IMG/VR virus record: IMGVR_UViG_3300025120_000037 | Coordinates: 1 to 64,000 of that record | Source of the DNA: a virus | Length of the DNA stretch: 64,000 nucleotides | Strand: one strand, 5' to 3' | Shown: in pieces, positions 1 through 64,000 of the stretch | Position numbering within the stretch: position 1 is the stretch's first letter | Layout: the number at the start of each line of letters is the position of its first letter | Notes under the pieces: generated by a model | The model's database searches: none | The model's input: the letters and a program-made list of their open reading frames with translations, nothing else | Told to the model about the DNA's origin: nothing | Position numbers and translations under genes: made by a program

Positions 1-1614
1 GTCCAGTACACCGGTACAGGAGGTAACCGTACTGTTGCTCATGATTTAGAAAGTATACCGGGCATGATGATCGTCAAGTGTACTAATACTGCGGGAACTA
101 ATTGGCTTGTTTATCACACAAGTTTAGGTCCAACAAAAGCGGAAATACTAGATCTTACAACTGGTCCAGTAGGTCCCAGTGCTAACTATTGGAATAACAC
201 GGCTCCTACTAGCACTGAATTTACGGTGGGAGCTAGTAATGATGTCAATACAGATGGCGACACCTACATCGCCTACCTCTTTGCTAACGACGAACCGGTG
301 TTTGGCACTGATGCGGATGAAAGCATTATTAAATGTGGGAGTCTTACTACTAACGCCGGTGGAACACTAGATGCTCCAATTGATCTTGGATTTGAGCCTC
401 AATTTATCCTTACTAAAAATCAAGGTGGCCAGTGGTATATATTTGATACTATGCGTGGTGTAGGTGCTGTGAACACTACATCTAACACTATAAAGCCAAA
501 CTCATCTGGCGTTGAGCAAAATAGGGCTGCGGGATCCTTTGCTATTACAAGTACAGGATTTACTATACCTGCCTTTAATTTGTTTAATGGAAACATAACA
601 GTCCCCTATATGGCAATCCGCCGTCCAAATAAGCCGCCTGGAGATGCGACGGATGTGTTTAGCCCAACCGCTTATACAGGCAATGAAACCGCAAGAGTCG
701 TAAGTAATAACTTGTGCGATTTTGCAATCCTTTCTGACTTAACTGCAACTACCCCGAGCTGGTCTTCGTGGGCTCAGTACGTTTTTACTCGATTATTAAG
801 CCCAAATACGAACCTTGCAACCGCGACAAACATTGCTGAATCCAGTGGCTGGGCCGCTGGTGATAAAAATGGGGATTACTTTCAGTTTGATCAAAATAAT
901 GGTCTGGCTTTAACTGCCGTTACAGGTTACATGAATAACACTGGAACCAATTATGTTCTGTATAATTTTACCCGCGCCCCAGGTTTCATGGATATAGTTA
1001 CATATCTCGGGACAGGTTCAATCAGCGCAAATACTGGACAGCAAAACATAACTCATAATCTCGAAGCTGTGCCAGAGTTAATGCTCGTGAAAGTCAGAGA
1101 CGGTACTGGTGATTTTACTGTTTACAATGCAATCTCTGGACCGACTGGAAATATGCGTCTGAATAGAACTAATGGCAACATTTCTGATACTTATTGTTGG
1201 GACAGTACAACACCAACTTCAAGCGTGTTTAGGGTTGGTGCTGCGTTAAACGGTGACACTAATGTCAACAACAAACAGTACGTTGCTTATCTATTCGCAA
1301 CTCTATCCGGTATAAGTAAAGTAGGGAGCTACACAGGAACTGCTGACACTGTTAACGTCGACTGTGGGTTCAGTGCAGGCGCACAATTTATTTTAATTAA
1401 ACGCACCGATCAAAGCGGTGATTGGTACGTTTACGACTCAGCACGAGGCATTATCAGTGGCGATGATCCTTACATTTTATTTAATGACGATGCAGCAGAA
1501 GTCACAAATACCGACTACATCGACCCGTTAGCTTCTGGATTTACCGTTACAAGTTCCGCCCCAGTTGGATTAAATGCCGATGGGGGCACTTACATTTTTC
1601 TCGCCATCGCTTAA
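1..1614 (+). CDS. tail fibre / virion surface protein with DUF7483-like repeats (5' end outside window)
   Basis: The reading frame is open from base 1 through to a TAA at 1612-1614, so the start lies upstream of the window; the first in-window ATG (64) falls inside a domain and is not the start. The protein is built from repeats of about 100-150 residues. Each has a beta-rich opening (TGTGGNRTVAHDLESIPG, repeated later as GQQNITHNLEAVPELMLVKV), a middle W-Y-x-Y segment and a closing YVAYLFA or YIAYLFA motif. This pattern is typical of phage tail fibre repeats of the DUF7483 kind. It is followed by a tail-fibre assembly chaperone and three further fibre genes, which supports an adhesin or fibre role at the virion surface. 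The exact host receptor cannot be told. Confidence 0.8.
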   Translation, partial: VQYTGTGGNRTVAHDLESIPGMMIVKCTNTAGTNWLVYHTSLGPTKAEILDLTTGPVGPSANYWNNTAPTSTEFTVGASNDVNTDGDTYIAYLFANDEPVFGTDADESIIKCGSLTTNAGGTLDAPIDLGFEPQFILTKNQGGQWYIFDTMRGVGAVNTTSNTIKPNSSGVEQNRAAGSFAITSTGFTIPAFNLFNGNITVPYMAIRRPNKPPGDATDVFSPTAYTGNETARVVSNNLCDFAILSDLTATTPSWSSWAQYVFTRLLSPNTNLATATNIAESSGWAAGDKNGDYFQFDQNNGLALTAVTGYMNNTGTNYVLYNFTRAPGFMDIVTYLGTGSISANTGQQNITHNLEAVPELMLVKVRDGTGDFTVYNAISGPTGNMRLNRTNGNISDTYCWDSTTPTSSVFRVGAALNGDTNVNNKQYVAYLFATLSGISKVGSYTGTADTVNVDCGFSAGAQFILIKRTDQSGDWYVYDSARGIISGDDPYILFNDDAAEVTNTDYIDPLASGFTVTSSAPVGLNADGGTYIFLAIA

Positions 1615-1632
1615 AAGTAGTAGAATTTAGTT

Positions 1633-2142
1633 ATGGAATTACGTATTCGTGAAACTGGCGAGGTGATTTCGGAATCTGAGTTCCGTCGTCGCCATTCAAA
1701 CACTTCGTTTTCAAAGACTTTAAGTCAGGAAACGATGAACAATTTTGGTGTGGATCCTGTTTTTGAAGGACCGCAAGCAGCTACTATTCCTCCTTATCAG
1801 ACCAGCGTCCGATCCGGCGTCGAAGAGATTAAGGGTAAGTGGTTCACACGCTACGTAGTAGGTCCTATTTTCACTGACTCTGTTGATGATGACGGTGTTG
1901 TAACTACTGCACTGCATAAGCAAGCTGAGTATGAAGCGAGCGTAGATGCAAGTAAGGCAAGCTCTGTACGTGACCAACGTACTAATAAACTAACTGAATG
2001 TGACTGGACTCAACTAACAGATTCTCCTTTAGATGCGGACGGCAAAAACGCCTGGGCTGTCTATCGTGAGAGCTTAAGAATGGTCCCACAACAGACAGGT
2101 TTTCCCTGGGATGTTGAGTGGCCTTCACAACCTACTACTTAA
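1633..2142 (+). CDS. tail fibre assembly chaperone (Phage_tail_APC-like)
   Basis: The 169-residue protein ends in the signature of the phage tail assembly chaperone family: R-x-x-K-L-T-E-C-D-W-T-Q-L, then SPLDADGKNAW, YRESLRMVP and a closing GFPWDVEWPSQP. The N-terminal half (residues 1-90) is specific to this protein and may bind the fibre upstream. Such chaperones help trimeric fibres fold and are usually encoded directly after the fibre gene, as here (18 bp after the partial fibre gene). The start ATG at 1633 follows the AT-rich intergenic stretch. Assignment to the family is firm; which of the neighbouring fibres is the client is inference. Confidence 0.8.
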   Translation: MELRIRETGEVISESEFRRRHSNTSFSKTLSQETMNNFGVDPVFEGPQAATIPPYQTSVRSGVEEIKGKWFTRYVVGPIFTDSVDDDGVVTTALHKQAEYEASVDASKASSVRDQRTNKLTECDWTQLTDSPLDADGKNAWAVYRESLRMVPQQTGFPWDVEWPSQPTT

Positions 2143-2143
2143 T

Positions 2144-2233
2144 ATGGGAACTGCTATCGCTCTCGGAGCCCTCGGGTTTTTGTACCTCATGGGATTCTGT
2201 TTGATGGCGATTAATCCTCGCGATGACGAATAA
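2144..2233 (+). CDS. 29-residue single-span membrane peptide
   Basis: ATG at 2144 directly follows the TAA of the chaperone gene; stop TAA at 2231-2233. The peptide is one hydrophobic helix (residues about 4-24, with GALGFLYLMGF) followed by a polar NPRDDE tail. This looks like a small inner-membrane peptide. No function can be given. Tight coupling to the upstream gene is the main support for it being translated. Confidence 0.5.
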   Translation: MGTAIALGALGFLYLMGFCLMAINPRDDE

Positions 2234-2281
2234 ATATAAAACATCGATTATGATTAAAGGAATAATGTCTGGGTGTAAGTA

Positions 2282-2788
2282 GTGACTAACCGGGCTATTT
2301 TTAATCGAAAATACACTGAATTTCAGCCAGGGGGTACTCCTGTCTTTCTTGTAAATGGCGGCGGTGTAACCTCATCTTCACCTACGTCACTAATAAATTT
2401 AACAGCTGGCGCTAACCTTATTCAAGGTGAAGTTGTTTATGTAAGTGGAGTTTATGCAGTTCCTGCTATTGCAGTGAGCGGCGTGGATTCTGCCCAACAT
2501 CAGGCAGTCGGACTTACTGCACAAGCAGCTGTTCAAGACGCAACTGTTTCCGTTAATCTCGACGATATTGCTGTTGTTAGTGCAGCAAATATCACAGCAG
2601 ATACTCAGCTCACTCCTGGTCAGTACTACTATCTGTCTAAGTCGCAAGGCCAGCTCACTCGCTTTAGTACTGCTTCAGGTACTGTTTCGGCTGGAAGTGG
2701 ATACGCTGCTCTTGTCAATCTCGGACTTGCAGTCAGCACTACTGAACTGCACGTTGAGATTCAACCACCTGTGGACCTTTTTAGTTAG
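2282..2788 (+). CDS. virion-associated protein, GTG start
   Basis: 168 residues starting at GTG 2282. The sequence is Ala/Val/Ser/Thr-rich and beta-predicted, with the string GEVVYVSG, then ITADTQLTPGQYYYLSK and a late beta region. The 'G-Y-Y-Y-L' element resembles the C-terminal 'F-Y-Y-V-D-P-T-T-S-G' domain of the three fibre proteins downstream, so this may be a free-standing copy of a fibre domain. It lies between the chaperone gene and the first propeller-like fibre (24 bp gap). An ATAAATAT-rich stretch at 2230-2238 could serve a promoter. Function unknown; a structural role is inferred from sequence style and location. Confidence 0.65.
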   Translation: MTNRAIFNRKYTEFQPGGTPVFLVNGGGVTSSSPTSLINLTAGANLIQGEVVYVSGVYAVPAIAVSGVDSAQHQAVGLTAQAAVQDATVSVNLDDIAVVSAANITADTQLTPGQYYYLSKSQGQLTRFSTASGTVSAGSGYAALVNLGLAVSTTELHVEIQPPVDLFS

Positions 2789-2812
2789 GTCTTATATTAC
2801 TGAGATTTAAAA

Positions 2813-4672
2813 ATGACTAGCCTACGCCCTTTAGTTATTCAAGATGGTTTGATTTCCGAACTATCTGCAGGAGATACGGTACAAACCGGAGGATCTTCGA
2901 CTGAAGTAGTCGCAGGTAGTGGTCTGGTTGGCGGCGGTAGTGTTGGTCCTAATATTCGGCTAGATTTTGCAGTCGCTCCCAACCCCAGTGGAGTTATTTA
3001 TGTCGGAGATACTATTGGAAATGATGGTGTAGCTTCCGTTAACGCGACTGTTGCACTTGCTTCGGGTAATAAGGCAGCTACCGAAGGTTCGACTGCATTA
3101 TCTTCAGGTAATGCTGCACTTTCGACTGCATTTGGGGCACTTGCTTCCGGAAACGCAGCTCTTGATTTAGTACCAACTCTTGGTGGCGGTGGCCCTACTG
3201 CTGTGCTTACAGCTGCTAGTGCTGTCGCATCGGGTTATTCCGTGGGCGTAGATGATGCAGGTAAGGTACAGAGTATTGGTCTTACAGTTACTAGTAATTC
3301 GCTTAGTTTTCCGAGTTCTGCAGTCGTTTTTGAAGCTGCTCCTGTTAGCGACACGTCAACCACCTACGACTCCACAAATAACCGAGTCGTTATAGCTTAT
3401 AAAGACCTCGATAACTCACAGTATGGTACTGCAATCGTCGGTACTGTCTCTGGTACATCTATTTCGTTTGGTACTGCAGTTGTTTTTGAGTCTGCTACTA
3501 CTGACAACATTTCGTCCACCTACGATTCCACAAACAATAAAGTCGTTATAACTTACTGGGACGAAGGAAATTCATATTACGGTACTGCAATTGTCGGTAC
3601 TGTTTCCGGTACTTCTATTTCATTCGGTACTGCAGTTGTTTTTCAGTCTTCTACTACTTATACCACCAACGCCGTCTACGACTCTACAAATGACCGAGTT
3701 GTTGTAGCCTACACTAATGGCGGAAGCTCATTTGCTGGTACTGCCGTAGTTGGTACTGTTTCTGGTACATCTATTTCATTCGGTACTCCAGTTGTTTTTG
3801 AAGCTTCTGCTGTTGACTATAACTCTGCTACTTACGACTCCACAAATGATCGAGTTGTTATAGCTTACAGAGACACTGGAAACTCAAGCTACGGTACTGC
3901 AATCGTCGGTACTGTCTCTGGTACATCTATTTCGTTTGGTACTGCAGTTGTTTTTGAGTCCGCTACTATGCTTGGCTCTTCCTGCACTTACGACTCTACA
4001 AATGATCGAGTTGTTATATCTTATAGAGATTCTTCACATTCATATTACGGTACTTCTATTGTCGGTACTGTTTCTGGTACCTCTATTTCCTTTGGTACTG
4101 TAGTTGAATTCCAAGCTTCTGGTGTGTATGATATTGCGTCTACATACGACTCTAGTAGCGGTAAAATTATTATTGCTTTCAGAGATGCAGGTAATCTTGA
4201 ATACGGTACAGCAATTGTTGGAACCGTATCCGGTACCTCTATTTCATTTGCTACTGCTGTTGTGTTTGAGTCCGCAGTTTCTCAGCAAATATCCATTACT
4301 TACGACTCTACTAACAGTAACGCTGTTATAGCTTACAAAGATGAGGGAAACTTACAGCATGGTACTGCCATTGTAGCTAATACTCTCGGCGGAACCACCT
4401 CCAGACCAACCCTAAACTCATACCCAAATTTCCTCGGTATATCTCAATCCACCGTGGCGAGTGGCTCTCCTTGCCTCGTGAATTTACCTGGAGCTTTGTA
4501 CACAGACCCAACAGCAGGTCTGACGACTGGCGAGTTTTATTACGTAGATCCAACAACTAGTGGTGTTACAGCAACATCAACTAAACCTGCTAGTTGGAAC
4601 GGTCAAGTTCCCTGGAACTATATCGGTCGCGCCGTTACTTCGAGCGGTTTGATGTTGCTCAAGTCAATCTGA
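2813..4672 (+). CDS. tail fibre with seven propeller-like repeats (paralogue 1)
   Basis: 619 residues with three parts. The N-terminus (about 1-125) has a head with AGSGLVGGGS and NPSGVIYVGD, then spaced ALASGNAAL-type segments that look like a trimeric fibrous stalk. The middle (about 160-545) has seven repeats of exactly 52 residues, each with YDSTN-R-V-V-I-A-Y, a GNS-x-YGTAIVG strand, TVSGTSISFGTAVVF and a variable loop. The C-terminus (about 550-619) is a beta domain with VASGSPCLVNLPG and FYYVDPTTSG. Seven repeats of this length suit a seven-bladed beta-propeller, a common binding scaffold; the fold is inference. Two paralogues follow. It probably acts as a virion adhesin. Confidence 0.75.
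   Translation: MTSLRPLVIQDGLISELSAGDTVQTGGSSTEVVAGSGLVGGGSVGPNIRLDFAVAPNPSGVIYVGDTIGNDGVASVNATVALASGNKAATEGSTALSSGNAALSTAFGALASGNAALDLVPTLGGGGPTAVLTAASAVASGYSVGVDDAGKVQSIGLTVTSNSLSFPSSAVVFEAAPVSDTSTTYDSTNNRVVIAYKDLDNSQYGTAIVGTVSGTSISFGTAVVFESATTDNISSTYDSTNNKVVITYWDEGNSYYGTAIVGTVSGTSISFGTAVVFQSSTTYTTNAVYDSTNDRVVVAYTNGGSSFAGTAVVGTVSGTSISFGTPVVFEASAVDYNSATYDSTNDRVVIAYRDTGNSSYGTAIVGTVSGTSISFGTAVVFESATMLGSSCTYDSTNDRVVISYRDSSHSYYGTSIVGTVSGTSISFGTVVEFQASGVYDIASTYDSSSGKIIIAFRDAGNLEYGTAIVGTVSGTSISFATAVVFESAVSQQISITYDSTNSNAVIAYKDEGNLQHGTAIVANTLGGTTSRPTLNSYPNFLGISQSTVASGSPCLVNLPGALYTDPTAGLTTGEFYYVDPTTSGVTATSTKPASWNGQVPWNYIGRAVTSSGLMLLKSI
3365..4456 (+). repeat. seven tandem 156-bp in-frame repeats inside fibre paralogue 1
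   Basis: The TAC-GAC-TC(C/T) start of the unit recurs at 3365, 3521, 3677, 3833, 3989, 4145 and 4301, always exactly 156 bp apart. The DNA of the core (ATCTATTTC, GGTACTGCAGTTGTTTTTGA) is close to identical between units, while the loop before YDST differs in each. The repeats are coding and in frame (52 residues). Confidence 0.9.
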
Positions 4673-4706
4673 CCCAGGCTAAAGTGTATTTAAAGGTCAC
4701 AAAATT

Positions 4707-6599
4707 ATGGTAGTCCGGCGTCCTGTTGTTTCTGTTAGTGGCCTTCGGACTGAGTTACCTCCTGGTGACACGATTGTAGGTGCTTCTCCTGGAAGTATAG
4801 TTTCTGGCAGTGGTATTGCCGTAGATGGTGCTGGAAATTTAGGAGCGGTTGTTGAACTAGACGTTGCTATAGCACCGAATCCCAGCGGTTTAATTATTGT
4901 CGGCAATAAACTGGCAAATGACGGTTCTGCGCTGCGTACAGCACAAACAGCATTAGCCAGTGGTAATCAAGCATTAGAAATTGCAGAATATGCATTAGCA
5001 AGCGGTAACGCTGCTATTTCTGTATCCGCTACTGCTCTAGCTAGCGGTAATGCTGCTCTGGTTGATATCGCTGCGAAGCCTACTGCCGTTGAGGCTGGTT
5101 TTACAGCAGCGAGCACGATTGCTGTGAGTAATGTTGTTGGTCTTGATGATACATATAGGGTTCAGGCTATCCGAAATGTTGAACAACCAGCTACAGACCC
5201 CGTGGTATATAGTAATACGCAAGCATCAGTATTTGGGAATAGTAATACACAAGAGTATTGTTGTTATCAGTCAAATCAGGATAAATTTATTGTTGTTTAT
5301 CGTGATGATGCGAGCGGTTCATACAATGGGGTCGCACAATTATGTACCGTAGATTCCAGTAATGGAGATTGTGCTCTTGCTGGTAGCTCAACGTCGTTTC
5401 ATGCTAATTTTTCAGACGGTAATTATGTCGTAGATATCCCCGGTACGGCTAATTTTCTTGTTACCTATAGGAATGGTCAAAGTGGTACAGACGACGTACG
5501 TGTCGTAGTTGGGGCTATTTCTGGCACAAGCATCACATTTGGAACTTATGCAAACGTCACAAGCGGTAATTCGAGCGTTTACTGCGTGATCGGTTATGAC
5601 TCTGCTCGAAGTGAGTTTATTTTTAACTACTACAGAAACGCCACTAGTACTCAGTATTACAAAATTGGTACTGTTTCAGGAACTACACCAACTCTTGGAG
5701 GTGAGATAGCATCACCATTTACAAACGATATTCAAAATTATGCGTGCGCCGTAATTACAGATTTAGGAAGTAGTAATCTCATGTTTACCCAACGTGATAC
5801 TAGTAATAGTAATTACGGTACTTCAATTATCGGTACTAACGACGGTTCGTCTATTACTTTCGGAACCAAGTACGTTTTTGAAAGTAACAGCACTGCCTCT
5901 ATTGCTGTTTCATATGACTCAGCAAACAGTAAAGCATTAATTGCATACAGACCCGGCGGTGGAGCTAATGCTGACGACGGCGTAGCTAAAGTCGCGTCCA
6001 TCAGCGGTACCACAATAACTTTTGGAACCTTAGCTGTGTTCGCAGCTAATATCACTATCTCTCAGTATGTGAGCTCTTTCTACGATAGTGATGTTGAGAG
6101 ACACGTAATTACTTACGCTGATGCAGACTCCAGCAACTACCCTAAAACTAAGTGCGCGATCGTAACTGGTACTACCGTCACCTACGAAACAGCGGCTACT
6201 ATCTATTCCTCCTCAGTAACCGATTATATACAGGCAGCTTATAGGAACTCTACTAATCAAAATTTTGTAACACTTTCGCCTGGTAACCTGCTAAGAGCTT
6301 TTGGCTCTCAACCTCTTTTAGGAACCTCTACTATACCTACTGTTGGATCCCAGCAAAACTTTATAGGTATAGCGCAAACTGCAGCAGCAAGTGGGTCAGC
6401 TGTGACCGTAGCATTCCCCGGATCTGCTCAAACAGGTTTTACTGGCTTACTTGCTGGCTCTGGTTATTACGTTGATCCGACAACCAGCGGATTTACTACA
6501 ACTTCGACCCAACCCACCACGTGGTCGGGAGCAGTTAACTGGGGTGTGGTTGGCCGAGCGGTTAACTCCACTACCTTGTTGCTGACTGATATGCTTTAG
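4707..6599 (+). CDS. tail fibre with seven diverged propeller-like repeats (paralogue 2)
   Basis: 630 residues, same architecture as the genes on either side: an N-terminal head (ELPPGDT, SGSGIAVDGAGN, NPSGLIIVGN), four ALASGN stalk segments, a repeat domain, and a C-terminal domain with FIGIAQTAAASGS and YYVDPTTSGFTTTSTQP. The seven repeats are recognisable (VRVVVGAISGTSITFGT, KIGTVSGTTPT, GTSIIGTNDGSSITFGT, KVASISGTTITFGT and others) but have diverged strongly from each other and from the two neighbours, and unit length varies. The gene starts at ATG 4707, 34 bp after paralogue 1. Role inferred as a receptor-binding or decoration fibre. Confidence 0.75.
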   Translation: MVVRRPVVSVSGLRTELPPGDTIVGASPGSIVSGSGIAVDGAGNLGAVVELDVAIAPNPSGLIIVGNKLANDGSALRTAQTALASGNQALEIAEYALASGNAAISVSATALASGNAALVDIAAKPTAVEAGFTAASTIAVSNVVGLDDTYRVQAIRNVEQPATDPVVYSNTQASVFGNSNTQEYCCYQSNQDKFIVVYRDDASGSYNGVAQLCTVDSSNGDCALAGSSTSFHANFSDGNYVVDIPGTANFLVTYRNGQSGTDDVRVVVGAISGTSITFGTYANVTSGNSSVYCVIGYDSARSEFIFNYYRNATSTQYYKIGTVSGTTPTLGGEIASPFTNDIQNYACAVITDLGSSNLMFTQRDTSNSNYGTSIIGTNDGSSITFGTKYVFESNSTASIAVSYDSANSKALIAYRPGGGANADDGVAKVASISGTTITFGTLAVFAANITISQYVSSFYDSDVERHVITYADADSSNYPKTKCAIVTGTTVTYETAATIYSSSVTDYIQAAYRNSTNQNFVTLSPGNLLRAFGSQPLLGTSTIPTVGSQQNFIGIAQTAAASGSAVTVAFPGSAQTGFTGLLAGSGYYVDPTTSGFTTTSTQPTTWSGAVNWGVVGRAVNSTTLLLTDML

Positions 6600-6631
6600 T
6601 CGGTTACACTGTTTTAGTGCTCGAGAGCCTC

Positions 6632-6916
6632 ATGAAAACTATTTGCCGCCTGGGTGACTTTCAAGTCCCGAACGTTAGTGTATACCTGTATGCCGACGAC
6701 AAACAGATTCTGATTGAGTCGGATAAAACTACGATTGGCGATCCTAGTAATCCTGATTTGTACATCATGGATTGCACCACATCCAACTGTGTGTTGAATG
6801 AGGGTGTTACTGAGCCTACTGAGTGGTTCGGTTGGAAGTACACCTTTACGGACGCTGGCGGCTGGGTCCTAAATCCTGAGTGGGTTGATCCTCGTGTAGA
6901 ACTAGAAACTGAATAG
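6632..6916 (+). CDS. conserved small phage protein, fibre-module
   Basis: 94 residues from ATG 6632 (a GTG at 6617 is possible but adds only five residues). Sequence begins MKTICRLGDFQVPNVSVYLY and has a central acidic stretch, two Cys (CTTSNC) and a Trp-rich end (EWFGWKYTF). No family could be named with confidence. It is sandwiched between two fibre paralogues on the same strand, so a role in fibre assembly or as a small baseplate or fibre component is possible. Confidence 0.65.
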   Translation: MKTICRLGDFQVPNVSVYLYADDKQILIESDKTTIGDPSNPDLYIMDCTTSNCVLNEGVTEPTEWFGWKYTFTDAGGWVLNPEWVDPRVELETE

Positions 6917-6956
6917 TAAGTTTATCGGATAAAATAAAATAAACTAGGTAGTAGTA

Positions 6957-8813
6957 ATGGCTGAGAAACTCCCTCTTGTTTACGTAGATGGGCAGCTCAG
7001 TCAGCTCCCTACAGGAGATACAGCTGATGGAGCTTCACTTGGTTCGCTTACCGCTGGTAGTGGTCTAGTTGGTGGTGGGGATTTACAAACTGGTAATAAA
7101 AGACTTGATGTTGCACTTGCTTCCAGCGCTAGCGGTGTAATTTTCGTCGGCGATTCTATCGGTATGGATGGTGCCGATCTTGTAGTTGCAAGTGCTGCAT
7201 TAGCTTCTGGGGTCGCTGGTTCTAGTGCTTCTGCGATTGCCTTAGCCAGCGGTGTGGCAGCTCAATCAGACGCAAATACTGCCCTTGCTTCGGGTAATGC
7301 CGCATTAGATCTTGCAGTCAATTTTTCGAGTAGTAGTTCTGTAGAACTAACAGCTTCCAGTGTTATCCAGGCAGGTAATCCTGTTGGTTTGGATGATCTA
7401 GGTAAAGCTAGTGTTATTACTAGTGTTACTAGTGGAGATAGCAGGACTTATGGGTCAACAGTTGTTTTTAACACTGCTGAATCTGGAAGCATCTTCTCCA
7501 CCTACGACTCCACAAATAATCGAGTCGTCATAGCTTATAAAGATGACGCAAACTCAAATTACGGTACTGCCATTGTAGGCACTGTCTCCGGTACATCTAT
7601 TTCATTCGGTACTGCAGTTGTTTTTGAGTCGGGTAATACCGGTGCAATCTCCAGTACCTACGACTCTACAAATGATCGAGTCGTTATAACTTATTCAGAT
7701 TCTCCAAATTCAGAATACGGTACTGCAATCGTCGGTACTGTTTCTGGTACTTCTATTTCATTCGGTACTGCAGTTGTTTTTGAATCTGCTGCTACTTATA
7801 GCACCGCTGTCACCTACGACTCTACAAATAATCGAGTCGTTATAGCTTATCAAGACGGCGGAAACTCAAGTTATGGTACTGCAATCGTTGGTACTGTTTC
7901 CGGTACCTCTATTTCATTCGGTACTGCAGTTGTTTTTGAAACTGCTAGTGCTGCCTACCTCTCCACTACCTACGACTCTACAAATGATCGAGTCGTTATA
8001 AGTTATAGAGACGACGGAAACTCAAGTTACGGTACTGCAATTGTTGGTACTGTTTCCGGTACTTCTATATCATTCGGTACTGCAGTTGTTTTTAATAGCA
8101 GTGGTAGCACTAACCATAATTCCGCCATCTACGACTCTACAAATGATCGAGTCGTTATAGCTTATGAAGACGGCGGAAACTCAGGTTACGGTACTGCCAT
8201 TGTAGGGACTGTTTCTGGTACATCTATTTCATTTGGTACTGCAGTTGTTTTTGAATCTGCTGCTTCTACCTACCTCTCTGCCATCTACGACTCTCCAAAT
8301 GATCGAGTCGTTATAGCTTATCAAGACCAAGGTAACTCAGGTTACGGTACTGCCATTGTAGGGACTGTTTCTGGTACATCTATTTCATTTGGTACTGCAG
8401 TTGTTTTTAGTGGAACTGGTTATGTTTACTTTGTCTCCGCTACCTACGACTCTACAAATGATCGAGTGGTAGTAGCTTTCAGAAACGACGGTAACTCACG
8501 TTATGGTACTGCCGTAGTCGGGTCTCCTGGTTCCTCAACCTTTCCCACAATTTCTTCTTACAACAACTTTATAGGCAGCGCTCAAACAACCGTGGCGAGC
8601 GGAGAGCCAGTCACTATTAATGTTCCTCGTTCCATTGGTTACAATAATACTGGTTTATCTACAGGGTATTTCTATTACGTAGATCCAACTACAAGTGGGT
8701 ATACGACTGCTTCAGGTGAACCTTCAACTTGGACTGCAGATCCTTCTTTTCCTTGGGGTCCTATTGCTAAAGCAGTCTCTTCTTCTGGTCTTCTTATTCT
8801 TGAGACAATTTAA
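6957..8813 (+). CDS. tail fibre with seven propeller-like repeats (paralogue 3)
   Basis: 618 residues, built like paralogue 1: N-terminal head (QLPTGDT, AGSGLVGGGD, SASGVIFVGD), Ala-Ser-Gly stalk segments, seven YDSTN-type repeats, and a C-terminal domain (FIGSAQTTVASGEPV, FYYVDPTTSG). Repeat cores are nearly identical in protein and DNA to those of paralogue 1 although paralogue 2 between them has diverged. Two repeats carry one extra residue (159 bp spacing). The gene starts at ATG 6957, after GTAGTAGTA. The protein is probably exposed on the virion; the variable loops before each YDST are candidates for the contact surface. Confidence 0.75.
   Translation: MAEKLPLVYVDGQLSQLPTGDTADGASLGSLTAGSGLVGGGDLQTGNKRLDVALASSASGVIFVGDSIGMDGADLVVASAALASGVAGSSASAIALASGVAAQSDANTALASGNAALDLAVNFSSSSSVELTASSVIQAGNPVGLDDLGKASVITSVTSGDSRTYGSTVVFNTAESGSIFSTYDSTNNRVVIAYKDDANSNYGTAIVGTVSGTSISFGTAVVFESGNTGAISSTYDSTNDRVVITYSDSPNSEYGTAIVGTVSGTSISFGTAVVFESAATYSTAVTYDSTNNRVVIAYQDGGNSSYGTAIVGTVSGTSISFGTAVVFETASAAYLSTTYDSTNDRVVISYRDDGNSSYGTAIVGTVSGTSISFGTAVVFNSSGSTNHNSAIYDSTNDRVVIAYEDGGNSGYGTAIVGTVSGTSISFGTAVVFESAASTYLSAIYDSPNDRVVIAYQDQGNSGYGTAIVGTVSGTSISFGTAVVFSGTGYVYFVSATYDSTNDRVVVAFRNDGNSRYGTAVVGSPGSSTFPTISSYNNFIGSAQTTVASGEPVTINVPRSIGYNNTGLSTGYFYYVDPTTSGYTTASGEPSTWTADPSFPWGPIAKAVSSSGLLILETI
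7503..8600 (+). repeat. seven tandem 156/159-bp in-frame repeats inside fibre paralogue 3
   Basis: Unit starts (TAC of Tyr-Asp-Ser) lie at 7503, 7659, 7815, 7971, 8130, 8286 and 8445, giving spacings of 156, 156, 156, 159, 156 and 159 bp. Core DNA matches the repeats at 3365-4456 almost base for base over stretches such as GGTACTGCAGTTGTTTTT, so the two arrays could recombine with each other. Confidence 0.9.
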
Positions 8814-8866
8814 ACATTGTAGATATTGATAATATTTAGTTAGAATATGTACATCTAAACGCGCAC

Positions 8867-9253
8867 GTGCCTGTGAGCGAAAATGATCTTGTATTCAACC
8901 TTTGTTGTTTACAGAAACGGTCTGCTCGTAAGCGATTTAGAAAAAGTATTCTCGATAAGTGGCCTGATTGCGCGTACTGCGGACGTTCAAAACCCAGTAC
9001 GTTAGATCACGTTTTAGCTCAGTCAAAAGGTGGTAAAAACGAGCGCCACAACCTTGTTGGTTGCTGCGGTGAGTGTAACTTAATAAAAAGCGACACACCG
9101 TGGTTCGTGTGGTACAGGAGTCAAGACTTTTGGACAATCGAAAGGGAAGAAAAAATTCTTAACTGGGTTAACCAGCAAGAAATAGAATCCTCCCTTCCAC
9201 TGCTTACTGATTGGATGGAGTATGAAACGCTTCTTCTTCCGAAGACCGCATAA
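8867..9253 (+). CDS. HNH endonuclease
   Basis: 128 residues from GTG 8867 (a second GTG at 8873 is possible). It has an HNH fold: a CAYCG zinc knuckle at about residue 37, the LDHV core with catalytic His, a GGKNERHNLVGCC segment containing the HNH Asn, and a second CGECN knuckle. These define a zinc-bound beta-beta-alpha-metal nuclease. Phages use such enzymes as homing nucleases or as packaging-associated nickases. Here it stands alone between the fibre module and small basic proteins, so either role is possible. The C-terminal 45 residues (Trp-rich) are unassigned. Confidence 0.85.
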   Translation: MPVSENDLVFNLCCLQKRSARKRFRKSILDKWPDCAYCGRSKPSTLDHVLAQSKGGKNERHNLVGCCGECNLIKSDTPWFVWYRSQDFWTIEREEKILNWVNQQEIESSLPLLTDWMEYETLLLPKTA

Positions 9254-9430
9254 TCACTTTTTAGCCACCTTGGTAATGATACCGGCAAACTTTTCAATAA
9301 CTTTGTAGAAACGAGCATAAGCCTCGTTGTCTTTAGGCGTGGGGGTGATGTTAACAACCGCAAGAGCAAGAAAGTGAATAGCACCAGCGAGACCAACAAT
9401 CTCACCCCAATTTGAAATCAAAAAATCCAT
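9254..9430 (-). CDS. 58-residue single-span membrane protein, holin-like
   Basis: Reverse-strand frame from ATG (9430) to TGA (9254), ending one base beyond the stop of the HNH gene. Sequence starts MDFLISNWGEIVGLAGAIHF, has one membrane span (about residues 8-28) ending in NITPTPKDNE, then an amphipathic cytoplasmic tail with Lys at the end. The 'T-P-T-P-K-D' break after one helix is common in small phage membrane proteins near lysis genes. The lysis cassette lies 2.3 kb away. A holin or antiholin role is possible but not shown. Confidence 0.7.
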   Translation of the reverse strand: MDFLISNWGEIVGLAGAIHFLALAVVNITPTPKDNEAYARFYKVIEKFAGIITKVAKK

Positions 9431-9472
9431 GAGTTTTGAACAGCTACAATGTAACTATAGACCGTTAGTCGA

Positions 9473-9733
9473 ATGCCACAAATTCTTGAAGATGCTGTAA
9501 AAAGCATTATGAAAAAAAATCCGGGCATGGAGAAATCTTCTGCCTATGCGATTGCTACAAAAAGTCTTCAAAAGTCTGGAGACCTTAAAGACGGAACAGT
9601 CCAAGCTACTAAAAAAGGTGATCACCGCGGCGAAATGAGTAAAGCTACTAGAGCCAAAACTCGTGCTAAAAAGTATAAAAACGAGCGTGAACGTGAAAAA
9701 ACAGACAAGCGAAACACCAGTGGCAGGGATTAA
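9473..9733 (+). CDS. small basic protein, SSAYAIAT family
   Basis: 86 residues, ATG 9473. The N-terminal half has MKKNPGMEKSSAYAIATKSL followed by Q-K-S-G-D-L-K-D-G-T, a motif seen in many phage and giant-virus proteins of unknown function. The C-terminal half is a run of Lys/Arg (about 40 percent basic). It is the first of four short basic proteins in a row. Nucleic-acid binding or condensation in the virion is a reasonable guess from charge alone. Confidence 0.7.
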   Translation: MPQILEDAVKSIMKKNPGMEKSSAYAIATKSLQKSGDLKDGTVQATKKGDHRGEMSKATRAKTRAKKYKNEREREKTDKRNTSGRD

Positions 9734-9773
9734 TGTTTAAAAGTAGATAAGATAGTAAAAAGTACTTTTCGCA

Positions 9774-9998
9774 ATGGCTGAGACTGCGAAGAAAAAACAC
9801 CCTGAGAAATGGGCTCGTGCGAAGGCTAAAGCACGTAAAAAAATGGGCGGTCACTCTGCACGCGCTATGCAATTAGCGACAAAATACTATAAAGATATGG
9901 GCGGAAAATACCAAGGTAAAAAGTCAAGTAAAAACAAACTTTCAAAATGGGGTAAAGAAGACTGGCAAACTCGTGAAGAGCACGAGAAGAAAAATTAA
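9774..9998 (+). CDS. small basic protein, GGKYQGKK type
   Basis: 74 residues, ATG 9774. The N-terminus is Lys/Ala-rich (KWARAKAKARKKMGG), followed by ATKYYKDMGGKYQGKK and a closing LSKWGKEDWQT. The 'K-W-x-x-E-D-W' ending is a recurrent element in short basic viral proteins (DUF5872-like). Charge suggests DNA contact. Position second in a four-gene cluster of basic proteins. Confidence 0.7.
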   Translation: MAETAKKKHPEKWARAKAKARKKMGGHSARAMQLATKYYKDMGGKYQGKKSSKNKLSKWGKEDWQTREEHEKKN

Positions 9999-10103
9999 TC
10001 CCATGAGTAACCTTCAAAGCGAACTATTTCTAGATAAAAGCATCTCAGACACATAAAGGCCAAGCTAATAGACTTGAGATGCTTAAAAATTCTTTGGGAG
10101 GAT

Positions 10104-10319
10104 ATGGCCGATAAAGCGAGAGAAAAAGGACGCACTGAGCGTTACCTCCCTAAATCAGCGTGGGCTTCAATGTCTGCTGAGGAAAGAAAAGCTACCGATG
10201 AAAAAAAGAAAGCGGCCACACGAGGCAAACCAGTGAATACTCATGTAGCGAATACTGAGACAGCCAAGCGGGCAGGCAAAAAAGCTCGTGCGTACAAAGC
10301 ATCTAAAAACAATGGCTAA
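10104..10319 (+). CDS. small basic protein, RYLPKSAW type
   Basis: 71 residues from ATG 10104, which has a GGGAGG Shine-Dalgarno element just before it; the longer frame from TTG 10074 is less likely. Contains RYLPKSAWASMSAEERKATD and then alternating Lys/Ala. This 'R-Y-L-P-K-x-A-W-x-x-(L/M)-S' block is found in short basic viral proteins of unknown function (DUF5872-like). Its stop overlaps the start of the next gene. Confidence 0.7.
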   Translation: MADKAREKGRTERYLPKSAWASMSAEERKATDEKKKAATRGKPVNTHVANTETAKRAGKKARAYKASKNNG

Positions 10320-10446
10320 GCAAGGAACCTGCTGGGACGGTTACGTTCAAGAAGGAATGAAAAAGAAAGGGGATCGGATGGTCCCCAACTGTGTACGTAA
10401 ATCCGCTAAGAAGAAATCACGCAAGTACAAAAACAATAAGCGCTAG
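10312..10446 (+). CDS. 44-residue basic protein with CWDGY...VPNC motif
   Basis: ATG 10312 overlaps the last codons of the preceding gene (ATGGCTAA); stop TAG at 10444-10446. The sequence carries CWDGYVQEGMKKKGDRMVPN followed by C, a short motif recurrent in marine phage proteins, and ends in a Lys/Arg-rich tail. The paired Cys may bind a metal. Too short for most gene callers. The last four bases overlap the convergent gene on the minus strand. Confidence 0.75.
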   Translation: MAKQGTCWDGYVQEGMKKKGDRMVPNCVRKSAKKKSRKYKNNKR

Positions 10447-10775
10447 AAATTCGTATCTGACGGACGTGGCTCTTTAGCCCAGGTTGCTTTTACTCTAATC
10501 GGACCACCCAGAATCTCTTGTACAGGTGATCCGTCTGAGGGTTCTTCAATATACGTGAAAGAATTTTTTTTCTCTTCTTCGTCCCAAGCCTGGTGTATTT
10601 CGTCAATATCCTCTTCGAGCTCAGTCATCACTATTTGAGTTCTGAACTCTGCCCAATCGTCCACACAATTAATAACAGCTCTCTTAATCCAAGGATTAGC
10701 TTTAATACCTGGCCAGAAACGAGAAATAAATAGTATAAGCTCATACATTAGAGCGTTTACACGGTTGTAGCTCAT
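10443..10775 (-). CDS. hypothetical phage protein
   Basis: 110 residues, ATG on the minus strand at 10775. N-terminal half mostly helical with aromatic residues (MYELILFISRFWPGIKANPW), middle acidic (TELEEDIDEIHQAWDEEEKK), C-terminus proline-rich. No recognised domain. It converges on the basic-protein gene at 10446 with a 4-bp overlap and shares orientation with the virion-like gene upstream of it. Confidence 0.65.
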   Translation of the reverse strand: MSYNRVNALMYELILFISRFWPGIKANPWIKRAVINCVDDWAEFRTQIVMTELEEDIDEIHQAWDEEEKKNSFTYIEEPSDGSPVQEILGGPIRVKATWAKEPRPSDTNF

Positions 10776-10812
10776 CCTGGTGCCTCTCTATGTTCGTGAA
10801 CACACTAGAAAT

Positions 10813-11292
10813 CTAGCCCCAATATAGATTTCCGCTACCATCGTTTCGTAAAGCTTGACCTGCTGTGCCCTGGTTTTCAGGTAACACAATGATGTATGTA
10901 GCGCTTGCTGCGTGAGGAGGGGATTTAATAGTCACACCGTGGCTATTTGCCCGACAGTTAAGGACAAGTGCTGCGTCGTTACTTCCTGCACCTTTAAGGG
11001 TATACACGCCACTTACTGTATTATCTAATGTGATACCCCCTGCAAAGCTTAGTTCACCGTTAAAAGGAGCTGCTCCTGAACCAGCTGGAGATACGATACC
11101 TGCCGTAATCGCAGTGTTCATGATCCCCGAGATGGACATTTTTCTCGGTTGTGCGTCCGCTTGAATTTGTGTTGTGTCTAGCACAGGGAGTATGGCATCC
11201 TGGCTAGCTGAGTCATACTGCTGCAGTTCATGAGTTTTAAGGATTTCACGTCCCCATTCTCTAGCTGTGCTCAAGTCTCTTTTTCCTGTCAT
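10813..11292 (-). CDS. short tail-fibre-like protein
   Basis: 159 residues, ATG 11292 on the minus strand. The N-terminus is helical; from about residue 60 it is Gly/Ala/Ser-rich with beta character (GELSFAGGITLDN). The end reads YIIVLPENQGTAGQALRNDG followed by S-G-N-L-Y-W-G, a closing pattern typical of phage fibre and minor tail proteins (G-Q-x-L-x-N-D-G-x-G-x-L-x-W). Likely a small virion surface or tail protein. It is divergent from the gene at 11364, with a 71-bp AT-rich region between them. Confidence 0.65.
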   Translation of the reverse strand: MTGKRDLSTAREWGREILKTHELQQYDSASQDAILPVLDTTQIQADAQPRKMSISGIMNTAITAGIVSPAGSGAAPFNGELSFAGGITLDNTVSGVYTLKGAGSNDAALVLNCRANSHGVTIKSPPHAASATYIIVLPENQGTAGQALRNDGSGNLYWG

Positions 11293-11363
11293 TTTAGTAA
11301 AGTCACTAGTTTTTATATTTTAAACGGCTGCGCTATTATTAATTTAAACAGAGTTAATTAATC

Positions 11364-11765
11364 GTGGCCGAATTCAATTTTAATCGTGAGCTTGGCGCTA
11401 ATCCCGAGGGAATTACTCGGTTTAGGCAGAACAGATCTGCAGATGGTGGAAATATTACCATTAATTACACCACGGAAGATACTTCCGAAGGTTCTGAAGG
11501 TCGTGCGGATCTTTACGCAGTCACATCCTCAGCTACTGGAACCGGTACCGTCACTCTTCAAGCTGGCTCTTCAGCTGTTAGTCGTGTCTACATTCGAAGC
11601 GGTGCTGACGGCACTGTTATGGGAGAGTTAAACTCTCCTAAGATTTCTAACCGACAGGACGTTTCCTTTACTTTTTCTGTGGGAGCAAGTGTCGAGAATT
11701 ACCTATACGTAGAAAAAACTGATCGATCTCCTTGCGTTTATCGAGTAACTTATACAGCAGCTTGA
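11364..11765 (+). CDS. virion-like beta protein, GTG start
   Basis: 133 residues from GTG 11364. Opens with MAEFNFNRELGANPEGITRF, then a Thr/Ser/Gly-rich beta region with VTLQAGSSAVSRVYIRSG. No named domain. Composition resembles phage head-decoration or tail proteins. The TGA stop (11763-11765) overlaps the TTG start of the holin candidate, suggesting translational coupling. Confidence 0.6.
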   Translation: MAEFNFNRELGANPEGITRFRQNRSADGGNITINYTTEDTSEGSEGRADLYAVTSSATGTGTVTLQAGSSAVSRVYIRSGADGTVMGELNSPKISNRQDVSFTFSVGASVENYLYVEKTDRSPCVYRVTYTAA

Positions 11766-12148
11766 TTAAGAGATTAGTCAGGTCAATAAATGCCTTTCCT
11801 AAAAAATTTGGAGAGGCTTGGGTACCGTGCATGCTTGCTATGACGCAAGGTGATTTATCTGTTGTCACCTGGAAACACGTAACAGTTGCATATACTGTTG
11901 GTATACGTACAGCTATATTTTATAGTTTTTGTGTATTGTTGTTAGGTACTATTAAACCTACACAGAGCATAATTTTTACAGGATTTTTAACATTTATTGC
12001 TGACTTAGCGACACACCCGACTCACTTTGGTCCTTTTTGGTTGGAAGCACTTGTTACCGGACTCGGCGCTTCAGCAATGTGTTTTGCTGTCGAAAAAATT
12101 AGAATCAAATTAAATCGTAATTCGAGATACAAACATGAGATTGAGTAG
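11762..12148 (+). CDS. membrane protein, holin candidate
   Basis: 128 residues if it starts at TTG 11762 (TTGA overlap with the preceding stop); TTG 11732 is an alternative. After a basic amphipathic N-terminus (SINAFPKKFGEAW) there are three hydrophobic segments at about residues 45-66, 72-90 and 95-115. It ends in a basic tail. It overlaps the endolysin start by 14 bp. Size, three spans, charged C-terminus and position directly before the endolysin fit a class I holin. No holin family signature was recognised, so the call rests on topology and context. Confidence 0.65.
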   Translation: MIKRLVRSINAFPKKFGEAWVPCMLAMTQGDLSVVTWKHVTVAYTVGIRTAIFYSFCVLLLGTIKPTQSIIFTGFLTFIADLATHPTHFGPFWLEALVTGLGASAMCFAVEKIRIKLNRNSRYKHEIE

Positions 12149-13364
12149 AAAAGGTCTTGACTTAATTAAAAAATTTGAAGGGTTGCGTCTTACTAGTTAT
12201 AAGTGTGCGGCAGATGTCGATACAATCGGCTATGGGCATACGGGCTCTGACGTATACCCAGGTCAAAAAATAAACAAAGAAGAAGCTGAAAAATTACTGC
12301 TAGGAGATACTGAGAGCTCCCAGCAATGTGTAAGCTCTTTTGTTTCTATAAAAGTAAATCAGAATGAATACGATGCTTTAGTAAGTTTTGTTTTTAATGT
12401 TGGTTGTACTGCTTTCGTACACTCTACATTATTAAAATTATTAAATCAGAACACCCCACGTGCAATAGTTGCAGAGCAGTTTGATCGCTGGGTCAAAGCT
12501 GGTTCTGATGAAGCTGTGCCCGGACTAGTAAGAAGACGCAAAGAAGAAAAAGAACTATTCTTATCAGAAGCTAAGCACCCTCTTTTGAAACGGAGTATTT
12601 ACGCTAAAAACGATACGTACCTTAAGGCACGTCCAGTTGATTCAAGCACTCTTGAACCTGAGCAAAAACTTTTCGTACCAAAAGGATCTGCGTGGCAGTG
12701 GACAGAAATACGTATGTATACAGGAGAAAAACATCACCGAGTTTTTCTAGAAGGTAGTGCTGAGCAAGAGTGGTGGATGTGGCCTGACCATTGGAAGATT
12801 ATTAATGATGTTGACGAGCCTACCTTAAAACAAAATAAGGGTATCAAGTTAGATGTGCCGTACTACTCTCAACGAGACAATGCAGTTGACCCGATGCGTA
12901 CTTGTTTCTCAAGTTCGTGCGCGATGCTTGTAAGTGGGCTTTATCCAGACATTATTAAGGGTGACGACGAATATATTGAGGAAGTTTTTTCTATTGGGGA
13001 CACCACAGAGGCGTGGGTACAGATAGATGCCCTTAAACACTTTGGTGTAAATGCTAAGTTTGTTCAAAACGCAGGTTGGGATGCTATTGAAGAAAAACTA
13101 AAAAAAGATATCCCAGTACCTATTGGAATTCTGCACAAGGGGTCCGTTTCACAGCCATCTGGAGGAGGTCACTGGATATGTGTAGTGGGCGTTACAGAAG
13201 ACAGGAAAAGTTACTGGGTTCACGATCCCTTCGGAGAGCTTGACTTAATTTCTGGCTCATACGCTAATACTGATGGTAAGTATAAAATTTATTCCAAAAA
13301 GAATTTAGGTCCTCGCTGGCTTGTTGAAGGAAGTAAGTCAGGCTGGGCTGTTCTTACTGACTGA
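12135..13364 (+). CDS. endolysin: GH24 muramidase fused to C39-like cysteine peptidase
   Basis: 409 residues with two enzymes. Residues 1-150 are a T4-type lysozyme (GH24): catalytic Glu15 in KKFEGLRL, then YKCAADVDTIGYGHT with Thr30; the position of the usual Asp is a Cys, as in one common subgroup. Residues about 155-225 look like an SH3-type or linker region. From about 235 there is a C39-like papain fold: LDVPYYSQRDN, Cys257 in RTCFSSSCAM, His346 in GGGHWICVVGV and Asp364 in VHDPFGE, a plausible Cys-His-Asp triad. It would cut glycan strands and peptide links of host peptidoglycan. A terminator follows at 13381. Confidence 0.9.
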   Translation: MRLSRKGLDLIKKFEGLRLTSYKCAADVDTIGYGHTGSDVYPGQKINKEEAEKLLLGDTESSQQCVSSFVSIKVNQNEYDALVSFVFNVGCTAFVHSTLLKLLNQNTPRAIVAEQFDRWVKAGSDEAVPGLVRRRKEEKELFLSEAKHPLLKRSIYAKNDTYLKARPVDSSTLEPEQKLFVPKGSAWQWTEIRMYTGEKHHRVFLEGSAEQEWWMWPDHWKIINDVDEPTLKQNKGIKLDVPYYSQRDNAVDPMRTCFSSSCAMLVSGLYPDIIKGDDEYIEEVFSIGDTTEAWVQIDALKHFGVNAKFVQNAGWDAIEEKLKKDIPVPIGILHKGSVSQPSGGGHWICVVGVTEDRKSYWVHDPFGELDLISGSYANTDGKYKIYSKKNLGPRWLVEGSKSGWAVLTD

Positions 13365-13380
13365 GTGCTACAGTTGGTTT

Positions 13381-13414
13381 CCCTTCTTTCCCGCCAGAAA
13401 GGAGGGTTTATTTT
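13381..13414 (+). terminator. intrinsic terminator after the lysis cassette
   Basis: Ten-pair stem CCCTTCTTTC / GAAAGGAGGG (one G-U pair) with loop CCGCCA, followed by TTTATTTT. It lies 17 bp after the endolysin stop. Confidence 0.85.
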
Positions 13415-13428
13415 GAAACATTATTATT

Positions 13429-13656
13429 GTGTCTGAATCTTCAACAGATCGAATTGTCGCTGAATGGGACTGCGATGACGAGAACAGTAAAGCTTTTTTT
13501 ATGCAGGAGCTTTATCGATACTACGGCCGGACTGACGGTACTTATACTGGTCTTTGGGCGCAGTTTAAAGAAGATTTAGCCAAGCGAGGTCGAAAGCTCG
13601 TATGGACTGAAAGTTGTTCAATTACTGAACTCTTTGCAGGTCCTAGTAAAATGTAA
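13429..13656 (+). CDS. hypothetical small phage protein, GTG start
   Basis: 75 residues from GTG 13429, directly after the terminator. Features a 20-residue helix-rich middle (FFMQELYRYYGRTDGTYTGL, then W) and WTESCSITELFAGP near the end. No family named. First gene of a short plus-strand run leading to thyX. Confidence 0.6.
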   Translation: MSESSTDRIVAEWDCDDENSKAFFMQELYRYYGRTDGTYTGLWAQFKEDLAKRGRKLVWTESCSITELFAGPSKM

Positions 13657-13675
13657 ATAACAAATTTTTACGACC

Positions 13676-13909
13676 GTGGCGTACCAAAGAGACTATAGAA
13701 AAGAGTACGACGAAAGGTCTGAAAAGCAAAAGAAACGCACGGCAGCCCGAAAACGGGCTCGTCGTTTTATGGAACGAAAAGGAAGAGTTAAGAAAAATGA
13801 TGGCAAAGAAGTAGATCACAAAGATCATGATGCCGAAAATAATTCACCGTCTAATTTAAGAGTGGTTAGTAAAACAACTAATCGCAAAAAGCAACCAAAA
13901 CGGAGTTAA
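13676..13909 (+). CDS. HNH-like basic protein
   Basis: 77 residues from GTG 13676. Strongly basic N-terminus, then EVDHKDHDAENNSPSNLRVV, which is the core of a small HNH motif (D-H-x-D-H, N-N-S-P-x-N-L-R) followed by SKTTNRKK. The zinc knuckles of larger HNH enzymes are absent. Short proteins of this type are frequent near packaging or replication genes in phages. Whether it is active as a nuclease is open. Confidence 0.7.
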   Translation: MAYQRDYRKEYDERSEKQKKRTAARKRARRFMERKGRVKKNDGKEVDHKDHDAENNSPSNLRVVSKTTNRKKQPKRS

Positions 13910-13918
13910 GATAGAAAA

Positions 13919-14431
13919 ATGGAAAAGCCTAATTTCTTACAACGCCCTGGTGGACTCGGTCCTATGGCTAAGCGAGTAAAACCTATCGGCTCGTCGCAAA
14001 TGGTTTCGCCTGCGGATTATCAAAACACCGCGCAGTCTATTGAGTTAAATAGAGCTACTGGTATTGACAACGTTAATAGAGTTTACTCTCAGTATCAAGT
14101 TGATCACGGAGAGTATGCTCGCGCACCCATAGGCCCCACGGATTTTAATAAGGGCAATATTGTTCCAAGTCAACAGTTGACAGGACCCGCCGGTTACAAC
14201 CACCGCGACGTGGTTATGCCGATGCGTCCAATGGATATGTCTCAAGCAGATTATATGTTGAAAGAACAAAACACCTTGGATCCTGAGCTTCGTGTACAGC
14301 TAAAAACTCTTACAACTAATCCTCGTCAGAACTTTATTAACGGTCAAGATTTGACGGTGAATACGGTAAGTCAAAGTTATAACATGCCTGATAATCTTCC
14401 CTTCTCTAATATCCCACCTAAAAGCAAATGA
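13919..14431 (+). CDS. hypothetical, Pro/Gln/Met-rich virion-type protein
   Basis: 170 residues, ATG 13919. Low-complexity sequence rich in Pro, Gln, Asn and Met (VVMPMRPMDMSQADYM), with little predicted regular structure; ends FSNIPPKSK. No known domain. The stop overlaps the start of the next small gene (ATGATG). Confidence 0.6.
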   Translation: MEKPNFLQRPGGLGPMAKRVKPIGSSQMVSPADYQNTAQSIELNRATGIDNVNRVYSQYQVDHGEYARAPIGPTDFNKGNIVPSQQLTGPAGYNHRDVVMPMRPMDMSQADYMLKEQNTLDPELRVQLKTLTTNPRQNFINGQDLTVNTVSQSYNMPDNLPFSNIPPKSK

Positions 14432-14568
14432 TGTCTTCTCAAGCAGATGTGACGCGTATGGCTGGTATGCGTTTGGGTCAAGGTCCTGAAGGTGTGAAAC
14501 GAATGGTTGCAAACCCACGGGAAATCACTGCGCGGCTACGATACCAGCAGACATTCCCACGTAGTTAG
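14428..14568 (+). CDS. 46-residue hypothetical peptide
   Basis: ATG 14428 overlaps the previous TGA stop, and its own TAG (14566-14568) overlaps the GTG start of thyX, so it bridges the two genes in one transcript. Sequence MAGMRLGQGPEGVKRMVANP is Met/Gly-rich and not recognised. The end-to-end coupling on both sides is the main support. Confidence 0.5.
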   Translation: MMSSQADVTRMAGMRLGQGPEGVKRMVANPREITARLRYQQTFPRS

Positions 14569-15266
14569 TGCATAAAACTCTGCATACGGCTTCGCTTGAC
14601 TGGATTACACCAGACGCAGAAAAAGTTATTGCGCGTCACGCTCGTGTCTCTTCAAAGGATCCGGACAAAGAAGACTACGCCGGTCTGGTCTCCTTCTGTA
14701 TAAAGCATGGACATTGGTCGATTCTTGAGCAAGCGTCTGCTAGCTTCGAAGTTATTACGACTCGGGCGATCTCACCTCAAATTTTGCGTCATAGGAGTTT
14801 TACGTTTCAAGAAACGAGTCAAAGATACTGCAACCCTAATGAGATACTTAGCGTCGAAGAGAAACCTTTTCAATTTGATTTAAGGTACCAAGGAAAGACT
14901 AATAGGCAGGTTTCAGAGAGCCAACTTCCGTTATATCTACATCAGGAGTTTTGGGACAGGCTTGAAATTATTGACACCCACGTTCAAGATCTTTATAACG
15001 ACATGCTTAAAAGAGGTGTTGCACGTGAGTGTGCAAGAAATATTTTGCCTCTTTATACACCGACCAAACTTCATATTTCCGGAACTATTCGTAGTTTTGT
15101 ACACTACGTAGGCTTAAGAGGTAAAGAGGATACGCAACACGAACACCGTGCCATTGTTCGTTGTATAGGCAGATCTTTGAAGGATAAACTCCCCGTGGTC
15201 GTGGAAGCAGTTAAAAAAGCACGGGAAGAGGATAAAGGTTTAGCTGGCTGGGATTTTCTTAAGTAG
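14568..15266 (+). CDS. thyX: flavin-dependent thymidylate synthase ThyX
   Basis: 232 residues from GTG 14568. ThyX methylates dUMP to dTMP using methylene-tetrahydrofolate, FAD and NADPH. The ThyX signature R-H-R-x7-S is present at residues 74-84 (RHRSFTFQETS), followed by QRY; an HGHWSILEQASASF segment contributes to the FAD/dUMP site, and AR-N-x-L-P-L-Y-T at about 158 is also typical. Length is normal for the family. With the dCTP deaminase at 33.2 kb it would raise dTTP supply for phage replication. It is the last plus-strand gene before the leftward replication block and converges on the gene ending at 15259. Confidence 0.95.
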   Translation: MHKTLHTASLDWITPDAEKVIARHARVSSKDPDKEDYAGLVSFCIKHGHWSILEQASASFEVITTRAISPQILRHRSFTFQETSQRYCNPNEILSVEEKPFQFDLRYQGKTNRQVSESQLPLYLHQEFWDRLEIIDTHVQDLYNDMLKRGVARECARNILPLYTPTKLHISGTIRSFVHYVGLRGKEDTQHEHRAIVRCIGRSLKDKLPVVVEAVKKAREEDKGLAGWDFLK

Positions 15267-15816
15267 GGCTTACATTCTCCCAAGGGCTGGGGCTAGCCTT
15301 AACCTGAAGTTGCTGTTGAGCTTGCATTTGATAAACCTGGATTAGTTTTTTATGCTGGAGTAACTCATCGTTTAACTGTTGAGTCTGAGCTGCAGCCCAT
15401 TTTTGAGCGTTTTGAGTAAGCTCGTCTAAAGCAGCGGAGCTATGCGGAAAAGCAAAGACGACAGTTAAGCCGTCTTGAACAGTAACTTTCTGACCGTTGT
15501 TTGCTTCTGCCAAGGTCGTTAAGAATGCATCAGCGCGACTCAAGGGAATATTCGAAAGAAAAGCAAGCTGTACGGGCTCTATGATTCCTCTGTTTATTTC
15601 GTAAAGACTCGTAAATGTCTGAGTTACACGTGCTGTTTGTTCTTGTTCAAGGGATGCTTTAAGAGATCGTTCCTTGGCAATAGCAGCTCCTCCAATAAGA
15701 CCACCAGTGAAAGCTAACCCTCCCCCGACAAACTGAGGAGCAGTAATTGCGGTGGCGATACTAGCTGCAGCGCCAACTGCTGTTGCCAAAAGAAAATTAG
15801 GATTTAGGCGTGTCAT
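15259..15816 (-). CDS. membrane-anchored coiled-coil protein
   Basis: 185 residues, ATG 15816. Residues about 7-50 hold two Gly/Ala-rich hydrophobic spans (AVGAAASIATAITA, GGGLAFTGGLIGGAA). The rest is soluble and mostly helical, with a Gln-rich coiled-coil near the C-terminus (QVYQMQAQQQLQV). No named domain. It overlaps the 3' end of the primase-helicase gene by 20 bp, so it is probably co-transcribed; a membrane link for replication is possible but only a guess. Confidence 0.65.
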   Translation of the reverse strand: MTRLNPNFLLATAVGAAASIATAITAPQFVGGGLAFTGGLIGGAAIAKERSLKASLEQEQTARVTQTFTSLYEINRGIIEPVQLAFLSNIPLSRADAFLTTLAEANNGQKVTVQDGLTVVFAFPHSSAALDELTQNAQKWAAAQTQQLNDELLQHKKLIQVYQMQAQQQLQVKASPSPWENVSPT

Positions 15817-18598
15817 GTTTTTGAAAAGAAGTGTCCCAGCGATTGGTGCTCATGTCCTGAGCAAATTCCACAGGTGTGGGTAGACGCTCCGGACCTTTTG
15901 CAGCACGATCGGAGTTTAGGTCATATGCCTTAAGTCGCAGCCCTTTTATCCCTGGAATACCGTCATTTAACACAACCTTAGTGCCAGGGAGTTTCAGGAT
16001 ATTAGTTAGAGCTTCTTTGGTGCGCTCAACAAAACGGTGTTTAGCCGCAGGTTTGTAACCGCATGATTTACAGAAATTTGCATAAGAAGGGTACAACGCA
16101 CCATAGGCGTTGGAAACGTACATACCTTTTTCTCCCTCGTCTGTATTAGGCTTACGAGCACCAGCACCTACAGGCGTTATTGTGTTAGGTGCGTATAAGC
16201 AACAATCGTTAAGCCACGCTATAAATTGATTGTTAAAGAGCAGTGCTTCGATGTTGGTTTTGTTGAGCGAGGGGACATGCTTAGTAGGGTTCGCAAGAAT
16301 ATCTTTCATAATTGCGTAGTCCATTGAGAGAGCCCAACTGACAATCCCACTCATCTCGGGAACAAAGGACCCTTCAATTCGATCCTCAAAAACACTTATA
16401 AGTTCTGTACGTTTACTGGGGTCAACGACTTTGTCCATAACGATTGTGAGTCGCCTTCTTTCCAGTCCACTGCTGGAGTCATTTGATGTGATGTGCTCAT
16501 TACTGGCGATACAAACTAAACATTCAGGTTTAAAGCTGATGATTTCTTTTCCGTACTTTCGTTCAGCGCGAAGGGTGTCAGAAGCAGATGTAAGTTTTTT
16601 GAGTACATCCATTCGCTTGTTGTAGTTGCTTTCGTCAGTAAGGAGGAGTAATCGCTTCCCGATGAGGTTGTAGGACTCAAACTTGTTGGTCTCAATGACC
16701 TCCAAGCTCGAAGTGTGAGTTCCGTGGAAACCAGCAAGCGCAACCATTAGCTGCTGCATGGTTGACTTACCAGTACCACCAGGGCCGACAAGGTGAAGGA
16801 ATCTCTCGCCAGCTGTATAGCCTGTGAGGATTGCTCTAGCAAAAGCTTGGATTAGTTTCTCTTGATCCTTATCAAGGGCACCTTTGATCCATTTCATGAA
16901 CTCAGGACACTCTGCGCTCGTGTTGTACTCGTAAGCAAGCTTGTGCCTAAGAAAGAGATCTTTTTGTTTACCCTCCGAAAACTTAAAAGTTTTAGTACAC
17001 AAGACTCCATTTCGAAATGGAATAAAACCAAACGACTTGCTCCAAATGCTGCGACGACCTCCTTCAGCAGATTTAAGAAGCTTTGCTTTAAGGATTCCGA
17101 AAACGCTACTGATAGTTGCGCTGTTGTATTTAGGAAGTGCCCCACCTGCAATTAGAGCATCCAGGGCGAGCACAATTCTTCTTTTTATATGCTGTTCATC
17201 CTGAAAATACCAGATATCAAGATCGTCGTCGTAGTGATAGAACTGATCTAAATTACTGTCATAAATAAAGTTGTCACCTTGATTGTTGACAATGAGCGTG
17301 GCGATGTCATTCTCGCTGAACTCTCGGTTCCTTGAACCAGCCTGAAGTGAGACCAATTGAGCTGGGGTGGCTGGAGTATTCACTTGGTTTTCCTTAAGTG
17401 TTGATGTTGATGTTGATGTTGGTGTTGATTTTGATGTTGATTCTGGTTCGTCATAATCAGACTCAAGGTTGTTGAGACTGAACTCCGCCATATTCATAAC
17501 GGCATTGACAGCTGCTTCTTTTTTAAGAGCTGCTAAACGATCCTTCACCTCTTCTGACGCGTGACTGTCAAATACAGACTTTTTGACGCGTCTGATTTTT
17601 TTCCAGATGCCGAGGTCTCCATGCTCAGAAGCCAATGAGACAGCAGGTAGGAGATCCTCGGGGTTGCGGATTGAATTTAAAATCCGCGAGAATTTACCAT
17701 CGCAGCTGTGAGGGTAGTCATATATATTATGGAACGCATCCTGCGCTATTGTCAAGGGTGATACGCATGATGCAATGTGTTGCTCTTTAAGCCAGTTGCT
17801 CCAACCGATCAATTCCTTAAATACCGTGGCCATCGTCGAGCTGCGGTCAGAGACTTCCTCACCAGCAAGAACAGACCTTACAGAAGAAGATACAAGTTTT
17901 TCAATATCGATACCGTTTGCTCGGATTACGACATTGTCAATAGCTTGCTCTGGGTCACCAGCCTCTTCTAAATTTTGTACAGGAAGTGAACTGTACGACC
18001 TAAAACCTTCGTTTATGACTTCTTCTGGTATGAACTTGTCAGTCGTGACGAATATGCACTCTTTATTTTTAGGACCGTAGAAAAGATTGGGTACAGTCGT
18101 AGCTCTTATGTCTGATCCAGGTATTTGTTTAAGAATTTGTTTATTAAACCATTGATAAAACTGAGGATCGATGATTGCTTTACCAAGCCCAAATACCAAC
18201 CTAAATCTTGGCCACCCAGGAGAATCAGAAGGTGAGTGATATCCAATTGTTAGATACTTTTTACATATATCTAATTCAAGAGCTTCTTCCGGAGTTAATT
18301 CTTGCTTTTGAATCTTGTTTCCGTTCTCATCTTTACCTTCTGCCTGATTGTCAATGTCGATAATAATTAGTCCAGCTTGAAGTACCCCAGTACCACTAGC
18401 CTTTCGTTGTCCATTAACTAAATGCCAAGCGCAAAGCCCAGCCTGAGTCGAAAGAATCGTCGATAATTCTTGAGCTGTGACATCTTTGGATTCCCAGCCT
18501 GAGTTAAACGCTGTAAAGTTCCCTCCTTTGGCAATCTTGCCCTGCTCTGGGTGTAGATGAGGGATGACACTCGTATTTACAGAGCAGATGAAGTTCAT
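15797..18598 (-). CDS. primase-helicase (AEP-type primase plus SF3 helicase)
   Basis: 933 residues, ATG 18598. The N-terminal part resembles an archaeo-eukaryotic-type primase: acidic motif IIIDIDN (Asp81, Asp83), then YHSPSDSPGWPRFRLVF (about 120-136), which matches the Ser-His and basic motifs of that fold. A low-complexity Ser/Thr linker (STPTSTSTST, about 385-400) precedes a D5_N-like region. The C-terminal ATPase is SF3: Walker A GPGGTGKST at about residue 602, Walker B LLLLTDES, motif C LVCIASNEH, and an RRR finger. It should unwind and prime phage DNA for the polymerase at 25.3 kb. Confidence 0.85.
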   Translation of the reverse strand: MNFICSVNTSVIPHLHPEQGKIAKGGNFTAFNSGWESKDVTAQELSTILSTQAGLCAWHLVNGQRKASGTGVLQAGLIIIDIDNQAEGKDENGNKIQKQELTPEEALELDICKKYLTIGYHSPSDSPGWPRFRLVFGLGKAIIDPQFYQWFNKQILKQIPGSDIRATTVPNLFYGPKNKECIFVTTDKFIPEEVINEGFRSYSSLPVQNLEEAGDPEQAIDNVVIRANGIDIEKLVSSSVRSVLAGEEVSDRSSTMATVFKELIGWSNWLKEQHIASCVSPLTIAQDAFHNIYDYPHSCDGKFSRILNSIRNPEDLLPAVSLASEHGDLGIWKKIRRVKKSVFDSHASEEVKDRLAALKKEAAVNAVMNMAEFSLNNLESDYDEPESTSKSTPTSTSTSTLKENQVNTPATPAQLVSLQAGSRNREFSENDIATLIVNNQGDNFIYDSNLDQFYHYDDDLDIWYFQDEQHIKRRIVLALDALIAGGALPKYNSATISSVFGILKAKLLKSAEGGRRSIWSKSFGFIPFRNGVLCTKTFKFSEGKQKDLFLRHKLAYEYNTSAECPEFMKWIKGALDKDQEKLIQAFARAILTGYTAGERFLHLVGPGGTGKSTMQQLMVALAGFHGTHTSSLEVIETNKFESYNLIGKRLLLLTDESNYNKRMDVLKKLTSASDTLRAERKYGKEIISFKPECLVCIASNEHITSNDSSSGLERRRLTIVMDKVVDPSKRTELISVFEDRIEGSFVPEMSGIVSWALSMDYAIMKDILANPTKHVPSLNKTNIEALLFNNQFIAWLNDCCLYAPNTITPVGAGARKPNTDEGEKGMYVSNAYGALYPSYANFCKSCGYKPAAKHRFVERTKEALTNILKLPGTKVVLNDGIPGIKGLRLKAYDLNSDRAAKGPERLPTPVEFAQDMSTNRWDTSFQKHDTPKS

Positions 18599-18712
18599 TA
18601 GGTACCTTGACGCGTATGTAGTATGCCTGATTTTAGACGTTAAAAGCTCAAGAGAAGCTTAAGACGCCTCTTCCGCTCTGCCTTGTTGACTGATTCTACG
18701 CCGAGTTGGGCC

Positions 18713-19486
18713 TTAATTCTGGTTTTCGTAGTACTGTCGCACGACCTCAAACCATGAAATCTCGTCTTTCTCAACGTCGTCAGGGCCAAAGGTAAAAATC
18801 TGAGTGTTAAATTCTTTTATCGCCGTGGTCACGATTATCTGAGTTTTATCTATTTTTATGCCTAAGCAAGCTTCTGCAGCTGCTTTATACGCGGCCAACT
18901 GAAGTCTCGTTTTTTTAGTTTTGAAGACACCAGATATAAGCGCTTTCTTAGTTTTTTCATCTACACCAGATTTTTTATTCGGGAACCTGGAAGAGTAAGG
19001 TCCATTGCTAGTTTTAAAATCTGCAAGAATAATTTCTGCATTTTGATTCATATAGATAAGGTCACAACAGCCTGCGTACCCATGACCAGTATTTTCGTCA
19101 TAATAATGAATTCTGCCTACTCCGTCGTCTCCTACGTACTTAGACCATGCAGGTTGATTAAAAGGCTTCTCAGACCACAGTACTCTTCCACCGTCTAGAA
19201 GGTTATCTAGTAACTCTGGAACGCCTTCCCAAAATAGGCTGTAGTAATCGGGTGGGATTACGCGTAGACCTCTTATATAATCTTCGACGCTGTTATGTAT
19301 CCAAGTGCCTCTCTCTGCAGCTTTGTCCGCTACACCTGGGTTCATCTTGTTCCAGTGCTCAAGTTTTTTCCTATTAGCCTCTGAAGCAGTGGAGCTTAGT
19401 ATCGTTGTAACAGAAGGAAGAGGTTTGGCTACACCGTTACAGATGTAGTGTCTCTTTCCGTTGATTACTACTCGAGTATCTGACAC
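18713..19486 (-). CDS. PD-(D/E)XK exonuclease, RecB/Cas4-like
   Basis: 257 residues from GTG 19486, which is preceded by a strong AAGGAGG Shine-Dalgarno on the minus strand. N-terminal helical part has PSVTTILS and ERGTWIHNSVEDYI (the conserved His of this family). The nuclease core shows GYAGCCDLIYM (Asp), ILADFKTSN (Asp-x-Lys) and the QLAAYKAAAEA helix, i.e. motifs I-III and the Q-x-x-x-Y motif. Such phage exonucleases act in recombination or DNA-end processing. A 114-bp stretch without a good gene separates it from the primase gene. Confidence 0.8.
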   Translation of the reverse strand: MSDTRVVINGKRHYICNGVAKPLPSVTTILSSTASEANRKKLEHWNKMNPGVADKAAERGTWIHNSVEDYIRGLRVIPPDYYSLFWEGVPELLDNLLDGGRVLWSEKPFNQPAWSKYVGDDGVGRIHYYDENTGHGYAGCCDLIYMNQNAEIILADFKTSNGPYSSRFPNKKSGVDEKTKKALISGVFKTKKTRLQLAAYKAAAEACLGIKIDKTQIIVTTAIKEFNTQIFTFGPDDVEKDEISWFEVVRQYYENQN

Positions 19487-19510
19487 TGTGTTTATCCTCC
19501 TTTTAAAAGT

Positions 19511-19813
19511 CTAGAACATACTTGAGATACCATTACTTTCATCTGCGTCATCATCTATAAAAAATTCTTGCTTTTGGTACTGATACTCTTTGTTTCGCTG
19601 CTCTAGTTGAGGCATCAAACACAGTGCTGAAGAAAATGCTTCCAGAGTAATGTCTGCACACTCCTCAGCAGTTCTGGCATTCCCCAAAGGGTCTATGCAC
19701 TCAGTAAGCAATTGATTACTTGTTTGTAGTGCAATGATGTTATCTAGTTTGCAGTTATGCTCTTCCAAGAGTTTTGCAATGTGGTTTAGGGCCTCTGTTA
19801 ATGGCTTACTCAC
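19511..19813 (-). CDS. hypothetical small helical protein
   Basis: 100 residues from GTG 19813, with a GTGA overlap with the gene upstream. Mostly helical (ALNHIAKLLEEHNCKLDNII), acidic C-terminus (FFIDDDADES). No family recognised. Co-transcribed with the degenerate methyltransferase and the exonuclease. Confidence 0.6.
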   Translation of the reverse strand: MSKPLTEALNHIAKLLEEHNCKLDNIIALQTSNQLLTECIDPLGNARTAEECADITLEAFSSALCLMPQLEQRNKEYQYQKQEFFIDDDADESNGISSMF

Positions 19814-20382
19814 AATTTTAAATTTTTTGGTCTGTGCCAGCCTACTTCGAAATCCACATTTGTCTTTATAAGTGCTGATCCTTGTCTTCTAAAAACAAAC
19901 CACGCAGAAGTCACAGAGTCTTTTAAAGACTTTTTATCGTCACGAAATGACGGGCGAGGGCTTAAAATTTTAATATTTTCGAGAGCTGCTTCTTTAAGAA
20001 AGTCTTGGCGACTCCTTGTAGGTTCTAAAAAAGTCAGTCTGTCGAGGATACAGATCCCCTTTGAAGCGGTCTGAATCCCACACTCAGTAACCCAAGAAGT
20101 TATTTCTTTTGTCCCCTGTGTCACAGCAATTATCCAGTCGAACTTATCTTTTTTCTCAGACCACCAGTTTAGATCAGTAACATTGTCCACTGAAGTGTTT
20201 GTAGTAATATCAGTTATGCCTGAGTTCCTTACTTGAGTAGTGAGTTCAAAACTTTCGTCGTAAGGAAGTAAGACTGATCCCGAAACAATCCCAGATTCCG
20301 CAATAGGATTGAATATGTATTTTGGGACTTGGTAGAACGTGGACAAAGCAGATGTTCTCCTAGGTAAACTTTGCTCCCACAT
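19810..20382 (-). CDS. degenerate SAM-methyltransferase-like protein
   Basis: 190 residues, ATG 20382. The second half follows a phage class I methyltransferase family: FDWI at about 79, then after the motif IV position an A-S-K-G-I helix end, LDRLTFLEPTRSRQDFL, ILSPRPSFRDDK and SVTSAWFVF. In active relatives the motif after FDWI is N-P-P-(F/Y); here it reads AVTQGT, so the catalytic motif is gone. The N-terminal SAM-binding glycine motif is also not visible (GSVLLPYDESFE). It is probably a non-catalytic relative, kept perhaps for binding. Its start codon overlaps the start of the divergent nblA gene. Confidence 0.55.
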   Translation of the reverse strand: MWEQSLPRRTSALSTFYQVPKYIFNPIAESGIVSGSVLLPYDESFELTTQVRNSGITDITTNTSVDNVTDLNWWSEKKDKFDWIIAVTQGTKEITSWVTECGIQTASKGICILDRLTFLEPTRSRQDFLKEAALENIKILSPRPSFRDDKKSLKDSVTSAWFVFRRQGSALIKTNVDFEVGWHRPKNLKL

Positions 20383-20584
20383 GAGTTTAGAGGAACAGTT
20401 CGCACATAGACGGTTCGTAACCAGTCTTAGTCAGATGGACGACGAGGAAAGAGATATATGCATCAAGCTAACACATGCAAATTATTTGATACGCGGCAAA
20501 CTCTTAGAGAACGTAATTAAGTATTGCCTTGAGAACGACGTGGAGCTTCCATCGTTTGGTGACTTAATCCGGTACGGACAATAA
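20381..20584 (+). CDS. nblA: NblA-like phycobilisome degradation adaptor
   Basis: 67 residues from ATG 20381. The sequence MSLEEQFAHRRFVTSLSQMD, then DEERDICIKLTH and RGKLLENVIK, follows the NblA pattern: L-x-L-E-(Q/E)-x-F-x-x-R-x-F, M-(S/D)-x-E, and a second helix with R-x-x-x-x-x-(V/L)-(I/L)-K. NblA forms a helix hairpin that binds phycobiliproteins and brings them to the Clp protease; cyanophages such as Ma-LMM01 carry a copy. It is the only plus-strand gene within the 15.3-37.6 kb leftward block, and its ATG shares CATG with the divergent gene. Length is normal for NblA. Homology is by eye only. Confidence 0.7.
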   Translation: MSLEEQFAHRRFVTSLSQMDDEERDICIKLTHANYLIRGKLLENVIKYCLENDVELPSFGDLIRYGQ

Positions 20585-20613
20585 AAAAGAGTGTGTATTT
20601 GCAAACACACTCT
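20582..20613 (-). terminator. intrinsic terminator, leftward transcripts
   Basis: Nine-pair perfect stem AGAGTGTGT / ACACACTCT with an 8-nt loop. On the minus strand it is followed by six T (AAAAAA at 20583-20588 on the plus strand). It would end the SSB-side leftward operon before nblA. On the plus strand no T-run follows, so it is not a canonical terminator for nblA, though the hairpin would sit at the 3' end of its mRNA. Confidence 0.8.
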
Positions 20614-20647
20614 AGTTACCCTTAGAGGCTTCCCCACCTCAAAAGAA

Positions 20648-21469
20648 CTATACTTCCAATCCAGCTGCCTTAAGAGCTGCTTTTTGTTCTTCCGTCAATT
20701 CTTTAGATTTAGCGGCTTTTGCCTCCGGAAGCTTGGGAGCTTCTGAAGACTTACCTGGGGTACCCGCACCTGCTGGAAGAGCTGCGAGCCCCTGCGGAGA
20801 GCCGCTTTCTAAGATTGGATGCTGTTCTTTAAATGCTTCTTTAATTGAAGCATGATCTTGGCCGAGAGGAAGCTCAACCAGATTAGAACCGGAGATAGTA
20901 CTGCGTAATGCAGAAGCCACCAAGTCTCCTGAAATTTCGAGCCATTCAGAAACATCTTGGATGAGTTTTGTCTCCTCATCACTTTGAGTCGGACGATCCT
21001 TAAACTCTAAGACGTTGTAGTTAATCTTTGCACCGTCCTCACCTGTTACAGGATTCCTTTCGTTAAAGGATTTTTGAACAAACTTCGTGGACGTTACGAC
21101 TTCACCGACATTGATTCTATTGTTATAGAGTGTCTGAAAATACGTAATGAAGTTTTTTTGACTTGATTTACCACTGATAATGCTAGTGCATACACAGCGA
21201 GGAGGGAGTAACCGATGAGAAGGACTGACACCGATATAAGAAATCCGGATAAACTCCTGATGTGATCGCATCCCGAGGTTACCGAAATATGGTGTGAAAC
21301 CAAGAAGGATGAATTCAATCGGTATGCCGTTGTCGTTACTGTCGGTGATGGCAGCTTCAGAGTCAGTATCGGACTTCCAAACGCGACTTTGAAGATCGAT
21401 TCGAAGTGTGTGTGGCGGGAGGTTACAGAGGATTTCATCTGCAGAAAATTTGCCAGCAATAAAAACCAT
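20648..21469 (-). CDS. DNA-metabolism-linked protein, unknown function (DUF5895-like)
   Basis: 273 residues, ATG 21469. N-terminal half begins MVFIAGKFSADEILCNLPPH and is beta-rich (GIPIEFILLGFTPYFGN, SHRLLPPRCVCTSIISGKS), the C-terminal 60 residues are Ala/Lys/Glu/Pro-rich and look disordered. Similar proteins occur beside SSB genes in cyanobacterial plasmids and phages as far as I recall, but the assignment is tentative. Gene is 8 bp downstream of the SSB gene, so both are made from one mRNA. A role in single-strand DNA handling is possible. Confidence 0.6.
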   Translation of the reverse strand: MVFIAGKFSADEILCNLPPHTLRIDLQSRVWKSDTDSEAAITDSNDNGIPIEFILLGFTPYFGNLGMRSHQEFIRISYIGVSPSHRLLPPRCVCTSIISGKSSQKNFITYFQTLYNNRINVGEVVTSTKFVQKSFNERNPVTGEDGAKINYNVLEFKDRPTQSDEETKLIQDVSEWLEISGDLVASALRSTISGSNLVELPLGQDHASIKEAFKEQHPILESGSPQGLAALPAGAGTPGKSSEAPKLPEAKAAKSKELTEEQKAALKAAGLEV

Positions 21470-21477
21470 GATTCAGA

Positions 21478-22125
21478 TTAAAGAGAAAAGTCAATAGAGC
21501 CAAGAGCGGCGGTAGCTACCTTGCCTTTTTCAGGGTCGGCAGCTTGTTTGGGTGCCGCTTTCTTGGAACGAGGTAGATAAAGAACTTTATCTATCCCGTA
21601 ATTAAGATACTTCTTGCCCTCCTTCTCAGACGTGTTGACACGTCCGATAGCGATGGTTGGAGTACCTGGTGCCAACTCGGAAAGTTGAGTGGAAAGCTTG
21701 TCCCAAGCAGTGAGCTTAAACCAATTTGTTTCTCCTTTTTCGTCTTGCCATGCAAGTGATCGATTGGTAACAGTGTTGTCACCCACTTGATTTTCCTCGG
21801 CTTTAGGCCCAAGACCACCTGTGGAAATATAAAGATTGACAGCTAGAAGATCACTCCAATTATCTTGTGTCACTACAAGCATTGGCTGCATCTGAAGTAC
21901 GCCATCAGGTGTCGGCTTAGTTGGACCGATTGCAAGGATGGTTTGATTTTCAGAAAGAGAGGCGAGAATCTTCCCTACATAGTGATCAGCAGTCATTGAA
22001 AGCTGAACCTTTGTTGCTATCCGCTTGTCAGTTGAAGGAAGAGACTCAGCTAAGACATGTGTGACTTTGTTTTCGTCGGTGCTAGCCGTGTCTGTGACAC
22101 GAAGACCGAGGGTGAAGATGTTCAC
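21478..22125 (-). CDS. ssb: single-stranded DNA-binding protein, two OB-like regions
   Basis: 215 residues from GTG 22125. The C-terminal half has the bacterial SSB pattern: TNWFKLTAWDKLSTQLSEL, then TIAIGRVNTSEKEGKKYLNY. The N-terminal half (residues 1-95, MNIFTLGLRVTDTAS to PMLVVTQ) looks like a second OB-type barrel. A basic/Ala linker follows, and the end is GSIDFSL rather than the usual acidic D-D-D-I-P-F tip. It would protect template strands made by the primase-helicase. It overlaps the upstream HNH/HTH gene by 44 bp. Confidence 0.75.
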   Translation of the reverse strand: MNIFTLGLRVTDTASTDENKVTHVLAESLPSTDKRIATKVQLSMTADHYVGKILASLSENQTILAIGPTKPTPDGVLQMQPMLVVTQDNWSDLLAVNLYISTGGLGPKAEENQVGDNTVTNRSLAWQDEKGETNWFKLTAWDKLSTQLSELAPGTPTIAIGRVNTSEKEGKKYLNYGIDKVLYLPRSKKAAPKQAADPEKGKVATAALGSIDFSL

Positions 22126-22648
22126 GTTTTAAAGTTCGGTAAATAGTTGATCGGTTTACTTTGAGTGCTTTGGCAATCTCCCTGACGGGGACACCATCGC
22201 CATGAAAGGCTAACGCCAAAGTGACGTCCGCGCCACCTAGTTTTGACGCATTCATGTTTTTATATGAGTTATGTAATGGATTGATGCATTTCTTGTTACC
22301 GCAACTGGGCTTGACCGCACCGTCTCTATTGATCTCAAGGTAATCTAAAATTAGTGGCCGAACGTAATAACGTTCTCCTAAGGCATAAATGACCGGGTGT
22401 TCATTCACGTAAGAATGTTCCCAAAAATCACACATTTTGTGCGTAAAGTCGTTCGAAGCTAGTCTTTTAAAAAGCAAGCTTAGGTTATTTTCTTTTACCT
22501 CTGAGTAAGTAAGTTTTAAAGACTCCGCCCCGAATGCTCTACTGATGTCCGAAGCCTGAGCTTGAGCGTGGCCAACGTCATTAGCCAATAAAGCAAGAGA
22601 AAGAGTCTTTTGCTTCTTCGTTAGTGAAAGGCAGTAATTAGTCTTCAC
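22082..22648 (-). CDS. HNH-like zinc-finger plus helix-turn-helix protein
   Basis: 188 residues from GTG 22648. Residues about 65-135 look like a zinc-bound HNH relative: YALGERYYVRPLILDYL, then CGNKKCINPLHNSYKNMNAS. The C-terminal 45 residues form a resolvase-type HTH: TLALAFHGDGVPVREIAKAL, KVNRSTIYRTLKRE. HNH plus HTH is a common homing-endonuclease plan, so this may be a mobile nuclease that recognises a site in the phage genome; a DNA-binding regulator is the alternative. It overlaps both neighbours (SSB by 44 bp, the next small gene by 11 bp). Confidence 0.65.
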   Translation of the reverse strand: MKTNYCLSLTKKQKTLSLALLANDVGHAQAQASDISRAFGAESLKLTYSEVKENNLSLLFKRLASNDFTHKMCDFWEHSYVNEHPVIYALGERYYVRPLILDYLEINRDGAVKPSCGNKKCINPLHNSYKNMNASKLGGADVTLALAFHGDGVPVREIAKALKVNRSTIYRTLKREHLHPRSSCHRHG

Positions 22649-22814
22649 TCAGTGCTGCTTTAGCTTTATCGCCGATCTTAAGTCCTTCAGTTTCTATTTT
22701 TTTAATTATTTCAGAGTAAGACATACCTGATTCCTGAGCACGTTTGAGTGCAGCAAGTCCTAAGAAGCCTTCTGTGCCTTCAGGACCTATAAAAGAAGCA
22801 AGAGTAACAGTCAT
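22638..22814 (-). CDS. 58-residue single-repeat protein
   Basis: ATG 22814, TAA at 22638. Sequence MTVTLASFIGPEGTEGFLGL, then AALKRAQESGMSYSEIIKKI and ETEGLKIGDKA. The part from GLAALKRAQ to KIGDKAKAAL is the same unit that occurs three times in the next gene upstream (GAAGIGRAQEYGYSDEKIRAL and so on). First gene after the promoter at 22836-22863. Function unknown; a small helical interaction module is likely. Confidence 0.7.
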   Translation of the reverse strand: MTVTLASFIGPEGTEGFLGLAALKRAQESGMSYSEIIKKIETEGLKIGDKAKAALSED

Positions 22815-22835
22815 CGTTAAAAGTAAGTTGACTTA

Positions 22836-22863
22836 AATCTAACGATGACTTTGTAACTGTCAA
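22836..22863 (-). promoter_or_regulatory. sigma70-type promoter for the SSB operon
   Basis: On the minus strand: TTGACA (22858-22863), 16-bp spacer, TAGATT (22836-22841, four of six consensus bases). The start of the first gene (22814) lies 22 bp beyond the -10 element. Confidence 0.6.
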
Positions 22864-22876
22864 TATATATATTTTA

Positions 22877-23854
22877 CTAACGAGCTTGAGCAGCTGCACC
22901 AATTCGCATACCAGCTGATTGTGCTTGCGAACGTGCCTGAGCAAAACTAATTCCTCTAGCGGCAGCCATTCGCTCAAGTCCTGCTGCACCAATAGCTGCG
23001 CCACCACTGTTGTAACTAGGCTTCTGGTAAACCTGAGAGATAGCCTGAGCGGCTGGGGTGTAACTAGGAGCTGCAGGAGCTGGAGCTGCAGGAGTTGGAG
23101 CAGCTGCGGCTTGTCCTTGATAAATCATCCCTTGACCTACTCCTAGATCTGCGGCTGCTGCCGCACCAAACTTCATACCCTGTTGCTTAGCCAGAGATCT
23201 AATTGCTTCGTCAGCTAAACCACGATCACGAAGTCTTTGAACCGCAGCCGCACCTAGTGCTCCTGCAGTTGAATCGCCTCCACTGGCGCTTGTAGTTTCA
23301 GTATTAATACCAAGCGAACGTGCAGCTTGTTCGCCAAACCTGACACCTTCTTTTTGTCCCAATGCACGAATTTTTTCATCGGAATATCCATATTCCTGAG
23401 CTCTGCCAATCCCCGCTGCTCCTATGCCACCGCCAGCGTTTGATCCCATAAAGGAACGTAAGGTACGATCAAGGTCTTTCTTCGGCAGCATCATCGGAGG
23501 TAGAGGTGCTTGAGTACCACCACCACCACCAGTTCCTCTTACTGCATCAGCTAGGTTGATATTAATATCACCTATAGAAGAAGAAGAAGACCGTGGACCA
23601 AGGGTGAATTCAGCAGTACGCGATGGCTGATAAGGTGCTTTGTAAGTAGCAGTAGTCGGACTACGACCTTTAAGGTTCGCAGTCATTTTAAACGTAGGAG
23701 CAAAGCCTTCAAAACCTTCAGTAGTTTCTCCTTCTTCATCGAAAAGACCAGCCAAATCTAGTCCGAAAATGTTGCCCGCTTTTCTCATAGTGCGGCCAAA
23801 TTTTTCTGGTATTCCTTTTTCCTCGTTGCTCGTAGTAATTGTCGAAGAAGTCAT
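22877..23854 (-). CDS. virion- or scaffold-type protein with three helical repeats
   Basis: 325 residues, ATG 23854. N-terminus has GNIFGLDLAGLFDEEGE, a Ser/Gly-rich middle (GPRSSSSSIGDININL, TGGGGGTQAP), then three copies of a 36-40 residue unit: GAAGIGRAQEYGYSDEKIRA (about 143), GAAAVQRLRDRGLADEAIRS (about 205) and GAAGLERMAAARGISFAQAR (about 292), each followed by ...G(V/M)(R/K)(F/I)G. Units are joined by Ala/Pro-rich linkers. No known family. The repeat is shared with the 58-residue protein next to it. A structural role is guessed from composition. Confidence 0.65.
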   Translation of the reverse strand: MTSSTITTSNEEKGIPEKFGRTMRKAGNIFGLDLAGLFDEEGETTEGFEGFAPTFKMTANLKGRSPTTATYKAPYQPSRTAEFTLGPRSSSSSIGDININLADAVRGTGGGGGTQAPLPPMMLPKKDLDRTLRSFMGSNAGGGIGAAGIGRAQEYGYSDEKIRALGQKEGVRFGEQAARSLGINTETTSASGGDSTAGALGAAAVQRLRDRGLADEAIRSLAKQQGMKFGAAAAADLGVGQGMIYQGQAAAAPTPAAPAPAAPSYTPAAQAISQVYQKPSYNSGGAAIGAAGLERMAAARGISFAQARSQAQSAGMRIGAAAQAR

Positions 23855-23915
23855 AACGGCTAACTCTGTTGAGTAATCTCGTACTCTGAGTTTAATTGAT
23901 TTTTTCTATCTTACT

Positions 23916-24188
23916 TTATTCGAAAGTTTTAAAACCTGAGAACAAGGGTGCTGCTTCTTGAGTTTTTGACCCAGCTTCAAATGTCTTATACCCAGTAAAA
24001 GGTGTCACTGCTTGACGTCCTCTAAAGGAACGAGCTCCTGCAGTATCTTTAACCGCCTCTTCTTCCTTATTGCTCCTTTTCTTTGCTTTACGTAATTCAG
24101 GGAAGTAATCAAGTAAGAGAGACCCTTGATCTGTCTCGGGGCCGGTTAGTGCAGCCCCGAAGAAGTCACCAGCGAAACGAGTGGCCAT
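23916..24188 (-). CDS. hypothetical, duplicated TGYKTFE/SGFKTFE motif
   Basis: 90 residues from ATG 24188 (TTG 24224 is an alternative that overlaps the upstream gene). MATRFAGDFFGAALTGPETD is followed by a basic stretch and a C-terminal pair FTGYKTFEAGSK and LFSGFKTFE, the last one at the very end. The doubled motif could be a short binding peptide. No family recognised. Confidence 0.6.
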   Translation of the reverse strand: MATRFAGDFFGAALTGPETDQGSLLLDYFPELRKAKKRSNKEEEAVKDTAGARSFRGRQAVTPFTGYKTFEAGSKTQEAAPLFSGFKTFE

Positions 24189-24213
24189 CTTATAGATCGT
24201 TTTTTTTAGTTTA

Positions 24214-25044
24214 CTAGTTTTCAACCCAAAATCTTGCTAAGCCAAAACCTGGACCTACAGTCCCTTTGAGAACTCTCATTCTTCTTTTCGCTTCCTCGTG
24301 GTCATAAAAAAACTGTGCCTTGTCTCGTTCGCTAGTGAATACCACTAACTTCTTAGTTTCTTTATTCAACGAGTCTTTTACGTACTCACCCTGCTTGGTA
24401 ATAACCCACACCTCCTGGAATGATAAAAGAGGCATGGTGAGAGTTTCTTCGAATGTACACAGCTTTGATTTGTACATTAGTCGTGATTTGCTTCTAGTGA
24501 CTACATTTTTATTTGTTTTTTTTGTTTCGGTATTAAAAAGTTTACTATCTAACTTTTCGGTTCTAGCAATCGATAGCGTCGCACGAAGCTTACGGGCTCC
24601 GTTAGCAGCAGCTAAAGGTGTGGAAAATTCCTCTCTGCCTACGTAAAAACCTTTCATGAAGTTTACGCAGCCAAAGTAACTACCGTTTGTCTTTACCGTA
24701 AAAACTTCTTTCTCAGGAACTTTGTCTATATTTAGAATCTCAAAGCTGAAGGACTCTTTAGGTTTTGACTTACTTTCGCTTGTAATAAATTTTTTATTAC
24801 TTATCTCAGTAAATTTTAATCTGTTCTGATCTAATTCTTGAGTTTTATCAGTTCTATGCCACTCCACGGTTACACAATGTCTTCTACGTCCGGCAGCGTT
24901 CTTACGAACGTAAGTACGGACCACAGTTCCTTCAGAGAGAGTGTCGTGCTTAGCAGAGTTAACAAGCCCTTTAGGTACGAAAAGCTGAACAGTGTCGCCC
25001 TTTTTAAACTTAGGGCTAGAGAATCGATCGTTTTTAATAACCAT
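24214..25044 (-). CDS. KOW/SH3-like protein (large paralogue)
   Basis: 276 residues, ATG 25044. N-terminal 70 residues look like an SH3 or KOW-type barrel: FKKGDTVQLFVPKGLV, LSEGTVVRTYVRKN, RRRHCVTVEWHRTD, then KTQELDQNRLKF. The same pattern makes up the whole of the next gene upstream. The middle is basic and unassigned; the end is GTVGPGFGLARFWVEN. KOW domains bind RNA, RNA polymerase or ribosomes, so a role in host takeover is conceivable. It lies between DNA polymerase and the helical-repeat proteins. Confidence 0.6.
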   Translation of the reverse strand: MVIKNDRFSSPKFKKGDTVQLFVPKGLVNSAKHDTLSEGTVVRTYVRKNAAGRRRHCVTVEWHRTDKTQELDQNRLKFTEISNKKFITSESKSKPKESFSFEILNIDKVPEKEVFTVKTNGSYFGCVNFMKGFYVGREEFSTPLAAANGARKLRATLSIARTEKLDSKLFNTETKKTNKNVVTRSKSRLMYKSKLCTFEETLTMPLLSFQEVWVITKQGEYVKDSLNKETKKLVVFTSERDKAQFFYDHEEAKRRMRVLKGTVGPGFGLARFWVEN

Positions 25045-25340
25045 TAGTCGTGAGATTCTAAAGAAGGGTAGAGCATTAAACGCATCTGGTGGTGCTCGCT
25101 AGTGACACCGCACAAATCCCATAAGACAGTTACATAGTGCTGTCTAGCACCTACCTTCGACAGTTTGACACTTGTGTCAACCACTGTTCCGATTCTCGTG
25201 GTGTTGTGAACAGCAGAGACTCTGTCTAAAAGTTCCTGATCTGGAAAGTCTCTTACAAATACGAGTCGCCCACTTTCTTTAACCTTTACTCTGTCACCTT
25301 TACTGAATCTGCACTGACTCTTCGGCCTTCTATTTTTCAT
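25044..25340 (-). CDS. KOW/SH3-like protein (small paralogue)
   Basis: 98 residues, ATG 25340. One barrel-like domain: FSKGDRVKVKESGRLVFV, RIGTVVDTSVKLSKVG, RQHYVTVLWDLCGVTSEHH, QMRL. The order G-D-x-V, G-T-V-V, R-x-x-x-V-T-V-x-W, H/Q-x-x-R-L matches the N-terminal domain of the next gene, so the two arose by duplication. Its ATG overlaps the TGA of the DNA polymerase gene (ATGA), giving translational coupling. Confidence 0.65.
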   Translation of the reverse strand: MKNRRPKSQCRFSKGDRVKVKESGRLVFVRDFPDQELLDRVSAVHNTTRIGTVVDTSVKLSKVGARQHYVTVLWDLCGVTSEHHQMRLMLYPSLESHD

Positions 25341-27229
25341 TTATCAGACCAATCCCCACCATGGGAAGCGTCAGCCTTAGAGGGCACAACCTTTAATATT
25401 GTCTCTGCTGCTTCTTGCATACAGGTTTCTAGGATATTTATGTATTCATTTACTTTCGATTTAGGGACTTCAATCACAATTTCGTCATGAACGCAAGCAA
25501 CTAAGTGGATGTCACCTTTAATAAAAGGATTAAGTTTTGCAAGAGAAAGTTTCAAGACGTCAGCTCCTGCGCCTTGGATAAGAGTATTGGCGCATGCTGT
25601 CATTGTCGCGTCGTTATACGACAGAAGTCGACGGCGCCCAGTGGGAGTCCTTACATATGTCCAACCATCCTCGACCATTGCTGATCTTTCCCGATGCCAT
25701 TGCCTAAGACGTGGGTATGCATTGTGGAATGCTTGATGTGAGACTTTCGCTTCTGAAAGAGAAATAAGTTTTCCTGACTGAGCTGCGTAAGTTTTGTATT
25801 TTCTGTAACCCATGCCATAGAGAAGGGCAAAGTTTAATGTCTTGCCCTCTTGCCGTTGAGACTTTTTTACTTCGTTCAAAGGCACTTTATAAATCAAACT
25901 TGCTGTAACCGTATGAAGATCGTACCCGTCTTTAAAAGCCTGAATCATTTGAGGAATATTGATCAGCTCAGCTCCAAGGCGAAGTTCAATCTGACTAAAG
26001 TCACAGATAATTAACTCATATCCTTCTGTGGCTATAAAACACTCTCTAAATTGAGAATTCCTTGGTATTTGCTGAGCGTTAACAGCAAATGTGTCCTTAA
26101 TTTTTTTGGCACTTACTTTCTTTGCGCCAGACGATGTAAACCGTCCAGAGTTTGCGCCGTATTGGTTATAACCCGAGTGAATGCGATTAGTTATCGGGTT
26201 AACGTTTGCCAAAAGTTTTTCAGCGTGTTGAAGACGTGTCTCAACTTTGGTGCGACGCCTGTATAAGTTAAGGTGCGCGTCCTCCGAGTCAAACTCGGAT
26301 AACTGGATCTGATTAAGAGTCGGCTTTCCTGTTGTTGGAGAAGATGGTAGTTCCACTCCCAGGCTGCTGAAGCTTTTGATGCATTGTATGCCTGAGCTTG
26401 GGTTGAACTGTTTAGGTTTCTTCCCAATCGATAATGATCCATCTGGGTTCCTGGGTAGTTTCGAATCGGATGGTAGAGCTTTGTCTAGCTCCATGCAAAA
26501 TTCTAGAGTTATTTCTTCTAACTCACACCGGATAGATTCGCGTAGTGCTAGCAGCTTACTAATATCTACATTGAAACCCCTATAGCACATGAGTGCTACT
26601 GGTCTGACACACTTCGACTCCAAAGAATATACCTCTAGGAGTGCCTCTTCTGCCAGTTCTCGCAACTGATCTGATGCAATTGACGGAAGGATGTCAACGT
26701 CTTTTGCTGCGTACTCAACCTGCTCAATATCAAGCTCAGGCTGACTCCAGTCACTTACCTGTTGGTCTTTAGAAATCTCAACACCTAATCTTCGGCTAAC
26801 AACCGCTTTAAGAGCGCAAGACACATCGTCGAAGTAAGTCTCGTGAGTCTTTGGAGAAGTTTTTTTATCTTTAAAACCTGCTCGTAGACATCGTTCAGCG
26901 ACATAGGTATCAAAGATTTTATTTTTAAAATCAATGCCTAAAGCGTAAAGAAACCTGAGATCGAAGTTTAAGTTGTGACCAACCAAGAGTGTTCTGCTTT
27001 CGATCAGCTCTTTTAAACCTGTAATATCTTGAATTTTAAATAAATCCAGGACGTATACGCAGCGGTCTTCGACCTTTTCATCTGTTGTACAAAGCTGTAG
27101 AAGCCTCGGCTTAGCGATGTGAGGGTCCAACCCCGTGGTTTCAAAGTCCAAGCAAAGTTTCGGAAGCTTCTCAAGGTCTGTGAGGCCCTGTTTAAATTCT
27201 GATTCCGTGGTTACGTATTTGATGTGCAT
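25337..27229 (-). CDS. polA: family A DNA polymerase with 3'-5' proofreading domain
   Basis: 630 residues from ATG 27229; an upstream TTG at 27259 would put a terminator hairpin in the coding sequence and is rejected. Residues 1-200 are a DnaQ-like exonuclease with Exo I CLDFETTGLDP (Asp28, Glu30), Exo II VGHNLNFDLRFL and Exo III YAAKDVDIL. The polymerase has motif A DFSQIELRLGA (about 410), motif B RQEGKTLNFALLYGMGY (about 465; Phe at the sugar-selecting site) and motif C ACVHDEIVIEVP (about 580). No 5'-3' exonuclease domain. This is the replicative enzyme of the phage. Confidence 0.95.
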   Translation of the reverse strand: MHIKYVTTESEFKQGLTDLEKLPKLCLDFETTGLDPHIAKPRLLQLCTTDEKVEDRCVYVLDLFKIQDITGLKELIESRTLLVGHNLNFDLRFLYALGIDFKNKIFDTYVAERCLRAGFKDKKTSPKTHETYFDDVSCALKAVVSRRLGVEISKDQQVSDWSQPELDIEQVEYAAKDVDILPSIASDQLRELAEEALLEVYSLESKCVRPVALMCYRGFNVDISKLLALRESIRCELEEITLEFCMELDKALPSDSKLPRNPDGSLSIGKKPKQFNPSSGIQCIKSFSSLGVELPSSPTTGKPTLNQIQLSEFDSEDAHLNLYRRRTKVETRLQHAEKLLANVNPITNRIHSGYNQYGANSGRFTSSGAKKVSAKKIKDTFAVNAQQIPRNSQFRECFIATEGYELIICDFSQIELRLGAELINIPQMIQAFKDGYDLHTVTASLIYKVPLNEVKKSQRQEGKTLNFALLYGMGYRKYKTYAAQSGKLISLSEAKVSHQAFHNAYPRLRQWHRERSAMVEDGWTYVRTPTGRRRLLSYNDATMTACANTLIQGAGADVLKLSLAKLNPFIKGDIHLVACVHDEIVIEVPKSKVNEYINILETCMQEAAETILKVVPSKADASHGGDWSDK

Positions 27230-27256
27230 AAAAAAATAAGGCGTCCTAAGACGCCT
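27230..27256 (-). terminator. intrinsic terminator touching the polA start codon
   Basis: On the minus strand AGGCGTC-TTAG-GACGCCT (27256-27239), seven perfect pairs with a 4-nt loop, then TTATTTTTT and at once the ATG of polA (27229). It would end transcripts from the gene at 27281-28102, or act as an attenuator for polA. Confidence 0.75.
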
Positions 27257-27280
27257 CAAGAATAACTGCGTTGTGTGAGA

Positions 27281-28102
27281 TCAGGCGACAGTTGACATAG
27301 TCCGCTTCATACTTTTGCGAACTCGCTGAGACCACTTGTGACTGATATATGTGTCAAGGTCATTCCAGATGTCTGCAACCTCTTCTCCTTTAGAGCGGAG
27401 TTCAATCTGGTAAACAAAACGTCGAAGTTGGCTAGAAGCACCTCGTAGGTTCTTGTCAACACTGCCAATCTCCTCGGTGTGATGGAGCTCAAGCAGGTCC
27501 CAATCACGAAGAAGCGCACAACCGTCACGAAGTGATGTGTAGATAGGAGAAGCGTGGTAACAGACTGTCCGATCATTACCGGGCTCCTTCACAATAGGGC
27601 GGTAGTGACCTTCAGAATCTTGAGCAAAGCCCCTAAAGATATCTGAATCTGCAGAAACTTCTCCCTTGTAAGCTAATTGGTTTACAAGCTGTGTCGCAAT
27701 CTGACGGAGAGTCTTCTTTTTCTTGCCTTTAAGCATCAGCAAGATCATGCCAGCTCCTAAAGACTTGAGATTTTCTGATGCACACAGTTTTTCAATCGCT
27801 TCCTCAGCGTTACGGATAGGGTGAGTTGGTTTGGTCGCAGAGATACGGACCATCTGTGCTCTGGCCTTACGCTGCTTGGGAGCTCTAACTCCTTCAATGG
27901 CGAACTTAGCGGCTAGGTTTGCTAACTGAGGGTTCTTAGTCTTGACGCTTATTGAAAATAACTTTGTAGCGTCCATCAAGGATGGATCGATGTGGTTAGC
28001 GACGTCAATACAGATAGAAGGAAGGTCGCCACATGCTTGAAATAGCGCTTTAGCTTCCCCGGTAGTCAGTTCAGCGTCGCCGATTTTGAATGTAAAATCC
28101 AT
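27281..28102 (-). CDS. hypothetical protein, promoter-operator controlled
   Basis: 273 residues, ATG 28102. Alternates helical segments with basic stretches: FAIEGVRAPKQRKARAQMVR, LLMLKGKKKKTLRQIATQL, and a C-terminus ending in WSQRVRKSMKRTMSTVA. No domain recognised. High basic charge and position immediately before the polymerase suggest nucleic-acid binding. It has its own promoter overlapped by inverted repeats (28118-28152) and a terminator right after it, so it is expressed as a separate unit and probably tightly controlled. Confidence 0.65.
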   Translation of the reverse strand: MDFTFKIGDAELTTGEAKALFQACGDLPSICIDVANHIDPSLMDATKLFSISVKTKNPQLANLAAKFAIEGVRAPKQRKARAQMVRISATKPTHPIRNAEEAIEKLCASENLKSLGAGMILLMLKGKKKKTLRQIATQLVNQLAYKGEVSADSDIFRGFAQDSEGHYRPIVKEPGNDRTVCYHASPIYTSLRDGCALLRDWDLLELHHTEEIGSVDKNLRGASSQLRRFVYQIELRSKGEEVADIWNDLDTYISHKWSQRVRKSMKRTMSTVA

Positions 28103-28117
28103 TTGAATTGGTTGGTT

Positions 28118-28152
28118 CTGGCAAATACTAGCCAGTTATTTGCTGGCGTCAA
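28118..28152 (-). promoter_or_regulatory. promoter overlapped by CTGGC inverted repeats (operator candidate)
   Basis: On the minus strand TTGACG (28147-28152), 16-bp spacer, TAGTAT (28125-28130). The spacer is filled by an inverted repeat, GCCAG (28131-28135), 7-nt centre, CTGGC (28143-28147), and a third half-site CTGGC sits at 28118-28122 near the transcription start. This layout is typical of a repressor-controlled promoter. Confidence 0.55.
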
Positions 28153-28180
28153 TGCATTTCAATCACTTTTAAGGTGTCTT

Positions 28181-28600
28181 TTAAAGCATGTCTTTCAACA
28201 AGGCACCTGTCACAAGGCCGATGTTTGAATCAAAGTTGTAAAACTCTTCAGTTATCTGCATCGACATTAGTTCAAAGTCTGCTTCTTGAAGGTCTAGTAC
28301 TCCCCTAGCGCACTGAAGTGATGCAGTGCCATACATGGTGTTTAGTAACATGTTCACAGATAGCGTAAACTCAGTGATAGAGTCGCCTAAAGGTCTGACA
28401 ATATTAAAAATTCCTTTTGAAGGTAAGTACTTGATTACTGATTCATTGAACTTAAACGAGGTGCATTTTGGATCGTCTTGATCTGTGTACGTGTCGTATA
28501 AACACGTAGATACCCAGTCTTCCAATTCATAACGCATTGTTTGCGGTGCATACTCCTGTAGCAATTTTTTGATAAGTTGGATGTCTTCTTGGCTAATCAT
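28181..28600 (-). CDS. hypothetical acidic protein
   Basis: 139 residues, ATG 28600. Helical N-terminus (EDIQLIKKLLQEYAP), a central segment with Tyr/Asp (CLYDTYTDQDDPKC), then helix-rich C-terminus. No recognised domain. It is the last gene of the leftward run that starts at the 33.05 kb promoter, 40 bp after the VWA gene. Confidence 0.6.
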   Translation of the reverse strand: MISQEDIQLIKKLLQEYAPQTMRYELEDWVSTCLYDTYTDQDDPKCTSFKFNESVIKYLPSKGIFNIVRPLGDSITEFTLSVNMLLNTMYGTASLQCARGVLDLQEADFELMSMQITEEFYNFDSNIGLVTGALLKDML

Positions 28601-28640
28601 GTCTCTAGTCTCAACAGATAGACGCTAACTCTATTTTTTC

Positions 28641-30179
28641 TCAACGTAAAGACTCTTGAAACAATTTTGCGTTTGAGGCTTCGCAGTTGACGTCAACATC
28701 GCGTACATAGTCACAAAACCTGTGACACCAGTGATCTTCCACACCTATTACAAAAGCTGTCCATTGAATCCCTTTAGTAGCTTTGAACTCTTTAATCCGT
28801 TTTAAATATGCTTCGGAAACTTGAGATTGACCGTCTGTAATCATCAATACATCCGCCTTTTCCCTAATAACCGCTTTATCCACCGCGTGGTCGATCACAG
28901 CTCCAAAACTAGTTCCACCTTGGGTAACCCAGGACATAATGAAATCCAGTAATTCATTATTATCTTTTCCACCTGGTTGGAGAGTGATGCTTTTCTGGAT
29001 ACAAGTATCAAAAAGATGAATTTGTACTTCTCTCTTTTGCTGTAAGCAATCTTCTGCGACAACCATAGAAATAGCTTTTGACCATGTCTCTGCTAGTCCC
29101 ATCATTGATCCGCTTATGTCTACGTATAGAACTACAGGACCTTTGCATAAGTTTTTGGTTTTAGCCTCGTAGTCTTTAGTAAGAATTGTTTTTTGAGCAT
29201 ACTTGAGAGCAAATAACGCTCTACCTGCTTCTGTGCCAGCGAGAGCGAGCTCCGTGGGGAATGCTTTGACTACTTCATTAGAGAATTTCGCACCGACAAT
29301 ATCGGAGTAATTACTTCTCGCTGCAACAGCCTTCTTTCTTTCTCTCCAAGCTGTCCTAAGTGCTCCAAGTTTTTTAATGAGTTGTTTGAGATTTTTGTTT
29401 TGTTTAAGTTTTTTTGAAAGTTTTTTCTTTTCGTTTATGTCATTTAAATGGGTACCTACTCCCGCGTGGCAGCCTGCAAGTTGTTTAAAGGCTTCCTTTA
29501 AATCCTTGCTTTCTTCTTTGGCTTTGTCCACGCTGCGTTGAATTTCAGGTTTTAACTGTTCGACAGCTTTTTTAGACAGTGATTCGGTTTGTTTTACAAG
29601 ATCCTTACCTTTAATTCTTTTTTCAGCGGCAAGTTTTAAATCTCCTCTCTTCTTTGCTTCAGTAAATTCGTTTCTAATTATTTCAAGTTCCTCTTGAACT
29701 TTACCTAAATCATTAGGCAGCTCACCGTCTGTAATTTGTTTATGTATAAGCTCGCTTAAATCGTTGAGAATATTCATTGCGTTATTACCAGAAAGAAACT
29801 GATCACCTATTGAGTATTTAATAAGCTCATTCCACGCAGCACTGTTGCAGATCTCGGAAAAAAGGTTCAACCAAAATGCGTTTTCTGGTTTGTACCCTTC
29901 GGGATAATCTGGCTCCTCTTCGTCCTGCTTAGCTTGAAAATATTGTTCAGCGTCATCAAGACTGACCAACGTAGTTACCTCTCCTCCGTTATAGATGTAA
30001 TCAAAAAGTTCTTTTCCAAAACGAGATAGTTGTTTTAAATCATAAAGTTCTTCGATGTATTTAATTTGAGGCATAGAGTCTCTTACAAAGTCATCCCAGA
30101 GAAAACTGCCAAGTGCAGAAACATTTATAACGAGTGGATCTGCATCTGCAAGCCTAAGAAAATCGTTTTTTGTATTCAT
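28641..30179 (-). CDS. VWA-domain protein, ViaA-like
   Basis: 512 residues, ATG 30179 overlapping the stop of the MoxR gene (ATGA). The first 330 residues are helical and highly charged, including Lys-rich coiled coils. The C-terminal von Willebrand A domain has a complete metal-ion site: VLYVDISGSMMG (about 350, D-x-S-x-S), TQGGTSFG (the Thr of the site, about 425) and MITDGQS. In cells ViaA-type VWA proteins work with RavA-type MoxR ATPases as chaperone-like machines acting on metal or membrane complexes. Here the partner gene is directly upstream. Confidence 0.85.
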   Translation of the reverse strand: MNTKNDFLRLADADPLVINVSALGSFLWDDFVRDSMPQIKYIEELYDLKQLSRFGKELFDYIYNGGEVTTLVSLDDAEQYFQAKQDEEEPDYPEGYKPENAFWLNLFSEICNSAAWNELIKYSIGDQFLSGNNAMNILNDLSELIHKQITDGELPNDLGKVQEELEIIRNEFTEAKKRGDLKLAAEKRIKGKDLVKQTESLSKKAVEQLKPEIQRSVDKAKEESKDLKEAFKQLAGCHAGVGTHLNDINEKKKLSKKLKQNKNLKQLIKKLGALRTAWRERKKAVAARSNYSDIVGAKFSNEVVKAFPTELALAGTEAGRALFALKYAQKTILTKDYEAKTKNLCKGPVVLYVDISGSMMGLAETWSKAISMVVAEDCLQQKREVQIHLFDTCIQKSITLQPGGKDNNELLDFIMSWVTQGGTSFGAVIDHAVDKAVIREKADVLMITDGQSQVSEAYLKRIKEFKATKGIQWTAFVIGVEDHWCHRFCDYVRDVDVNCEASNAKLFQESLR

Positions 30180-31351
30180 GATTCAACCTCAGAGATTGAT
30201 TTTATAACTGCTGTCATAGATGTGTTTACCTCTCTAGCTAGTCTCATTGCTGACTTACGGTCTTCCATAGTCAGTCGATCTGAAAGAATCCTGTCTAACC
30301 TCTCTTCGCATATGGCTAAGTCTTTGTGCATTTTTCTAAGTTGTATAACAAATTTATTTAACTCAGTGACAGTCTTTGCTTCCCCTCTATGAAAAGAGTG
30401 GAACTCTGCAAGCACTCCGCTGTGAATACGTTTTAGATCTGTAATAAGTTTGCTGTTTGTAGGAACGACTTGTTCTAGAACTTCTTTAACTACGTTTATG
30501 TCGTCTGTATTTTTATAAACAATATGTTTGAGTGAACGATGAAGATGTTCTGGATATACCTGATCCTCACCTTGAACAACTGCCCATCCTTTCATAAATT
30601 TAAGAATCTGAACCCGACGTCGATCAGAAACAGAGATTCCTCGATTATTAAGCATGTCCATAATTTGCCCAAATTTATCTAAAAACTCTTCACTTACAGT
30701 TATATTTTCAAGGTATTTTTGAAGCGCTAAGAGATCTTTAAATACTAAATTTGATTCAACTGTTGGTCGCTCTTGAGCATTAACTGCCCATGTGTCTAAT
30801 CGGCGCTTAGAGGTAGGTTTCTTAAGAAGCTCAACCGTGGGCCGAAAGAGAAACCTGTCGCAAAATGCGGCTAAAGACTCTTCAGTAGGGAAAGAGTTAG
30901 TCGCGGCTACAACAGATTGAATTGGTGTTGTTAGTACCTCTCTACCGTTATTAAATGTCCTCTCATTTAGGATTGTTAACAAACTGTTAAGCACAGCACT
31001 GCTCCCTCTAAACAGCTCATCGAGGAATGCAATATTACTCGACGGAAGATAGCCTTCGGTATCTCTGGTGTACTCATCTTTAAGCAATTTGCTTACTGCA
31101 ACAGGACCAAACAGCTCTGATGGATCTGCAGTTGGGGAAAGAAGATAACCGAAATAAATACTGCCTTTAAATCCTTTAGAAATTTCTTTTACAAGTTCGC
31201 TTTTACCTGTACCCGGTACCCCAAACAAGAATGTATTTTGTTGTGTAATAAGAGAAGCAAGCACTCCGTCAATTACATCTTCACGTTCAAGAAACCTTGA
31301 GTTAAGTGAAGCTCGAAAGTTTTGTAGGTTTGTAAAAAGAGTGTCGTTCAT
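30176..31351 (-). CDS. MoxR-type AAA+ ATPase, RavA-like
   Basis: 391 residues, ATG 31351. Walker A is FGVPGTGKSEL (Gly44-Ser51), Walker B IAFLDELFRGSS (107-117), followed by LNSLLTILNERTFNNG, which is diagnostic for the MoxR/RavA clade; sensor 1 is VVAATNSFP (about 148-155) and DRFLFR carries the arginine finger. The C-terminal 150 residues are helical. It should form a hexamer that remodels targets together with the VWA protein. It overlaps the next gene by 4 bp and the preceding coiled-coil gene by 1 bp, so stoichiometric expression is likely. Confidence 0.9.
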   Translation of the reverse strand: MNDTLFTNLQNFRASLNSRFLEREDVIDGVLASLITQQNTFLFGVPGTGKSELVKEISKGFKGSIYFGYLLSPTADPSELFGPVAVSKLLKDEYTRDTEGYLPSSNIAFLDELFRGSSAVLNSLLTILNERTFNNGREVLTTPIQSVVAATNSFPTEESLAAFCDRFLFRPTVELLKKPTSKRRLDTWAVNAQERPTVESNLVFKDLLALQKYLENITVSEEFLDKFGQIMDMLNNRGISVSDRRRVQILKFMKGWAVVQGEDQVYPEHLHRSLKHIVYKNTDDINVVKEVLEQVVPTNSKLITDLKRIHSGVLAEFHSFHRGEAKTVTELNKFVIQLRKMHKDLAICEERLDRILSDRLTMEDRKSAMRLAREVNTSMTAVIKSISEVES

Positions 31352-32571
31352 TAGAAATCGGGGTTGTCAATGTTTTTGATTTCATCCAAAGCTTTGGCAA
31401 TAGATCCACTTTGGATAGAGATTAATTCAGTTCTTTGATCAAATAGCTTTTGAAGGTGCTTCGCCCGTTGATGGTAAACCGAGGTTTCAATCCTAAGCTC
31501 TTCCTCAATAGAGAAAAGTTCTTCTTCACTCTCTGCCACAGAGATCCGACTAACCAAATCCCTGTAAGTACCCGAGAGGCTTAAAGATTTTTTGACTGCT
31601 TCAAGACCATCAGTTGAGTCTCGTCTTGAGATAATTTGTTTGAGTTCCTCTCTGATCTCGACCTTTGTTGTAGAGAAACATTTCATTGCTTCTACTTGAG
31701 CCAGACCTTGAGTTATTTGTAACTCAACTCCTTGTTCGATGAGTTTTCGACATAGGAGTGACAGTTCGTCAAAACCAGGACAGTGTTTGGTGATAAGCTC
31801 CAGTTTCTCGGCAATAAGTTCCCAGGACCCCCTTCGTTTAGAAGTTCCTGTTTGCCTTTCTTTCACACGGTTTGACGCTCTGGTGTCTAGATCATCGAGA
31901 AGTTCAGCAGCTTTTTCAAGTGCTCGATCTGCAGCTGAATGTTGAGCTGCTTCAAGTACTTCAGAAGTGTTGGCAATGCCCACATGATCTATTTCTAAGA
32001 ATCCGTGCTCCTCTTTTGAGCTAGACACTTCCATACGGATTGGGTTAGGCCCCACCACAAACACCTCAATTGGGTTGGAGAACTCCTCCTTAGTAGGGAA
32101 CATGCTCAAATAAGCATCCGTGGCGATCTGCTTACCTTCGGGATCGTTTACAAAGATCGGTTCAACAAAGTTTCTAACCATTGTCACCCAACTTTGATAC
32201 TCCTCAAACCACAAATCCGCAAGCTCAGCGTTTGATTGTTCGGCCATCACACGGATCTTCATTATTTGATCATTGGCTTTATCAAAGCAAGATTCGTGTA
32301 AGAAGTGAATGTCTCCATTGCTGATAGTACATTCGTCATACAACTTTCTTTGTTCAGTCCTAATCCTGCTTAAGTGTTCTTTAAGTTTCCCTGAAAGATT
32401 AGATCTAACAGGAATTGACTGTTGGTTAGCTAAGGCTTCAATAACTTGCTCAGGTAAACCAAGATCATTGAATTCAATCTTAGTAGTCTGACGCACAGAA
32501 GCAGCCACAGTGCAGTGGAGAAGAAAGATACGGTCCATAACTAAAATAATGTTTGGGTCACTGTCCGTCAC
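31351..32571 (-). CDS. coiled-coil protein, third member of the MoxR/VWA operon (DUF3150-like)
   Basis: 406 residues from GTG 32571 (GTGA overlap with the gene before). Residues 60-170 carry FLHESCFDKANDQIMKIRVM and a Trp/Phe-rich helical segment ending FPTKEEF; the pattern resembles DUF3150, a family that sits beside MoxR ATPases in other phages. The rest is long charged helices (AAELLDDLDTRASNRVKE, ELFSIEEELRIETS) typical of a coiled coil. No catalytic motif. Likely the substrate, scaffold or regulator of the ATPase-VWA pair. The family assignment is tentative. Confidence 0.6.
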   Translation of the reverse strand: MTDSDPNIILVMDRIFLLHCTVAASVRQTTKIEFNDLGLPEQVIEALANQQSIPVRSNLSGKLKEHLSRIRTEQRKLYDECTISNGDIHFLHESCFDKANDQIMKIRVMAEQSNAELADLWFEEYQSWVTMVRNFVEPIFVNDPEGKQIATDAYLSMFPTKEEFSNPIEVFVVGPNPIRMEVSSSKEEHGFLEIDHVGIANTSEVLEAAQHSAADRALEKAAELLDDLDTRASNRVKERQTGTSKRRGSWELIAEKLELITKHCPGFDELSLLCRKLIEQGVELQITQGLAQVEAMKCFSTTKVEIREELKQIISRRDSTDGLEAVKKSLSLSGTYRDLVSRISVAESEEELFSIEEELRIETSVYHQRAKHLQKLFDQRTELISIQSGSIAKALDEIKNIDNPDF

Positions 32572-32993
32572 TTCAGACGTCGAAAGATTGCAGAAACTTT
32601 GTCGGTCAGCATATCGATCTGGCCTTTGATCATTAACTGTTCGATCAAAGCTTTACGCTCTGCTTTCTTGAGTTTCAGTTTCTTCTCAAGTTCAACTATC
32701 TGGCCGTCTAATTTATCGATCTTGTTATGAGGTGTGGGAACTCGATCGATCCTGACCACGATGTTTGTGGAGAAGTCGGGAAATTTAAAAAGTGATTGAT
32801 CACCTTGGAAGACAGTTAGATCAAAGTCAGATGCGTCAGCTTTAACCAGCATGTCAGTTAAGTTTTTACGAGCGCATTCGTAGTCAAGACCGAAGCCCTC
32901 GTTTAGTTCTTTTAATGCTGTGTCGCAAGCGTCGTAACGCTCTGCTGCAACTTCTGCTTGGTCGACCAATGCTCTGGTGCTAGGTTTTGGCAT
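32568..32993 (-). CDS. coiled-coil protein, first gene of the MoxR/VWA operon
   Basis: 141 residues, ATG 32993. Helical N-terminus, a short beta middle (TVFQGDQSLFKFPDFSTNIV), then a Lys/Leu-rich coiled coil (IVELEKKLKLKKAERKALIE). No known domain. It is the first gene behind the promoter at 33047-33075, with a leader of roughly 50 nt, and overlaps the following gene by 4 bp. Confidence 0.65.
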   Translation of the reverse strand: MPKPSTRALVDQAEVAAERYDACDTALKELNEGFGLDYECARKNLTDMLVKADASDFDLTVFQGDQSLFKFPDFSTNIVVRIDRVPTPHNKIDKLDGQIVELEKKLKLKKAERKALIEQLMIKGQIDMLTDKVSAIFRRLK

Positions 32994-33046
32994 GTGATTG
33001 ATATGTAATTTAGTGCGCCACGTTTAGGTCGGTGCCACCTGTGAGA

Positions 33047-33075
33047 AAGATACACGGGTTTGAGCACCGTGTCAA
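33047..33075 (-). promoter_or_regulatory. sigma70-type promoter for the MoxR/VWA operon
   Basis: On the minus strand TTGACA (33070-33075), exactly 17 bp, TATCTT (33047-33052). Predicted start of transcription near 33040, 47 bp before the ATG of the first gene. Confidence 0.75.
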
Positions 33076-33156
33076 CTGCGGCTCCTTAAGTTGTACTTAG
33101 CTGTACTGAGCTACATAAGGTTTAACATTTCTATATTTAATTTCTTTTTATAAGGG

Positions 33157-33240
33157 AGATTAAACAACTAATCTGGACTTATGTAAATTCGTGTAAATTG
33201 TTTTAACTTACACACATAAGAGATTAATAGTTAATCTCTT
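33157..33240. repeat. pair of AGATTAA inverted repeats
   Basis: Two palindromes with the same half-site: AGATTA (33157-33162) with TAATCT (33169-33174), and a perfect ten-pair stem AAGAGATTAA-TAG-TTAATCTCTT (33218-33240). They lie between the dcd stop and the operon promoter, in a 254-bp gene-free stretch (32994-33247). A shared half-site suggests binding of one regulator, and the MarR-like gene at 33791-34108 is a candidate. The second hairpin could also help end dcd transcripts, but no T-run follows. Confidence 0.55.
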
Positions 33241-33247
33241 GCCTCTG

Positions 33248-33766
33248 CTATAGAGTTCCTTTACTTTTAGTTACCCGTTTATCGCCGTTATATCTACCCG
33301 TTTCTCGATAGTTATGTACTGGACTCCCCTGCATACTAAAAAAGATAAGTTGTCCGATACGCATTCCGGGCCAGATACTAATACACCCCAGACGCAAAGC
33401 GTTCTTTAATTCAAGTGTAAGTACCGAATCATTAAACCCTGGGTCAATCCACCCAGCCATACTGTGCTCAAGACCTTGCCGTGCCATAGAGCTTTTTAAC
33501 GCAAACTGACATGAGATGTTGTTTGGTATATTAAATAGTTCCATGCTTTCAGCGAGGATAAACTCATTTGGGTAAAGCTTGTAAGGATCTTCCTTGGTAT
33601 GCTTGCTGATGTTGTTAGCCACCAGACCCACCTCCTCGTGCTCTTCAAATATGTTCTCACCCAGTCGTATATCAAGACTTGCAGGGTTAACAAATTTGGC
33701 GTCGAACGGAGTGATTGCACCACCTTGACACAAGATATGGATGCGCCAGTCTGGGAGAACACTCAC
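33248..33766 (-). CDS. dcd: dCTP deaminase / dUTPase-superfamily enzyme
   Basis: 172 residues from GTG 33766. It shows the trimeric dCTP deaminase pattern: VNPASLDIRLG (27-36), LAES near 72, KSSMARQGLEHS (91-102; Ser and Arg of the substrate site), IDPGFND and LTLELKN with the catalytic-type Glu119, then PGMRIGQLIFF (133-143) and YRETGRYNGDK at the C-terminal lid. The product, dUTP (or dUMP in the bifunctional subgroup), feeds ThyX. Length is slightly below that of bacterial Dcd. Sequence alone does not tell mono- from bifunctional form. Confidence 0.85.
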   Translation of the reverse strand: MSVLPDWRIHILCQGGAITPFDAKFVNPASLDIRLGENIFEEHEEVGLVANNISKHTKEDPYKLYPNEFILAESMELFNIPNNISCQFALKSSMARQGLEHSMAGWIDPGFNDSVLTLELKNALRLGCISIWPGMRIGQLIFFSMQGSPVHNYRETGRYNGDKRVTKSKGTL

Positions 33767-33790
33767 AGGTTTAATAAAGCTCCCCGAATA

Positions 33791-34108
33791 TTAGTTGAAA
33801 TCTGAGTACATTTGGTCAAACAATTCTTGACCTTTACAAGTAAGGACCAAAACGTTTCTTGAAGGACCGCTGCGTGGCAGCTTTCGCTCTACCAATTGAA
33901 TTTTCTCACCCTCCTTGGTTTCCACAGAACTAAGTACATTGATTATTCTTGAAACTGTTGATTTCTGGATACCAAAGTGATTTACGATATCGCTCTGGCA
34001 GATCTCAGCATCAGTCTCCCCTATGTGCAGGAAGACCGCTAAGGTTGTGCCTGTTATGTGATGGTTGTTTAATTGAGCGAAACCCTTTAATACGTTCGAT
34101 AGTTTCAT
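33791..34108 (-). CDS. MarR-like winged-helix transcription regulator
   Basis: 105 residues, ATG 34108. It reads TTLAVFLHIGETDAEICQSD, IVNHFGIQKSTVSRIINVLS (recognition helix), then a wing with QLVERKLPRSGPSRNVLVLT and KGQELFDQMYSDF. This is the MarR arrangement of helix, HTH and beta wing, but shorter than the usual 140-150 residues because the dimer helices are trimmed. It overlaps the upstream gene by 4 bp. The AGATTAA palindromes 550 bp downstream are possible targets; that link is inference. Confidence 0.75.
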   Translation of the reverse strand: MKLSNVLKGFAQLNNHHITGTTLAVFLHIGETDAEICQSDIVNHFGIQKSTVSRIINVLSSVETKEGEKIQLVERKLPRSGPSRNVLVLTCKGQELFDQMYSDFN

Positions 34109-34350
34109 TGAGAATAAAGCTGACTAATAGGTACACAGCTTTTGAGTGTGCCCACAACTGAACGCTGCGTAATAATTTTGCTCGTTTTGATTGCATCACA
34201 CGCTTTGACCTTCGAGTAATTGTCTGATCTTTGCATTGAAATCAGTGAAAACCCTGTAAATAAACAACCTAAGGTAAAGGGAATTACTGCTTGAAGTAGT
34301 TTATCCGTGGTGTTAGCTGGTCTTGTGAAACGAATTTGTTGGCTAATCAT
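34105..34350 (-). CDS. small single-span membrane protein
   Basis: 81 residues, ATG 34350. One hydrophobic helix at about 17-40 (LLQAVIPFTLGCLFTGFSLI) follows a basic N-terminus; the remainder is polar with two Cys. Overlaps both neighbours by 4 bp. Function unknown. Confidence 0.6.
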   Translation of the reverse strand: MISQQIRFTRPANTTDKLLQAVIPFTLGCLFTGFSLISMQRSDNYSKVKACDAIKTSKIITQRSVVGTLKSCVPISQLYSQ

Positions 34351-34610
34351 TTGAATTCCTTTAGATCCTCGAGTGAGATTGAATTTGAGTTAATACTCTC
34401 GTGGAGAGTGTCTGTGTAAACAAGGATACCCTCAGCGACTAAGTCACTTTCAGCTTTGAAGTAATCAAATTTAGTGACACGTGTTTTAGCTGGATTAATG
34501 GGATCCTGTTTGTTTATTCTGTTTCCTTGCTCGTTTGTTTGAGCGCAAGTAAAGCGATCAAAAGCACCTGGTCTCCTCTGGTACTTCTTATTAACTTTCT
34601 TTAACGGCAT
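34347..34610 (-). CDS. hypothetical basic protein
   Basis: 87 residues, ATG 34610. Basic N-terminal half (MPLKKVNKKYQRRPGAFDRF), acidic C-terminal half (ESINSNSISLEDLKEFK). No family. Part of a run of overlapping small leftward genes between 33.8 and 37.6 kb of early-gene type. Confidence 0.6.
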   Translation of the reverse strand: MPLKKVNKKYQRRPGAFDRFTCAQTNEQGNRINKQDPINPAKTRVTKFDYFKAESDLVAEGILVYTDTLHESINSNSISLEDLKEFK

Positions 34611-34635
34611 CGATAGCTATCTGAAGCCATTAATT

Positions 34636-34707
34636 TTAGCTACCTGTCGTCACTGACCACAAGAAGATAAAGCTCATTAAAAAAGCAGGAATAAGAAGAA
34701 GTACCAT
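34636..34707 (-). CDS. 23-residue membrane peptide (tentative)
   Basis: ATG 34707, TAA at 34636. The peptide MVLLLIPAFLMSFIFLWSVT followed by T-G-S is a single hydrophobic helix. It starts 11 bp after the stop of the neighbouring gene and fills an otherwise empty 107-bp gap. Support is only its clean membrane-helix character and position. Confidence 0.4.
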   Translation of the reverse strand: MVLLLIPAFLMSFIFLWSVTTGS

Positions 34708-34717
34708 CAAGCTCCGA

Positions 34718-34945
34718 TCATTCGCTGTCACTTTTCTTTGAGAATCCAAACGATACTTTTAGTTTCTCACGTTCTCTATCGGAGCGCTGCTTAGTTGCTA
34801 GTTTCGCAACGTACTCCATGACTTTAAGAGTATCCTCCGTGGTGGAGTTTTCAGGCATTTTGCTCTGAATAATCTCAAATGATTCGAAGAAGAATTCGGA
34901 GGCTTCCCTGATCTCTTCTGATGTGAGTGGTTTGTTATCAAGCAT
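34718..34945 (-). CDS. hypothetical helical protein
   Basis: 75 residues, ATG 34945. Two helices (LTSEEIREASEFFFESFEII and TLKVMEYVAKLATKQRSDRE) with a charged end. It overlaps the next gene by 8 bp. No known domain. Confidence 0.6.
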   Translation of the reverse strand: MLDNKPLTSEEIREASEFFFESFEIIQSKMPENSTTEDTLKVMEYVAKLATKQRSDREREKLKVSFGFSKKSDSE

Positions 34946-35132
34946 CTTTGAAGATAAGCTGGTTTTCTGATGTGAAAGTTCTGGGATCCTCGAAGTCCTC
35001 GTGACAGGATTCCACCCAAGCGATGTAGTTATCGTCGCTTGTTTCTAAACCGTTACTTTTAGCAAAGGTCTTGAAGTTTTCTTCGTCATAAATAACGGTT
35101 CGAGTGATGACAATTTGTTTGATTTTAGTCAT
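34938..35132 (-). CDS. hypothetical small protein
   Basis: 64 residues, ATG 35132. A beta-type start (IKQIVITRTVIYDEE) is followed by a helix (FKTFAKSNGLE) and an acidic segment with Trp and Cys. Overlaps both neighbours by 8 bp. Not recognised. Confidence 0.6.
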   Translation of the reverse strand: MTKIKQIVITRTVIYDEENFKTFAKSNGLETSDDNYIAWVESCHEDFEDPRTFTSENQLIFKDA

Positions 35133-35376
35133 GGCGTGATCTGATTGAATTCCAATAGTCTGATTTTGATGGTGTGAGCATAATACTCACAAGATCTTCA
35201 TTAAATCGTTGCATCGCTACCCACTTATCAGTAGCTTGCTTAAGGTCTTTCGCATAGATAGGGATCTCTCTCCGCGTGGGTGAGTGATCGCCTTCCCACT
35301 CGTGATAGAGAGCAATGAATCTTCGCATGGTTTCATTAGAAATGAATTGTTTGTGTGAATTTTGAGAAAGAAGCAT
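35125..35376 (-). CDS. hypothetical protein with MRRFIALY motif
   Basis: 83 residues, ATG 35376. Central ISNETMRRFIALYHEWEGDH resembles VDREFMRRLIRSYEQDL in the adjacent upstream gene, so the two are probably diverged duplicates. It overlaps that gene by 41 bp in a different frame. No function known. Confidence 0.6.
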   Translation of the reverse strand: MLLSQNSHKQFISNETMRRFIALYHEWEGDHSPTRREIPIYAKDLKQATDKWVAMQRFNEDLVSIMLTPSKSDYWNSIRSRHD

Positions 35377-35539
35377 CTCTTAATCTTGTTAATCGTTTTA
35401 GATCGTCATCGACCCAATCTTTTCCAGGATATTCGGCGCTTTCGCTTTTAAGCTTCACTAAATCTTGCTCATAGGAACGAATTAAGCGCCTCATGAACTC
35501 TCGATCGACTACATGTTGCCCTGCTTGATTGTGTTTCAT
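35336..35539 (-). CDS. hypothetical protein with MRRLIRSY motif
   Basis: 67 residues from ATG 35539, an ATGA overlap with the stop of the GP88-family gene; the TTG at 35548 is less likely. Core VVDREFMRRLIRSYEQDL followed by a charged helix. Relative of the next gene downstream. Function unknown. Confidence 0.6.
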   Translation of the reverse strand: MKHNQAGQHVVDREFMRRLIRSYEQDLVKLKSESAEYPGKDWVDDDLKRLTRLRDASFSKFTQTIHF

Positions 35540-36381
35540 GAGATGCAAAACTCCTTGATTTGAGCTGGTGTCATGTTTGGCACTCTCTTGAGCCTTAAGC
35601 CGACAATGTGCATACCGTCAGACTCATCTTGTGGGCGGAAGTCTGTGACATCTCCGTCTATAACTTTAAACTCCATTCCGTAGAGAGTTACGGTTTGGGG
35701 GAGAGATTGACTCTTCTTGATGTTGAATGCTGCAGCTAAGTTGAGACCGTTATCTAATGCGACTCGGAACGTATCAGCGGACGAACCCTCACTCATAGTC
35801 AAGTGGTAATTGTCTTCTTTGCATACATCCCACAGACGATCAGGACGTTTAGTGTAATCGTAGAACTGGAATGATATATCTTTGTTGGTGCTCAAGCAGT
35901 ACATAATGTTTCTATATCTGCCTGGTAAGATACATAAACCGTATCGGGCTGAGAGATACTCTGAAGTGTCAGGAGTTACTGTGATTGATTCTCTTTCCCA
36001 CCGGATATCACTTGTTCCGTTAAGTCTTGCTCCTCGCTGTACTGATAGATGATGCTTGCTAGCGAATTGGACTAACTCGATCAGCAATAGTTCCATAAAT
36101 GCATCTCGGTCAGTCATAAACATGTCCGTGCGATTCTTGCGTGCTGTCTGCTTATTACGCATGTAAACAGGATTACCTGCGCTATGTAGACAAAGAGAAG
36201 CACAACTAGCAGCGAAAGGACATGTCCCGCGATACTTAGGAAGGAGATGTAAAACTGCTGTGGGGATGTCTAAGACTTTGTCATTCTTGAGAACCTTTGG
36301 ATTAGTTTCTGTCAGTAGTTTCCGCACGTCATGATCGAGCATTGCTCTACGAATGTGTGCGGGGCGGATGTTGTTAGCCAT
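35536..36381 (-). CDS. GP88-family protein (Cys-cluster phage protein)
   Basis: 281 residues, ATG 36381. It matches the phage 'gene product 88' family: an early LHLLPKYRGTCPFAASCASL Cys cluster (C-x5-C-x3-C), HSAG and ARKNRTDMF, then RLNGTSDIRWE, SFQFYDYTKRPDR, NYHLTMSEGSS and GLNLAAAFN. The Cys cluster together with the barrel-like motifs suggests a metal- or Fe-S-bound enzyme, but the function of the family is unknown. The gene is the largest in the small-gene block at 33.8-37.6 kb. Confidence 0.75.
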   Translation of the reverse strand: MANNIRPAHIRRAMLDHDVRKLLTETNPKVLKNDKVLDIPTAVLHLLPKYRGTCPFAASCASLCLHSAGNPVYMRNKQTARKNRTDMFMTDRDAFMELLLIELVQFASKHHLSVQRGARLNGTSDIRWERESITVTPDTSEYLSARYGLCILPGRYRNIMYCLSTNKDISFQFYDYTKRPDRLWDVCKEDNYHLTMSEGSSADTFRVALDNGLNLAAAFNIKKSQSLPQTVTLYGMEFKVIDGDVTDFRPQDESDGMHIVGLRLKRVPNMTPAQIKEFCIS

Positions 36382-36393
36382 GATTAGTTGGTG

Positions 36394-36651
36394 TTAATTA
36401 GTGAAGTGAGTTTGTAAGTAATCAATGTCATCTGCAGTCAGATTTTTAGTTACAGAATGAAGCACAGAAACGCCATCTTTACAGTGAACTAAGGTGTCAC
36501 TATATTCTTGTGGCCATTGTTCACTGTTAGCCTGTACATGCACCATCGTGTCATTACTAACACGAGAGACATGTACATTGATACAACGTTTAGAAGGTAG
36601 TTCTACATAATCTTTAGAACCACGAGGCAGATCAAAGATAGAAAGTTTCAT
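36394..36651 (-). CDS. hypothetical beta-rich protein
   Basis: 85 residues, ATG 36651 (4-bp overlap with the upstream gene). Sequence MKLSIFDLPRGSKDYVELPS followed by beta strands (INVHVSRVSNDTMVHVQ) and a short C-terminal helix. No family recognised. Confidence 0.6.
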   Translation of the reverse strand: MKLSIFDLPRGSKDYVELPSKRCINVHVSRVSNDTMVHVQANSEQWPQEYSDTLVHCKDGVSVLHSVTKNLTADDIDYLQTHFTN

Positions 36652-36860
36652 GACTGTTTCCTTAAACGACGTGCAAGTTCATCGGCATAAGTAAATGCTT
36701 GATCTTCGTAATAACCTTCGCGAACAACATTAAACTCACGCATATTCTTTGCAGTTTCTCGACAATCTTCGATGATAAATCTCAGCGAGTAATTGTCACA
36801 TAGTTCAGCGTGATGCCTCCATTTAGCAAAGTCTGAAGCTGTAGCGTATTCATATGTCAT
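36648..36860 (-). CDS. conserved small cyanophage-type protein
   Basis: 70 residues, ATG 36860. NYSLRFIIEDCRETAKNMRE and GYYEDQAFTYADELARRLRK form a recognisable pattern (Y-S-L-x-(F/Y)-x-I-x-D-C-x-E, Y-Y-x-D, E-L-x-R-R) seen in short proteins of marine phages. Two helices. Function unknown. Confidence 0.65.
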   Translation of the reverse strand: MTYEYATASDFAKWRHHAELCDNYSLRFIIEDCRETAKNMREFNVVREGYYEDQAFTYADELARRLRKQS

Positions 36861-36862
36861 GA

Positions 36863-37057
36863 TTAAATACCGAGTGAAGTGCGAACAGCAGACATAAATA
36901 ATTTGACTGAATTCTCTTTAACCTCTTGTTCAGTCCAAGCGGTGGGATCGTCTACTAAATCCACCCACTCTCGCTTTGTCTTATCTAAAAAGAGCTCAAT
37001 TTCAGGTTCTAGAAGGTCGTAAACCTGAGCAGCTTGTGATGAAGTGAATTGTTCCAT
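36863..37057 (-). CDS. hypothetical helical acidic protein
   Basis: 64 residues, ATG 37057. Acidic and helical (AAQVYDLLEPEIELFLDKTK, VKENSVKLFMSAVRTSL). Two base pairs separate it from each neighbour. Not recognised. Confidence 0.6.
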   Translation of the reverse strand: MEQFTSSQAAQVYDLLEPEIELFLDKTKREWVDLVDDPTAWTEQEVKENSVKLFMSAVRTSLGI

Positions 37058-37059
37058 AA

Positions 37060-37272
37060 TCAGTAGAGGTTAGGGTTACGTTCGGCAGCAGATAAAGAGG
37101 GTTCTAGATCATTATTAGACCACTCAGCAAAACTGAGTGATTTATAACAATCACCATCAGGATCACTGACAAAAATGTCAGTTTCTGCCCGTGTTCTTGC
37201 ATCGATCGTGACAGTTTGCCCGTCAGGCAAAGTAATAGTCAAAATTTGATCGTAGTTGAGTGAAATGTTCAT
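37060..37272 (-). CDS. hypothetical small protein
   Basis: 70 residues, ATG 37272. Beta-type start (MNISLNYDQILTITLPDGQT VTID in two strands), then an acidic segment with DPDGDCYKSLSF. No family. Two bp from both neighbours, part of one transcript. Confidence 0.6.
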   Translation of the reverse strand: MNISLNYDQILTITLPDGQTVTIDARTRAETDIFVSDPDGDCYKSLSFAEWSNNDLEPSLSAAERNPNLY

Positions 37273-37274
37273 TA

Positions 37275-37586
37275 TTAGTTCCAGTAGTTGCCGAGTTCGA
37301 ATTCTGCTCTGTAGTTAGTAGCTAGTTGTTCAGCTACAAACAAGCGCATAGATTTAGGGAACGTATTACGTAGTCCCTGAGTCATACTGCAACATGTAAG
37401 GAGATAATCCTTTGCAGCAGGTAAAACTAGATTGCGTTCAATATATTTAACCGCAATCTCATAGCTAAACTCGCCGCGTTTGTGAAACTTAGAGAGGCAT
37501 TTTCCTACGGTGTTTGCATGTTCACCGGAGAAATTGCGAGCATGAAGTTCTAGTTCAGTCGCTGCGTGGCAGTCAAAATCAGTCAT
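37275..37586 (-). CDS. hypothetical helical protein, first gene of the small-gene operon
   Basis: 103 residues from ATG 37586 (a GTG at 37595 would add three residues). Helical with two Cys pairs (KDYLLTCCSMTQGLR) and conserved-looking HARNFSGEHANTVGKCL. Not recognised. It is the promoter-proximal gene of the leftward small-gene run; upstream lies the hairpin-dense region. Confidence 0.65.
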   Translation of the reverse strand: MTDFDCHAATELELHARNFSGEHANTVGKCLSKFHKRGEFSYEIAVKYIERNLVLPAAKDYLLTCCSMTQGLRNTFPKSMRLFVAEQLATNYRAEFELGNYWN

Positions 37587-37616
37587 GAGAATCACCTGTA
37601 ATTTGATGTGAATGTG

Positions 37617-38087
37617 TGAGGGAGAATCCCTCAGTTTGTCTTACTAAATAAGAGACAAAAGGAGAGAAACATCATGATCATAAATGATCAAGTTAATTAC
37701 AATTAACTAATCCAATCGGGACCGCGTAAGAGTTACATGGTCCCGAAGGAATAGAAAATCAGGAAACTTTACTCAAATAAAAGCAAAGCATTGTGTACAT
37801 TATGCACATAAAGTGCAAGATTTGATGTTATTTAGGCCACAGAGTGGGCCATTGTGTCCAGACCGTGTCCAATGAACACGCGGGAGAGAACAGAACCCTT
37901 TCTAGCACTGGTGTTTGAATGTTTGCGTACCTGCTTTAAAGACAGATACGCGGCATAGGAAGGACTTCCCTAGGTGTCTGTATATACAGCACACCTAAGA
38001 GAGATACAAAATTCCTATCAACAAGTGGTCGGTACCTTACAACATCCCTAGGGGAGAGGCTCGACGCGAGCGGGATTGCGCCACTTG
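37617..38087. other. hairpin-dense noncoding region at the strand switch
   Basis: The stretch 37587-38093 has no convincing gene on either strand and contains at least seven perfect or near-perfect inverted repeats: TGAGGGA/TCCCTCA (37617-37633), TTTGTCT/AGACAAA (37635-37659), TGATCAT/ATGATCA (37675-37690), AGTTAATT/AATTAACT (37691-37708), TCGGGACC/GGTCCCGA (37716-37746), GCGTA...TACGC (37925-37951), TAGGTGT...ACACCTA enclosing CTGTATATACAG (37971-37997), GCTCG/CGAGC (38059-38071), all within CAAGTGG...CCACTTG (38022-38087) for the last. It may be a structured leader RNA of the leftward operon or a replication origin. Confidence 0.6.
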
Positions 38088-38093
38088 CTGAGA

Positions 38094-38291
38094 ATGTATA
38101 TGTATCTTACTCATCCATCCTTTCCAAGCTTCGCGGCCTCGCGGCATCACGCTACTGACTGGAATGAGTTCGAATTGTCTAGGTGCTTGATTGAAAGCCT
38201 ACCATATCGGTCAGCTTTCGGGAACCCCGAAGGGTTAGTGATGCATTGTCTAAGGGAGCGGCTCGGCGTGGTAACCGTGCATTGCCTTTGA
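38094..38291 (+). CDS. 65-residue hypothetical protein (tentative)
   Basis: ATG 38094 to TGA 38291. Composition is protein-like: WNEFELSRCLIESLPYRSAF, NPEGLVMHCLRERLGVVTVH. The ESLPY...FxxPexLVxHCLxxRLGV pattern looks like a conserved short protein, but the frame lies within a region of strong hairpins (CTTTCGGG/CCCGAAGG at 38215-38233), so it could be chance. It begins 6 bp after the CAAGTGG...CCACTTG structure. Confidence 0.4.
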   Translation: MYMYLTHPSFPSFAASRHHATDWNEFELSRCLIESLPYRSAFGNPEGLVMHCLRERLGVVTVHCL

Positions 38292-38401
38292 CTCCTTTAA
38301 GATCTCATGAATCAGGGACGAATGGGAGAAGTGTGTGACGCTTATGTGATTGGCACACTAGGTGCGGACCATGACCTAGAGATAAATGAAACGCGCGCGT
38401 G

Positions 38402-38475
38402 ATTAAACCATGCACTCCCTCCCCCTGTCAATAGTTAGCAACACTTTGACATAAGGCATAGGAAGCCTCTTTCAT
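38402..38475. promoter_or_regulatory. divergent sigma70-type promoter pair
   Basis: Leftward: TTGACA (38426-38431 on the minus strand), 18-bp spacer, TTTAAT (38402-38407). Rightward: TTGACA (38446-38451), 18-bp spacer, TTTCAT (38470-38475, weak). The two -35 boxes form an inverted repeat 14 bp apart. The leftward promoter would transcribe the hairpin region as a leader of about 800 nt before the gene at 37586. The remaining sequence from 38292 to 38694 has no other gene. Confidence 0.5.
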
Positions 38476-38602
38476 CAAGTCACACTGCCCCTTCACATAT
38501 GTACCCGCAATGTGTAATTTTCTCCTGCCCGCAATGACCCTTTTTTTTATATATGCGCTTATATGACGACGAGGGCGAGAACAGTCTGTCTATCTTCTGG
38601 GT

Positions 38603-38618
38603 ATTTTGAGGTCAAAAT
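38603..38618. repeat. perfect palindrome ATTTTGA-GG-TCAAAAT
   Basis: Seven-pair inverted repeat with a 2-bp centre, 77 bp before the first rightward gene (38695). Candidate operator for the rightward block. AT-rich sequence with TATAGA and TATAGT (38624-38637) follows it. Confidence 0.45.
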
Positions 38619-38694
38619 GTTGTTATAGAAGTATAGTGACACAGTTTGAAAAAAAATTTTGCACGGTAAACTAGGTAAAGACTGTTTATTGCTC

Positions 38695-40263
38695 ATGGAT
38701 TCTTTAGGTAGGACTGATATAGGTTTCTTTAAAGATTTTTTTCGCGATTACAAAAATCGTATGGAGGCTGCACCTGCATTTAAAGCAGGTATTGACGCTG
38801 AAGGTATTAATTACCCTGGAAAAGACGAAGTTATTAAAAAATATTTAGATTATAAAAACAGCGGAATGACTCAATCAAGCCAAAGCGCTCGTGAGTTAGT
38901 CGAAACTTACATTCCTTACAGAGACCGCGTGGCAGAAGACTTACGAAGTAGAGGTTTTCCTGATATTCAATCTGGATTAGAAAAATTCGAGGCCGATACA
39001 GGAGTTAGAGACTATTCTGAACCTACAGACAGAAAAGTTCAAAGCTACAACTATGCACAACCTATACACGAACTGTTATCACATCAAAGACCATATGAGT
39101 TAGGGATGGCACCTGATTATCGCGATTTTTATGCCGGTACAGACCGAAAAGGTAATCCAGTCAACATAAAATCAAACAGTATAACTCCTATTAACGAAGA
39201 GCTAGCTACAGATTTGGATCATAATCGATACCGCGGACTTGTAGGTAAGAAACCATCAAAACTAGAGGCAATAACCAGAGGTGTTTTTCCAGATATTATG
39301 AAAATGAACCTAGAGGAAAGTAATGTTTTAGACGAAGATAGTCTGCTTTTGCTGCCCACACGTATGGACCTTCAGTATCCAGGGGGGCTTTCAAAGGCTG
39401 CATATGATAATAACTATAATTCAGTTGAAATATACCCTTCTACAGAACAAGTCGATGCAGATGTACCACGTATTTCCGAGTTGCTTATAGATAAGTACGT
39501 AAAACCTATGAATCGAAGATTTGCAGGTTTGCTTACTACACAGTTTCCAGGAGTTAAAACAAATGTAAGAGGTCTAAACGATATAGATAGTCTTCTAGCT
39601 TTAATAGAGACTTATGAAGGTAAACCTACTAATCGTTCACAACATTTTTACGGTACTCTTTTACCCGGTGTAACTCCAGAAACTATTACTAGAATGGCTG
39701 GGGACATCAGACGCACACCGTCTTCTTTGTTGCCTGGTTTTGCTGATTTGATTCCTAGTGCCGAAGCAGTTCGCCTTGGCTATGAAAAAGACCCTGCCGC
39801 TATGGGAAAGCAGATGGCTAAGGATTTTGCAGCTGGTATTCCTTTGTCAGCAGCTTTGACCCCTATTCTTGCTAACCCGGCTGTAGCTCCTTTTGCTCCT
39901 GGTATTGGAGCAGGTTTATTAGGAGTTGCCGGTGGTGAGGCAGTTAACGAAGTTGTAAAACAAGAAACTGGTAAGTCACTAATTCAGAGATTCCAAGAAA
40001 CTATGGGCGCTGCCGGTGGGGATACAACGATTATAGGTAAGGCTCGTAGACCTGTACCCGACAAAAAATTTGTGCCTGATAATAGACCTTATGAGACTCC
40101 TCAAATTACTCAGATGTCACCTGCTGATGCAAGTCGGATGGAAGTCGAGCGCAAAGCAAAACAAAACGAGAATGAATTTCAACGACGTCTACGGTCAGCT
40201 AAAGAGGCTCGTCAATTAGATCCGTATGATTTTGGTGTAACTGAGCTTCTTTTTGGAAGGTAA
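38695..40263 (+). CDS. large internal virion-type protein
   Basis: 522 residues from ATG 38695 (the frame is open to TTG 38659). Most is soluble and helical. A Gly/Ala/Pro-rich hydrophobic patch at about 380-425 (AALTPILANPAVAPFAPGIG, then AGLLGVAGGEA) looks membrane-active; the C-terminus is basic and charged (FQRRLRSAKEARQLDPYDFG). No named domain. The mix of charged helices with one glycine-rich hydrophobic segment recurs in several later genes (42.6, 48.2, 48.7, 49.4 kb) and fits proteins stored in the head and ejected with DNA. First gene of the rightward late block. Confidence 0.65.
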   Translation: MDSLGRTDIGFFKDFFRDYKNRMEAAPAFKAGIDAEGINYPGKDEVIKKYLDYKNSGMTQSSQSARELVETYIPYRDRVAEDLRSRGFPDIQSGLEKFEADTGVRDYSEPTDRKVQSYNYAQPIHELLSHQRPYELGMAPDYRDFYAGTDRKGNPVNIKSNSITPINEELATDLDHNRYRGLVGKKPSKLEAITRGVFPDIMKMNLEESNVLDEDSLLLLPTRMDLQYPGGLSKAAYDNNYNSVEIYPSTEQVDADVPRISELLIDKYVKPMNRRFAGLLTTQFPGVKTNVRGLNDIDSLLALIETYEGKPTNRSQHFYGTLLPGVTPETITRMAGDIRRTPSSLLPGFADLIPSAEAVRLGYEKDPAAMGKQMAKDFAAGIPLSAALTPILANPAVAPFAPGIGAGLLGVAGGEAVNEVVKQETGKSLIQRFQETMGAAGGDTTIIGKARRPVPDKKFVPDNRPYETPQITQMSPADASRMEVERKAKQNENEFQRRLRSAKEARQLDPYDFGVTELLFGR

Positions 40264-40290
40264 TTAGACTGTTAACAAAGGGATAGCTGG

Positions 40291-40617
40291 ATGCTTTCGA
40301 CTGAAGTCCGCAAAAAAGCGGAATTTATTTGTTCGAGAATTGCAGAAAAGGCAGAAGTACCGGTTTCAGACATGATATGGGTCCAAAAATGGGCAAAAAG
40401 TAACCACAGTGTTGAATCTATGCTTCGTATAGCCAGGAGAAAGGTTGTAAAAGGAGATTTACCCAAGGATGGTCTTGATAAATTTCTCCAAGACATGGAT
40501 TTAGGCGAAGATGACTCCGCAGAACACTTAGTTGGTCCTCAAGACCCTTCAACAATCGCTGAATGGTTCACAAGTAAGAAAAAATGGTTCGTGGATGACG
40601 AAGGATTTAGAGATTAA
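40291..40617 (+). CDS. hypothetical small helical protein
   Basis: 108 residues, ATG 40291. Two helices (STEVRKKAEFICSRIAEKAE, ESMLRIARRKVVKGDLPKDG), then an acidic segment and TIAEWFTSKKKWFVDDEGFR at the end. Conserved-looking but not recognised. In the rightward virion block. Confidence 0.65.
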   Translation: MLSTEVRKKAEFICSRIAEKAEVPVSDMIWVQKWAKSNHSVESMLRIARRKVVKGDLPKDGLDKFLQDMDLGEDDSAEHLVGPQDPSTIAEWFTSKKKWFVDDEGFRD

Positions 40618-40646
40618 ACTAAACTATGTGTATAAGCTTTAGATAA

Positions 40647-41279
40647 ATGGCCCCAATCCCTAATTCCAGACCGGATCTCGGGGCATATTATCGTGAAGTC
40701 GATAAAAGGTTGGGCGGAATCTTGCCTGGGGGAGGTACTCCAGTACAGCCTGAGGTTTTAAATCAACTTCCAGGCCCTATCAATATGGGATATCGGTATA
40801 TAAGTGGTATTGGTAATAAAGATTTAGAACTATCTGACAAATTTAAGCGAGGAGCAGTTCGATTAGCTATTCGGGACCGTCCCACGCTTCCTGGTGAGGT
40901 ACGGTCGGTTAAACCCTATCAAGAAGAAATTAGAACTCCTGTTATTGATACTGTGCCTAGCGCTCTAGGTGTTCCTGTTTTGGCAGATCGTGACCCAGCA
41001 GCAGCACCCTATCGTTATACACTAGGTCGTTATAACGTATATGACGAAGGTGACCGCTATACTGTTCGTGATAAGTTTGATCTTGAGAATGAGTACGAAG
41101 ATTCAAAGATGATGGAACCTGGCAAAGATATGGCCAGAGCAGCTTACCGCGGCGTTCTTGGTCTTGTTGATCCAGCAAACTTCTTACGTTCGTATATCTT
41201 TGGCAGAGAAACGCCACCCACAGGATACGATATTGAGTTCTCTGTACCTAAAGAATACGGTACAGGCATCGGTCCATGA
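40647..41279 (+). CDS. virion-type protein with YNVYDEGDRYTVRDKFDLEN segment
   Basis: 210 residues, ATG 40647. Pro/Gly-rich N-terminal half; the C-terminal part has YTLGRYNVYDEGDRYTVRDK and FDLENEYED, a beta-turn segment that occurs in phage structural proteins with a 'G-x-Y-x-V-x-D-x-(Y/F)-D' core. It ends with FSVPKEYGTGIGP. A structural or ejection role is inferred from neighbours. Confidence 0.65.
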   Translation: MAPIPNSRPDLGAYYREVDKRLGGILPGGGTPVQPEVLNQLPGPINMGYRYISGIGNKDLELSDKFKRGAVRLAIRDRPTLPGEVRSVKPYQEEIRTPVIDTVPSALGVPVLADRDPAAAPYRYTLGRYNVYDEGDRYTVRDKFDLENEYEDSKMMEPGKDMARAAYRGVLGLVDPANFLRSYIFGRETPPTGYDIEFSVPKEYGTGIGP

Positions 41280-41307
41280 TTTATAATTAATTATCTGATC
41301 TGTAAAA

Positions 41308-41688
41308 ATGGGATACCCTAGTCCTGAAGTAGTTAAAAGACCTACAAAGGGTAGTTACCCCGAAGGTAGTTACGAGGCGTGTCAGGCTAATCAGGATCCC
41401 AATATAAATTACTTTGCGGATCCTTGTAGGGATTTACCTAGGAACAATGGTTTACCAAAGTCTCCATTTGAAGGTAGTGGTGATGGTGATGGTGATGGTC
41501 AAAATTTTTTAGAAATGATTTTAATTATGAGGGAGCCAGCTACTATTAGTTCTGATCCTACTGTTAGAACTTCTCGTCCTAGTCAACTTAGTACACCCGG
41601 TAGTTCTGTTTCAGCTGCTAAAAGTGACTCTGGGGATATGCTTCTTGCGGCAATTAAGGCATTTGCTACACCTAAATCTCTTATTTAA
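41308..41688 (+). CDS. hypothetical, short Gly-Asp repeat
   Basis: 126 residues, ATG 41308. Contains four Cys/Pro-rich turns early on (YEACQANQDPNINYFADPCR), an SGDGDGDGQ run encoded by GGTGATGGTGAT repeats, and a Ser/Thr/Pro-rich disordered half. No family recognised. Confidence 0.6.
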   Translation: MGYPSPEVVKRPTKGSYPEGSYEACQANQDPNINYFADPCRDLPRNNGLPKSPFEGSGDGDGDGQNFLEMILIMREPATISSDPTVRTSRPSQLSTPGSSVSAAKSDSGDMLLAAIKAFATPKSLI

Positions 41689-41691
41689 ATC

Positions 41692-41847
41692 ATGAATGAA
41701 TTTATAAACGAACTTCTGAGTCTTTCTCGCACCAAACTGGGCAGCCCCGATGTGGGTGTTGTGAAAGTAGATAGTAAGTATAGTGATGCTTACGATACTG
41801 CAATGCGTAAAGAACTTGCTAAAACTTTACTAGCAAAGTACATGTGA
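41692..41847 (+). CDS. 51-residue hypothetical protein
   Basis: ATG 41692, TGA 41845-41847. Helical sequence (MNEFINELLSLSRTKLGSPD, then DAYDTAMRKELAKTLLAKYM). It starts 3 bp after the previous stop, and its end overlaps the GTG start of the next gene (ATGTGA), which supports translation. Confidence 0.6.
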   Translation: MNEFINELLSLSRTKLGSPDVGVVKVDSKYSDAYDTAMRKELAKTLLAKYM

Positions 41848-42089
41848 CACAAAGACCTTTCAGAGTAAAGGTTTTTCTGCTGAGACTTCTTGCAGTAGTT
41901 TTTGTTTGTCAGTTTTTTATGGCATGGCAAGCCTTTAGAGCATGTGAATTACTTGTGCGTAGACCTGGGGTTGCGGTAGTTTCTGTTAAAGAAGTGTGTC
42001 CTGATGTTGGGCAAAGGGTCGAGAATCTATTCAGCGTGGCATTGGCCACTATTCTTAGCCTGCTTAGTACTAAAGATATACGAGTTTAA
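41844..42089 (+). CDS. small membrane protein, two spans
   Basis: 81 residues from GTG 41844. Basic N-terminus, first span at about 9-30 (VFLLRLLAVVFVCQFFMAWQ), second at about 62-76 (LFSVALATILSLLS). Loop contains two Cys. Such small membrane proteins occur in many cyanophages without assigned role; holin-like action is possible. Confidence 0.65.
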   Translation: MTQRPFRVKVFLLRLLAVVFVCQFFMAWQAFRACELLVRRPGVAVVSVKEVCPDVGQRVENLFSVALATILSLLSTKDIRV

Positions 42090-42160
42090 AAACTGTATAA
42101 GGGTGATACCGTATATTTTATTACATACTGTTAGGATATAAGAAAGTAACTGGAGGTGTT

Positions 42161-42325
42161 ATGTCTAAGGTTGTGTATCGCGGTGTTACATACAACGCTG
42201 AAGAACAAAAAGAGACATTCCGTTCCTGGTGGAACTCAGTTCACTCTGTTGGTAAAAAGTTTACTTATAGAGGTGCTGAGTATGATTCGTCTGATGTTGA
42301 TGGTTGTTCCTTAGTTTCTAAATAA
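42161..42325 (+). CDS. 54-residue DUF4278-like protein, two YRG-x-x-Y motifs
   Basis: ATG 42161 preceded by a strong TGGAGGTG Shine-Dalgarno. Two copies of the short motif: VYRGVTYNAEE (residues 5-15) and TYRGAEYDSSD (35-45), separated by a Trp pair (FRSWWNSVH). The motif is typical of DUF4278, a small family found mainly in cyanobacteria, which supports the host assignment. Function unknown. The last 8 bases overlap the convergent minus-strand gene. Confidence 0.7.
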   Translation: MSKVVYRGVTYNAEEQKETFRSWWNSVHSVGKKFTYRGAEYDSSDVDGCSLVSK

Positions 42326-42518
42326 ACTTAGGGCATTGTCCGATCACTTTTGATCTTAAAAACTCGAGTAGTTGAATTTTTGCGCGGCGTGTGAGTTTAT
42401 CGTCAAACAGTACTTCGTACTTTCGTTGCTCCCACGCTTCGCACGTTATTTGTTTTTTGTAAGGTTCGTTATTGTTGCCTAGTCCTATAAAGGAAACTAG
42501 AAGGAGTGAGAGTATCAT
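42318..42518 (-). CDS. small exported protein with Cys pair
   Basis: 66 residues, ATG 42518. N-terminal hydrophobic stretch MILSLLLVSFIGLG reads as a signal peptide or anchor, followed by CEAWEQRKYEVLFDDKLTRR and KVIGQC, giving one likely disulphide in the cell envelope. A comparable C-x-x-W-x-x-R-K pattern is found in short secreted phage proteins. It sits alone on the minus strand among virion genes, so it may have its own regulation. Confidence 0.65.
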   Translation of the reverse strand: MILSLLLVSFIGLGNNNEPYKKQITCEAWEQRKYEVLFDDKLTRRAKIQLLEFLRSKVIGQCPKFI

Positions 42519-42570
42519 ATAAAACTTTTATGTATGAGTTTATAATAAGGGTAGTTGTTGAAGTAGAAAG

Positions 42571-43488
42571 TTGTATTCTTCTAGGTCGATCGAGAAAGCA
42601 GGCCCAACTATTGATGTTGATGTACTTGAAGACGTAGTAAGACCTTATACGGGAGCCGTACGAAAGGCTGGATCACCAGGTGTTTTGCAGAGACTTGGTA
42701 AACTGTTTGGTAACCCTTTTGTTCAGGGTTCCATAGATGTTGGCGGACGTCTTCTTGCAGGAGAACCTGTTGCTGAGATAATTCCACAAGTTGGAGGAGG
42801 TATGACAGGTTCTGCTATTGGTTCAAGGTTAGGTTCAAGCTTTGGTCTCCCAGGGCTAATGATTGGGGGTGCCGGTGGGTATTTTTTAGGATCGTATTTG
42901 GGCGGTGTGCTTAACGAATCTATTAAACCCCAAATCCCCATGTCTCGTACTGGTGTTAGTGGTTTGACGGATTATTTAAATAATATTCCCGACCGAAAGA
43001 CAGAACCAGTAGTCATTAAAGAGGAGCCTAATAAGTCTGTTCCAGAGGAAATTACAGATGCAGAGCTCGCGGCATTAAATGAAACAATACAACCTATTGT
43101 TCCTGAAAGTGTAAACCCTCCGGCACCGCAGACCCCTCGTGTTGAATCTGGTTCATCCGCAGCATTGCCAGGTCGAGATTCAGTGTTGTCCACGCCGAAT
43201 AATATGCAGAGTGAGTTGCTGAAAGAGGCAACGACAATGCGACGTGCCAAAGAGATGAAGGAACTTGGAATCACCGGTGGTGACGAAGCTATGAACAAAG
43301 GAAGTGCAATGCACACTTGGTTGAGCACCCACGGTGACATGGCTGACAATTTGATTCGCGATAAACGAATGCGTGAAGTCCGTATTGCACGAGAATTCGG
43401 CCGTGATCTCCCCACTGACGCACGTGGGATGGACGGCCAGATGGGTAATTTTGAAGCTTTCCGCGCAAATCGCGAAGAATTTGCTTAA
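42571..43488 (+). CDS. virion-type protein with glycine-zipper segment, TTG start
   Basis: 305 residues; the only upstream start is TTG 42571, with AGAAAG before it. A glycine-zipper region at about 70-115 (GGGMTGSAIGSRLGSSFGLP, then GGAGGYFLGSYLGG) looks membrane-inserting; then a Pro/Glu-rich middle and a charged C-terminus (KRMREVRIAREFGRDLPTDA). A TATAAT element lies at 42541-42546. Composition matches the ejection-type proteins further on. Confidence 0.6.
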   Translation: MYSSRSIEKAGPTIDVDVLEDVVRPYTGAVRKAGSPGVLQRLGKLFGNPFVQGSIDVGGRLLAGEPVAEIIPQVGGGMTGSAIGSRLGSSFGLPGLMIGGAGGYFLGSYLGGVLNESIKPQIPMSRTGVSGLTDYLNNIPDRKTEPVVIKEEPNKSVPEEITDAELAALNETIQPIVPESVNPPAPQTPRVESGSSAALPGRDSVLSTPNNMQSELLKEATTMRRAKEMKELGITGGDEAMNKGSAMHTWLSTHGDMADNLIRDKRMREVRIAREFGRDLPTDARGMDGQMGNFEAFRANREEFA

Positions 43489-43489
43489 T

Positions 43490-43627
43490 TTAAACTGTTT
43501 CGATATGAGTTACCACCCATCCTTCACGGCTCATTATTAGTTTTTTTTCGTCTTTTTTATCCTGGGGAACGTCGTAGAGATAGAAAACACCATTTCTGTA
43601 GCAGTGGAGTCGGGCTAATCCGATCAC
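43490..43627 (-). CDS. 45-residue hypothetical protein
   Basis: GTG 43627 with AGGAG eight bases upstream on the minus strand; TAA at 43490. Sequence LARLHCYRNGVFYLYDVPQD ends REGWVVTHIETV. The frame continues upstream without a stop to IPRRFKIKFHPGAPAV, whose only possible start would be ATA, so the true N-terminus is uncertain. It converges on the gene ending at 43488. Confidence 0.55.
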   Translation of the reverse strand: MIGLARLHCYRNGVFYLYDVPQDKKDEKKLIMSREGWVVTHIETV

Positions 43628-43757
43628 GGCAGGGGCTCCTGGGTGAAATTTTATTTTAAATCTTCTGGGTATTTATTTATTGTTAGTGCTCCGGTTTTCT
43701 TTATACACTTTTATGAGTGCTGTATTAACGTTGTTTAAATGACTTAGCTATTTAAGG

Positions 43758-44033
43758 ATGCTTTACCAGACTGCAGGTGCTCGTGAATACGCCAAGCAGA
43801 GTTTAGAGAAGAGTTTGCGATCAGCAGTGTGTGCTTACCTTGAGGACTGTGAGCTTTCGCATGAACTTACACCTGCGTTAAAAAAGATCTTGAAGTTGGA
43901 GTTTCGTCAACGCAAGCTAGAAGCTCATCGGATTGAAGTAATTTTTAATGAGATGTTTGAGAGTAAGGATAAAACTAGTTACGAATACGAGGAAAAGCCT
44001 GAGGATGACATTGTCGTTATATCAGAGGGGTAA
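43758..44033 (+). CDS. hypothetical helical protein
   Basis: 91 residues, ATG 43758. Nearly all helical (AREYAKQSLEKSLRSAVCAY, LTPALKKILKLEFRQRKLEA), acidic C-terminal tail. Not recognised. It follows a 130-bp AT-rich gap (43628-43757) without a clear gene. Confidence 0.6.
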   Translation: MLYQTAGAREYAKQSLEKSLRSAVCAYLEDCELSHELTPALKKILKLEFRQRKLEAHRIEVIFNEMFESKDKTSYEYEEKPEDDIVVISEG

Positions 44034-44219
44034 AAAATAAACCGTGTGGGGCAAGCTCCAAGAGTCAAGGGGTAGATCGCGTTAGAAAAAAATTGTGTTA
44101 GCGCAAGCTGCTAATGGAAAAAGTGTGGGGCGCGGGCCGAACAGCTCTACCTTAGATGCCTTTAAGTGTGCTCACTAACAACCACACCAAAAGACTGACA
44201 AAGTAATTCTGTGCGGATC

Positions 44220-44381
44220 TTAATGATCGTCATTCCAGTTTGGCGGTAGGGGCGGCTGCTGTGATACATATGTTCGAAAAGTTTCTTGAAGGTCTTCTAA
44301 AGTCGTTTCTAGCTCTAAAGCCAACCGTGCAACATTAGTCTGTCCTTTAAAAAGTAACTCGTGTGCTTCTGTGCGAGTCAT
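44220..44381 (-). CDS. 53-residue conserved small protein
   Basis: ATG 44381, TAA 44220. Sequence MTRTEAHELLFKGQTNVARL, then ALELETTLEDLQETFRTYVS and QQPPLPPNWNDDH. The compact helix with M-T-R-x-E-x-H-E start and proline-rich end looks like a conserved cyanophage protein. It lies 9 bp after the methyltransferase gene. The 186 bp between 44034 and 44219 has no gene but holds the direct repeats GTGTGGGGC (44044 and 44123 area) and GCAAGCT. Confidence 0.7.
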   Translation of the reverse strand: MTRTEAHELLFKGQTNVARLALELETTLEDLQETFRTYVSQQPPLPPNWNDDH

Positions 44382-44390
44382 CTAAAGGTA

Positions 44391-45104
44391 TTAGGCAACT
44401 TTAGTTACGAGCTGCCATCCGGTGAAGATAGCTAATTCCATCGAAGCAAATGCGTTGAGTGCCATGTCAACGCCCCGCTTAACGTCAGGGTGAGCGTAAT
44501 CGTCGAAGATAATTGTTCCGCCGGACTTGACCATGGGGACGTACAAGATCGTATCTCGGGCAACGGAAGTTGAATCGTGGGCTCCATCTATATAAAGGAG
44601 GTCGATCCAAGGCTCGCCGTTATTTTTTCGGTTTAGTTCAGGAAAAACGTCCCAGCTGAATCCTTTGATAATCTCAATCTTAGCCGCGTTATCGGACTTA
44701 GCGATATTACCTCGAGCAATCAACTCAATGTTTTCCAATTCTGGGTAGTTTTCTGGATTCTCGTGGTGCTCAGAGCTTCCAGTAAACGGATCGATCGAGG
44801 TAAGGCGGGATTCGGGATGACTAAGGTAGAAATCACTCCAAAAACAGCTAGAAGCACCTTCATAAACACCAATTTCGACGACCTGGCGTTTTTCTTTAGG
44901 GTCCAATCGCAACTCTGAGGCTTCTTCACGGGTACATAGAACTGAATCGGTGTTTAAAAGCGCGTCGTACCACCCTTGATTAAGAGAATAACGATCATCA
45001 AGCTTCTTTTTCCCCTGAACCGTCACAGTCGGAACCTCAGACTCAGTTTCTTTGTTCATCTGTTCCATCAGATCCTTGAAACTAGGCTGACTTACTGCGG
45101 TCAT
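44391..45104 (-). CDS. class I SAM-dependent methyltransferase (Methyltransf_24-like)
   Basis: 237 residues, ATG 45104. SAM-binding motif I is VVEIGVYEGASSCFW (about 76-90), motif II SIDPFTG, motif IV LLYIDGAHDSTSVARDT and motif VI GGTIIFDDYAHPDV. The IDGAHD and DDY motifs point to the Methyltransf_24 family, whose members often act on sugars or small molecules. Located next to a glycosyltransferase and a second methyltransferase of the same type (46494), so glycan methylation is a fair guess. On the minus strand within the rightward block. Confidence 0.8.
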   Translation of the reverse strand: MTAVSQPSFKDLMEQMNKETESEVPTVTVQGKKKLDDRYSLNQGWYDALLNTDSVLCTREEASELRLDPKEKRQVVEIGVYEGASSCFWSDFYLSHPESRLTSIDPFTGSSEHHENPENYPELENIELIARGNIAKSDNAAKIEIIKGFSWDVFPELNRKNNGEPWIDLLYIDGAHDSTSVARDTILYVPMVKSGGTIIFDDYAHPDVKRGVDMALNAFASMELAIFTGWQLVTKVA

Positions 45105-45144
45105 CTTGGATTTATAACAATCTTCAGTACGGTAGCAGGTTTTA

Positions 45145-45173
45145 TTGACAGAACAACTTGAGTGTTCTATGCT
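45145..45173 (+). promoter_or_regulatory. sigma70-type promoter
   Basis: TTGACA (45145-45150), exactly 17 bp, TATGCT (45168-45173). Transcription would start near 45180, only a few bases before the ATG at 45187, giving a nearly leaderless mRNA. Confidence 0.7.
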
Positions 45174-45186
45174 CTGAGTACATCAT

Positions 45187-45477
45187 ATGAACATCATGAG
45201 CGACTTCAACGTAAAATTTGATAGCAAAGACGCAGTACCTATCGTCCTAGCCAATCAAGCAACAGAACTTTTAGTTATTGGGATTTTAGCTGTTGTTGCA
45301 TTACCTCTAGGTCTCTGGGTTTTCTCCAACCTGTTGGGTTCAGTCCACGGAGCTAAAGCAAAAGGCTTCGAACGTGTTTATAACCTTTGTAAGATCACTC
45401 AACTAGAGAAATACGGAGACTTCAATGGACGACAATGTAAACGAATCGCTAACTCCTACTACCGCGTCTACAGATAA
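45187..45477 (+). CDS. small membrane protein
   Basis: 96 residues, ATG 45187 (ATG 45199 also possible). One long hydrophobic helix at about 28-52 (LLVIGILAVVALPLGLWVFS), followed by a basic C-terminal domain with two Cys. It has its own strong promoter and overlaps the next gene by 53 bp in another frame. Function unknown. Confidence 0.65.
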   Translation: MNIMSDFNVKFDSKDAVPIVLANQATELLVIGILAVVALPLGLWVFSNLLGSVHGAKAKGFERVYNLCKITQLEKYGDFNGRQCKRIANSYYRVYR

Positions 45478-45649
45478 GGAGTCTGAAGGGTCTCCAAAGG
45501 AGCTGACAGCAGAAGAACTGGAGCTCTTAGATCAAGCATTAGGAAATTTACAAGAGTTTATTAAAGATGGGTCTACCCATTATGCGTTTGTGGAAGACAC
45601 GGAACCTACTGAAGCAGAGCTAGAAGCTATTGAAAAAGAAGAACAGTGA
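45425..45649 (+). CDS. small acidic protein
   Basis: 74 residues, ATG 45425. Strongly acidic (EELELLDQALGNLQEFIKDG, EPTEAELEAIEKEEQ), with an N-terminal Thr/Ser-rich disordered part. The 53-bp overlap with the membrane protein gene suggests coupled expression. No family. Confidence 0.6.
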   Translation: MDDNVNESLTPTTASTDKESEGSPKELTAEELELLDQALGNLQEFIKDGSTHYAFVEDTEPTEAELEAIEKEEQ

Positions 45650-45726
45650 CCGTGACGAGTTTTAGTAAAAATGTCGCCTAACCCGCTGACTCGGACTAAT
45701 ATGCTGTCATAGTTAATGGCAGCATA

Positions 45727-46494
45727 GTGTCGTCAATTCCTGTGTTAGGGACTGCGATCGTCAATAATCCTTATTGGCTTCACAGGCTTTTTATGAGTAT
45801 CGATTACCCAGTCGATAACTTCGTTGTCTTTAACAACAACGGACGTGGTCAAATTGAGTCTGAGGTCGATGCGTTACATGGCCTAGACAATCCATACGTA
45901 AAGAAAGTGCATGTGACTCACATGCCTGCGAATGTTGGTTGCTCAGGAGCTTGGAATTTAATTATTAAGTGCTTTCTCAAAGCTCCTTACTGGGTGATCA
46001 GTAACCATGACGTAATGTTTGAGCCTGGTTTTCTCGAAGAAATGAACCAGAAAGCTCAGGATCCGGAGGTAGGCACTGTCCATGGGTCAGGAGGCGGTTG
46101 GGATATTTTTATGCTTAAAGACTGGGTCGTCAATAAGTATGGTCTTTTTGATGAAAACCTTTACCCCGGTTACTGCGAGGATATGGATTATGGTATGCGG
46201 TTTATTCACGATGATATAAAGCGTGTTCTTGACCTAGAGCATGATTATTACCACGGTAAATATAAAGATTACACAGACGGATCTCAGACCTGGCGTTCGG
46301 AACCAGACCTAGCAATGCCGATTCACATCTGTCATGAGCTCAATAAGAAGTATCTCCACCTCAAATGGGGTGAGGCGTGGCAAGCTCACGTAGATGGCGA
46401 AACCCATAAGTCGCCGTTCAACATCTCAGAGCTCCCAGTAAGTTTCACGACTTACGATCTGGAGTTCGTTCGTAAAAAACACCTAGGTTTCTAA
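45727..46494 (+). CDS. GT-A glycosyltransferase (family 2-like)
   Basis: 255 residues from GTG 45727. Rossmann-type start LGTAIVNNPYWLHRLFMSI, VVFNNNGRG, then MPANVGCSGAWNLII and YWVISNHDVMFEPGFLEEM, which carries the acidic nucleotide-sugar site; FDENLYPGYCEDMDYGMRF is the usual acceptor-side E-D-x-D motif of GT2 enzymes. It should transfer a sugar from a nucleotide donor. The next gene, a methyltransferase, overlaps by one base (TAATG), so they work together in one transcript, perhaps on virion glycans. Confidence 0.8.
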   Translation: MSSIPVLGTAIVNNPYWLHRLFMSIDYPVDNFVVFNNNGRGQIESEVDALHGLDNPYVKKVHVTHMPANVGCSGAWNLIIKCFLKAPYWVISNHDVMFEPGFLEEMNQKAQDPEVGTVHGSGGGWDIFMLKDWVVNKYGLFDENLYPGYCEDMDYGMRFIHDDIKRVLDLEHDYYHGKYKDYTDGSQTWRSEPDLAMPIHICHELNKKYLHLKWGEAWQAHVDGETHKSPFNISELPVSFTTYDLEFVRKKHLGF

Positions 46495-47177
46495 TGACTG
46501 TACGCCACGTAATTGAATCCGCGTGCCTCTCTGTGGATGACGACCCAGCAGTACAGAGCTTCGATCACTGGGAATTGGTTTGTGATTCTATTTTTCGTGC
46601 TTCAAAGATACGAATCAAAAGTGATAATCCAGTAGCCAATGCTTTTCCTGGTGATCACTATCGACTGCTATCAGGTCTACTGACCAGTATGGAGTCTTCA
46701 AGACCCTTAAAGTCAATCGTAGAGATAGGTACTCACTATGGTAACGGCACTCGAATTTTTTTGGATTACACAAAAGAAGCCAGTGTCGCGTCTTTTGATA
46801 TTACGAGCTGGGAAAAACACAACACCACGTACCTTACTAATGAGGACTTCGAAAGTAACGGAGGTCGGTTAGTTCACTATACGGACGATCTTAAAGAGCA
46901 AGATGCGTTTGTTAAACATGCAGAACTTCTAGCTCTTTCAGATTTTATTATGTGCGATGGCCCTAAGGACGGTGTGTTTGAGAAAACTTTCTTGTATAAG
47001 CTGTCTTTCCTTGATATGCCTAAGAAGCGTCGTTTCTTATTTCTAGACGATATTCAATTTTTAAGCGAAATTTTGCTTTGGCGGAGTATTCAAAGTCCTA
47101 AAATGGATCTGACTTCCTTTGGCCACTTCACAGGGTCTGGGTTGGTAGATATCTCAGAAGGTCTTAAACTCTCTTAA
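46494..47177 (+). CDS. SAM methyltransferase-like protein
   Basis: 227 residues, ATG 46494 overlapping the previous stop. Motif I SIVEIGTHYGNGTRIFLDY (about 74-92), then SFDITSW, an acidic IMCDGPKDGVFE in place of the usual D-G-x-H, and RFLFLDDIQFL. This is the Methyltransf_24 plan with a less conserved substrate site. Coupled to the glycosyltransferase upstream, so likely to methylate the sugar added by it; that is inference. Confidence 0.7.
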   Translation: MTVRHVIESACLSVDDDPAVQSFDHWELVCDSIFRASKIRIKSDNPVANAFPGDHYRLLSGLLTSMESSRPLKSIVEIGTHYGNGTRIFLDYTKEASVASFDITSWEKHNTTYLTNEDFESNGGRLVHYTDDLKEQDAFVKHAELLALSDFIMCDGPKDGVFEKTFLYKLSFLDMPKKRRFLFLDDIQFLSEILLWRSIQSPKMDLTSFGHFTGSGLVDISEGLKLS

Positions 47178-47200
47178 TAGCGAAAGCTTTCTTAGAAGAT

Positions 47201-47473
47201 ATGCCTTTTTACTCTTCCTTTACAGAAGCTGGAAAGCTACAGAACAAACTCAGAGATTTTCTCGGTACGAAGCGCATGTCGTCCTTCGGTTTGAGTAAAT
47301 TGGCGGGTTTATCACCTACTACCACGCGTAAAATTTACGCCGATCCGCTTTACTTACCTTCTCCAGAAGTTCTGGAAAAGTTATGTTTGTCATTGGAATG
47401 CACTCCTAACGACATACTCGAGATTAAAGGTAGACTAGACACAAGTAGAGTGGTATCTTCCGGTGTTTTCTAA
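47201..47473 (+). CDS. small Cro/CI-type HTH protein
   Basis: 90 residues, ATG 47201. The middle reads KLRDFLGTKRMSSFGLSKLA, GLSPTTTRKIYADPLYLPSP, then EVLEKLCLSLECTPNDILEI, an XRE-type HTH with the typical C-T-P-x-D-(I/L)-(L/I) end. It could repress or activate phage genes or bind host promoters. It is embedded between the glycan genes and virion genes and overlaps the next gene by 11 bp. Confidence 0.8.
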   Translation: MPFYSSFTEAGKLQNKLRDFLGTKRMSSFGLSKLAGLSPTTTRKIYADPLYLPSPEVLEKLCLSLECTPNDILEIKGRLDTSRVVSSGVF

Positions 47474-47960
47474 AGCAGATTACGAACTAGCGTCTCGCAT
47501 GTTAGGTCTGCCGATGCCGGAAACTCCGGCTGAGCAAGCCGCCGCAGCTCCTATTGTTGCTCAAGTTCTTCGCAATTTTGCTCGTGGGCAAAATCCGATG
47601 CCTGGTTTTGAGCAAGAGGGTATGTATACCGGGGTGACACGATCTCTTAATGGTTATCCCGACAACAATCAGCCCATGCTGGAGGCAAAAGTTGCGTCTC
47701 GTATGCGTACTGAGGGTGAGCCTGCTCAGGACGATATGTACCTGTTAGAGCTTTTGAGTGAATTAGATCCCGAAGAAGCCCAGGCAATTATCATGATTCT
47801 TGAGCTTCTTACTGATCAGAAGGAGGATCATATGGATATGCTTTCTGCACAACGGCCAGCTCAGTTCGACACTCCGAACATGGGTGATAATTACAGCATG
47901 CTGAACTCTCCTTCCTCCAATGGAATTGAGCCTTCTCGTCAGTATCAACAACTGAGCTAA
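47463..47960 (+). CDS. hypothetical acidic virion-block protein
   Basis: 165 residues from GTG 47463. Helical N-terminus (YELASRMLGLPMPETPAEQA), a long acidic helix in the middle (LELLSELDPEEAQAIIMILE) and a Ser/Asn/Gln-rich disordered end. Not recognised. First of a series of closely spaced genes (2-6 bp gaps) up to 50.7 kb. Confidence 0.65.
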   Translation: MFSKADYELASRMLGLPMPETPAEQAAAAPIVAQVLRNFARGQNPMPGFEQEGMYTGVTRSLNGYPDNNQPMLEAKVASRMRTEGEPAQDDMYLLELLSELDPEEAQAIIMILELLTDQKEDHMDMLSAQRPAQFDTPNMGDNYSMLNSPSSNGIEPSRQYQQLS

Positions 47961-47965
47961 AAGTT

Positions 47966-48199
47966 ATGAACTTTAGAGAACGTCAATTACGAGAACGAGA
48001 TGTCCGGAAGTTAGCTCCGGAACTGGATGCAGGTAGTTTTATGCAGTTGTATATGGAAAGTAATTTTCCACATACTTCTTCTATTCCTTCTCCCGGTCAG
48101 ATTAATCAAGATGTTAGTTTGCAACAGGGGACTAATGATCTAAAATTAATGAAGAAGCCTCTTAGTGGCACTAAATACGACAATCCGGGAGGTTTCTGA
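47966..48199 (+). CDS. hypothetical small protein
   Basis: 77 residues, ATG 47966. Charged start (MNFRERQLRERDVRKLAPEL), then a Ser/Pro/Gln-rich disordered half ending SGTKYDNPGGF. No family. Five bp after the previous stop, 2 bp before the next start. Confidence 0.6.
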   Translation: MNFRERQLRERDVRKLAPELDAGSFMQLYMESNFPHTSSIPSPGQINQDVSLQQGTNDLKLMKKPLSGTKYDNPGGF

Positions 48200-48201
48200 T
48201 T

Positions 48202-48714
48202 ATGCCTGCAGCCGCGTTACCAGGATTAGTAGTGGGCGGGACCTCTGTAAAAGGTCTTGCTGGAGGTTTTCTTAATGCAATCTTGGCTGAGTTGATCGCT
48301 AATAAAATAGGTGGTGCTCTTCAAGGTGGGCTTGGTTCGGGCCTCCAACCTCAGGTTTCCCCAGGCGGTGGTGCTGGTAGCAAGTTTATGATTACGTTGC
48401 CAGAGGCGCGTCAGACTGAACTAGATTTCGCCAATGAAAATTTTCGTAGGCGCGCACTAAACCTTCCACTACTAGATGCTCAAGATTTTATTGCAGGTAG
48501 AGAAGAGCAACTAAGGCAATCAGCTCGTGAAGCTGGTCAACGAGAATATGCTCGTGAGCAGTTAAAAACTCAGGCTGCCGTTATGCCTTCCATCGCACAG
48601 ATGGTGGGAACTCAAGCAACGGCTAATGCTAGTTTGGGGGGTAACATTGCTCAAAGATTGTTAGAACAAACCATTGCAGACCCTGCAATGCAATACGCTG
48701 CTACTGGTAAGTAA
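48202..48714 (+). CDS. internal/ejection-type virion protein A
   Basis: 170 residues, ATG 48202. Gly/Ala/Leu-rich hydrophobic N-terminus (residues 1-55, GLAGGFLNAILAELIANKIG and more) followed by a long charged helix (ARQTELDFANENFRRRALNL, SAREAGQREYAREQLKTQAA). This head-tail arrangement of one membrane-active segment plus helices recurs in the next two genes and is typical of phage proteins injected into the cell envelope. No named family. Confidence 0.6.
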   Translation: MPAAALPGLVVGGTSVKGLAGGFLNAILAELIANKIGGALQGGLGSGLQPQVSPGGGAGSKFMITLPEARQTELDFANENFRRRALNLPLLDAQDFIAGREEQLRQSAREAGQREYAREQLKTQAAVMPSIAQMVGTQATANASLGGNIAQRLLEQTIADPAMQYAATGK

Positions 48715-48716
48715 TT

Positions 48717-49382
48717 ATGGTCAACCCTGTTCCTGCTGTTAATCTTATAGGACGTCTTGCTAGACCTCTTGCTAAACCCCTAGGCATTGCTGCGGCTGGA
48801 GCTGGGCTAGGAGGTGCTCTAGGTCTAGGTACAAAACTTTTCCGAACAATCGATCCTCTTGCACCTACAGAAAGAGAGCGAGATCTACTCGTCGAAGCGG
48901 CAGAAAAGGTAGAAAAGGAAAGGGTGGAAGGTATTGATCGAGAACGTAGATATAGAGACAGAGAATTTGATCAGGTTCAAAAAAGTGACCGTTTTTTACA
49001 ACAAGCTTTAGAGGGACTTTTAGGAAGTCAGGTTTCTCAACTAGAAGTTCAAAATAAATTAGCAGAAGCTGCTATAAATCCTGAATTACTAAAAGAAATT
49101 GATGATATTAGGACTGAAAATAAACTTACACAAATTGCAGCCTATCAGCAAGGCGCGATGAATCAGACGCGTGAACTGACACGCCGTAAAATCGAAAGCG
49201 ACACAATCAATGCTTGGAAAGGGATTACTGAAGCTGAGATTAATCGCGATACTGCTATTGGTCTGGGGATGATGCAAATCGCTTACCAATCCGGTATGCC
49301 TAACCCCAACCAACTGACCGCCGCTGCTAACTTTGTTTCACAAGGCCGCGGCGCGTTTACTGCTCCTAAATCCCCTATCTGA
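48717..49382 (+). CDS. internal/ejection-type virion protein B
   Basis: 221 residues, ATG 48717. Hydrophobic Gly/Ala N-terminus at about 18-42 (PLGIAAAGAGLGGALGLGTK), then a long coiled coil (LVEAAEKVEKERVEGIDRER, LEGLLGSQVSQLEVQNKLAE) and an unstructured end. Same plan as its neighbours. Role in head or DNA-ejection is inferred. Confidence 0.6.
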   Translation: MVNPVPAVNLIGRLARPLAKPLGIAAAGAGLGGALGLGTKLFRTIDPLAPTERERDLLVEAAEKVEKERVEGIDRERRYRDREFDQVQKSDRFLQQALEGLLGSQVSQLEVQNKLAEAAINPELLKEIDDIRTENKLTQIAAYQQGAMNQTRELTRRKIESDTINAWKGITEAEINRDTAIGLGMMQIAYQSGMPNPNQLTAAANFVSQGRGAFTAPKSPI

Positions 49383-49384
49383 TC

Positions 49385-50185
49385 ATGAGTGCACTTGGTG
49401 GACTTGGTACTGCGCTCGGCGCTGTTGTTGGTTCCGTCGTCCCTGGAGTTGGGACAGCTTTAGGTGCCACGATTGGTGGCGGTTTAGGCTCTGCGGCAGG
49501 AGGTCTCTTTGGTGGTGGGGGCAGCGGAAGCGGTGGCGGTGGCGGTGGAAGTTCCCAAGCGGGTGACTCTTACCTGCAGTTTGCTCAACAAATGGCAGCT
49601 GCTAACAGTCCTTTAACCGCTGCTTATCAAGGATTGTCTGCTATGCAAGGCGCTCTGGCAGGTGCGATTGGTCAGCAAGGAACAACTCAAGCCAGTGCTC
49701 AACTGGGAATACTTACTGAAGGTCTTCAAAGAGCTCAAAAAGAAGCTCAACTTCTATCTTCAACGGCTGGTTATACATTTGGTAAAGGTATAGATGCTCT
49801 TGCTGATCTTCAGAAAGCTAAATTATCTACAAACTTACAAGCCCCGCAATTTGCGGCTGCAGCTGGAGCCGCTGCTTTGGCTGGTGAAAATCAAATGGCT
49901 AATCTTCTTGGTCAAACGAACATCGGAGTCCGCGGAAGAGAAGAGGCTACAGCACAAGATATTGCCAAAAAACAAACAGAATTTGTCGGCCAGTCAGCTC
50001 TTAATCGTTCCAATGTTGAAGGTCAGCTAGCTCTCGGAGCTCAGCAGTTCACCTCTGCAGCAGAGCTAGGTAAGCTTAATGTGCTAGGTGACCTTGCTCG
50101 CACCAAGGCTCAGACCAAAGGTCAGCTAGCTATTAAAGATTACGGCAAACGAGCAGCTCTTGCTGGTGTCAGAATGTTTGCATGA
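49385..50185 (+). CDS. internal/ejection-type virion protein C, glycine zipper
   Basis: 266 residues, ATG 49385. The N-terminal 50 residues form an extended glycine zipper (GGLGTALGAVVGSVVPGVGT, ALGATIGGGLGSAAGGLFGG), followed by a poly-Gly/Ser linker and an Ala/Gln-rich helical domain to the end. Glycine zippers allow oligomeric insertion into membranes. Fits a protein that helps DNA cross the host envelope. It overlaps the next gene by 4 bp. Confidence 0.65.
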   Translation: MSALGGLGTALGAVVGSVVPGVGTALGATIGGGLGSAAGGLFGGGGSGSGGGGGGSSQAGDSYLQFAQQMAAANSPLTAAYQGLSAMQGALAGAIGQQGTTQASAQLGILTEGLQRAQKEAQLLSSTAGYTFGKGIDALADLQKAKLSTNLQAPQFAAAAGAAALAGENQMANLLGQTNIGVRGREEATAQDIAKKQTEFVGQSALNRSNVEGQLALGAQQFTSAAELGKLNVLGDLARTKAQTKGQLAIKDYGKRAALAGVRMFA

Positions 50186-50712
50186 TTAAATCTGCAATTG
50201 GAGACTCCACAAGCGTGGGCACTTGGTTGTCTTTGCTTGATAAATCTGAGCAGGATGCTTTTAAGCATTATGCAAAAAACGCCACGAGTGATGTTGAGAC
50301 TTACCTTTATGCACGGTTTTTAAAACCAAGTTACAAAGGTTCAATTGCTGACCTAACTGCCTGGGTTCAGGAGAAGTATCCGAAGGATGACTTACGAAAA
50401 GTGCTCTTGATTGAAATTGATGCACTAAAGATCGATCTTCACAACGTGCGTCAGATGACTTTGACTGGGATGTTGGATCACGCGACGGCTGCGACTAAGA
50501 TTGCTGTGCTTCAAAAAGAAATTCGTTCTCATATCCAAGCCGTTAGGCAAATGACAGACGGTCTAGATCGAAGGGGATTGCTTTTGGCTGGTGCTGACCG
50601 TTGTCTGCGCGAGCTACTTAACAGTTTCGAGGATGCTCCTACTGTCCACTCACTACTAGAGGACGCATCGCTTGTTGTGTGGGGAACGATAGAACGCGAA
50701 GAAAAGTCCTAA
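50182..50712 (+). CDS. helical protein, small terminase candidate
   Basis: 176 residues, ATG 50182. All-helical: LSLLDKSEQDAFKHYAKNAT, VQEKYPKDDLRKVLLIEIDA, IAVLQKEIRSHIQAVRQMTD. Size, helix content and charge match phage small terminase subunits, and the large subunit gene begins 3 kb further on, separated by two minus-strand glycan genes and a zinc-ribbon gene. There is no sequence signature, so the call is tentative. Confidence 0.5.
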   Translation: MIKSAIGDSTSVGTWLSLLDKSEQDAFKHYAKNATSDVETYLYARFLKPSYKGSIADLTAWVQEKYPKDDLRKVLLIEIDALKIDLHNVRQMTLTGMLDHATAATKIAVLQKEIRSHIQAVRQMTDGLDRRGLLLAGADRCLRELLNSFEDAPTVHSLLEDASLVVWGTIEREEKS

Positions 50713-50748
50713 AAATCGACTACAGTCGATCAAACACATCAAATCAAG

Positions 50749-51123
50749 TTGTCTTCTAGAACTAAAGAGCTGACTCGCAGGTGCTCTTCATGCGGACTAA
50801 AAGCAGTTATGGTTATGGAAGTAAGGCTTTCTCAGCAATCCGGTCACGATTACAACCATAGACGACGTCGACTCGAATGCAAAAACTGCGGACAAAGAGT
50901 TACGACCTGGGAGATCCCTGCAGAAGAGCTTAAAGTTTTGCGCGAGCGCTCTGCCGCACTTAAAAAAATTACCCAAGCAATTAAAACTTTTCAAGATGTC
51001 CCTGAGCCAAGTATCCCTTGTTATAACTGTATACACAATTGTAAAGAAAATTGTAGTATTGGATTTTTAGAGTTTATGAGCACAGACGCCACAGATTGTT
51101 CTGCATATAAAAAAATTGATTAA
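50749..51123 (+). CDS. NrdR-like zinc-ribbon protein with Cys-rich C-terminus
   Basis: 124 residues from TTG 50749. N-terminal zinc ribbon: CSSCGLKAVMVMEVRLSQQS, HRRRRLECKNCGQRVTTWEI, which matches NrdR (C-x2-C, V-x-x-(V/T)-R, R-R-R-R-x-x-C-x-x-C-x-x-R-x-T-T-x-E). NrdR represses ribonucleotide reductase genes; its ATP cone, which normally follows, is missing. Instead there is a basic helix and a second Cys cluster (CYNCIHNCKENCSIGFLEFM, then CSAYK). It may bind NrdR boxes of the host or of the phage, or be a general DNA-binding zinc protein. Confidence 0.7.
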   Translation: MSSRTKELTRRCSSCGLKAVMVMEVRLSQQSGHDYNHRRRRLECKNCGQRVTTWEIPAEELKVLRERSAALKKITQAIKTFQDVPEPSIPCYNCIHNCKENCSIGFLEFMSTDATDCSAYKKID

Positions 51124-51296
51124 TTTTTTCGAAAGTTGTATTCAGATAATTGTCTAAATACTTCTTTCTTTTTTTTCTCTAAAAAATCTTGTTCTTGAGG
51201 GTCCCCACCAGGCCATCTTTTTATAGCGTCACACGTTGTCTTATATTCCAAACGTAAAGCTCGGATGTCGTAAGAAAACGAGAACAAGTAATCCAT
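51120..51296 (-). CDS. 58-residue conserved small protein
   Basis: ATG 51296, TAA 51120, overlapping the stop of the zinc-ribbon gene by four bases. Sequence MDYLFSFSYDIRALRLEYKT, CDAIKRWPGGDPQEQDFLEK and KKKEVFRQLSEYNF. The L-x-(Y/F)-x-I-x-A-L, C-x-x-I-x-x-W-P-G-G-D-P pattern looks conserved in marine phages. Helical; function unknown. Confidence 0.7.
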   Translation of the reverse strand: MDYLFSFSYDIRALRLEYKTTCDAIKRWPGGDPQEQDFLEKKKKEVFRQLSEYNFRKN

Positions 51297-51308
51297 TTAA
51301 TTATTGCT

Positions 51309-51338
51309 AAGGCGGATAGTAATAAGTCCGCCTTTTTC
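51309..51338 (+). terminator. intrinsic terminator
   Basis: Perfect stem AAGGCGGA / TCCGCCTT (51309-51316, 51327-51334) with a 10-nt loop, followed by T's and TCTG on the plus strand. It would end the rightward transcript that runs through the virion block to 51123, and so protect the minus-strand glycan genes. Confidence 0.75.
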
Positions 51339-51363
51339 TGTAAAAGTTAATTTTCTGAAAAAA

Positions 51364-52455
51364 TTAACTATTAACTGAACGCATTAAGCTTAGAACGTTT
51401 ATAACCGGAGTTCTAAAAATACCCATAAAAGAGTCGTTAACACCTAAAGACATTACGAGATCCTCATTGTCATCCACGAAACAGCCAAAGGGCAGTATGC
51501 ATGCGGGTTGATTTGAGATGTCATTACCTACAGCATCAGACCAAGTTACGAGTTCGTCATTTGTTGAACCAGCAAATAAGGGTTCATCTAGTACTCTTGT
51601 GATCTTGGTAAAGTCTTTATCAAGTGTGTAAGCACCAAGACAGTATAAAAGATAAGGACGACGATTCATTTCGCTGACCATGTATTTCCAGTGACAGAAC
51701 ACAAGCCATTCGTCATCAACTGGAATAGGCGCTGTGGAGTTAAAAGTAGGAAATTCTCCAGTGATTTTGTTGAGACACGAAGAATCTATGACCTTGTCTT
51801 CTTCACCTGGCGTTTTAATAACAATAGGTTTAGTCGAGTAAAGAAGTCGTAGATCTTCTTTGTCTGAGAAGAAACACCAGTTTTTCTCTGCTTTATCCTT
51901 TTCTTGATTCATCCCCACTGGGGGGAAGTAGCAATCGGTGAGTTTACCGAATTCGTCTATAGCCCCAGTACACACCTTGGGGGCTGTCAATATTTTGTGG
52001 CTTGATGAGTCCCACTTAGACGCATACGTGCTGGTCACAAACTGACACATCAACGTGTCATCCGGAGCAACAAAAATTCGAGGATCTTCGTAGCTCAGCC
52101 GATGCTTGCGGTCAAATAAGTTACGAGGCGCAAAAATAGTTTCATCATTGACCATCTGACCAATCCAGATGTCGGTAGGTGTGTTGTTGTAATAGAAATA
52201 CTTTTTATCGTGCCTAAAGACAAACGGTTCTGGTTGTGATCGCCACGCGATAAGAGTTGCGTCTCTATGTCGAATTACGCAGGGGCTAAAGTTAGCAACA
52301 CTTCCTTCTGGGAACCCGTACTTAATTCGTGTAAAGTTTCCTCCGATGTCATAAGCCTGTTCGTACACAGACGGGTATCCAGACTTGGTCGGGGCGTAAG
52401 CGTTCATCACAACGTTTTGATAGACAGTGCGATAGCGGTGAAATTGTGCTGTCAT
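51364..52455 (-). CDS. glycosidase/phosphorylase-like protein (GH130/GH43-type five-bladed fold)
   Basis: 363 residues, ATG 52455. The motifs are those of GH130-like five-bladed propellers: NFSPCVIRHRDATLIAWRSQ (about 55-75), YEDPRIFVAPDDTLMCQFVT, GMNQEKDKAEKNWCFFSD, LLYSTKPIVIK and WLVFCHWKYM, YLLYCLGAYTLD, and ACILPFGCFVDDNEDLVMSL. The acidic E-D-P-R and E-K-N-W elements match the active-site region of the family. It may cut or phosphorolyse mannosides or modify phage glycans. The gene overlaps the GT4 gene upstream by 4 bp, so they form one operon. Confidence 0.7.
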   Translation of the reverse strand: MTAQFHRYRTVYQNVVMNAYAPTKSGYPSVYEQAYDIGGNFTRIKYGFPEGSVANFSPCVIRHRDATLIAWRSQPEPFVFRHDKKYFYYNNTPTDIWIGQMVNDETIFAPRNLFDRKHRLSYEDPRIFVAPDDTLMCQFVTSTYASKWDSSSHKILTAPKVCTGAIDEFGKLTDCYFPPVGMNQEKDKAEKNWCFFSDKEDLRLLYSTKPIVIKTPGEEDKVIDSSCLNKITGEFPTFNSTAPIPVDDEWLVFCHWKYMVSEMNRRPYLLYCLGAYTLDKDFTKITRVLDEPLFAGSTNDELVTWSDAVGNDISNQPACILPFGCFVDDNEDLVMSLGVNDSFMGIFRTPVINVLSLMRSVNS

Positions 52456-53624
52456 TTTGAAAGCTCCTCGATAGCAGAGTTAAAACCTTCAGAAATCTTG
52501 TCCCAGCGGAACGAAGGGTTTTGTGTTGTTTTAAAACAAGCGTCTGCGACTTTGTCGTAGTGCTCCTTGTCCCAGTAAAGCTTGGTTAGACGTTCCGCCA
52601 TATCATCGACATCAACAATTCCTCTTTCCACGCCTAGATCTTTGTCGTAAATCCACGCAGCAATGTCTGCTAATTCAGCACTGTCTTTCCAGATATCAGC
52701 AGATGAGGTGTGGTTAGGAAGAACCAAAGGCCGTTTGCATGAAGCGTGTTCAAAGGGCACTAGACCCCACCCTTCCCCATTGGCAGTGTTAATACCAACG
52801 TCACATGCGTTATATATTTTATTTAGAAGTTCGTCTGGGGGTGCGTCCATATAGTTGATGTTGTTGCTCGTCATAATCATCCGTTCGGCAGGATCAATAT
52901 CATTTCGACGCATCTCTGCGTCAAAAATTGCTCGAACATCCCAACCAAGGTCTTTCTCAGACATATGCAGGTATAAGCGAGTGTCACTCTTGTCTTTTGC
53001 GAACTTGGCAAAAGCTTTGATTGTTAGATCAATTTGCTTTCTCGGTTGATTTCGGTTTGCGTTTAAGACAATAAACATATCTTCGGGAATCCTAAGTTGC
53101 TTACGCGCTTCACTTTTATCCATTGGAAAGAACTTACCTTGATCAAGCCCGTGAGGAATGACACCAAGAAGCTTTGGCTTAACGCCTTGCTTCATTAGGC
53201 GATTGGCCTGTTCGACGGAGAAGGTGATCGCAAAGTCCCAATCTTTGATATACCGCAACAGGCTGCTTATGTAGTATTCAGAGTCGATTGGGAAGTATGC
53301 AATAAATTTAAATTTGATACTGTCTTTTAGGAGGTGTACCCTTTCCCACACTTGGTTCACGATCCAAATGTCGTTAAGACAGATAATGAAGTCCGGTTTT
53401 TCTGTTTCTACTATCTGCGGAAGGCGTCCGATTCCAAATCGATCAGAGGGGTTTCCTGCTGCCGCTGGGTATACCCGGAAGGGAAGAGAATGAGGATCAC
53501 CATTGTAGTTAATACCGTAAGCAACAATTTCATGCTGTGACGACAGATGTTTCAGAATACTATGTGTTACTCGGGCGAATCCCGTATTCGACAGGATGTC
53601 TCCGTACCAGAGAATTTTTGCCAT
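52452..53624 (-). CDS. GT-B glycosyltransferase, family 4-like
   Basis: 390 residues, ATG 53624. N-terminal Rossmann domain: ILWYGDILSNTGFARVTHSI, PDFIICLNDIWI, YFPIDSEYY, IPHGLDQGKFFP. C-terminal donor-binding domain: NANRNQPRKQIDLTIKAFAK, YMDAPPDELLNKIYNACDVG and NGEGWGLVPFEHASCKRPLV, the E-x7-E motif. Retaining GT4 enzymes use UDP- or GDP-sugars. It pairs with the GH130-like gene on the minus strand; the 49-bp gap to the terminase gene holds a divergent promoter region. Confidence 0.85.
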   Translation of the reverse strand: MAKILWYGDILSNTGFARVTHSILKHLSSQHEIVAYGINYNGDPHSLPFRVYPAAAGNPSDRFGIGRLPQIVETEKPDFIICLNDIWIVNQVWERVHLLKDSIKFKFIAYFPIDSEYYISSLLRYIKDWDFAITFSVEQANRLMKQGVKPKLLGVIPHGLDQGKFFPMDKSEARKQLRIPEDMFIVLNANRNQPRKQIDLTIKAFAKFAKDKSDTRLYLHMSEKDLGWDVRAIFDAEMRRNDIDPAERMIMTSNNINYMDAPPDELLNKIYNACDVGINTANGEGWGLVPFEHASCKRPLVLPNHTSSADIWKDSAELADIAAWIYDKDLGVERGIVDVDDMAERLTKLYWDKEHYDKVADACFKTTQNPSFRWDKISEGFNSAIEELSK

Positions 53625-53673
53625 TTGGCGAGTAGAATTTTCATATCACTATAAAGCCACTTCTTAAAAAGAC

Positions 53674-55197
53674 ATGCCTAGTCGCGAGACATTTGCACAT
53701 CGTAGGAGTCTTAAATTACGTGCTGCAAAAGCAATAAACTCTGAGAACCCTGAGTTAGATAGTATATTTACAAGAGCAGCAGATGACTTCCATACGTTCT
53801 GTACGCTTATGGATAAAGCGCCAGCAGCTCATATGCTGGAGTGGCATAAACACCTAATTACTGGTGAGAGCAACAGGTACCTTTTAGATATCGCAGGACC
53901 AAATCTAGACATTCTTGCCCCACGTGGTAGCGCGAAGTCAACAGTATTGAACATGTTTACTGCTTGGATTATCGGGCGGCATACGACAGCGGGGCTATCT
54001 CTTCAAATTATTTACTGCTCTTACAACATCGCCACGGCTATTCCAAAAAGTCGAATCATCAAACAGATAATCGACTCTTCAACATTTAAAAAGATTTTTC
54101 CCAAAGTCCAGTTGCGGTCTGGTATGCAGTCGGATATTGGTTGGAGTATTGACTTTGATTATGCAGGCATCAGTCGTGTTGGTGACGAAGAATTTACGCT
54201 AAGAGCCGCTGGTCTTAGAGGAAGTATCACGTCTAAACGCGCTCACCTTGTCATCGTGGATGACCCTATTAAGTCAAGTACAGACATTAAGAACCCGGCC
54301 ATTAGGAAGGAAATGAACAACAACTGGTCTTCGGTTATTGCACCAATTATTTTTGAAGGTGGTCGTTCTATCTGTCTAGGTACCCGTTTTCATCCGCTCG
54401 ATATTCACAAAACGATGTTTATTCCCAGCAAAGGGTGGAAGCAAGTCCAGCAAGAAGCTCTTACATATGATGACGAGGGAGAGGCAGTCAGTTATTGGCC
54501 CGAGCAGTGGAGTGTTGACTACCTACAAGGCCAGAAAGAATTAGATCCCGTTGCTTTTGCTTTCCAGTACCAGCAACAACCAGTGATGACATCGGATTTG
54601 ATCCTGTCACCAGACCTTCTGGTCAAGGGTGATGTGATCACTGAATTTGATAGTCTGGCAATTGGTATAGACCTATCGGCCAGCAAGAACGAAACTTCTG
54701 ATTACACAGCATTTGTTCTTGGAGGACGGTTTAAAGATAAGTACTACATCATCGATGCACATCAAGTCAGATCTATCGGAAACCTGGAGAAAATAGACTT
54801 GCTGGCAAAAATGCTTGTGGAGTGGGGGATCCTTCAGGAGAACTCTGAAGGACAGTATTTTCCTACATACTCAACATGTACGTTGGTTGTTGAATCTGTA
54901 GCTTACCAAGCATCTCTATCTGCTGATTTAAAACGGATTATGTTGAACGAGTGGGGGCTTGGTAACCTGCACATTAATGAAGTGAAAGGTTTCAGAGGTG
55001 ACAAAATTTCTCGGTTTAGAGGGACGTTGGGACTGCTTGAAAATAAAAAGGTGATTTTTAATCGCTATCGAAAATTTGATCAGCTCTTTGATCAATTGAT
55101 CAATCTTGGTGCTACGTCGCATGACGACCTTCTTGACGCATACACTCACTTAATGTGTTTCCTGCAACGCAGAGGTAATTTTCAGGTGGAGTACTAA
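53674..55197 (+). CDS. terL: terminase large subunit
   Basis: 507 residues, ATG 53674. ATPase: Walker A LDILAPRGSAKSTVLNMF (about 79-96), Walker B HLVIVDDPIKS (about 190), coupling motif region SSVIAPI and CLGTRFHPLD. RNase H-like nuclease: GIDLSASKNETSDYTAF (about 330; first Asp), LVVESVAYQ, and HDDLLDAYTH (about 482; final acidic pair). It packages DNA into proheads and cuts the concatemer. Its last base is the first base of the next gene's ATG (TAATG overlap). Confidence 0.95.
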   Translation: MPSRETFAHRRSLKLRAAKAINSENPELDSIFTRAADDFHTFCTLMDKAPAAHMLEWHKHLITGESNRYLLDIAGPNLDILAPRGSAKSTVLNMFTAWIIGRHTTAGLSLQIIYCSYNIATAIPKSRIIKQIIDSSTFKKIFPKVQLRSGMQSDIGWSIDFDYAGISRVGDEEFTLRAAGLRGSITSKRAHLVIVDDPIKSSTDIKNPAIRKEMNNNWSSVIAPIIFEGGRSICLGTRFHPLDIHKTMFIPSKGWKQVQQEALTYDDEGEAVSYWPEQWSVDYLQGQKELDPVAFAFQYQQQPVMTSDLILSPDLLVKGDVITEFDSLAIGIDLSASKNETSDYTAFVLGGRFKDKYYIIDAHQVRSIGNLEKIDLLAKMLVEWGILQENSEGQYFPTYSTCTLVVESVAYQASLSADLKRIMLNEWGLGNLHINEVKGFRGDKISRFRGTLGLLENKKVIFNRYRKFDQLFDQLINLGATSHDDLLDAYTHLMCFLQRRGNFQVEY

Positions 55198-56084
55198 TGA
55201 ATAACTCTTCATTTTTAATTTTTGTCACTGCTCACAACCCACTTGACCGCTTCGATGTTCTGTTAAAAACTCTTAGAGGTTATTCAGAAATACCAGGAGT
55301 TATAGATGTTTTTATTTATATCGATAACGACCACGCTGAAGATAAAATTGCTCTTGAAGAGTTGTTGAAACCCAACGTCGAGTTGAACTCAATCACTGTT
55401 GTCGTTGCTGAGAAGAAGTATGAAGGGTTCTCGCTGACGTGGGCTCACAAACCATTACTAAAACAAGCCATATTAAATAAAATGTATGACTACTATATCT
55501 ATACAGAGAATGACATGCTCTTCAGTAGTGAGCATTTTCTCTACTGGCATTCCTGGAAAGATCGACTCAAGAGTCTTAACTTAGAACCTGGTTTTTGTAG
55601 GTTTGAAAAGTTTGAAGGAAAGTCAGTTCCGTTTGATAATCACAGAGTTGTCGAGCTGAACGCACCAACTCGTAAAGTCTGGGGCGATATTGATTTTGTG
55701 TCTGAGACAGTGTTGACACCTAACGATGCTATTGCAGGTTTTGTAACACTTAGCAATCCTTACATGGGGATGATGATCTTAGATCAGGATATGGCAAATG
55801 TATATGTAGCTTCTTTTAGTGCGGATCCTGTAAAAAGTTTTGAAAGAGTCCAGCATCGTTGTTGGCCTATTGCTGACAGAAGTTCTTTAGGAACTGCTTT
55901 TGAGAATTTGCTTCCCGGCCAAGACCACAAACGTGCGGTTCCCGTCATTCTTGATAAAGGTAAACTGCGAGTAGCTCCTTACGCGATGCTCGAACATCTT
56001 GATACAAAGTACAGCGTCGAGTTGAATCAGCAGCTAGGCTCCGTTCTAGATATATCGGAAATTTTTGGATTCCGTCTTTTCTGA
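55197..56084 (+). CDS. glycosyltransferase-like protein (GT-A type)
   Basis: 295 residues, ATG 55197 overlapping the terminase stop. Start SFLIFVTAHNPLDRFDVLLK and VIDVFIYIDNDH, then YEGFSLTWAHKPLLKQAI, and YYIYTENDMLFSSEHFLYWH with the acidic E-N-D site of a GT-A nucleotide-sugar binding fold. The C-terminal half has CRFEKFEGKSVPFDN and HRCWPIADRSSLGTAFENLL. No standard family could be named. Coupling to terL suggests late expression; substrate unknown. Confidence 0.65.
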   Translation: MNNSSFLIFVTAHNPLDRFDVLLKTLRGYSEIPGVIDVFIYIDNDHAEDKIALEELLKPNVELNSITVVVAEKKYEGFSLTWAHKPLLKQAILNKMYDYYIYTENDMLFSSEHFLYWHSWKDRLKSLNLEPGFCRFEKFEGKSVPFDNHRVVELNAPTRKVWGDIDFVSETVLTPNDAIAGFVTLSNPYMGMMILDQDMANVYVASFSADPVKSFERVQHRCWPIADRSSLGTAFENLLPGQDHKRAVPVILDKGKLRVAPYAMLEHLDTKYSVELNQQLGSVLDISEIFGFRLF

Positions 56085-56097
56085 CTTTGAGTACAGA

Positions 56098-56343
56098 GTG
56101 AAAGTTGCCGCCACCTCAAAACCAAAAATGAAAGAAGATTTGGTAAATCACCCTAACCATTACACTTCCGGGTCTATTGAGACAATTGACTACCTTCAGT
56201 CTGTTTTAACAGAAGAAGAATTTCGAGGGTTCTGTAAAGGCAACATCTTAAAATATATATCTCGTGAAAAACTTAAGAACGGAGACGAAGACCTAGCAAA
56301 AGCTGGTTGGTATTTAAATCGACTATTGGACAAAAAGAGCTAA
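56098..56343 (+). CDS. DUF3310 protein (SaV-like)
   Basis: 81 residues if it begins at GTG 56098; ATG 56128 is also possible and removes ten residues. It has the DUF3310 pattern: VNHPNHYTSGSIETIDYLQS, GFCKGNILKYISREKLKNGD, EDLAKAGWYLNRLL. Short proteins of this family occur in many phages next to DNA-metabolism genes and are sometimes labelled nucleotide-kinase-like; the function is not established. Here it follows the terminase-linked glycosyltransferase. Confidence 0.9.
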   Translation: MKVAATSKPKMKEDLVNHPNHYTSGSIETIDYLQSVLTEEEFRGFCKGNILKYISREKLKNGDEDLAKAGWYLNRLLDKKS

Positions 56344-56367
56344 GATTGATTTAAACAATTTTTAGTA

Positions 56368-56652
56368 ATGGATATACGAGCCTTTGGAACTGTCTACGGA
56401 CAGCAAAATTCTCTTCCAATGGCAAGCGGTTTTTTGTGGAAACCTGCTGATGGAGAGAAACGTTTTGCTACCTGTCGATGTGTGTTTATAGAAGCCAAGT
56501 CTAGTTCTGGCAAAGATGACGTCTATGTGGAGCTAAACGATGGCCCTGGTCAACTTTTACATGTTGAAAATTTAGTGGGTGATCAAAAACTCGATTGGGG
56601 ACTAACCGCAATCAGTGGCGGATCTATTGAAGGGGCAATCGTCCTTTACTAA
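56368..56652 (+). CDS. hypothetical beta-rich protein
   Basis: 94 residues, ATG 56368. Beta pattern: FGTVYGQQNSLPMASGFLWK, FATCRCVFIEAKSSSGKDDV, YVELNDGPGQLLHVENLV, and a Gly-rich end. Not recognised. Two bp before the next start, in the packaging block. Confidence 0.65.
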   Translation: MDIRAFGTVYGQQNSLPMASGFLWKPADGEKRFATCRCVFIEAKSSSGKDDVYVELNDGPGQLLHVENLVGDQKLDWGLTAISGGSIEGAIVLY

Positions 56653-56654
56653 CT

Positions 56655-56924
56655 ATGAATGCTTACGACCGCGCAGCTTTTGGTTTTTCTAAAGCGTATG
56701 ACATGAACATGCGAGCTGCAGATGAGCAGCGTCGTGTTAACAGACCTTCTACTGAAGCTTTTGTGGAGGAACTCGATGATGAACGCACTGATCTGAACTA
56801 CGCACCAAACCCTGAGAATCCCGCTCCTCCGTCTGATCAGTACGATGATGTTCCAGAGCCGACTGAAAACTCTGTAGTTAGGGCTCGTGCCAAAGTCTCT
56901 AAATATTTAGCAGATCGCGGCTAG
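56655..56924 (+). CDS. hypothetical acidic disordered protein
   Basis: 89 residues, ATG 56655. N-terminal helix with YDRAAFGFSKAYDMNMRAAD, then an acidic, Pro/Asn-rich segment (NPENPAPPSDQYDDVPEPTE), and a short basic helix at the end. No family. It lies between the DUF3310 and GT17 genes. Confidence 0.6.
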   Translation: MNAYDRAAFGFSKAYDMNMRAADEQRRVNRPSTEAFVEELDDERTDLNYAPNPENPAPPSDQYDDVPEPTENSVVRARAKVSKYLADRG

Positions 56925-56948
56925 TATGTTGGCAGTTAGAACTGTCAG

Positions 56949-57761
56949 ATGCTGATCGACACGTTTACATATTTTAACGAAAAGGAGCTTTTAGAGCTTC
57001 GTATTCGAACTCTTGAAGATCACGTAGATGGATTTTTAATTACAGACGCGAACCGTACACACCGCGGTGAAGAAAAACCTTTTACATGTTTAGACGCAAT
57101 TCGTGAACTTGGTCTTCCTGAGGAGAAGATTCAAGTACTTCACTGTGAGCTTCCTTCTTATGAAGAAGCACCAGATCCATGGGTTCGTGAACGTGGGCAA
57201 CGTGATGCTCTTGGCGTTGGCCTCCACATGATGCCGGATGATACTGTCTTCATCTGTAGTGACTGTGATGAAATCGCTAACCCCTCTAAGTTCCCTGAAC
57301 TACTTGAAGTAGTTGAAGAAGAGAAAGATAAAATCGTGCGTCTCAGTATGAGCATGCACTACGGCAGAGCAGACAGGCAGTTGATGTCGCCTAAAGGTGA
57401 GCTGTTTGATTGGAGGTGTGGCGTTGTGTCAACTGTTGAAAAATTAAAAGCATTTGGAACTTTATCTTCTATGCGGGCGTCCACGGAGAACCGATACTTT
57501 GGTGTCCGAGACGCCGGTTGGCATCTTTCCTGGATGGGTGATGCCGAAAAACGTAAGCTCAAACTCCGCTCGATTGCTGAGTATTACATTTGGGATAAGC
57601 CTGAAGTACAGAAACTCTGTGAGGACTTTGTACCTGAGGAAGGTAAAACGGATATGTTGGGGCGAGAGGACCACCTATTGACTTCGTATCCTGTTGAAGA
57701 TTTGCCTAAGGAAGCAGTTAAACTAAAAAGAGTAAAAGAGTATCTTTTTCCCGATGGCTAA
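56949..57761 (+). CDS. family 17 glycosyltransferase (beta-1,4-GlcNAc transferase-like)
   Basis: 270 residues, ATG 56949. The family signature is clear: IDTFTYFNEKELLELRIRTL, VDGFLITDANRTHRGEEKPF, then DDTVFICSDCDEIANPSKFP (the S-D-x-D-E-I metal/nucleotide-sugar site), RLSMSMHYGRADRQL and AGWHLSWMGDAEKRKLKLRS. GT17 enzymes add GlcNAc in beta-1,4 linkage to glycan cores, and homologues are common in large phages. It probably modifies a phage or host glycan together with the other glycan genes between 44 and 58 kb. Confidence 0.9.
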   Translation: MLIDTFTYFNEKELLELRIRTLEDHVDGFLITDANRTHRGEEKPFTCLDAIRELGLPEEKIQVLHCELPSYEEAPDPWVRERGQRDALGVGLHMMPDDTVFICSDCDEIANPSKFPELLEVVEEEKDKIVRLSMSMHYGRADRQLMSPKGELFDWRCGVVSTVEKLKAFGTLSSMRASTENRYFGVRDAGWHLSWMGDAEKRKLKLRSIAEYYIWDKPEVQKLCEDFVPEEGKTDMLGREDHLLTSYPVEDLPKEAVKLKRVKEYLFPDG

Positions 57762-57912
57762 CAAAATGCCTCCCGAACTCTTGGAGAAGTTCAAGAAAAA
57801 GAACGAAGAGAAAGAATCTTCTGAAGGAGAAGGTCAAGAGAGTAAAAAGGAGACTCGTGAACGAGCTCTGGCTAAAGCCCGTAAGGCAAAAGCAAATAGC
57901 TCTAAAAAATGA
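57754..57912 (+). CDS. 52-residue charged peptide
   Basis: ATG 57754 (8-bp overlap with the GT17 stop), TGA 57910-57912. Sequence MANKMPPELLEKFKKKNEEK, ESSEGEGQESKKETRERALA, KARKAKANSSKK. A single charged helix, Lys/Glu-rich. Such peptides often sit just before portal genes in cyanophages. Function unknown. Confidence 0.7.
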   Translation: MANKMPPELLEKFKKKNEEKESSEGEGQESKKETRERALAKARKAKANSSKK

Positions 57913-57946
57913 ACCTTAAAAGGTTCTGTTTATCCCGTGCGTACAG

Positions 57947-60172
57947 ATGTCTACCTCTTCAGAGACTCGAACTAGATTTAATGAGATCTTAGAGGCGTCC
58001 CGCACTCAAGATCGAAGTAGTCAATCATCCACGATGGTTGTTTTGAGTCATTTACAGCAAATGATTCTTCTTATGATTAAGAAGGGTCTTGCTTTCTATT
58101 GTGATCAAGATACGTTCAAAGGGCGTACAAAATTTCTGCATGATATCATAGCTCTCAATAGACTTGATATTCGTTTTCCTTCTATCATCAGGAATTTTTT
58201 AATTGACGGAAGTGGTCTCTTTTACTTCCGACCTGACCCAAAATTGAAGTATCAGGTTTATTTTTTCAATAAAAATCAATACCGGGTTTATCACGACTTA
58301 AACGGTGAAGTAGAAGAAGTCATTATTATTTACTCTTATAAAGTTAAAAATCAGGGCCTTGGACTTCCTAGCACTACAGCTAACGCAAACAAGCGTTATG
58401 TGCGTTTGGCGATTACATCCGAGGAAATCAGCGAAGTTGAGACTGACTCAGAGCTTAGCTTCGATCTTGAACCAGGAACTGTTCTAACTCCCTCCAAGCA
58501 ACGACCTAACACATTAGGTTTTATACCTGCGGTAGAAGTTTTAAACAAACCCAACGCAAGTGGTACGGAAGGAGAGGGTGAGTTTGATCCTTTTATGACG
58601 CAGCTCGTCCTTCACGACGAACTTACTCGCAATATCGCTAAGAACATTGAGTTTTTCGGTAACCCGACACTGATTAGTTCTCGGCCCAGAAGTGACCTTG
58701 TGGAAGCCAATGATACTCAGAGCACTTTCAGACCGACTATTAGTAGTCAAAGTGGTTTTGCTGGGCAAAGCCAACCTTCGACTCGCGTAAGTGAGCCTTT
58801 TGGGACCGGTATGGGTTCCGGACTTCGTGTGCCTCGGATTATCGCGAACGTCGAGCCTTCTGACCGAGTCGGTTATATGACTCCTGACCCTGTTAACGGG
58901 GACATGAACCGATATACCCTTCTTCTTAGGGAAGAGATTCGCACAGCTTTAGGCGGCGTAGATGAGATTTCAATCTCTGCAGGTGCTACTGCAACTGAGC
59001 TCAAGGGTTTGATGGGACGTGCTCAAGCCACCGCCTTAAGGAAGAATAAGTCCTTCCTTACTTATGGCTTTAACCGTCTCTTAGAGATGATGTTGTACCA
59101 CCAGGAGACAATTTTTCGGGAGTCCTTTATCGCTGCTTCGGGTTTAAAAGAACCCAAACCGCCTAAAGAAGAAACCGAAGAAAATATAGAGAAATACCAA
59201 CGTTCTTTGGCTAAGTTTGAGGCAAAAGTTACTCAAATGATTAAACAAGCACTTCAGGAGAACGCAGTCCCTCCAGGAGTTGTAGGCTTACCTGAAGATG
59301 GAGAACGTGAGGTAACTTATCGTTTTCAAGGTGATGTTTACGAAGACACCGCTTACGACATCAATCAAAAATCTATTGTTGTTCGTAACTTACAGGAGTT
59401 AGGTGTTGACAGTGTTGAAGCTCTAAAGTTTCTTTTTCCTGAGAAAACTGATTCTGAGCGAGCCGAAATGTTGAAAGGCTTTCCTTTCAGAATGGTTCAA
59501 CAAACACAGTCGGCAATGCAGCAATTTCTGGTATTATTAAGCCAGATGTTGCAGTCTCCGCATCCTCTTGCGCCTAATCAACCTCTAGCGGCTGATCCTA
59601 GACTGAATATCACTCCTCTCCTTTACAGGACATTCGATCACCTCGCAGAGGAATTAACTTACTCGGGTAGCTATGAACCAGCAGATCCAAGCTTCGACCC
59701 CGAGCCCGGTCTCCCCGGCGGCAGCACCGGCGGTACAGGACCAGGGCTCAGTAGGGTACCCCCAATGGGTTCCGCAAGCAGCTACCCCGGTGGCAGCTTC
59801 GGTACCTACAGCCCAACCGCCGTCCCAGGTGGCACCGGCTACGGACCCTACTATCAGCAACCAGTACAACCCGTCAACGTATCAATCTTCCCCGAGCAGC
59901 AACCCGTGGGAACAGGCAATGGGTTCTTTGGAGAGGGTCCTCTCTCAGGTGAACTCTCAATCCCTCAGCCAAACTCCACAGTCTCCCTACCTGGAGGCAC
60001 CCGCGCAGGTTACTCCACAGAGCAATCAAGTTTTACAGGCCCAGCCTTGGGCTTATCAGGAGCCCCAGGTAGCGCCGATATCCAATATCAGCGCCTCACC
60101 GACCCAAACTTCCTCGCAAGTTTCTACGGGCCAGAGCGCAGGAATCAGCCCCGTAACCGCCGAGGTCGTTAG
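57947..60172 (+). CDS. portal protein
   Basis: 741 residues, ATG 57947. Core of a portal: IIRNFLIDGSGLFYFRPDPK (wing/stem region), YRVYHDLNGEVEEVIIIYSY, an MTQLVLHDELTRNIAKNIEF segment, and the long stem-to-crown helices VDEISISAGATATELKGLMG, then GFNRLLEMMLYHQETIFRES. It is the dodecameric DNA gateway and docking point for the terminase. The last 170 residues (from about 576) are Gly/Pro/Ser-rich, and that stretch (59673-60172) is also read in another frame by the next gene. The core ends before this tail, so the extension may be dispensable. Confidence 0.85.
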   Translation: MSTSSETRTRFNEILEASRTQDRSSQSSTMVVLSHLQQMILLMIKKGLAFYCDQDTFKGRTKFLHDIIALNRLDIRFPSIIRNFLIDGSGLFYFRPDPKLKYQVYFFNKNQYRVYHDLNGEVEEVIIIYSYKVKNQGLGLPSTTANANKRYVRLAITSEEISEVETDSELSFDLEPGTVLTPSKQRPNTLGFIPAVEVLNKPNASGTEGEGEFDPFMTQLVLHDELTRNIAKNIEFFGNPTLISSRPRSDLVEANDTQSTFRPTISSQSGFAGQSQPSTRVSEPFGTGMGSGLRVPRIIANVEPSDRVGYMTPDPVNGDMNRYTLLLREEIRTALGGVDEISISAGATATELKGLMGRAQATALRKNKSFLTYGFNRLLEMMLYHQETIFRESFIAASGLKEPKPPKEETEENIEKYQRSLAKFEAKVTQMIKQALQENAVPPGVVGLPEDGEREVTYRFQGDVYEDTAYDINQKSIVVRNLQELGVDSVEALKFLFPEKTDSERAEMLKGFPFRMVQQTQSAMQQFLVLLSQMLQSPHPLAPNQPLAADPRLNITPLLYRTFDHLAEELTYSGSYEPADPSFDPEPGLPGGSTGGTGPGLSRVPPMGSASSYPGGSFGTYSPTAVPGGTGYGPYYQQPVQPVNVSIFPEQQPVGTGNGFFGEGPLSGELSIPQPNSTVSLPGGTRAGYSTEQSSFTGPALGLSGAPGSADIQYQRLTDPNFLASFYGPERRNQPRNRRGR

Positions 60173-60602
60173 TCACTTCGGTATTGAAGCTCCAGGCATT
60201 CTTAATCAGTACTCTTGCTCCCTGGAAGATCTATTGATCGACCAAGGAACCAAGATGGACAACCTGGCTGCTCGCCATGATGCGATGCAAGTCATCTTGA
60301 CTGATCCAGATCATCTGGCCAACTACACCGACCGCTTCTTCACCGAAGTTTTCCCTGTAGATGTGGATGAAAACGCTCTTCAGACCCAAGGCACTCAACA
60401 GCCTCAGGCTTACGAGCAAAACTACGACATGCCTGCACCACCTGTTGGTGCTGGTGGCTCAAATAACAACGTTGCTCCTCAGCAGCAGTGGGAACAGTTC
60501 CAGAACACTATGAACCGTAGTCCTGAGAATGCATGGCGCATCCTCAACAACATGGGCTCGGATGCTCTTCGTAATAAACTGTTGTTTATGGATCCTTCCT
60601 AA
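59673..60602 (+). CDS. scaffold-like protein, overlaps portal gene by 500 nt
   Basis: 309 residues, ATG 59673, in the +1 frame relative to the portal. Residues 1-165 are Pro/Gln/Ser/Ala-rich and overlap the portal tail; residues 170-309 contain VSHFGIEAPGILNQYSCSLE, DLLIDQGTKMDNLAARHDAM and a Gln/Asn-rich end with WRILNNMGSDALRNKLLF. Acidic, helical with low-complexity parts, and placed between portal and capsid genes, this fits a scaffolding protein. Two bases of a stop (TAA at 60600-60602) precede a terminator. Family not identified. Confidence 0.65.
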   Translation: MNQQIQASTPSPVSPAAAPAVQDQGSVGYPQWVPQAATPVAASVPTAQPPSQVAPATDPTISNQYNPSTYQSSPSSNPWEQAMGSLERVLSQVNSQSLSQTPQSPYLEAPAQVTPQSNQVLQAQPWAYQEPQVAPISNISASPTQTSSQVSTGQSAGISPVTAEVVSHFGIEAPGILNQYSCSLEDLLIDQGTKMDNLAARHDAMQVILTDPDHLANYTDRFFTEVFPVDVDENALQTQGTQQPQAYEQNYDMPAPPVGAGGSNNNVAPQQQWEQFQNTMNRSPENAWRILNNMGSDALRNKLLFMDPS

Positions 60603-60639
60603 CTGGAAAGGTCTTAGCTACCATTACCAAGGTGAGCAC

Positions 60640-60668
60640 ATTCCTCCAGAAATGGGGGAATTTTTTTT
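60640..60668 (+). terminator. intrinsic terminator after portal/scaffold
   Basis: Stem ATTCCTCC / GGGGGAAT (one G-U pair) with loop AGAAAT, followed by eight T. Strong plus-strand terminator between scaffold-like gene and capsid region. Confidence 0.85.
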
Positions 60669-60698
60669 GCTAACCTCTAACTAGATCTAGGACTTCAT

Positions 60699-60854
60699 AT
60701 GAGAACTGGTAACGACCGCCCTCGCAAGAAAAAAGTCAATCAGGATCAACCCGTGGAGGCAACACCTAAGGTTGAAGATAGTCAGACTACTACTGAAGAT
60801 AGTCAGCCTTCGCCTGAACCTGAATCATTTTTTGAATCTGTTGAACTGGGATGA
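60699..60854 (+). CDS. 51-residue Lys-then-acidic peptide
   Basis: ATG 60699, TGA 60852-60854. Basic start MRTGNDRPRKKKVNQDQPVE, then a Thr/Ser/Glu-rich acidic part (VEDSQTTTEDSQPSPEPE) ending FFESVELG. It overlaps the minus-strand gene at 60803-61171 by 52 bp at their 3' ends. No family. Confidence 0.5.
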   Translation: MRTGNDRPRKKKVNQDQPVEATPKVEDSQTTTEDSQPSPEPESFFESVELG

Positions 60855-61171
60855 ATTTCTCCTATTTGTGAGATAAATTTTTTTTCAAGTGTTTTTTCGG
60901 CCATAGCGATAATTCTTATTCCTGCGTAACCGCAGACAAAAGATATCGCAATAGCCTCTTTTCTTGTGAGTTTTAATCTTTCTGCTACAGCAGGGCTTAC
61001 GAAAGTAGCCAATAGGTAACCTGCGATTACTGTTTTTAAAAAATATATTGCTAACTTTTTTAATTTTTTTGGATGTACTAGAGATTCAGTAATCGATCCA
61101 GAAAAACTGGACAGGGTGGTTTCCGGATCTTCAAACACCACTTCTAGAACTCTGACCGTATCACTAAGCAT
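60803..61171 (-). CDS. two-span membrane protein, holin candidate
   Basis: 122 residues, ATG 61171. After an acidic N-terminus come two membrane helices at about 43-60 (YFLKTVIAGYLLATFVSPAV) and 72-90 (EAIAISFVCGYAGIRIIAMA), separated by a short loop (AERLKLTRK), and a polar tail. The K-x-x-x-(A/G)-Y-x-x-A/T pattern resembles holins with two spans. It lies antisense between scaffold and capsid genes, away from the endolysin, so another membrane role is equally possible. Confidence 0.65.
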   Translation of the reverse strand: MLSDTVRVLEVVFEDPETTLSSFSGSITESLVHPKKLKKLAIYFLKTVIAGYLLATFVSPAVAERLKLTRKEAIAISFVCGYAGIRIIAMAEKTLEKKFISQIGEIHPSSTDSKNDSGSGEG

Positions 61172-61236
61172 GACAAAGTTAGAAAAATATCTTCTGTTTT
61201 CTTAGTCTAAAGTTAAAAAAGGAAACGAGAAAATTT

Positions 61237-62058
61237 ATGGTGTACACTCCTCAATCCAACTGGAAATACGACAAAAATTTGTATCACCCGATTCAATCTG
61301 GGCCTCAGAGAACTGGCAATGATCAGAATCTGACTGATACGTATTTGACTATCTCAAGTGGATATATCCCTCCTTCCAATATTCAACAAACCTGGAACGG
61401 TGTTTTAGATCAAGGAGCCGACTTTGGACGAATACCAGTTGGGCCACCAAATTTATCGGGGTATTTTTCTACTGAATGGAAAGCTATTACCCCAGCTCCT
61501 TCTGGTTACTGGACTAATTACGAAAACGTTAACCCACGTGCATCAGGACTACTGACAAGTTATGAAGGGTATAGGCAACAAGGTCTCTACAGCACTGCAA
61601 ACTCCACCGTTCAAACAGCTATAGGCCCTCAGCCTGGGTTAAGAAACTTTGGAAGTTTTACCTGGTATGGCGAACAGGTACCTGATAATCAACTTTATTC
61701 ACCTTTTCAGACTCCTGGCAGTAACACTAATACTTCTGATGGAGGAGGTATTACCGGTGGAGCAGTCGCTCAACCGCGTATAGCAGCCCCAGCTCTTACC
61801 AACCCTACTAACGACCAATCAGGCTCACGAGCAGCGTGGGTTTATCACTATCCCGTTTATTGCCAAACATTTACAGAAAGTAGATATACAGGTGTACCTG
61901 GTCAGATGGGCTCACCTGTTCGTAATAGTTATAGAGGTAAATCAAGTAGATACGTACCTAATTACGGCTCTGTGTACGGAAAACTTGGTGAGGGGGTTCG
62001 AAACATGGTACGCACCTTCAGTCCTAGTGTGAATAGTTCTAATCAAAAAAGTCTTTAA
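61237..62058 (+). CDS. virion protein of unknown type, Tyr/Gly/Asn-rich
   Basis: 273 residues, ATG 61237. Aromatic and turn-rich throughout (NWKYDKNLYHPIQSGPQRTG, TSYEGYRQQGLYSTANST, YTGVPGQMGSPVRNSYRGKS), with no helices predicted. Composition resembles decoration or minor capsid proteins. It lies directly before the major capsid gene. No known family. Confidence 0.65.
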   Translation: MVYTPQSNWKYDKNLYHPIQSGPQRTGNDQNLTDTYLTISSGYIPPSNIQQTWNGVLDQGADFGRIPVGPPNLSGYFSTEWKAITPAPSGYWTNYENVNPRASGLLTSYEGYRQQGLYSTANSTVQTAIGPQPGLRNFGSFTWYGEQVPDNQLYSPFQTPGSNTNTSDGGGITGGAVAQPRIAAPALTNPTNDQSGSRAAWVYHYPVYCQTFTESRYTGVPGQMGSPVRNSYRGKSSRYVPNYGSVYGKLGEGVRNMVRTFSPSVNSSNQKSL

Positions 62059-62137
62059 CCTCTACGTTTGCAACACTAAAAAACTAGAAGGTTAAAAACT
62101 TAGGTATATTTAAAAAGTAGTTTTTTCGAGAAGTCAG

Positions 62138-63253
62138 TTGTTTATTGACAACGATTTTCCGAAGATTCTCGGTGCTGAGCTTTACCGTCCGCACCCTGCT
62201 TACGTCGTGGAAATGGCCGCTGAACCAGTGGTCGTACATGACTTTTCTAAGCAGCCAGGTCAGACGGTACAACTCGATCGGTACCGGTTCTTCGGTAACC
62301 CTGGCTCTAAGGAGTCACGTGAGCGTACAGCAGAGCAAACGATTGGTACTGCAAACAGCAGGAATATCGTAAAAGATAAGGTTCAAGTAACCCTTCGTGA
62401 ATATACAGGGCCTGCAGATCCTAGTGATCCTACACAGCCTTCTACATTCAAGATTGCGCGTGAGACTCTTATCACTGCTCAGCGTCTTTTGCTGGACACT
62501 GGTAACCTCACCACCTTCCACCAGTCAATCGGCAGCTTGACTCTGCTTGATGACTACCGCCGTTGGCGCGACCGGGTGTTCATTAATGAACTCCTTAAGT
62601 CCGTATCTAAGGGTCAGGCTTCTGATTCCCAAGGTGGTTACTATTTCCCCGGCGATCTCGCTACCGGTGCATTAACTTACACCAACGCTGAGCAAGCCAA
62701 ATTTGACGTCAAGGATGACCTCCTTCGTGTAGTCAAGTCCCTACGCAAGCGTAATACTCCGACCTTCCAGGACGGTTTCTACCGCTGCATCTGTGACCCT
62801 ACATTTTTGATGCACTTGCGTCAAAACTCTGACTTCCGTGAGGTGGCTCGCTACCCCGGTAACGGTCAAATCAATCCCCTTATGTCAGGCATGCAGCCTA
62901 ACGCTGCACTGTACATGGGTCAGGGCTTCGGCCAAGCTACTTTTGTGGCTGGCGAACCAATTATGCCGACTGGCTTCGTCTTTGAGGGTGTGCGATTCTT
63001 CGAATCCACCAACATGCCTTCTCAGACTCAAGCTGCGACAGTTGCAGGTGCCGCTCAAGATTACAACGCCGCTGTTGGTATCTTCTTCGGTCCTCAGTGT
63101 GTCGGCGTAGGCATCGGCGGCAACAATGCCCAGGTGCTCCTTAATAACAACGACGACTTCAGCCGGTTCATCCAGATGATTTGGTCGTTGTATGCCGGTT
63201 TCGAACTGCTTAATGCAGATTTCGTTACCGTTGGTTACTCTTTCGACGCTTGA
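62138..63253 (+). CDS. major capsid protein
   Basis: 371 residues from TTG 62138; no earlier start and no ATG before residue 26. HK97-type pattern as in the N4-gp56-like families: PGQTVQLDRYRFFGNPGSKE, TLREYTGPADPSDPTQPSTF, the long FINELLKSVSKGQ helix, KSLRKRNTPTFQDGFYRCIC, DPTFLMHLRQNSDFREVARY, FEGVRFFESTNMP, and AAVGIFFGPQCVGVGIGG. Codon use shifts to C-ending codons, as expected for a highly expressed gene. It would build the head shell from 400+ copies. Confidence 0.85.
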   Translation: MFIDNDFPKILGAELYRPHPAYVVEMAAEPVVVHDFSKQPGQTVQLDRYRFFGNPGSKESRERTAEQTIGTANSRNIVKDKVQVTLREYTGPADPSDPTQPSTFKIARETLITAQRLLLDTGNLTTFHQSIGSLTLLDDYRRWRDRVFINELLKSVSKGQASDSQGGYYFPGDLATGALTYTNAEQAKFDVKDDLLRVVKSLRKRNTPTFQDGFYRCICDPTFLMHLRQNSDFREVARYPGNGQINPLMSGMQPNAALYMGQGFGQATFVAGEPIMPTGFVFEGVRFFESTNMPSQTQAATVAGAAQDYNAAVGIFFGPQCVGVGIGGNNAQVLLNNNDDFSRFIQMIWSLYAGFELLNADFVTVGYSFDA

Positions 63254-63267
63254 GGAGGTAACTAACT

Positions 63268-64000
63268 ATGACTATTAACCCAAATCAGGTTCACGTTTCC
63301 AAGATTTATCCTGGTAACTATACGAACGTTCTTCGTTACTGGCACGAAGAAAAGACCATGCAGTTCGAGAACGCCAATGGCGTTCAGACGAGCTACACCA
63401 ACCAACCCGTTGGTGGTCCTGTCGGTGTTGTTTTCCAACCTGGCTGGATTGCACAGCAAGCTGTTGGCTATTTGGACCTGAGCTTCCAAGCTCTTGGAAC
63501 CACTAACCAACTTTCTTACTACACCCAAGCTTACGCTTCGGGCACTCCGTTCTTGAACGGAAATGTCATCATCCCTTCACCCGACTTCCATAAGGATGTA
63601 CGGGCTGATATCGCTGATGGCATCAAGGCACCTGCTGGTGCTTATGTGTATCGCGCTTCTCTGCGTGTTGACGGCGGCGACGTTGTTAGCTCCGGAGTAT
63701 TCGGCGGTTCCGCTACTCCTCAACTGACTCTTATCCCCGCTGTGGGTGAAGGTCTTAGAGATAACGGCACTGTTGTCTCTGGTCAGTTCGGTGTTTCTCT
63801 CACCGGTGCCAGCAGCCGCATTGCTAATGGCAGCGTTGGTTCCACCAACATCATCGATTCCAGCAGCCTCGCGGCTCTGGGTTCGGAGACTCAGTGGAAA
63901 CTCTTCACTACCACCGATCTTGGCGGTGCCTCTGCTTCTGGTCTAGCTCAAGGTTCGGGTATCTACGATCCTCGTGCTACCAACGGAAAACTTTCCGGCG
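63268..64000 (+). CDS. virion protein downstream of capsid (3' end outside window)
   Basis: ATG 63268 with a GAGGAGGTA Shine-Dalgarno 8 bases upstream; the frame is open through base 64000. The visible 244 residues are beta-rich (VHVSKIYPGNYTNVLRYWHE, SYYTQAYASGTPFLNG, VYRASLRVDGGDVVSSGVFG) with Gly/Ser/Asn turns. Placement right after the capsid gene and similar C-rich codon use fit a decoration or head-stabilising protein. Not recognised as a named family. Confidence 0.75.
   Translation, partial: MTINPNQVHVSKIYPGNYTNVLRYWHEEKTMQFENANGVQTSYTNQPVGGPVGVVFQPGWIAQQAVGYLDLSFQALGTTNQLSYYTQAYASGTPFLNGNVIIPSPDFHKDVRADIADGIKAPAGAYVYRASLRVDGGDVVSSGVFGGSATPQLTLIPAVGEGLRDNGTVVSGQFGVSLTGASSRIANGSVGSTNIIDSSSLAALGSETQWKLFTTTDLGGASASGLAQGSGIYDPRATNGKLSG

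Follow-up and report, generated by a model that had tools for sequence, protein, structure and literature searches.

The question raised by this locus is what about 800 gene-free nucleotides are doing at the point of a viral genome where leftward and rightward genes diverge. The window, that is the whole stretch of 64,000 nucleotides that was analyzed (positions 1 to 64,000 of IMGVR_UViG_3300025120_000037), belongs to a virus record of 68,126 bases in which the terminase shares 51.6% identity with its counterpart in Synechococcus phage S-EIV1 (KJ410740, Arctic freshwater); S-EIV1 displays the same arrangement, with leftward replication genes and rightward structural genes. A previous sequence-only reading had proposed a structured noncoding RNA, a multi-hairpin riboregulator or the replication origin. 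The interpretation that we favor, with a probability of about 0.58, is that in this S-EIV1-like cyanophage the region would serve as untranslated leader to the leftward transcription unit, which holds the replication genes, and, by analogy with known boxA-bearing leaders, would load the host Nus antitermination complex. The elements that frame the region are as follows.

37587 to 38395, minus strand: structured untranslated leader RNA, predicted to be transcribed from the promoter up to the first leftward gene (ORF scan, z score of the minimum free energy, homologues).
37275 to 37586, minus strand: gene of 103 aa that opens the leftward block, with an AGGTGAT Shine-Dalgarno sequence upstream.
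38695 to 40263, plus strand: divergent gene of 522 aa, read rightward and syntenic in relatives.

The leader is followed by about 22 kb of mostly leftward genes. The 103-aa protein has no Pfam or PHROG matches, and the divergent protein found no relatives when used as query; neither tRNA nor tmRNA genes were found in the window. The replication block also carries (28641-31351, minus strand) a MoxR-type AAA ATPase (bpMoxR, PF20030) adjoining a protein with a weak von Willebrand A domain, a pair that is usually bacterial.

The stretch 37587-38395 is free of genes, as had been claimed, the longest ORF in 37600-38650 being of 71 aa. Folding of the leftward strand of 37590-38440 gave a minimum free energy of -273 kcal/mol, with a z score of -6.3 against dinucleotide shuffles, the other strand having a z score of -5.3; for an 800-nt core the values were -6.9 for the leftward strand and -3.7 for the opposite one. 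As a control, 11 other 850-nt stretches of the window, folded on both strands, ranged from -3.1 to +0.2, well above the -6.3 of the leftward strand; the description of the region as hairpin-dense holds. When 250-nt pieces are folded, the region ranks with the most structured parts of the 64 kb, though it is not the only one; much of the folding signal comes from long-range pairing and a small part from AT-rich palindromes. Moreover, the leftward strand had the lower z score in 14 of 16 members of the family described below (means of about -4.4 vs -2.65), these members being related and partly truncated, so that family counts are not counts of independent events. The extent originally assigned to the element stands for its gene-free part; it falls short on the right, where the conserved region reaches about 38658 and takes in the divergent promoter region, with these elements:

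38402 to 38431, minus strand: promoter TTGACA-N18-TTTAAT, with the -35 TTGACA at 38426-38431 and the -10 TTTAAT at 38402-38407.
38574 to 38595, minus strand: 5' block AGATANNCAGACNNTTCTCGCC, conserved in the alignment and lying within the divergent regulatory region, upstream of the promoter.

This promoter had been placed by the sequence-only reading on the minus strand at exactly these coordinates, and its -10 is conserved: in ten relatives it reads TTTAAT, TACAAT or TATAAT, with a conserved G-rich spacer ahead of it and a CGCG-rich stretch after it, while TTGAC at -35 is retained in only some. The promoter is supported by these comparisons. The leader and the genes after it would be transcribed as one unit.

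The hairpins of the leader are listed here in coordinate order, that is, from the 3' end of the predicted RNA.

37617 to 37633, minus strand: hairpin H4 (TGAGGGAgaaTCCCTCA / TGAGGGATTCTCCCTCA), an inverted repeat with no U-tract after it on this strand.
37635 to 37659, minus strand: hairpin H3, an inverted repeat in which 5 of 14 pairs covary.
37675 to 37690, minus strand: hairpin or palindrome H2 (TGATCATAAATGATCA / TGATCATTTATGATCA), an inverted repeat with invariant core pairs.
37691 to 37708, strand unstated: inverted repeat with arms AGTTAATT/AATTAACT, seen in the sequence.
37700 to 37760, minus strand: hairpin H1 (TCGGGACC...GGTCCCGA), in the same place in nearly all members.
37925 to 37951, minus strand: hairpin GCGTATCTG...CAGGTACGC of the predicted fold, with a related hairpin in L008, L009, L011 and L294.
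37978 to 37989, minus strand: AT palindrome CTGTATATACAG at the tip of the stem AGGTGT...ACACCT (sequence and predicted fold).

All the inverted repeats previously reported, including four placed back to back within 37617-37708, were recovered in their places, as was the AT palindrome within a longer stem. Folding with covariation across related phages had been suggested as a check, and both H1 and H3 covary. H1, in the 3' domain, is a strong hairpin in nearly every member, its sequence differing between clades; within clade A, changes on both sides were seen in 7 of 18 pairs, a result reached by none of 500 shuffles, and controls with the pairing slid gave 0 or 1. For H2 and H3 together (11 sequences) there were five pairs changed on both sides, all of them within H3, whose covariation score was reached by 0 and whose pair count by 3 of 500 shuffles, slid controls again falling far below; since the sequences compared are related, these shuffle counts are not probabilities. 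The core of H2 is invariant and thus speaks neither for nor against pairing. The automatic alignment of the 3' domain (MAFFT/RNAalifold) misregistered H1, which was trimmed and counted separately, and owing to module exchange the alignment is reliable only within H1-H3. The covariation of two hairpins of the 3' domain, together with the greater stability of the leftward strand, argues that the region acts as RNA. H4 is closely followed by the Shine-Dalgarno sequence of the first leftward gene; in L008, L009 and L012 the arms of H3 and H4 overlap.

About 15 relatives of the region were found in IMG/VR, located ahead of the leftward gene block. The 103-aa protein retrieved 12 loci whose upstream regions align in part with that of the window, and the 5' block used as search pattern added L071, L072, L077, L079/L093, L084, L086, L088, L092, L094 and L101. 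A different first gene (MRNIEIQMNN...) follows the leader in L071, L079 and L101, and a third one in L294, the neighboring genes being otherwise largely syntenic; the element therefore belongs to the start of the operon and not to one gene. Throughout the family the -10 and the end domains are kept, and whole middle modules are swapped.

38010 to 38186 (approximate limits), minus strand: swapped module; this middle part is unrelated to that of the closest relative, L002, and the flanks are alike.

Between L002 and the window the flanks are 94-97% identical, and about 175 nt of the window are exchanged for about 220 unrelated nt, which in turn are 83% identical to L006. In both versions the exchanged piece starts close to a boxA-like word, L002 having boxA at the start of the module. 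Further middle modules are common to L053, L101 and L071, and missing from L079 and L092. Among isolated phages BLASTN with the leader of the window gave no match; in S-EIV1, inspection by eye revealed a similar 5' block (CCCTTCTCAC...AAAAAAAAAGGG) at the same place, followed by a shorter leader in which boxA was not found at the threshold used.

The sequence-only reading overlooked this swapping of cassettes, as well as the boxA signal and the link to the early-operon leaders of other cyanophages to which we now turn. The word GAACCTTGACAAT recurs across the leaders of the family. In the 16S-23S spacer of cyanobacteria, boxA is GAACCTTGAAAA and the adjoining D4 is CTGCATA (PMC8461337). We found the pattern GAACCTWGAMAAYTGMATA in 37 of 116 cyanobacterial genomes, the small ones (1.6-3.2 Mb) having mostly GAACCTTGACAACTGCATA, 63-335 nt before the start of the 23S gene; because the same word precedes 23S in the hosts, we take the phage word as host boxA. 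Using the two host words only, the sense strand of 17 sequences contained 9 exact copies (in 8 members) and, allowing up to one mismatch, 17 copies in 13 of the 17; none was found in antisense at up to one mismatch in the same 17 sequences (shuffle mean 0.1). Within the family, leaders carry one to three copies. The four sequences lacking a copy at this threshold are L092, the distant L013, L012 (a fragment of 250 nt) and the window itself, with two mismatches.

38168 to 38186, minus strand: boxA-like element GCACCTAGACAATTCGAAC, with the core GCACCTAGACAA at 38175-38186, position-homologous to boxA in relatives.

The core differs by two mismatches from host boxA GAACCTTGACAA and is thus a degenerate copy, whose 19-mer score is not significant by itself, since shuffling the leader of the window 300 times reached it in 50 cases. 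Nevertheless, it is identical in 15 of 15 positions (AGCACCTAGACAATT) to the boxA of phage DSL-LC07, so that the copy is supported by its position in the family and by this identity, not by its own statistics.

Two comparisons were framed as tests able to fail. A scan of IMG/VR with the boxA-D4 19-mer, made independently of the leader, gave 49 stretches; among them, the pair L294/L290 turned out to be a further member of the family, with the 5' block, an exact boxA, H1-H3 and 83% identity to L077 over the best stretch. The second was a comparison with T7-like cyanopodoviruses: the leader of L294 matches S-CBP1 and DSL-LC07 with 81-83% identity over 64-79 nt, a shared module of about 65-80 nt, and the matched places lie in gene-free regions of 0.9-1.1 kb that immediately precede the early genes, with the orientation preserved. 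These early leaders carry GCACCTAGACAATTGCATA in DSL-LC07 and GAACCTCGACAACTTCATA in S-CBP3 (0 of 300 shuffles each), and GCTCCTTGACAACTTAATT in S-CBP1 (2 of 300 shuffles); boxA was not found on the other strand of the three. They resemble the window family in being gene-free over 0.85-1.1 kb before early genes and in their sense boxA, except that the S-CBP3 stretch holds one small annotated ORF on the opposite strand; however, they fold less strongly (z -0.7 in DSL-LC07, -2.8 in S-CBP1) and lack overall sequence homology to the window family. In T7-like phages it is the host RNA polymerase that transcribes the early genes, and a host boxA in their leaders fits with this.

Regarding bacterial genomes, scanning with the boxA 19-mer yielded mostly non-rRNA contexts, with 23S downstream in 7 of 80 loci. 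In a few cyanobacterial loci that were inspected, boxes of this type lie upstream of large tRNA arrays (L129, L144, L148, L152; some directly after promoter-like sequence), ahead of a cyanobacterial CRISPR array (L226), and inside group II introns (L165; by context also L140 and L124); the genome of L124 (Candidatus Paraprochloron terpiosi) holds 59 copies of a boxA-like 15-mer, at least one of them in a group II intron-like context. A group II intron was itself considered for the phage region, given its GTGTG start and the occurrence of the motif in cyanobacterial group II introns, and was rejected as RF00029 is absent from the leaders and was found only in L165. A different recurrent context (GAACCTTGACAACTGAATAGACCAAGACAGGACATTAACCATTTG) surrounds the 19-mer GAACCTTGACAACTGAATA in Anaerococcus, Peptoniphilus and relatives, with no 23S nearby (L113, L114, L126, L130-L132 and others).

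The main rival to a leader that acts on transcription is a stand-alone giant structured noncoding RNA in the style of GOLLD or ROOL, which would itself be the product, boxA serving only for the completion of a long untranslated RNA as in rRNA, tRNA arrays and CRISPR arrays. A length of 0.8-1.1 kb, the extensive structure and its retention before different first genes speak for it, and we consider it unlikely but worth keeping in mind: the 3' end has no terminator U-tract, H4 lies close to the Shine-Dalgarno sequence of the first gene, and a middle part that is unrelated between close relatives would be odd for an RNA with a single fold. Nor did the region match any Rfam family in a scan of the window; the scan of 16 loci gave only tRNAs, outside the region, with ROOL and the other families unmatched above the gathering score, and the GOLLD model (RF02032) hit none of 11 records at E <= 10. 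A gene-specific attenuator or riboswitch controlling the 103-aa gene would account for the overlapping arms of H3 and H4 in L008, L009 and L012, where the two hairpins would be mutually exclusive, and for the conserved segment directly before the start codon, but L071, L079, L101 and L294 have this leader in front of another gene, the U-tract is absent and the element is much longer than known attenuators, so that we give this option little credence.

Hardly more probable is a replication origin, alone or within the leader, with the hairpins acting as DNA. The divergent point, the AT palindromes and a minimum of the cumulative GC skew at about 33-35 kb are compatible with it, although any boundary between divergent genes should produce such a minimum; moreover, 14 of 16 members fold more stably as the leftward RNA, G-U pairs occur at varying stem positions, and a repeat scan found no iterons, direct repeats appearing only as pairs of 8-11 nt. 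From the options initially offered, a structured RNA made leftward from the named promoter is upheld by the covariation, the asymmetry between strands and the conserved -10; we saw nothing that points to an origin. Several IMG/VR contigs end inside the region, which would suit a packaging or terminus site; their end points are scattered, for which reason we rejected this idea as very improbable. L005 and L086, for instance, are the two ends of one 80,498-bp contig (IMGVR_UViG_3300046170_000464) whose overlap inside the leader spans 750 bp at 98.9% identity, as fits assembly breaks in a hypervariable region of a permuted genome; these and the many other contig ends in the region are probably assembly breaks at variable modules.

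For the Nus-loading leader that we prefer, the following course can be proposed. Host RNA polymerase would start at the sigma-70-type promoter at 38402-38431 and, ahead of the first gene at 37586, would produce structured RNA of about 800 nt. This leader is a mosaic of hairpin modules with conserved ends and, in the family, the boxA of host rRNA operons. If it works as rRNA operons, CRISPR leaders and lambda nut do, NusB-NusE would bind to boxA as the RNA emerges, NusA and NusG would join, and the polymerase would then withstand terminators and pause sites, both in the structured leader and in the operon behind it. Two sites could be plausible obstacles:

27237 to 27258, minus strand: terminator-like hairpin within the leftward block, close upstream of the DNA polymerase gene; a possible target of antitermination.
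20588 to 20613, minus strand: second terminator-like hairpin inside the leftward block.

Such sites showed no excess over shuffles when the leftward block was scanned. To our knowledge cyanobacteria have no Rho, and the leader would therefore help to overcome intrinsic termination, pausing or misfolding. A boxA of 12 nt does not need a leader of 800 nt; the RNA must therefore do more, or be tolerated.

As a broader and more tentative proposal, these RNAs might form a class of modular early leaders, spread as cassettes over unrelated cyanophage lineages, which would imitate the host rRNA leader and draw the antitermination complex of rRNA operons to the early operons of the phages, the exchanged modules perhaps adding separate functions, possibly related to host or defence. 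Control of early genes in cyanophages is little understood, and the literature that we searched contained no antitermination signal for them. If the antitermination reading is right, a copy of the host rRNA boxA stands at the start of cyanophage early operons, an idea directly testable in the isolated phages S-CBP1, S-CBP3 and DSL-LC07.

Compared with known systems, the leader is like the giant phage RNAs GOLLD and ROOL (PMC12286853) in being large (near 800 nt), elaborately folded and phage-encoded, and unlike them in its modular swapping, its position at the head of an operon, a window without tRNA genes and the lack of an Rfam match. The lambda nut (boxA-boxB-boxC) and HK022 put RNAs are, as we suppose for the phage leader, cis-acting elements at the head of early operons that alter RNA polymerase; our leader is about ten times longer and its boxA is the host consensus word; lambda nut further includes the boxB hairpin and works with the N protein, the likeness drawn here being in boxA and in the place at the head of the operon. 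BoxA has also been described upstream of CRISPR arrays (Stringer et al. 2020, as cited in PMC7862264). There too it stands before a long untranslated RNA, and L226 has the same motif before a cyanobacterial array; in the phage, protein genes follow instead of repeats. With respect to the cyanobacterial rRNA boxA-D4 of the 16S-23S spacer (GAACCTTGAAAACTGCATA / GAACCTTGACAACTGCATA), the phage differs in using boxA in the leader of a phage operon, in up to three copies, with a D4 half that often is not CTGCATA and a degenerate copy in the window; nevertheless, the phage leaders carry the same 12-nt word, in its GACAA variant as in small cyanobacterial genomes, likewise in sense and within an untranslated RNA.

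Follow-up and report, generated by a model that had tools for sequence, protein, structure and literature searches.

In T7-type phages, for example the Prochlorococcus phage P-SSP7, the portal gene (gp8) and the scaffold gene (gp9) are followed by other genes and then by the capsid gene, which is the same order as at the locus described here. The overlaps at the T7-type junction are short (1 nt in P-SSP7 and 8 nt in S-TIP37), whereas those described here are 443-641 nt long. In phage lambda, the Nu3 scaffold is made from an internal start within the protease gene C; both its frame and its sequence are shared with C. The present locus likewise encodes a scaffold-like protein from an internal start in a head gene, but here it is read in a different frame from its partner, the portal gene. 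Out-of-frame +1 coding in tailed phages is known from the Rz/Rz1 lysis genes, where Rz1 lies inside or across Rz. Rz1 is a short lysis lipoprotein, whereas the overlap in the Synechococcus phage S-EIV1 group joins two structural proteins. In viruses, overlaps on the same strand are generally very short; those of the +1 kind have a median length of 14 nt (PMC8903798). In a survey of 338 prokaryotic genomes, none of 715 co-directional overlaps longer than 60 bp was judged real, and surveys caution that most long prokaryotic overlaps are start-site errors (PMC2478687).

The window, that is, the whole stretch of 64,000 nucleotides analysed here, comprises 64 kb of an IMG/VR virus record that is 68 kb long (the source record). 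This record belongs to the S-EIV1 group of uncultured cyanophages, which are found worldwide; S-EIV1 is its sole cultured relative in the phage collection. The features are listed in Table 1. The starts of the portal and scaffold-like genes are 1726 nt apart, and division by 3 leaves 1, which places the second gene in frame +1. The 500-nt out-of-frame overlap of two open reading frames claimed in the first-pass annotation is present. The overlap was also described there as C-rich, and its GC content of 0.54-0.62 and GC skew of -0.16 to -0.22 agree with this; upstream, the GC content is about 0.42 and the skew is near 0. The two tails are both of low complexity, with P+G+S+Q+A+T amounting to 0.61-0.71.

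Table 1. Positions of the features in the window (all on the given strand of the source record)
Feature	Position	Strand	Basis or remark
Terminase large subunit	53674..55197	+	phrog_38, 1e-73
Portal protein gene	57947..60172	+	741 aa; phrog_20475, phrog_64 and Foldseek matches
Nucleotide-level constrained element inside the portal core	59493..59672	+	silent variation 3-4 times lower
TGGTATTAT, candidate extended -10-like promoter motif	59529..59537	+	invariant in clade 1
TAA closing the scaffold frame	59655..59657	+	sequence
Start region of the scaffold-like gene, TCGGGTAGCT-ATG	59663..59675	+	silent-site invariance
Scaffold-like gene	59673..60602	+	309 aa; frame +1 relative to portal; open and aligned in 225 relatives
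Dual-coding overlap	59673..60172	+	exactly 500 nt; purifying selection indicated in both frames
Conserved predicted helix NPWE..., scaffold-like residues 77-93	59901..59951	+	inside the overlap
Acidic helical C-terminal part of the scaffold-like protein, conserved	60150..60602	+	composition, model
Major capsid protein gene, TTG start	62138..63253	+	phrog_1357, 5.6e-23

The identity of the first gene product as a tailed-phage portal protein is supported by several predictions. It matches phrog_20475 at an E value of 1.5e-163, a family annotated merely as virion structural. The matches to portal families are modest (phrog_64, 3.5e-5; phrog_104, 0.0019; residues 60-243). In a Foldseek search, the model matched T7-type and Klebsiella phage portals (best E value 3.8e-6, probability 1.00), and the top 35 PDB matches carry annotations as portals or as portal-containing tail, neck or portal-vertex complexes. 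The model behind this search was poor (mean pLDDT 45.5, TM about 0.2), and the family and fold evidence therefore has to be weighed together. The gene lies between the terminase and capsid genes in both the source record and S-EIV1. The ordered core reaches approximately residue 573 (position 59665), and its last long predicted helix comprises residues 556-573. Beyond it is a Gly/Pro/Ser-rich tail with pLDDT below 50 and a basic C-terminus. The predicted helices stop 8 nt short of the start of the second gene, which falls at the codon of residue 576. The tail retains a P-x-PGST motif and a GSADL-like motif, and its C-terminus is basic in every clade; the tails of clades 2 and 3 align with each other at an E value of 3.9e-30 and weakly with those of clade 1.

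The second protein gave no match to a known scaffold in PHROG, Pfam or PDB. Its comparison by hhalign with eight cyanophage and pelagiphage gp9-type scaffolds gave a probability of 0.3%, and homology to the T7-type gp9 scaffold was dropped on this ground. Since no similarity to gp9 was detected, the protein was filed as scaffold-like by position only. Its gene lies between the portal and major capsid protein genes in the source record, in S-EIV1 and in the relatives L163 and L164. In the core, D+E is 17-22 and K+R is 6-9, and in the model the C-terminal helices have pLDDT of about 70-78, the remainder being disordered. Invariant residues include M1, S8, Q31, P78, W79 and E80. The N-terminal parts of clades 2 and 3 align at an E value of 7.2e-24, and weakly with clade 1. 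Thus, of the reading as portal and scaffold-like genes in the first-pass annotation, the long dual-coding overlap is real and the portal identity is supported, whereas we infer the label "scaffold" from position, composition and C-terminal helices, without detectable homology. It should be mentioned that the gene content between the scaffold-like and capsid genes varies by clade. In the source record, open reading frames at 60803-61171 (-) and 61237-62058 (+) are located there, and the latter matched no PHROG or Pfam family. The major capsid protein is 68.7% identical to its S-EIV1 counterpart; the start codon of its gene is TTG in the source record, GTG in L163 and ATG in L164.

Relatives were gathered as 80 loci near the source record (clade 1), 80 near S-EIV1 (clade 2), three loci from genome contigs, 80 of a third clade, a fourth group, and 80 around a fifth. 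They fell into six clusters at 70% identity of the portal core, the other five being 48-51% identical to the source record's portal core, and the scaffold-like gene was found in all six. The overlap was kept in 318 of the 319 loci with a complete portal 3' end, always in frame +1 and with a length of 443-641 nt (clade 1, 488-515 nt; S-EIV1 clade, 545-641 nt; clade 3, 515-539 nt; group 4, 455-536 nt; group 5, 443-524 nt). In the lone exception, L341, the terminase and portal genes are both broken by frameshifts, probably by sequencing error, and it was rejected as a true overlap-free relative. A frameshifted portal gene is also carried by L165.

S-EIV1 (KJ410740), whose portal is 44% identical to that of the source record, has the same overlap, 554 nt long and unannotated. 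In GenBank its second gene is annotated from 59863, past the portal stop and 190 codons late, and the frame is open for the 554 nt before the portal stop. The annotation error is thus a second gene that is too short, the reverse of the usual start errors at long overlaps. Compared with the source record, S-EIV1 has a strong Shine-Dalgarno sequence and its portal tail reaches further into the second gene. The major capsid protein gene of S-EIV1 also appears to be misannotated: the homologous frame is on the plus strand at KJ410740 60859-61986 (L343:10860-11987), where GenBank has a minus-strand CDS at 60784-61545 and a short plus-strand CDS.

The openness of the two frames was compared with recoded sequences. 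When the portal residues were kept and the codons redrawn, the second frame was open in 1.8% of redraws for the source record, 4.3% for S-EIV1 and 35% for L164; therefore, a single sequence is only moderately improbable in the portal-fixed direction. With the residues of the second protein kept, the portal frame was open in at most 0.04%. As judged from the sequences, the overlap is neither chance nor misannotation, and the decisive point is its retention in the relatives.

For the substitution analysis, approximately 22-25 nearest-neighbour pairs were taken from each of three clades, and the differences were classed as silent or not in each frame. Independence of these pairs is only approximate, and a fixed transition weight of 2 was used. 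In the overlap, portal-silent differences that change the scaffold-like protein occur at 0.156, 0.079 and 0.084 (clades 1, 2 and 3), against 0.624, 0.502 and 0.511 upstream. Differences that change the portal and are silent in the scaffold frame occur at 0.116, 0.146 and 0.122; ordinary scaffold-silent changes downstream occur at 0.52, 0.41 and 0.49. Sites silent in both frames, which are few (41-110 per clade) because the third position of a portal codon is the second position of a scaffold-frame codon, change at 0.65, 0.44 and 0.45. The dN/dS values of the scaffold frame were 0.41 [0.30-0.55], 0.31 [0.24-0.39] and 0.31 [0.23-0.40] in clades 1, 2 and 3 (upstream controls, 0.97, 0.86 and 0.87), and those of the portal frame 0.31 [0.23-0.39], 0.57 [0.41-0.77] and 0.45 [0.34-0.60] (downstream controls, 1.6, 1.5 and 1.8), the wide intervals being due to the small doubly silent counts. 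These low values relative to the controls show purifying selection on both proteins; substitution patterns in relatives were among the checks proposed in the first-pass annotation. A constrained element upstream shows that constraint other than on protein sequence also operates nearby, and it could help to lower the silent rate where the overlap begins.

The internal start of the second gene is conserved together with its surroundings. In clade 1, the GGT, AGC and TAT before the start are invariant in 58 of 58 unique sequences despite possible silent change. In most groups, an invariant Shine-Dalgarno sequence stands before the start; that of clade 1 is weak (GGGT), where other groups have AAGGAG or GAGG. 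In clade 2, AAAAGGAGATGAGTT precedes the start in 71 of 72 sequences, the full start site being AAAAGGAGATGAGTTATG; in clade 3, the site is AAAAAGAGGTAAC[CT]TATG in 75 of 76. The second gene of group 4 has a GTG start with AAGGAG ahead of it. Its distance from the portal codons for ADPRL is fixed: the start follows them by 82 nt in every clade-1 sequence tested and by 70 nt in clades 2 and 3. Of 77 clade-1 sequences, 76 have a stop in the scaffold frame 15 nt ahead of the ATG, and over all clades compared this frame is shut 3-15 nt before the start in 224 of 225 sequences. The TAA of the source record closes this frame, so that the scaffold-like protein has no earlier start. The start signals support the view that both products would be translated.

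We consider, with a probability of about 0.9, that this is a true dual-coding region, in which the portal would be read through and a second protein made from the internal start. Translation of the portal would pass through the 500 nt and end at 60172, while independent initiation at the ATG at 59673 within the portal gene would yield a head protein of about 309 residues in the +1 frame. The flexible tails of both proteins may make the double coding tolerable, and the portal tail and the scaffold-like protein might cooperate in head assembly. The constrained stretch just upstream would then be a regulatory signal, a promoter or leader, by which the scaffold-like and capsid genes could be expressed above the 12-copy portal.

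It is extremely improbable that the second gene actually starts past the portal stop, as annotated for S-EIV1 in GenBank, with the open frame upstream being incidental. The survey of prokaryotic overlaps cited above would favour such an error, and in 2-35% of redraws the +1 frame stays open when nothing but the portal residues is kept. However, the first-pass annotation had named a start downstream of 60172 as the observation that would speak against the overlap, and constraint in the second frame was found to begin at 59673, the internal start. The start signals are invariant, as are NPWE and similar residues within the overlap, and 318 of 319 relatives are open. The portal might instead end near residue 575, its 3' extension being an unused reading frame; no fold is predicted past residue 573, and the position of the stop differs among clades. 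This is very unlikely: portal-changing, scaffold-silent changes are 3-5 times rarer than doubly silent ones (0.12-0.15 vs 0.44-0.65), the tail motifs align between clades, and the C-terminus is basic in every clade.

A nucleotide-level element does exist just upstream, where the portal frame alone is open, and RNA or DNA signals rather than two proteins might be thought to cause the low silent variation. This too seems highly improbable, as doubly silent sites in the overlap change at a neutral rate, and the pattern over the three codon positions is that predicted for two overlapping codes. Furthermore, the silent rate of the scaffold frame recovers exactly at the portal stop, returning to 0.36-0.45. 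The frame relation and the long overlap would also permit a portal-scaffold fusion made by +1 ribosomal frameshifting, from which the second product might partly come. The start codon with its Shine-Dalgarno sequence is conserved, however, and the scaffold frame is closed just before it, which makes a contribution of this kind very improbable.

As to which frame is the older, the first-pass annotation regarded one of the two ends as probably overprinted. Codon usage is non-native in both frames in three clades and points to neither side. Against an old scaffold frame is the finding that fixing its residues almost never leaves the portal frame open (at most 0.04% of draws, as above). The first-pass annotation had proposed to test whether the portal length is constant. 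Measured from a conserved motif of the scaffold-like protein, with erroneous motif hits disregarded, the portal stop lies at approximately -13 to +98 nt, depending on the clade. The stop slides over this motif, and the clade-2 extension therefore overprints scaffold sequence common to all clades. This speaks against the portal frame being the old one at the 3' edge. No outgroup without the overlap was found, even when variants of the portal motifs were searched for and a rare lineage was included. The likeliest history is that the overlap is old, was already there in the ancestor of the sampled phages, and has since moved at its 3' edge. The sequence evidence shows that all sampled S-EIV1-like phages have the overlap from their ancestor and that both protein sequences are maintained by selection.

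Starting about 60 codons ahead of the scaffold start in clade 1, and about 100 codons ahead of it in clades 2 and 3, silent variation in the portal gene drops to 0.05-0.22, against 0.4-0.5 elsewhere. The constrained stretch spans 59373-59672, with its strongest part as given in Table 1, and is up to about 300 nt long in other groups. The drop is weaker in group 5, and the pairs of group 4 are too few for certainty. No comparable dip was seen in the terminase and major capsid protein genes. An extra open reading frame was rejected as the cause, as a six-frame check revealed no other conserved open frame; the nearest was an antisense frame that is open in 24% of clade 2. Recombination was also rejected: constraint is preferred because almost all pairs, at any pair distance, differ less in the element than in either flank. 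Separately, a few pairs of clade 1 and clade 3 look recombinant, being near-identical on one side of the element and diverged on the other, as if portal and scaffold modules were swapped at it.

The element points to an additional nucleotide-level signal besides the two proteins. A promoter or leader for expression of the scaffold-like and capsid genes is favoured, and a DNA packaging signal is possible. As to a sigma-70 promoter, the extended -10 motif is conserved in clade 1 only among the clades compared. A block that hardly varies, TTAGG[T/C]GTTGATAGCATTGAAGCACTG, is common to clades 2 and 3 and is single-copy in S-EIV1. A structured leader hiding the start was not supported, as the accessibility equals that of recoded controls. 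RNAalifold gave 74 pairs for clade 2, only 4 of them changed on both sides; fold z-scores reach -3.9 in clade 2 and are inconsistent between clades. One sub-threshold Rfam match lies outside the element. Tentatively, and with a good deal of doubt, the overlap and the 180-300 nt element might form one composite control region in the portal gene, a promoter/leader or packaging signal followed by dual-coded, interacting tails. Such a region would set the portal:scaffold ratio and couple head assembly to expression, a coupling not known from other tailed phages.

In an abundant lineage of cyanophages, two head genes have kept a 440-640 nt overlap across approximately 50% protein divergence. The genomes are about 80 kb, and space is not an obvious reason for it. 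Gene callers can remove the first half of one of the two genes, and the case points to an unsuspected signal within the portal gene. The overlap would provide a clean natural system for two proteins evolving in one stretch of DNA.
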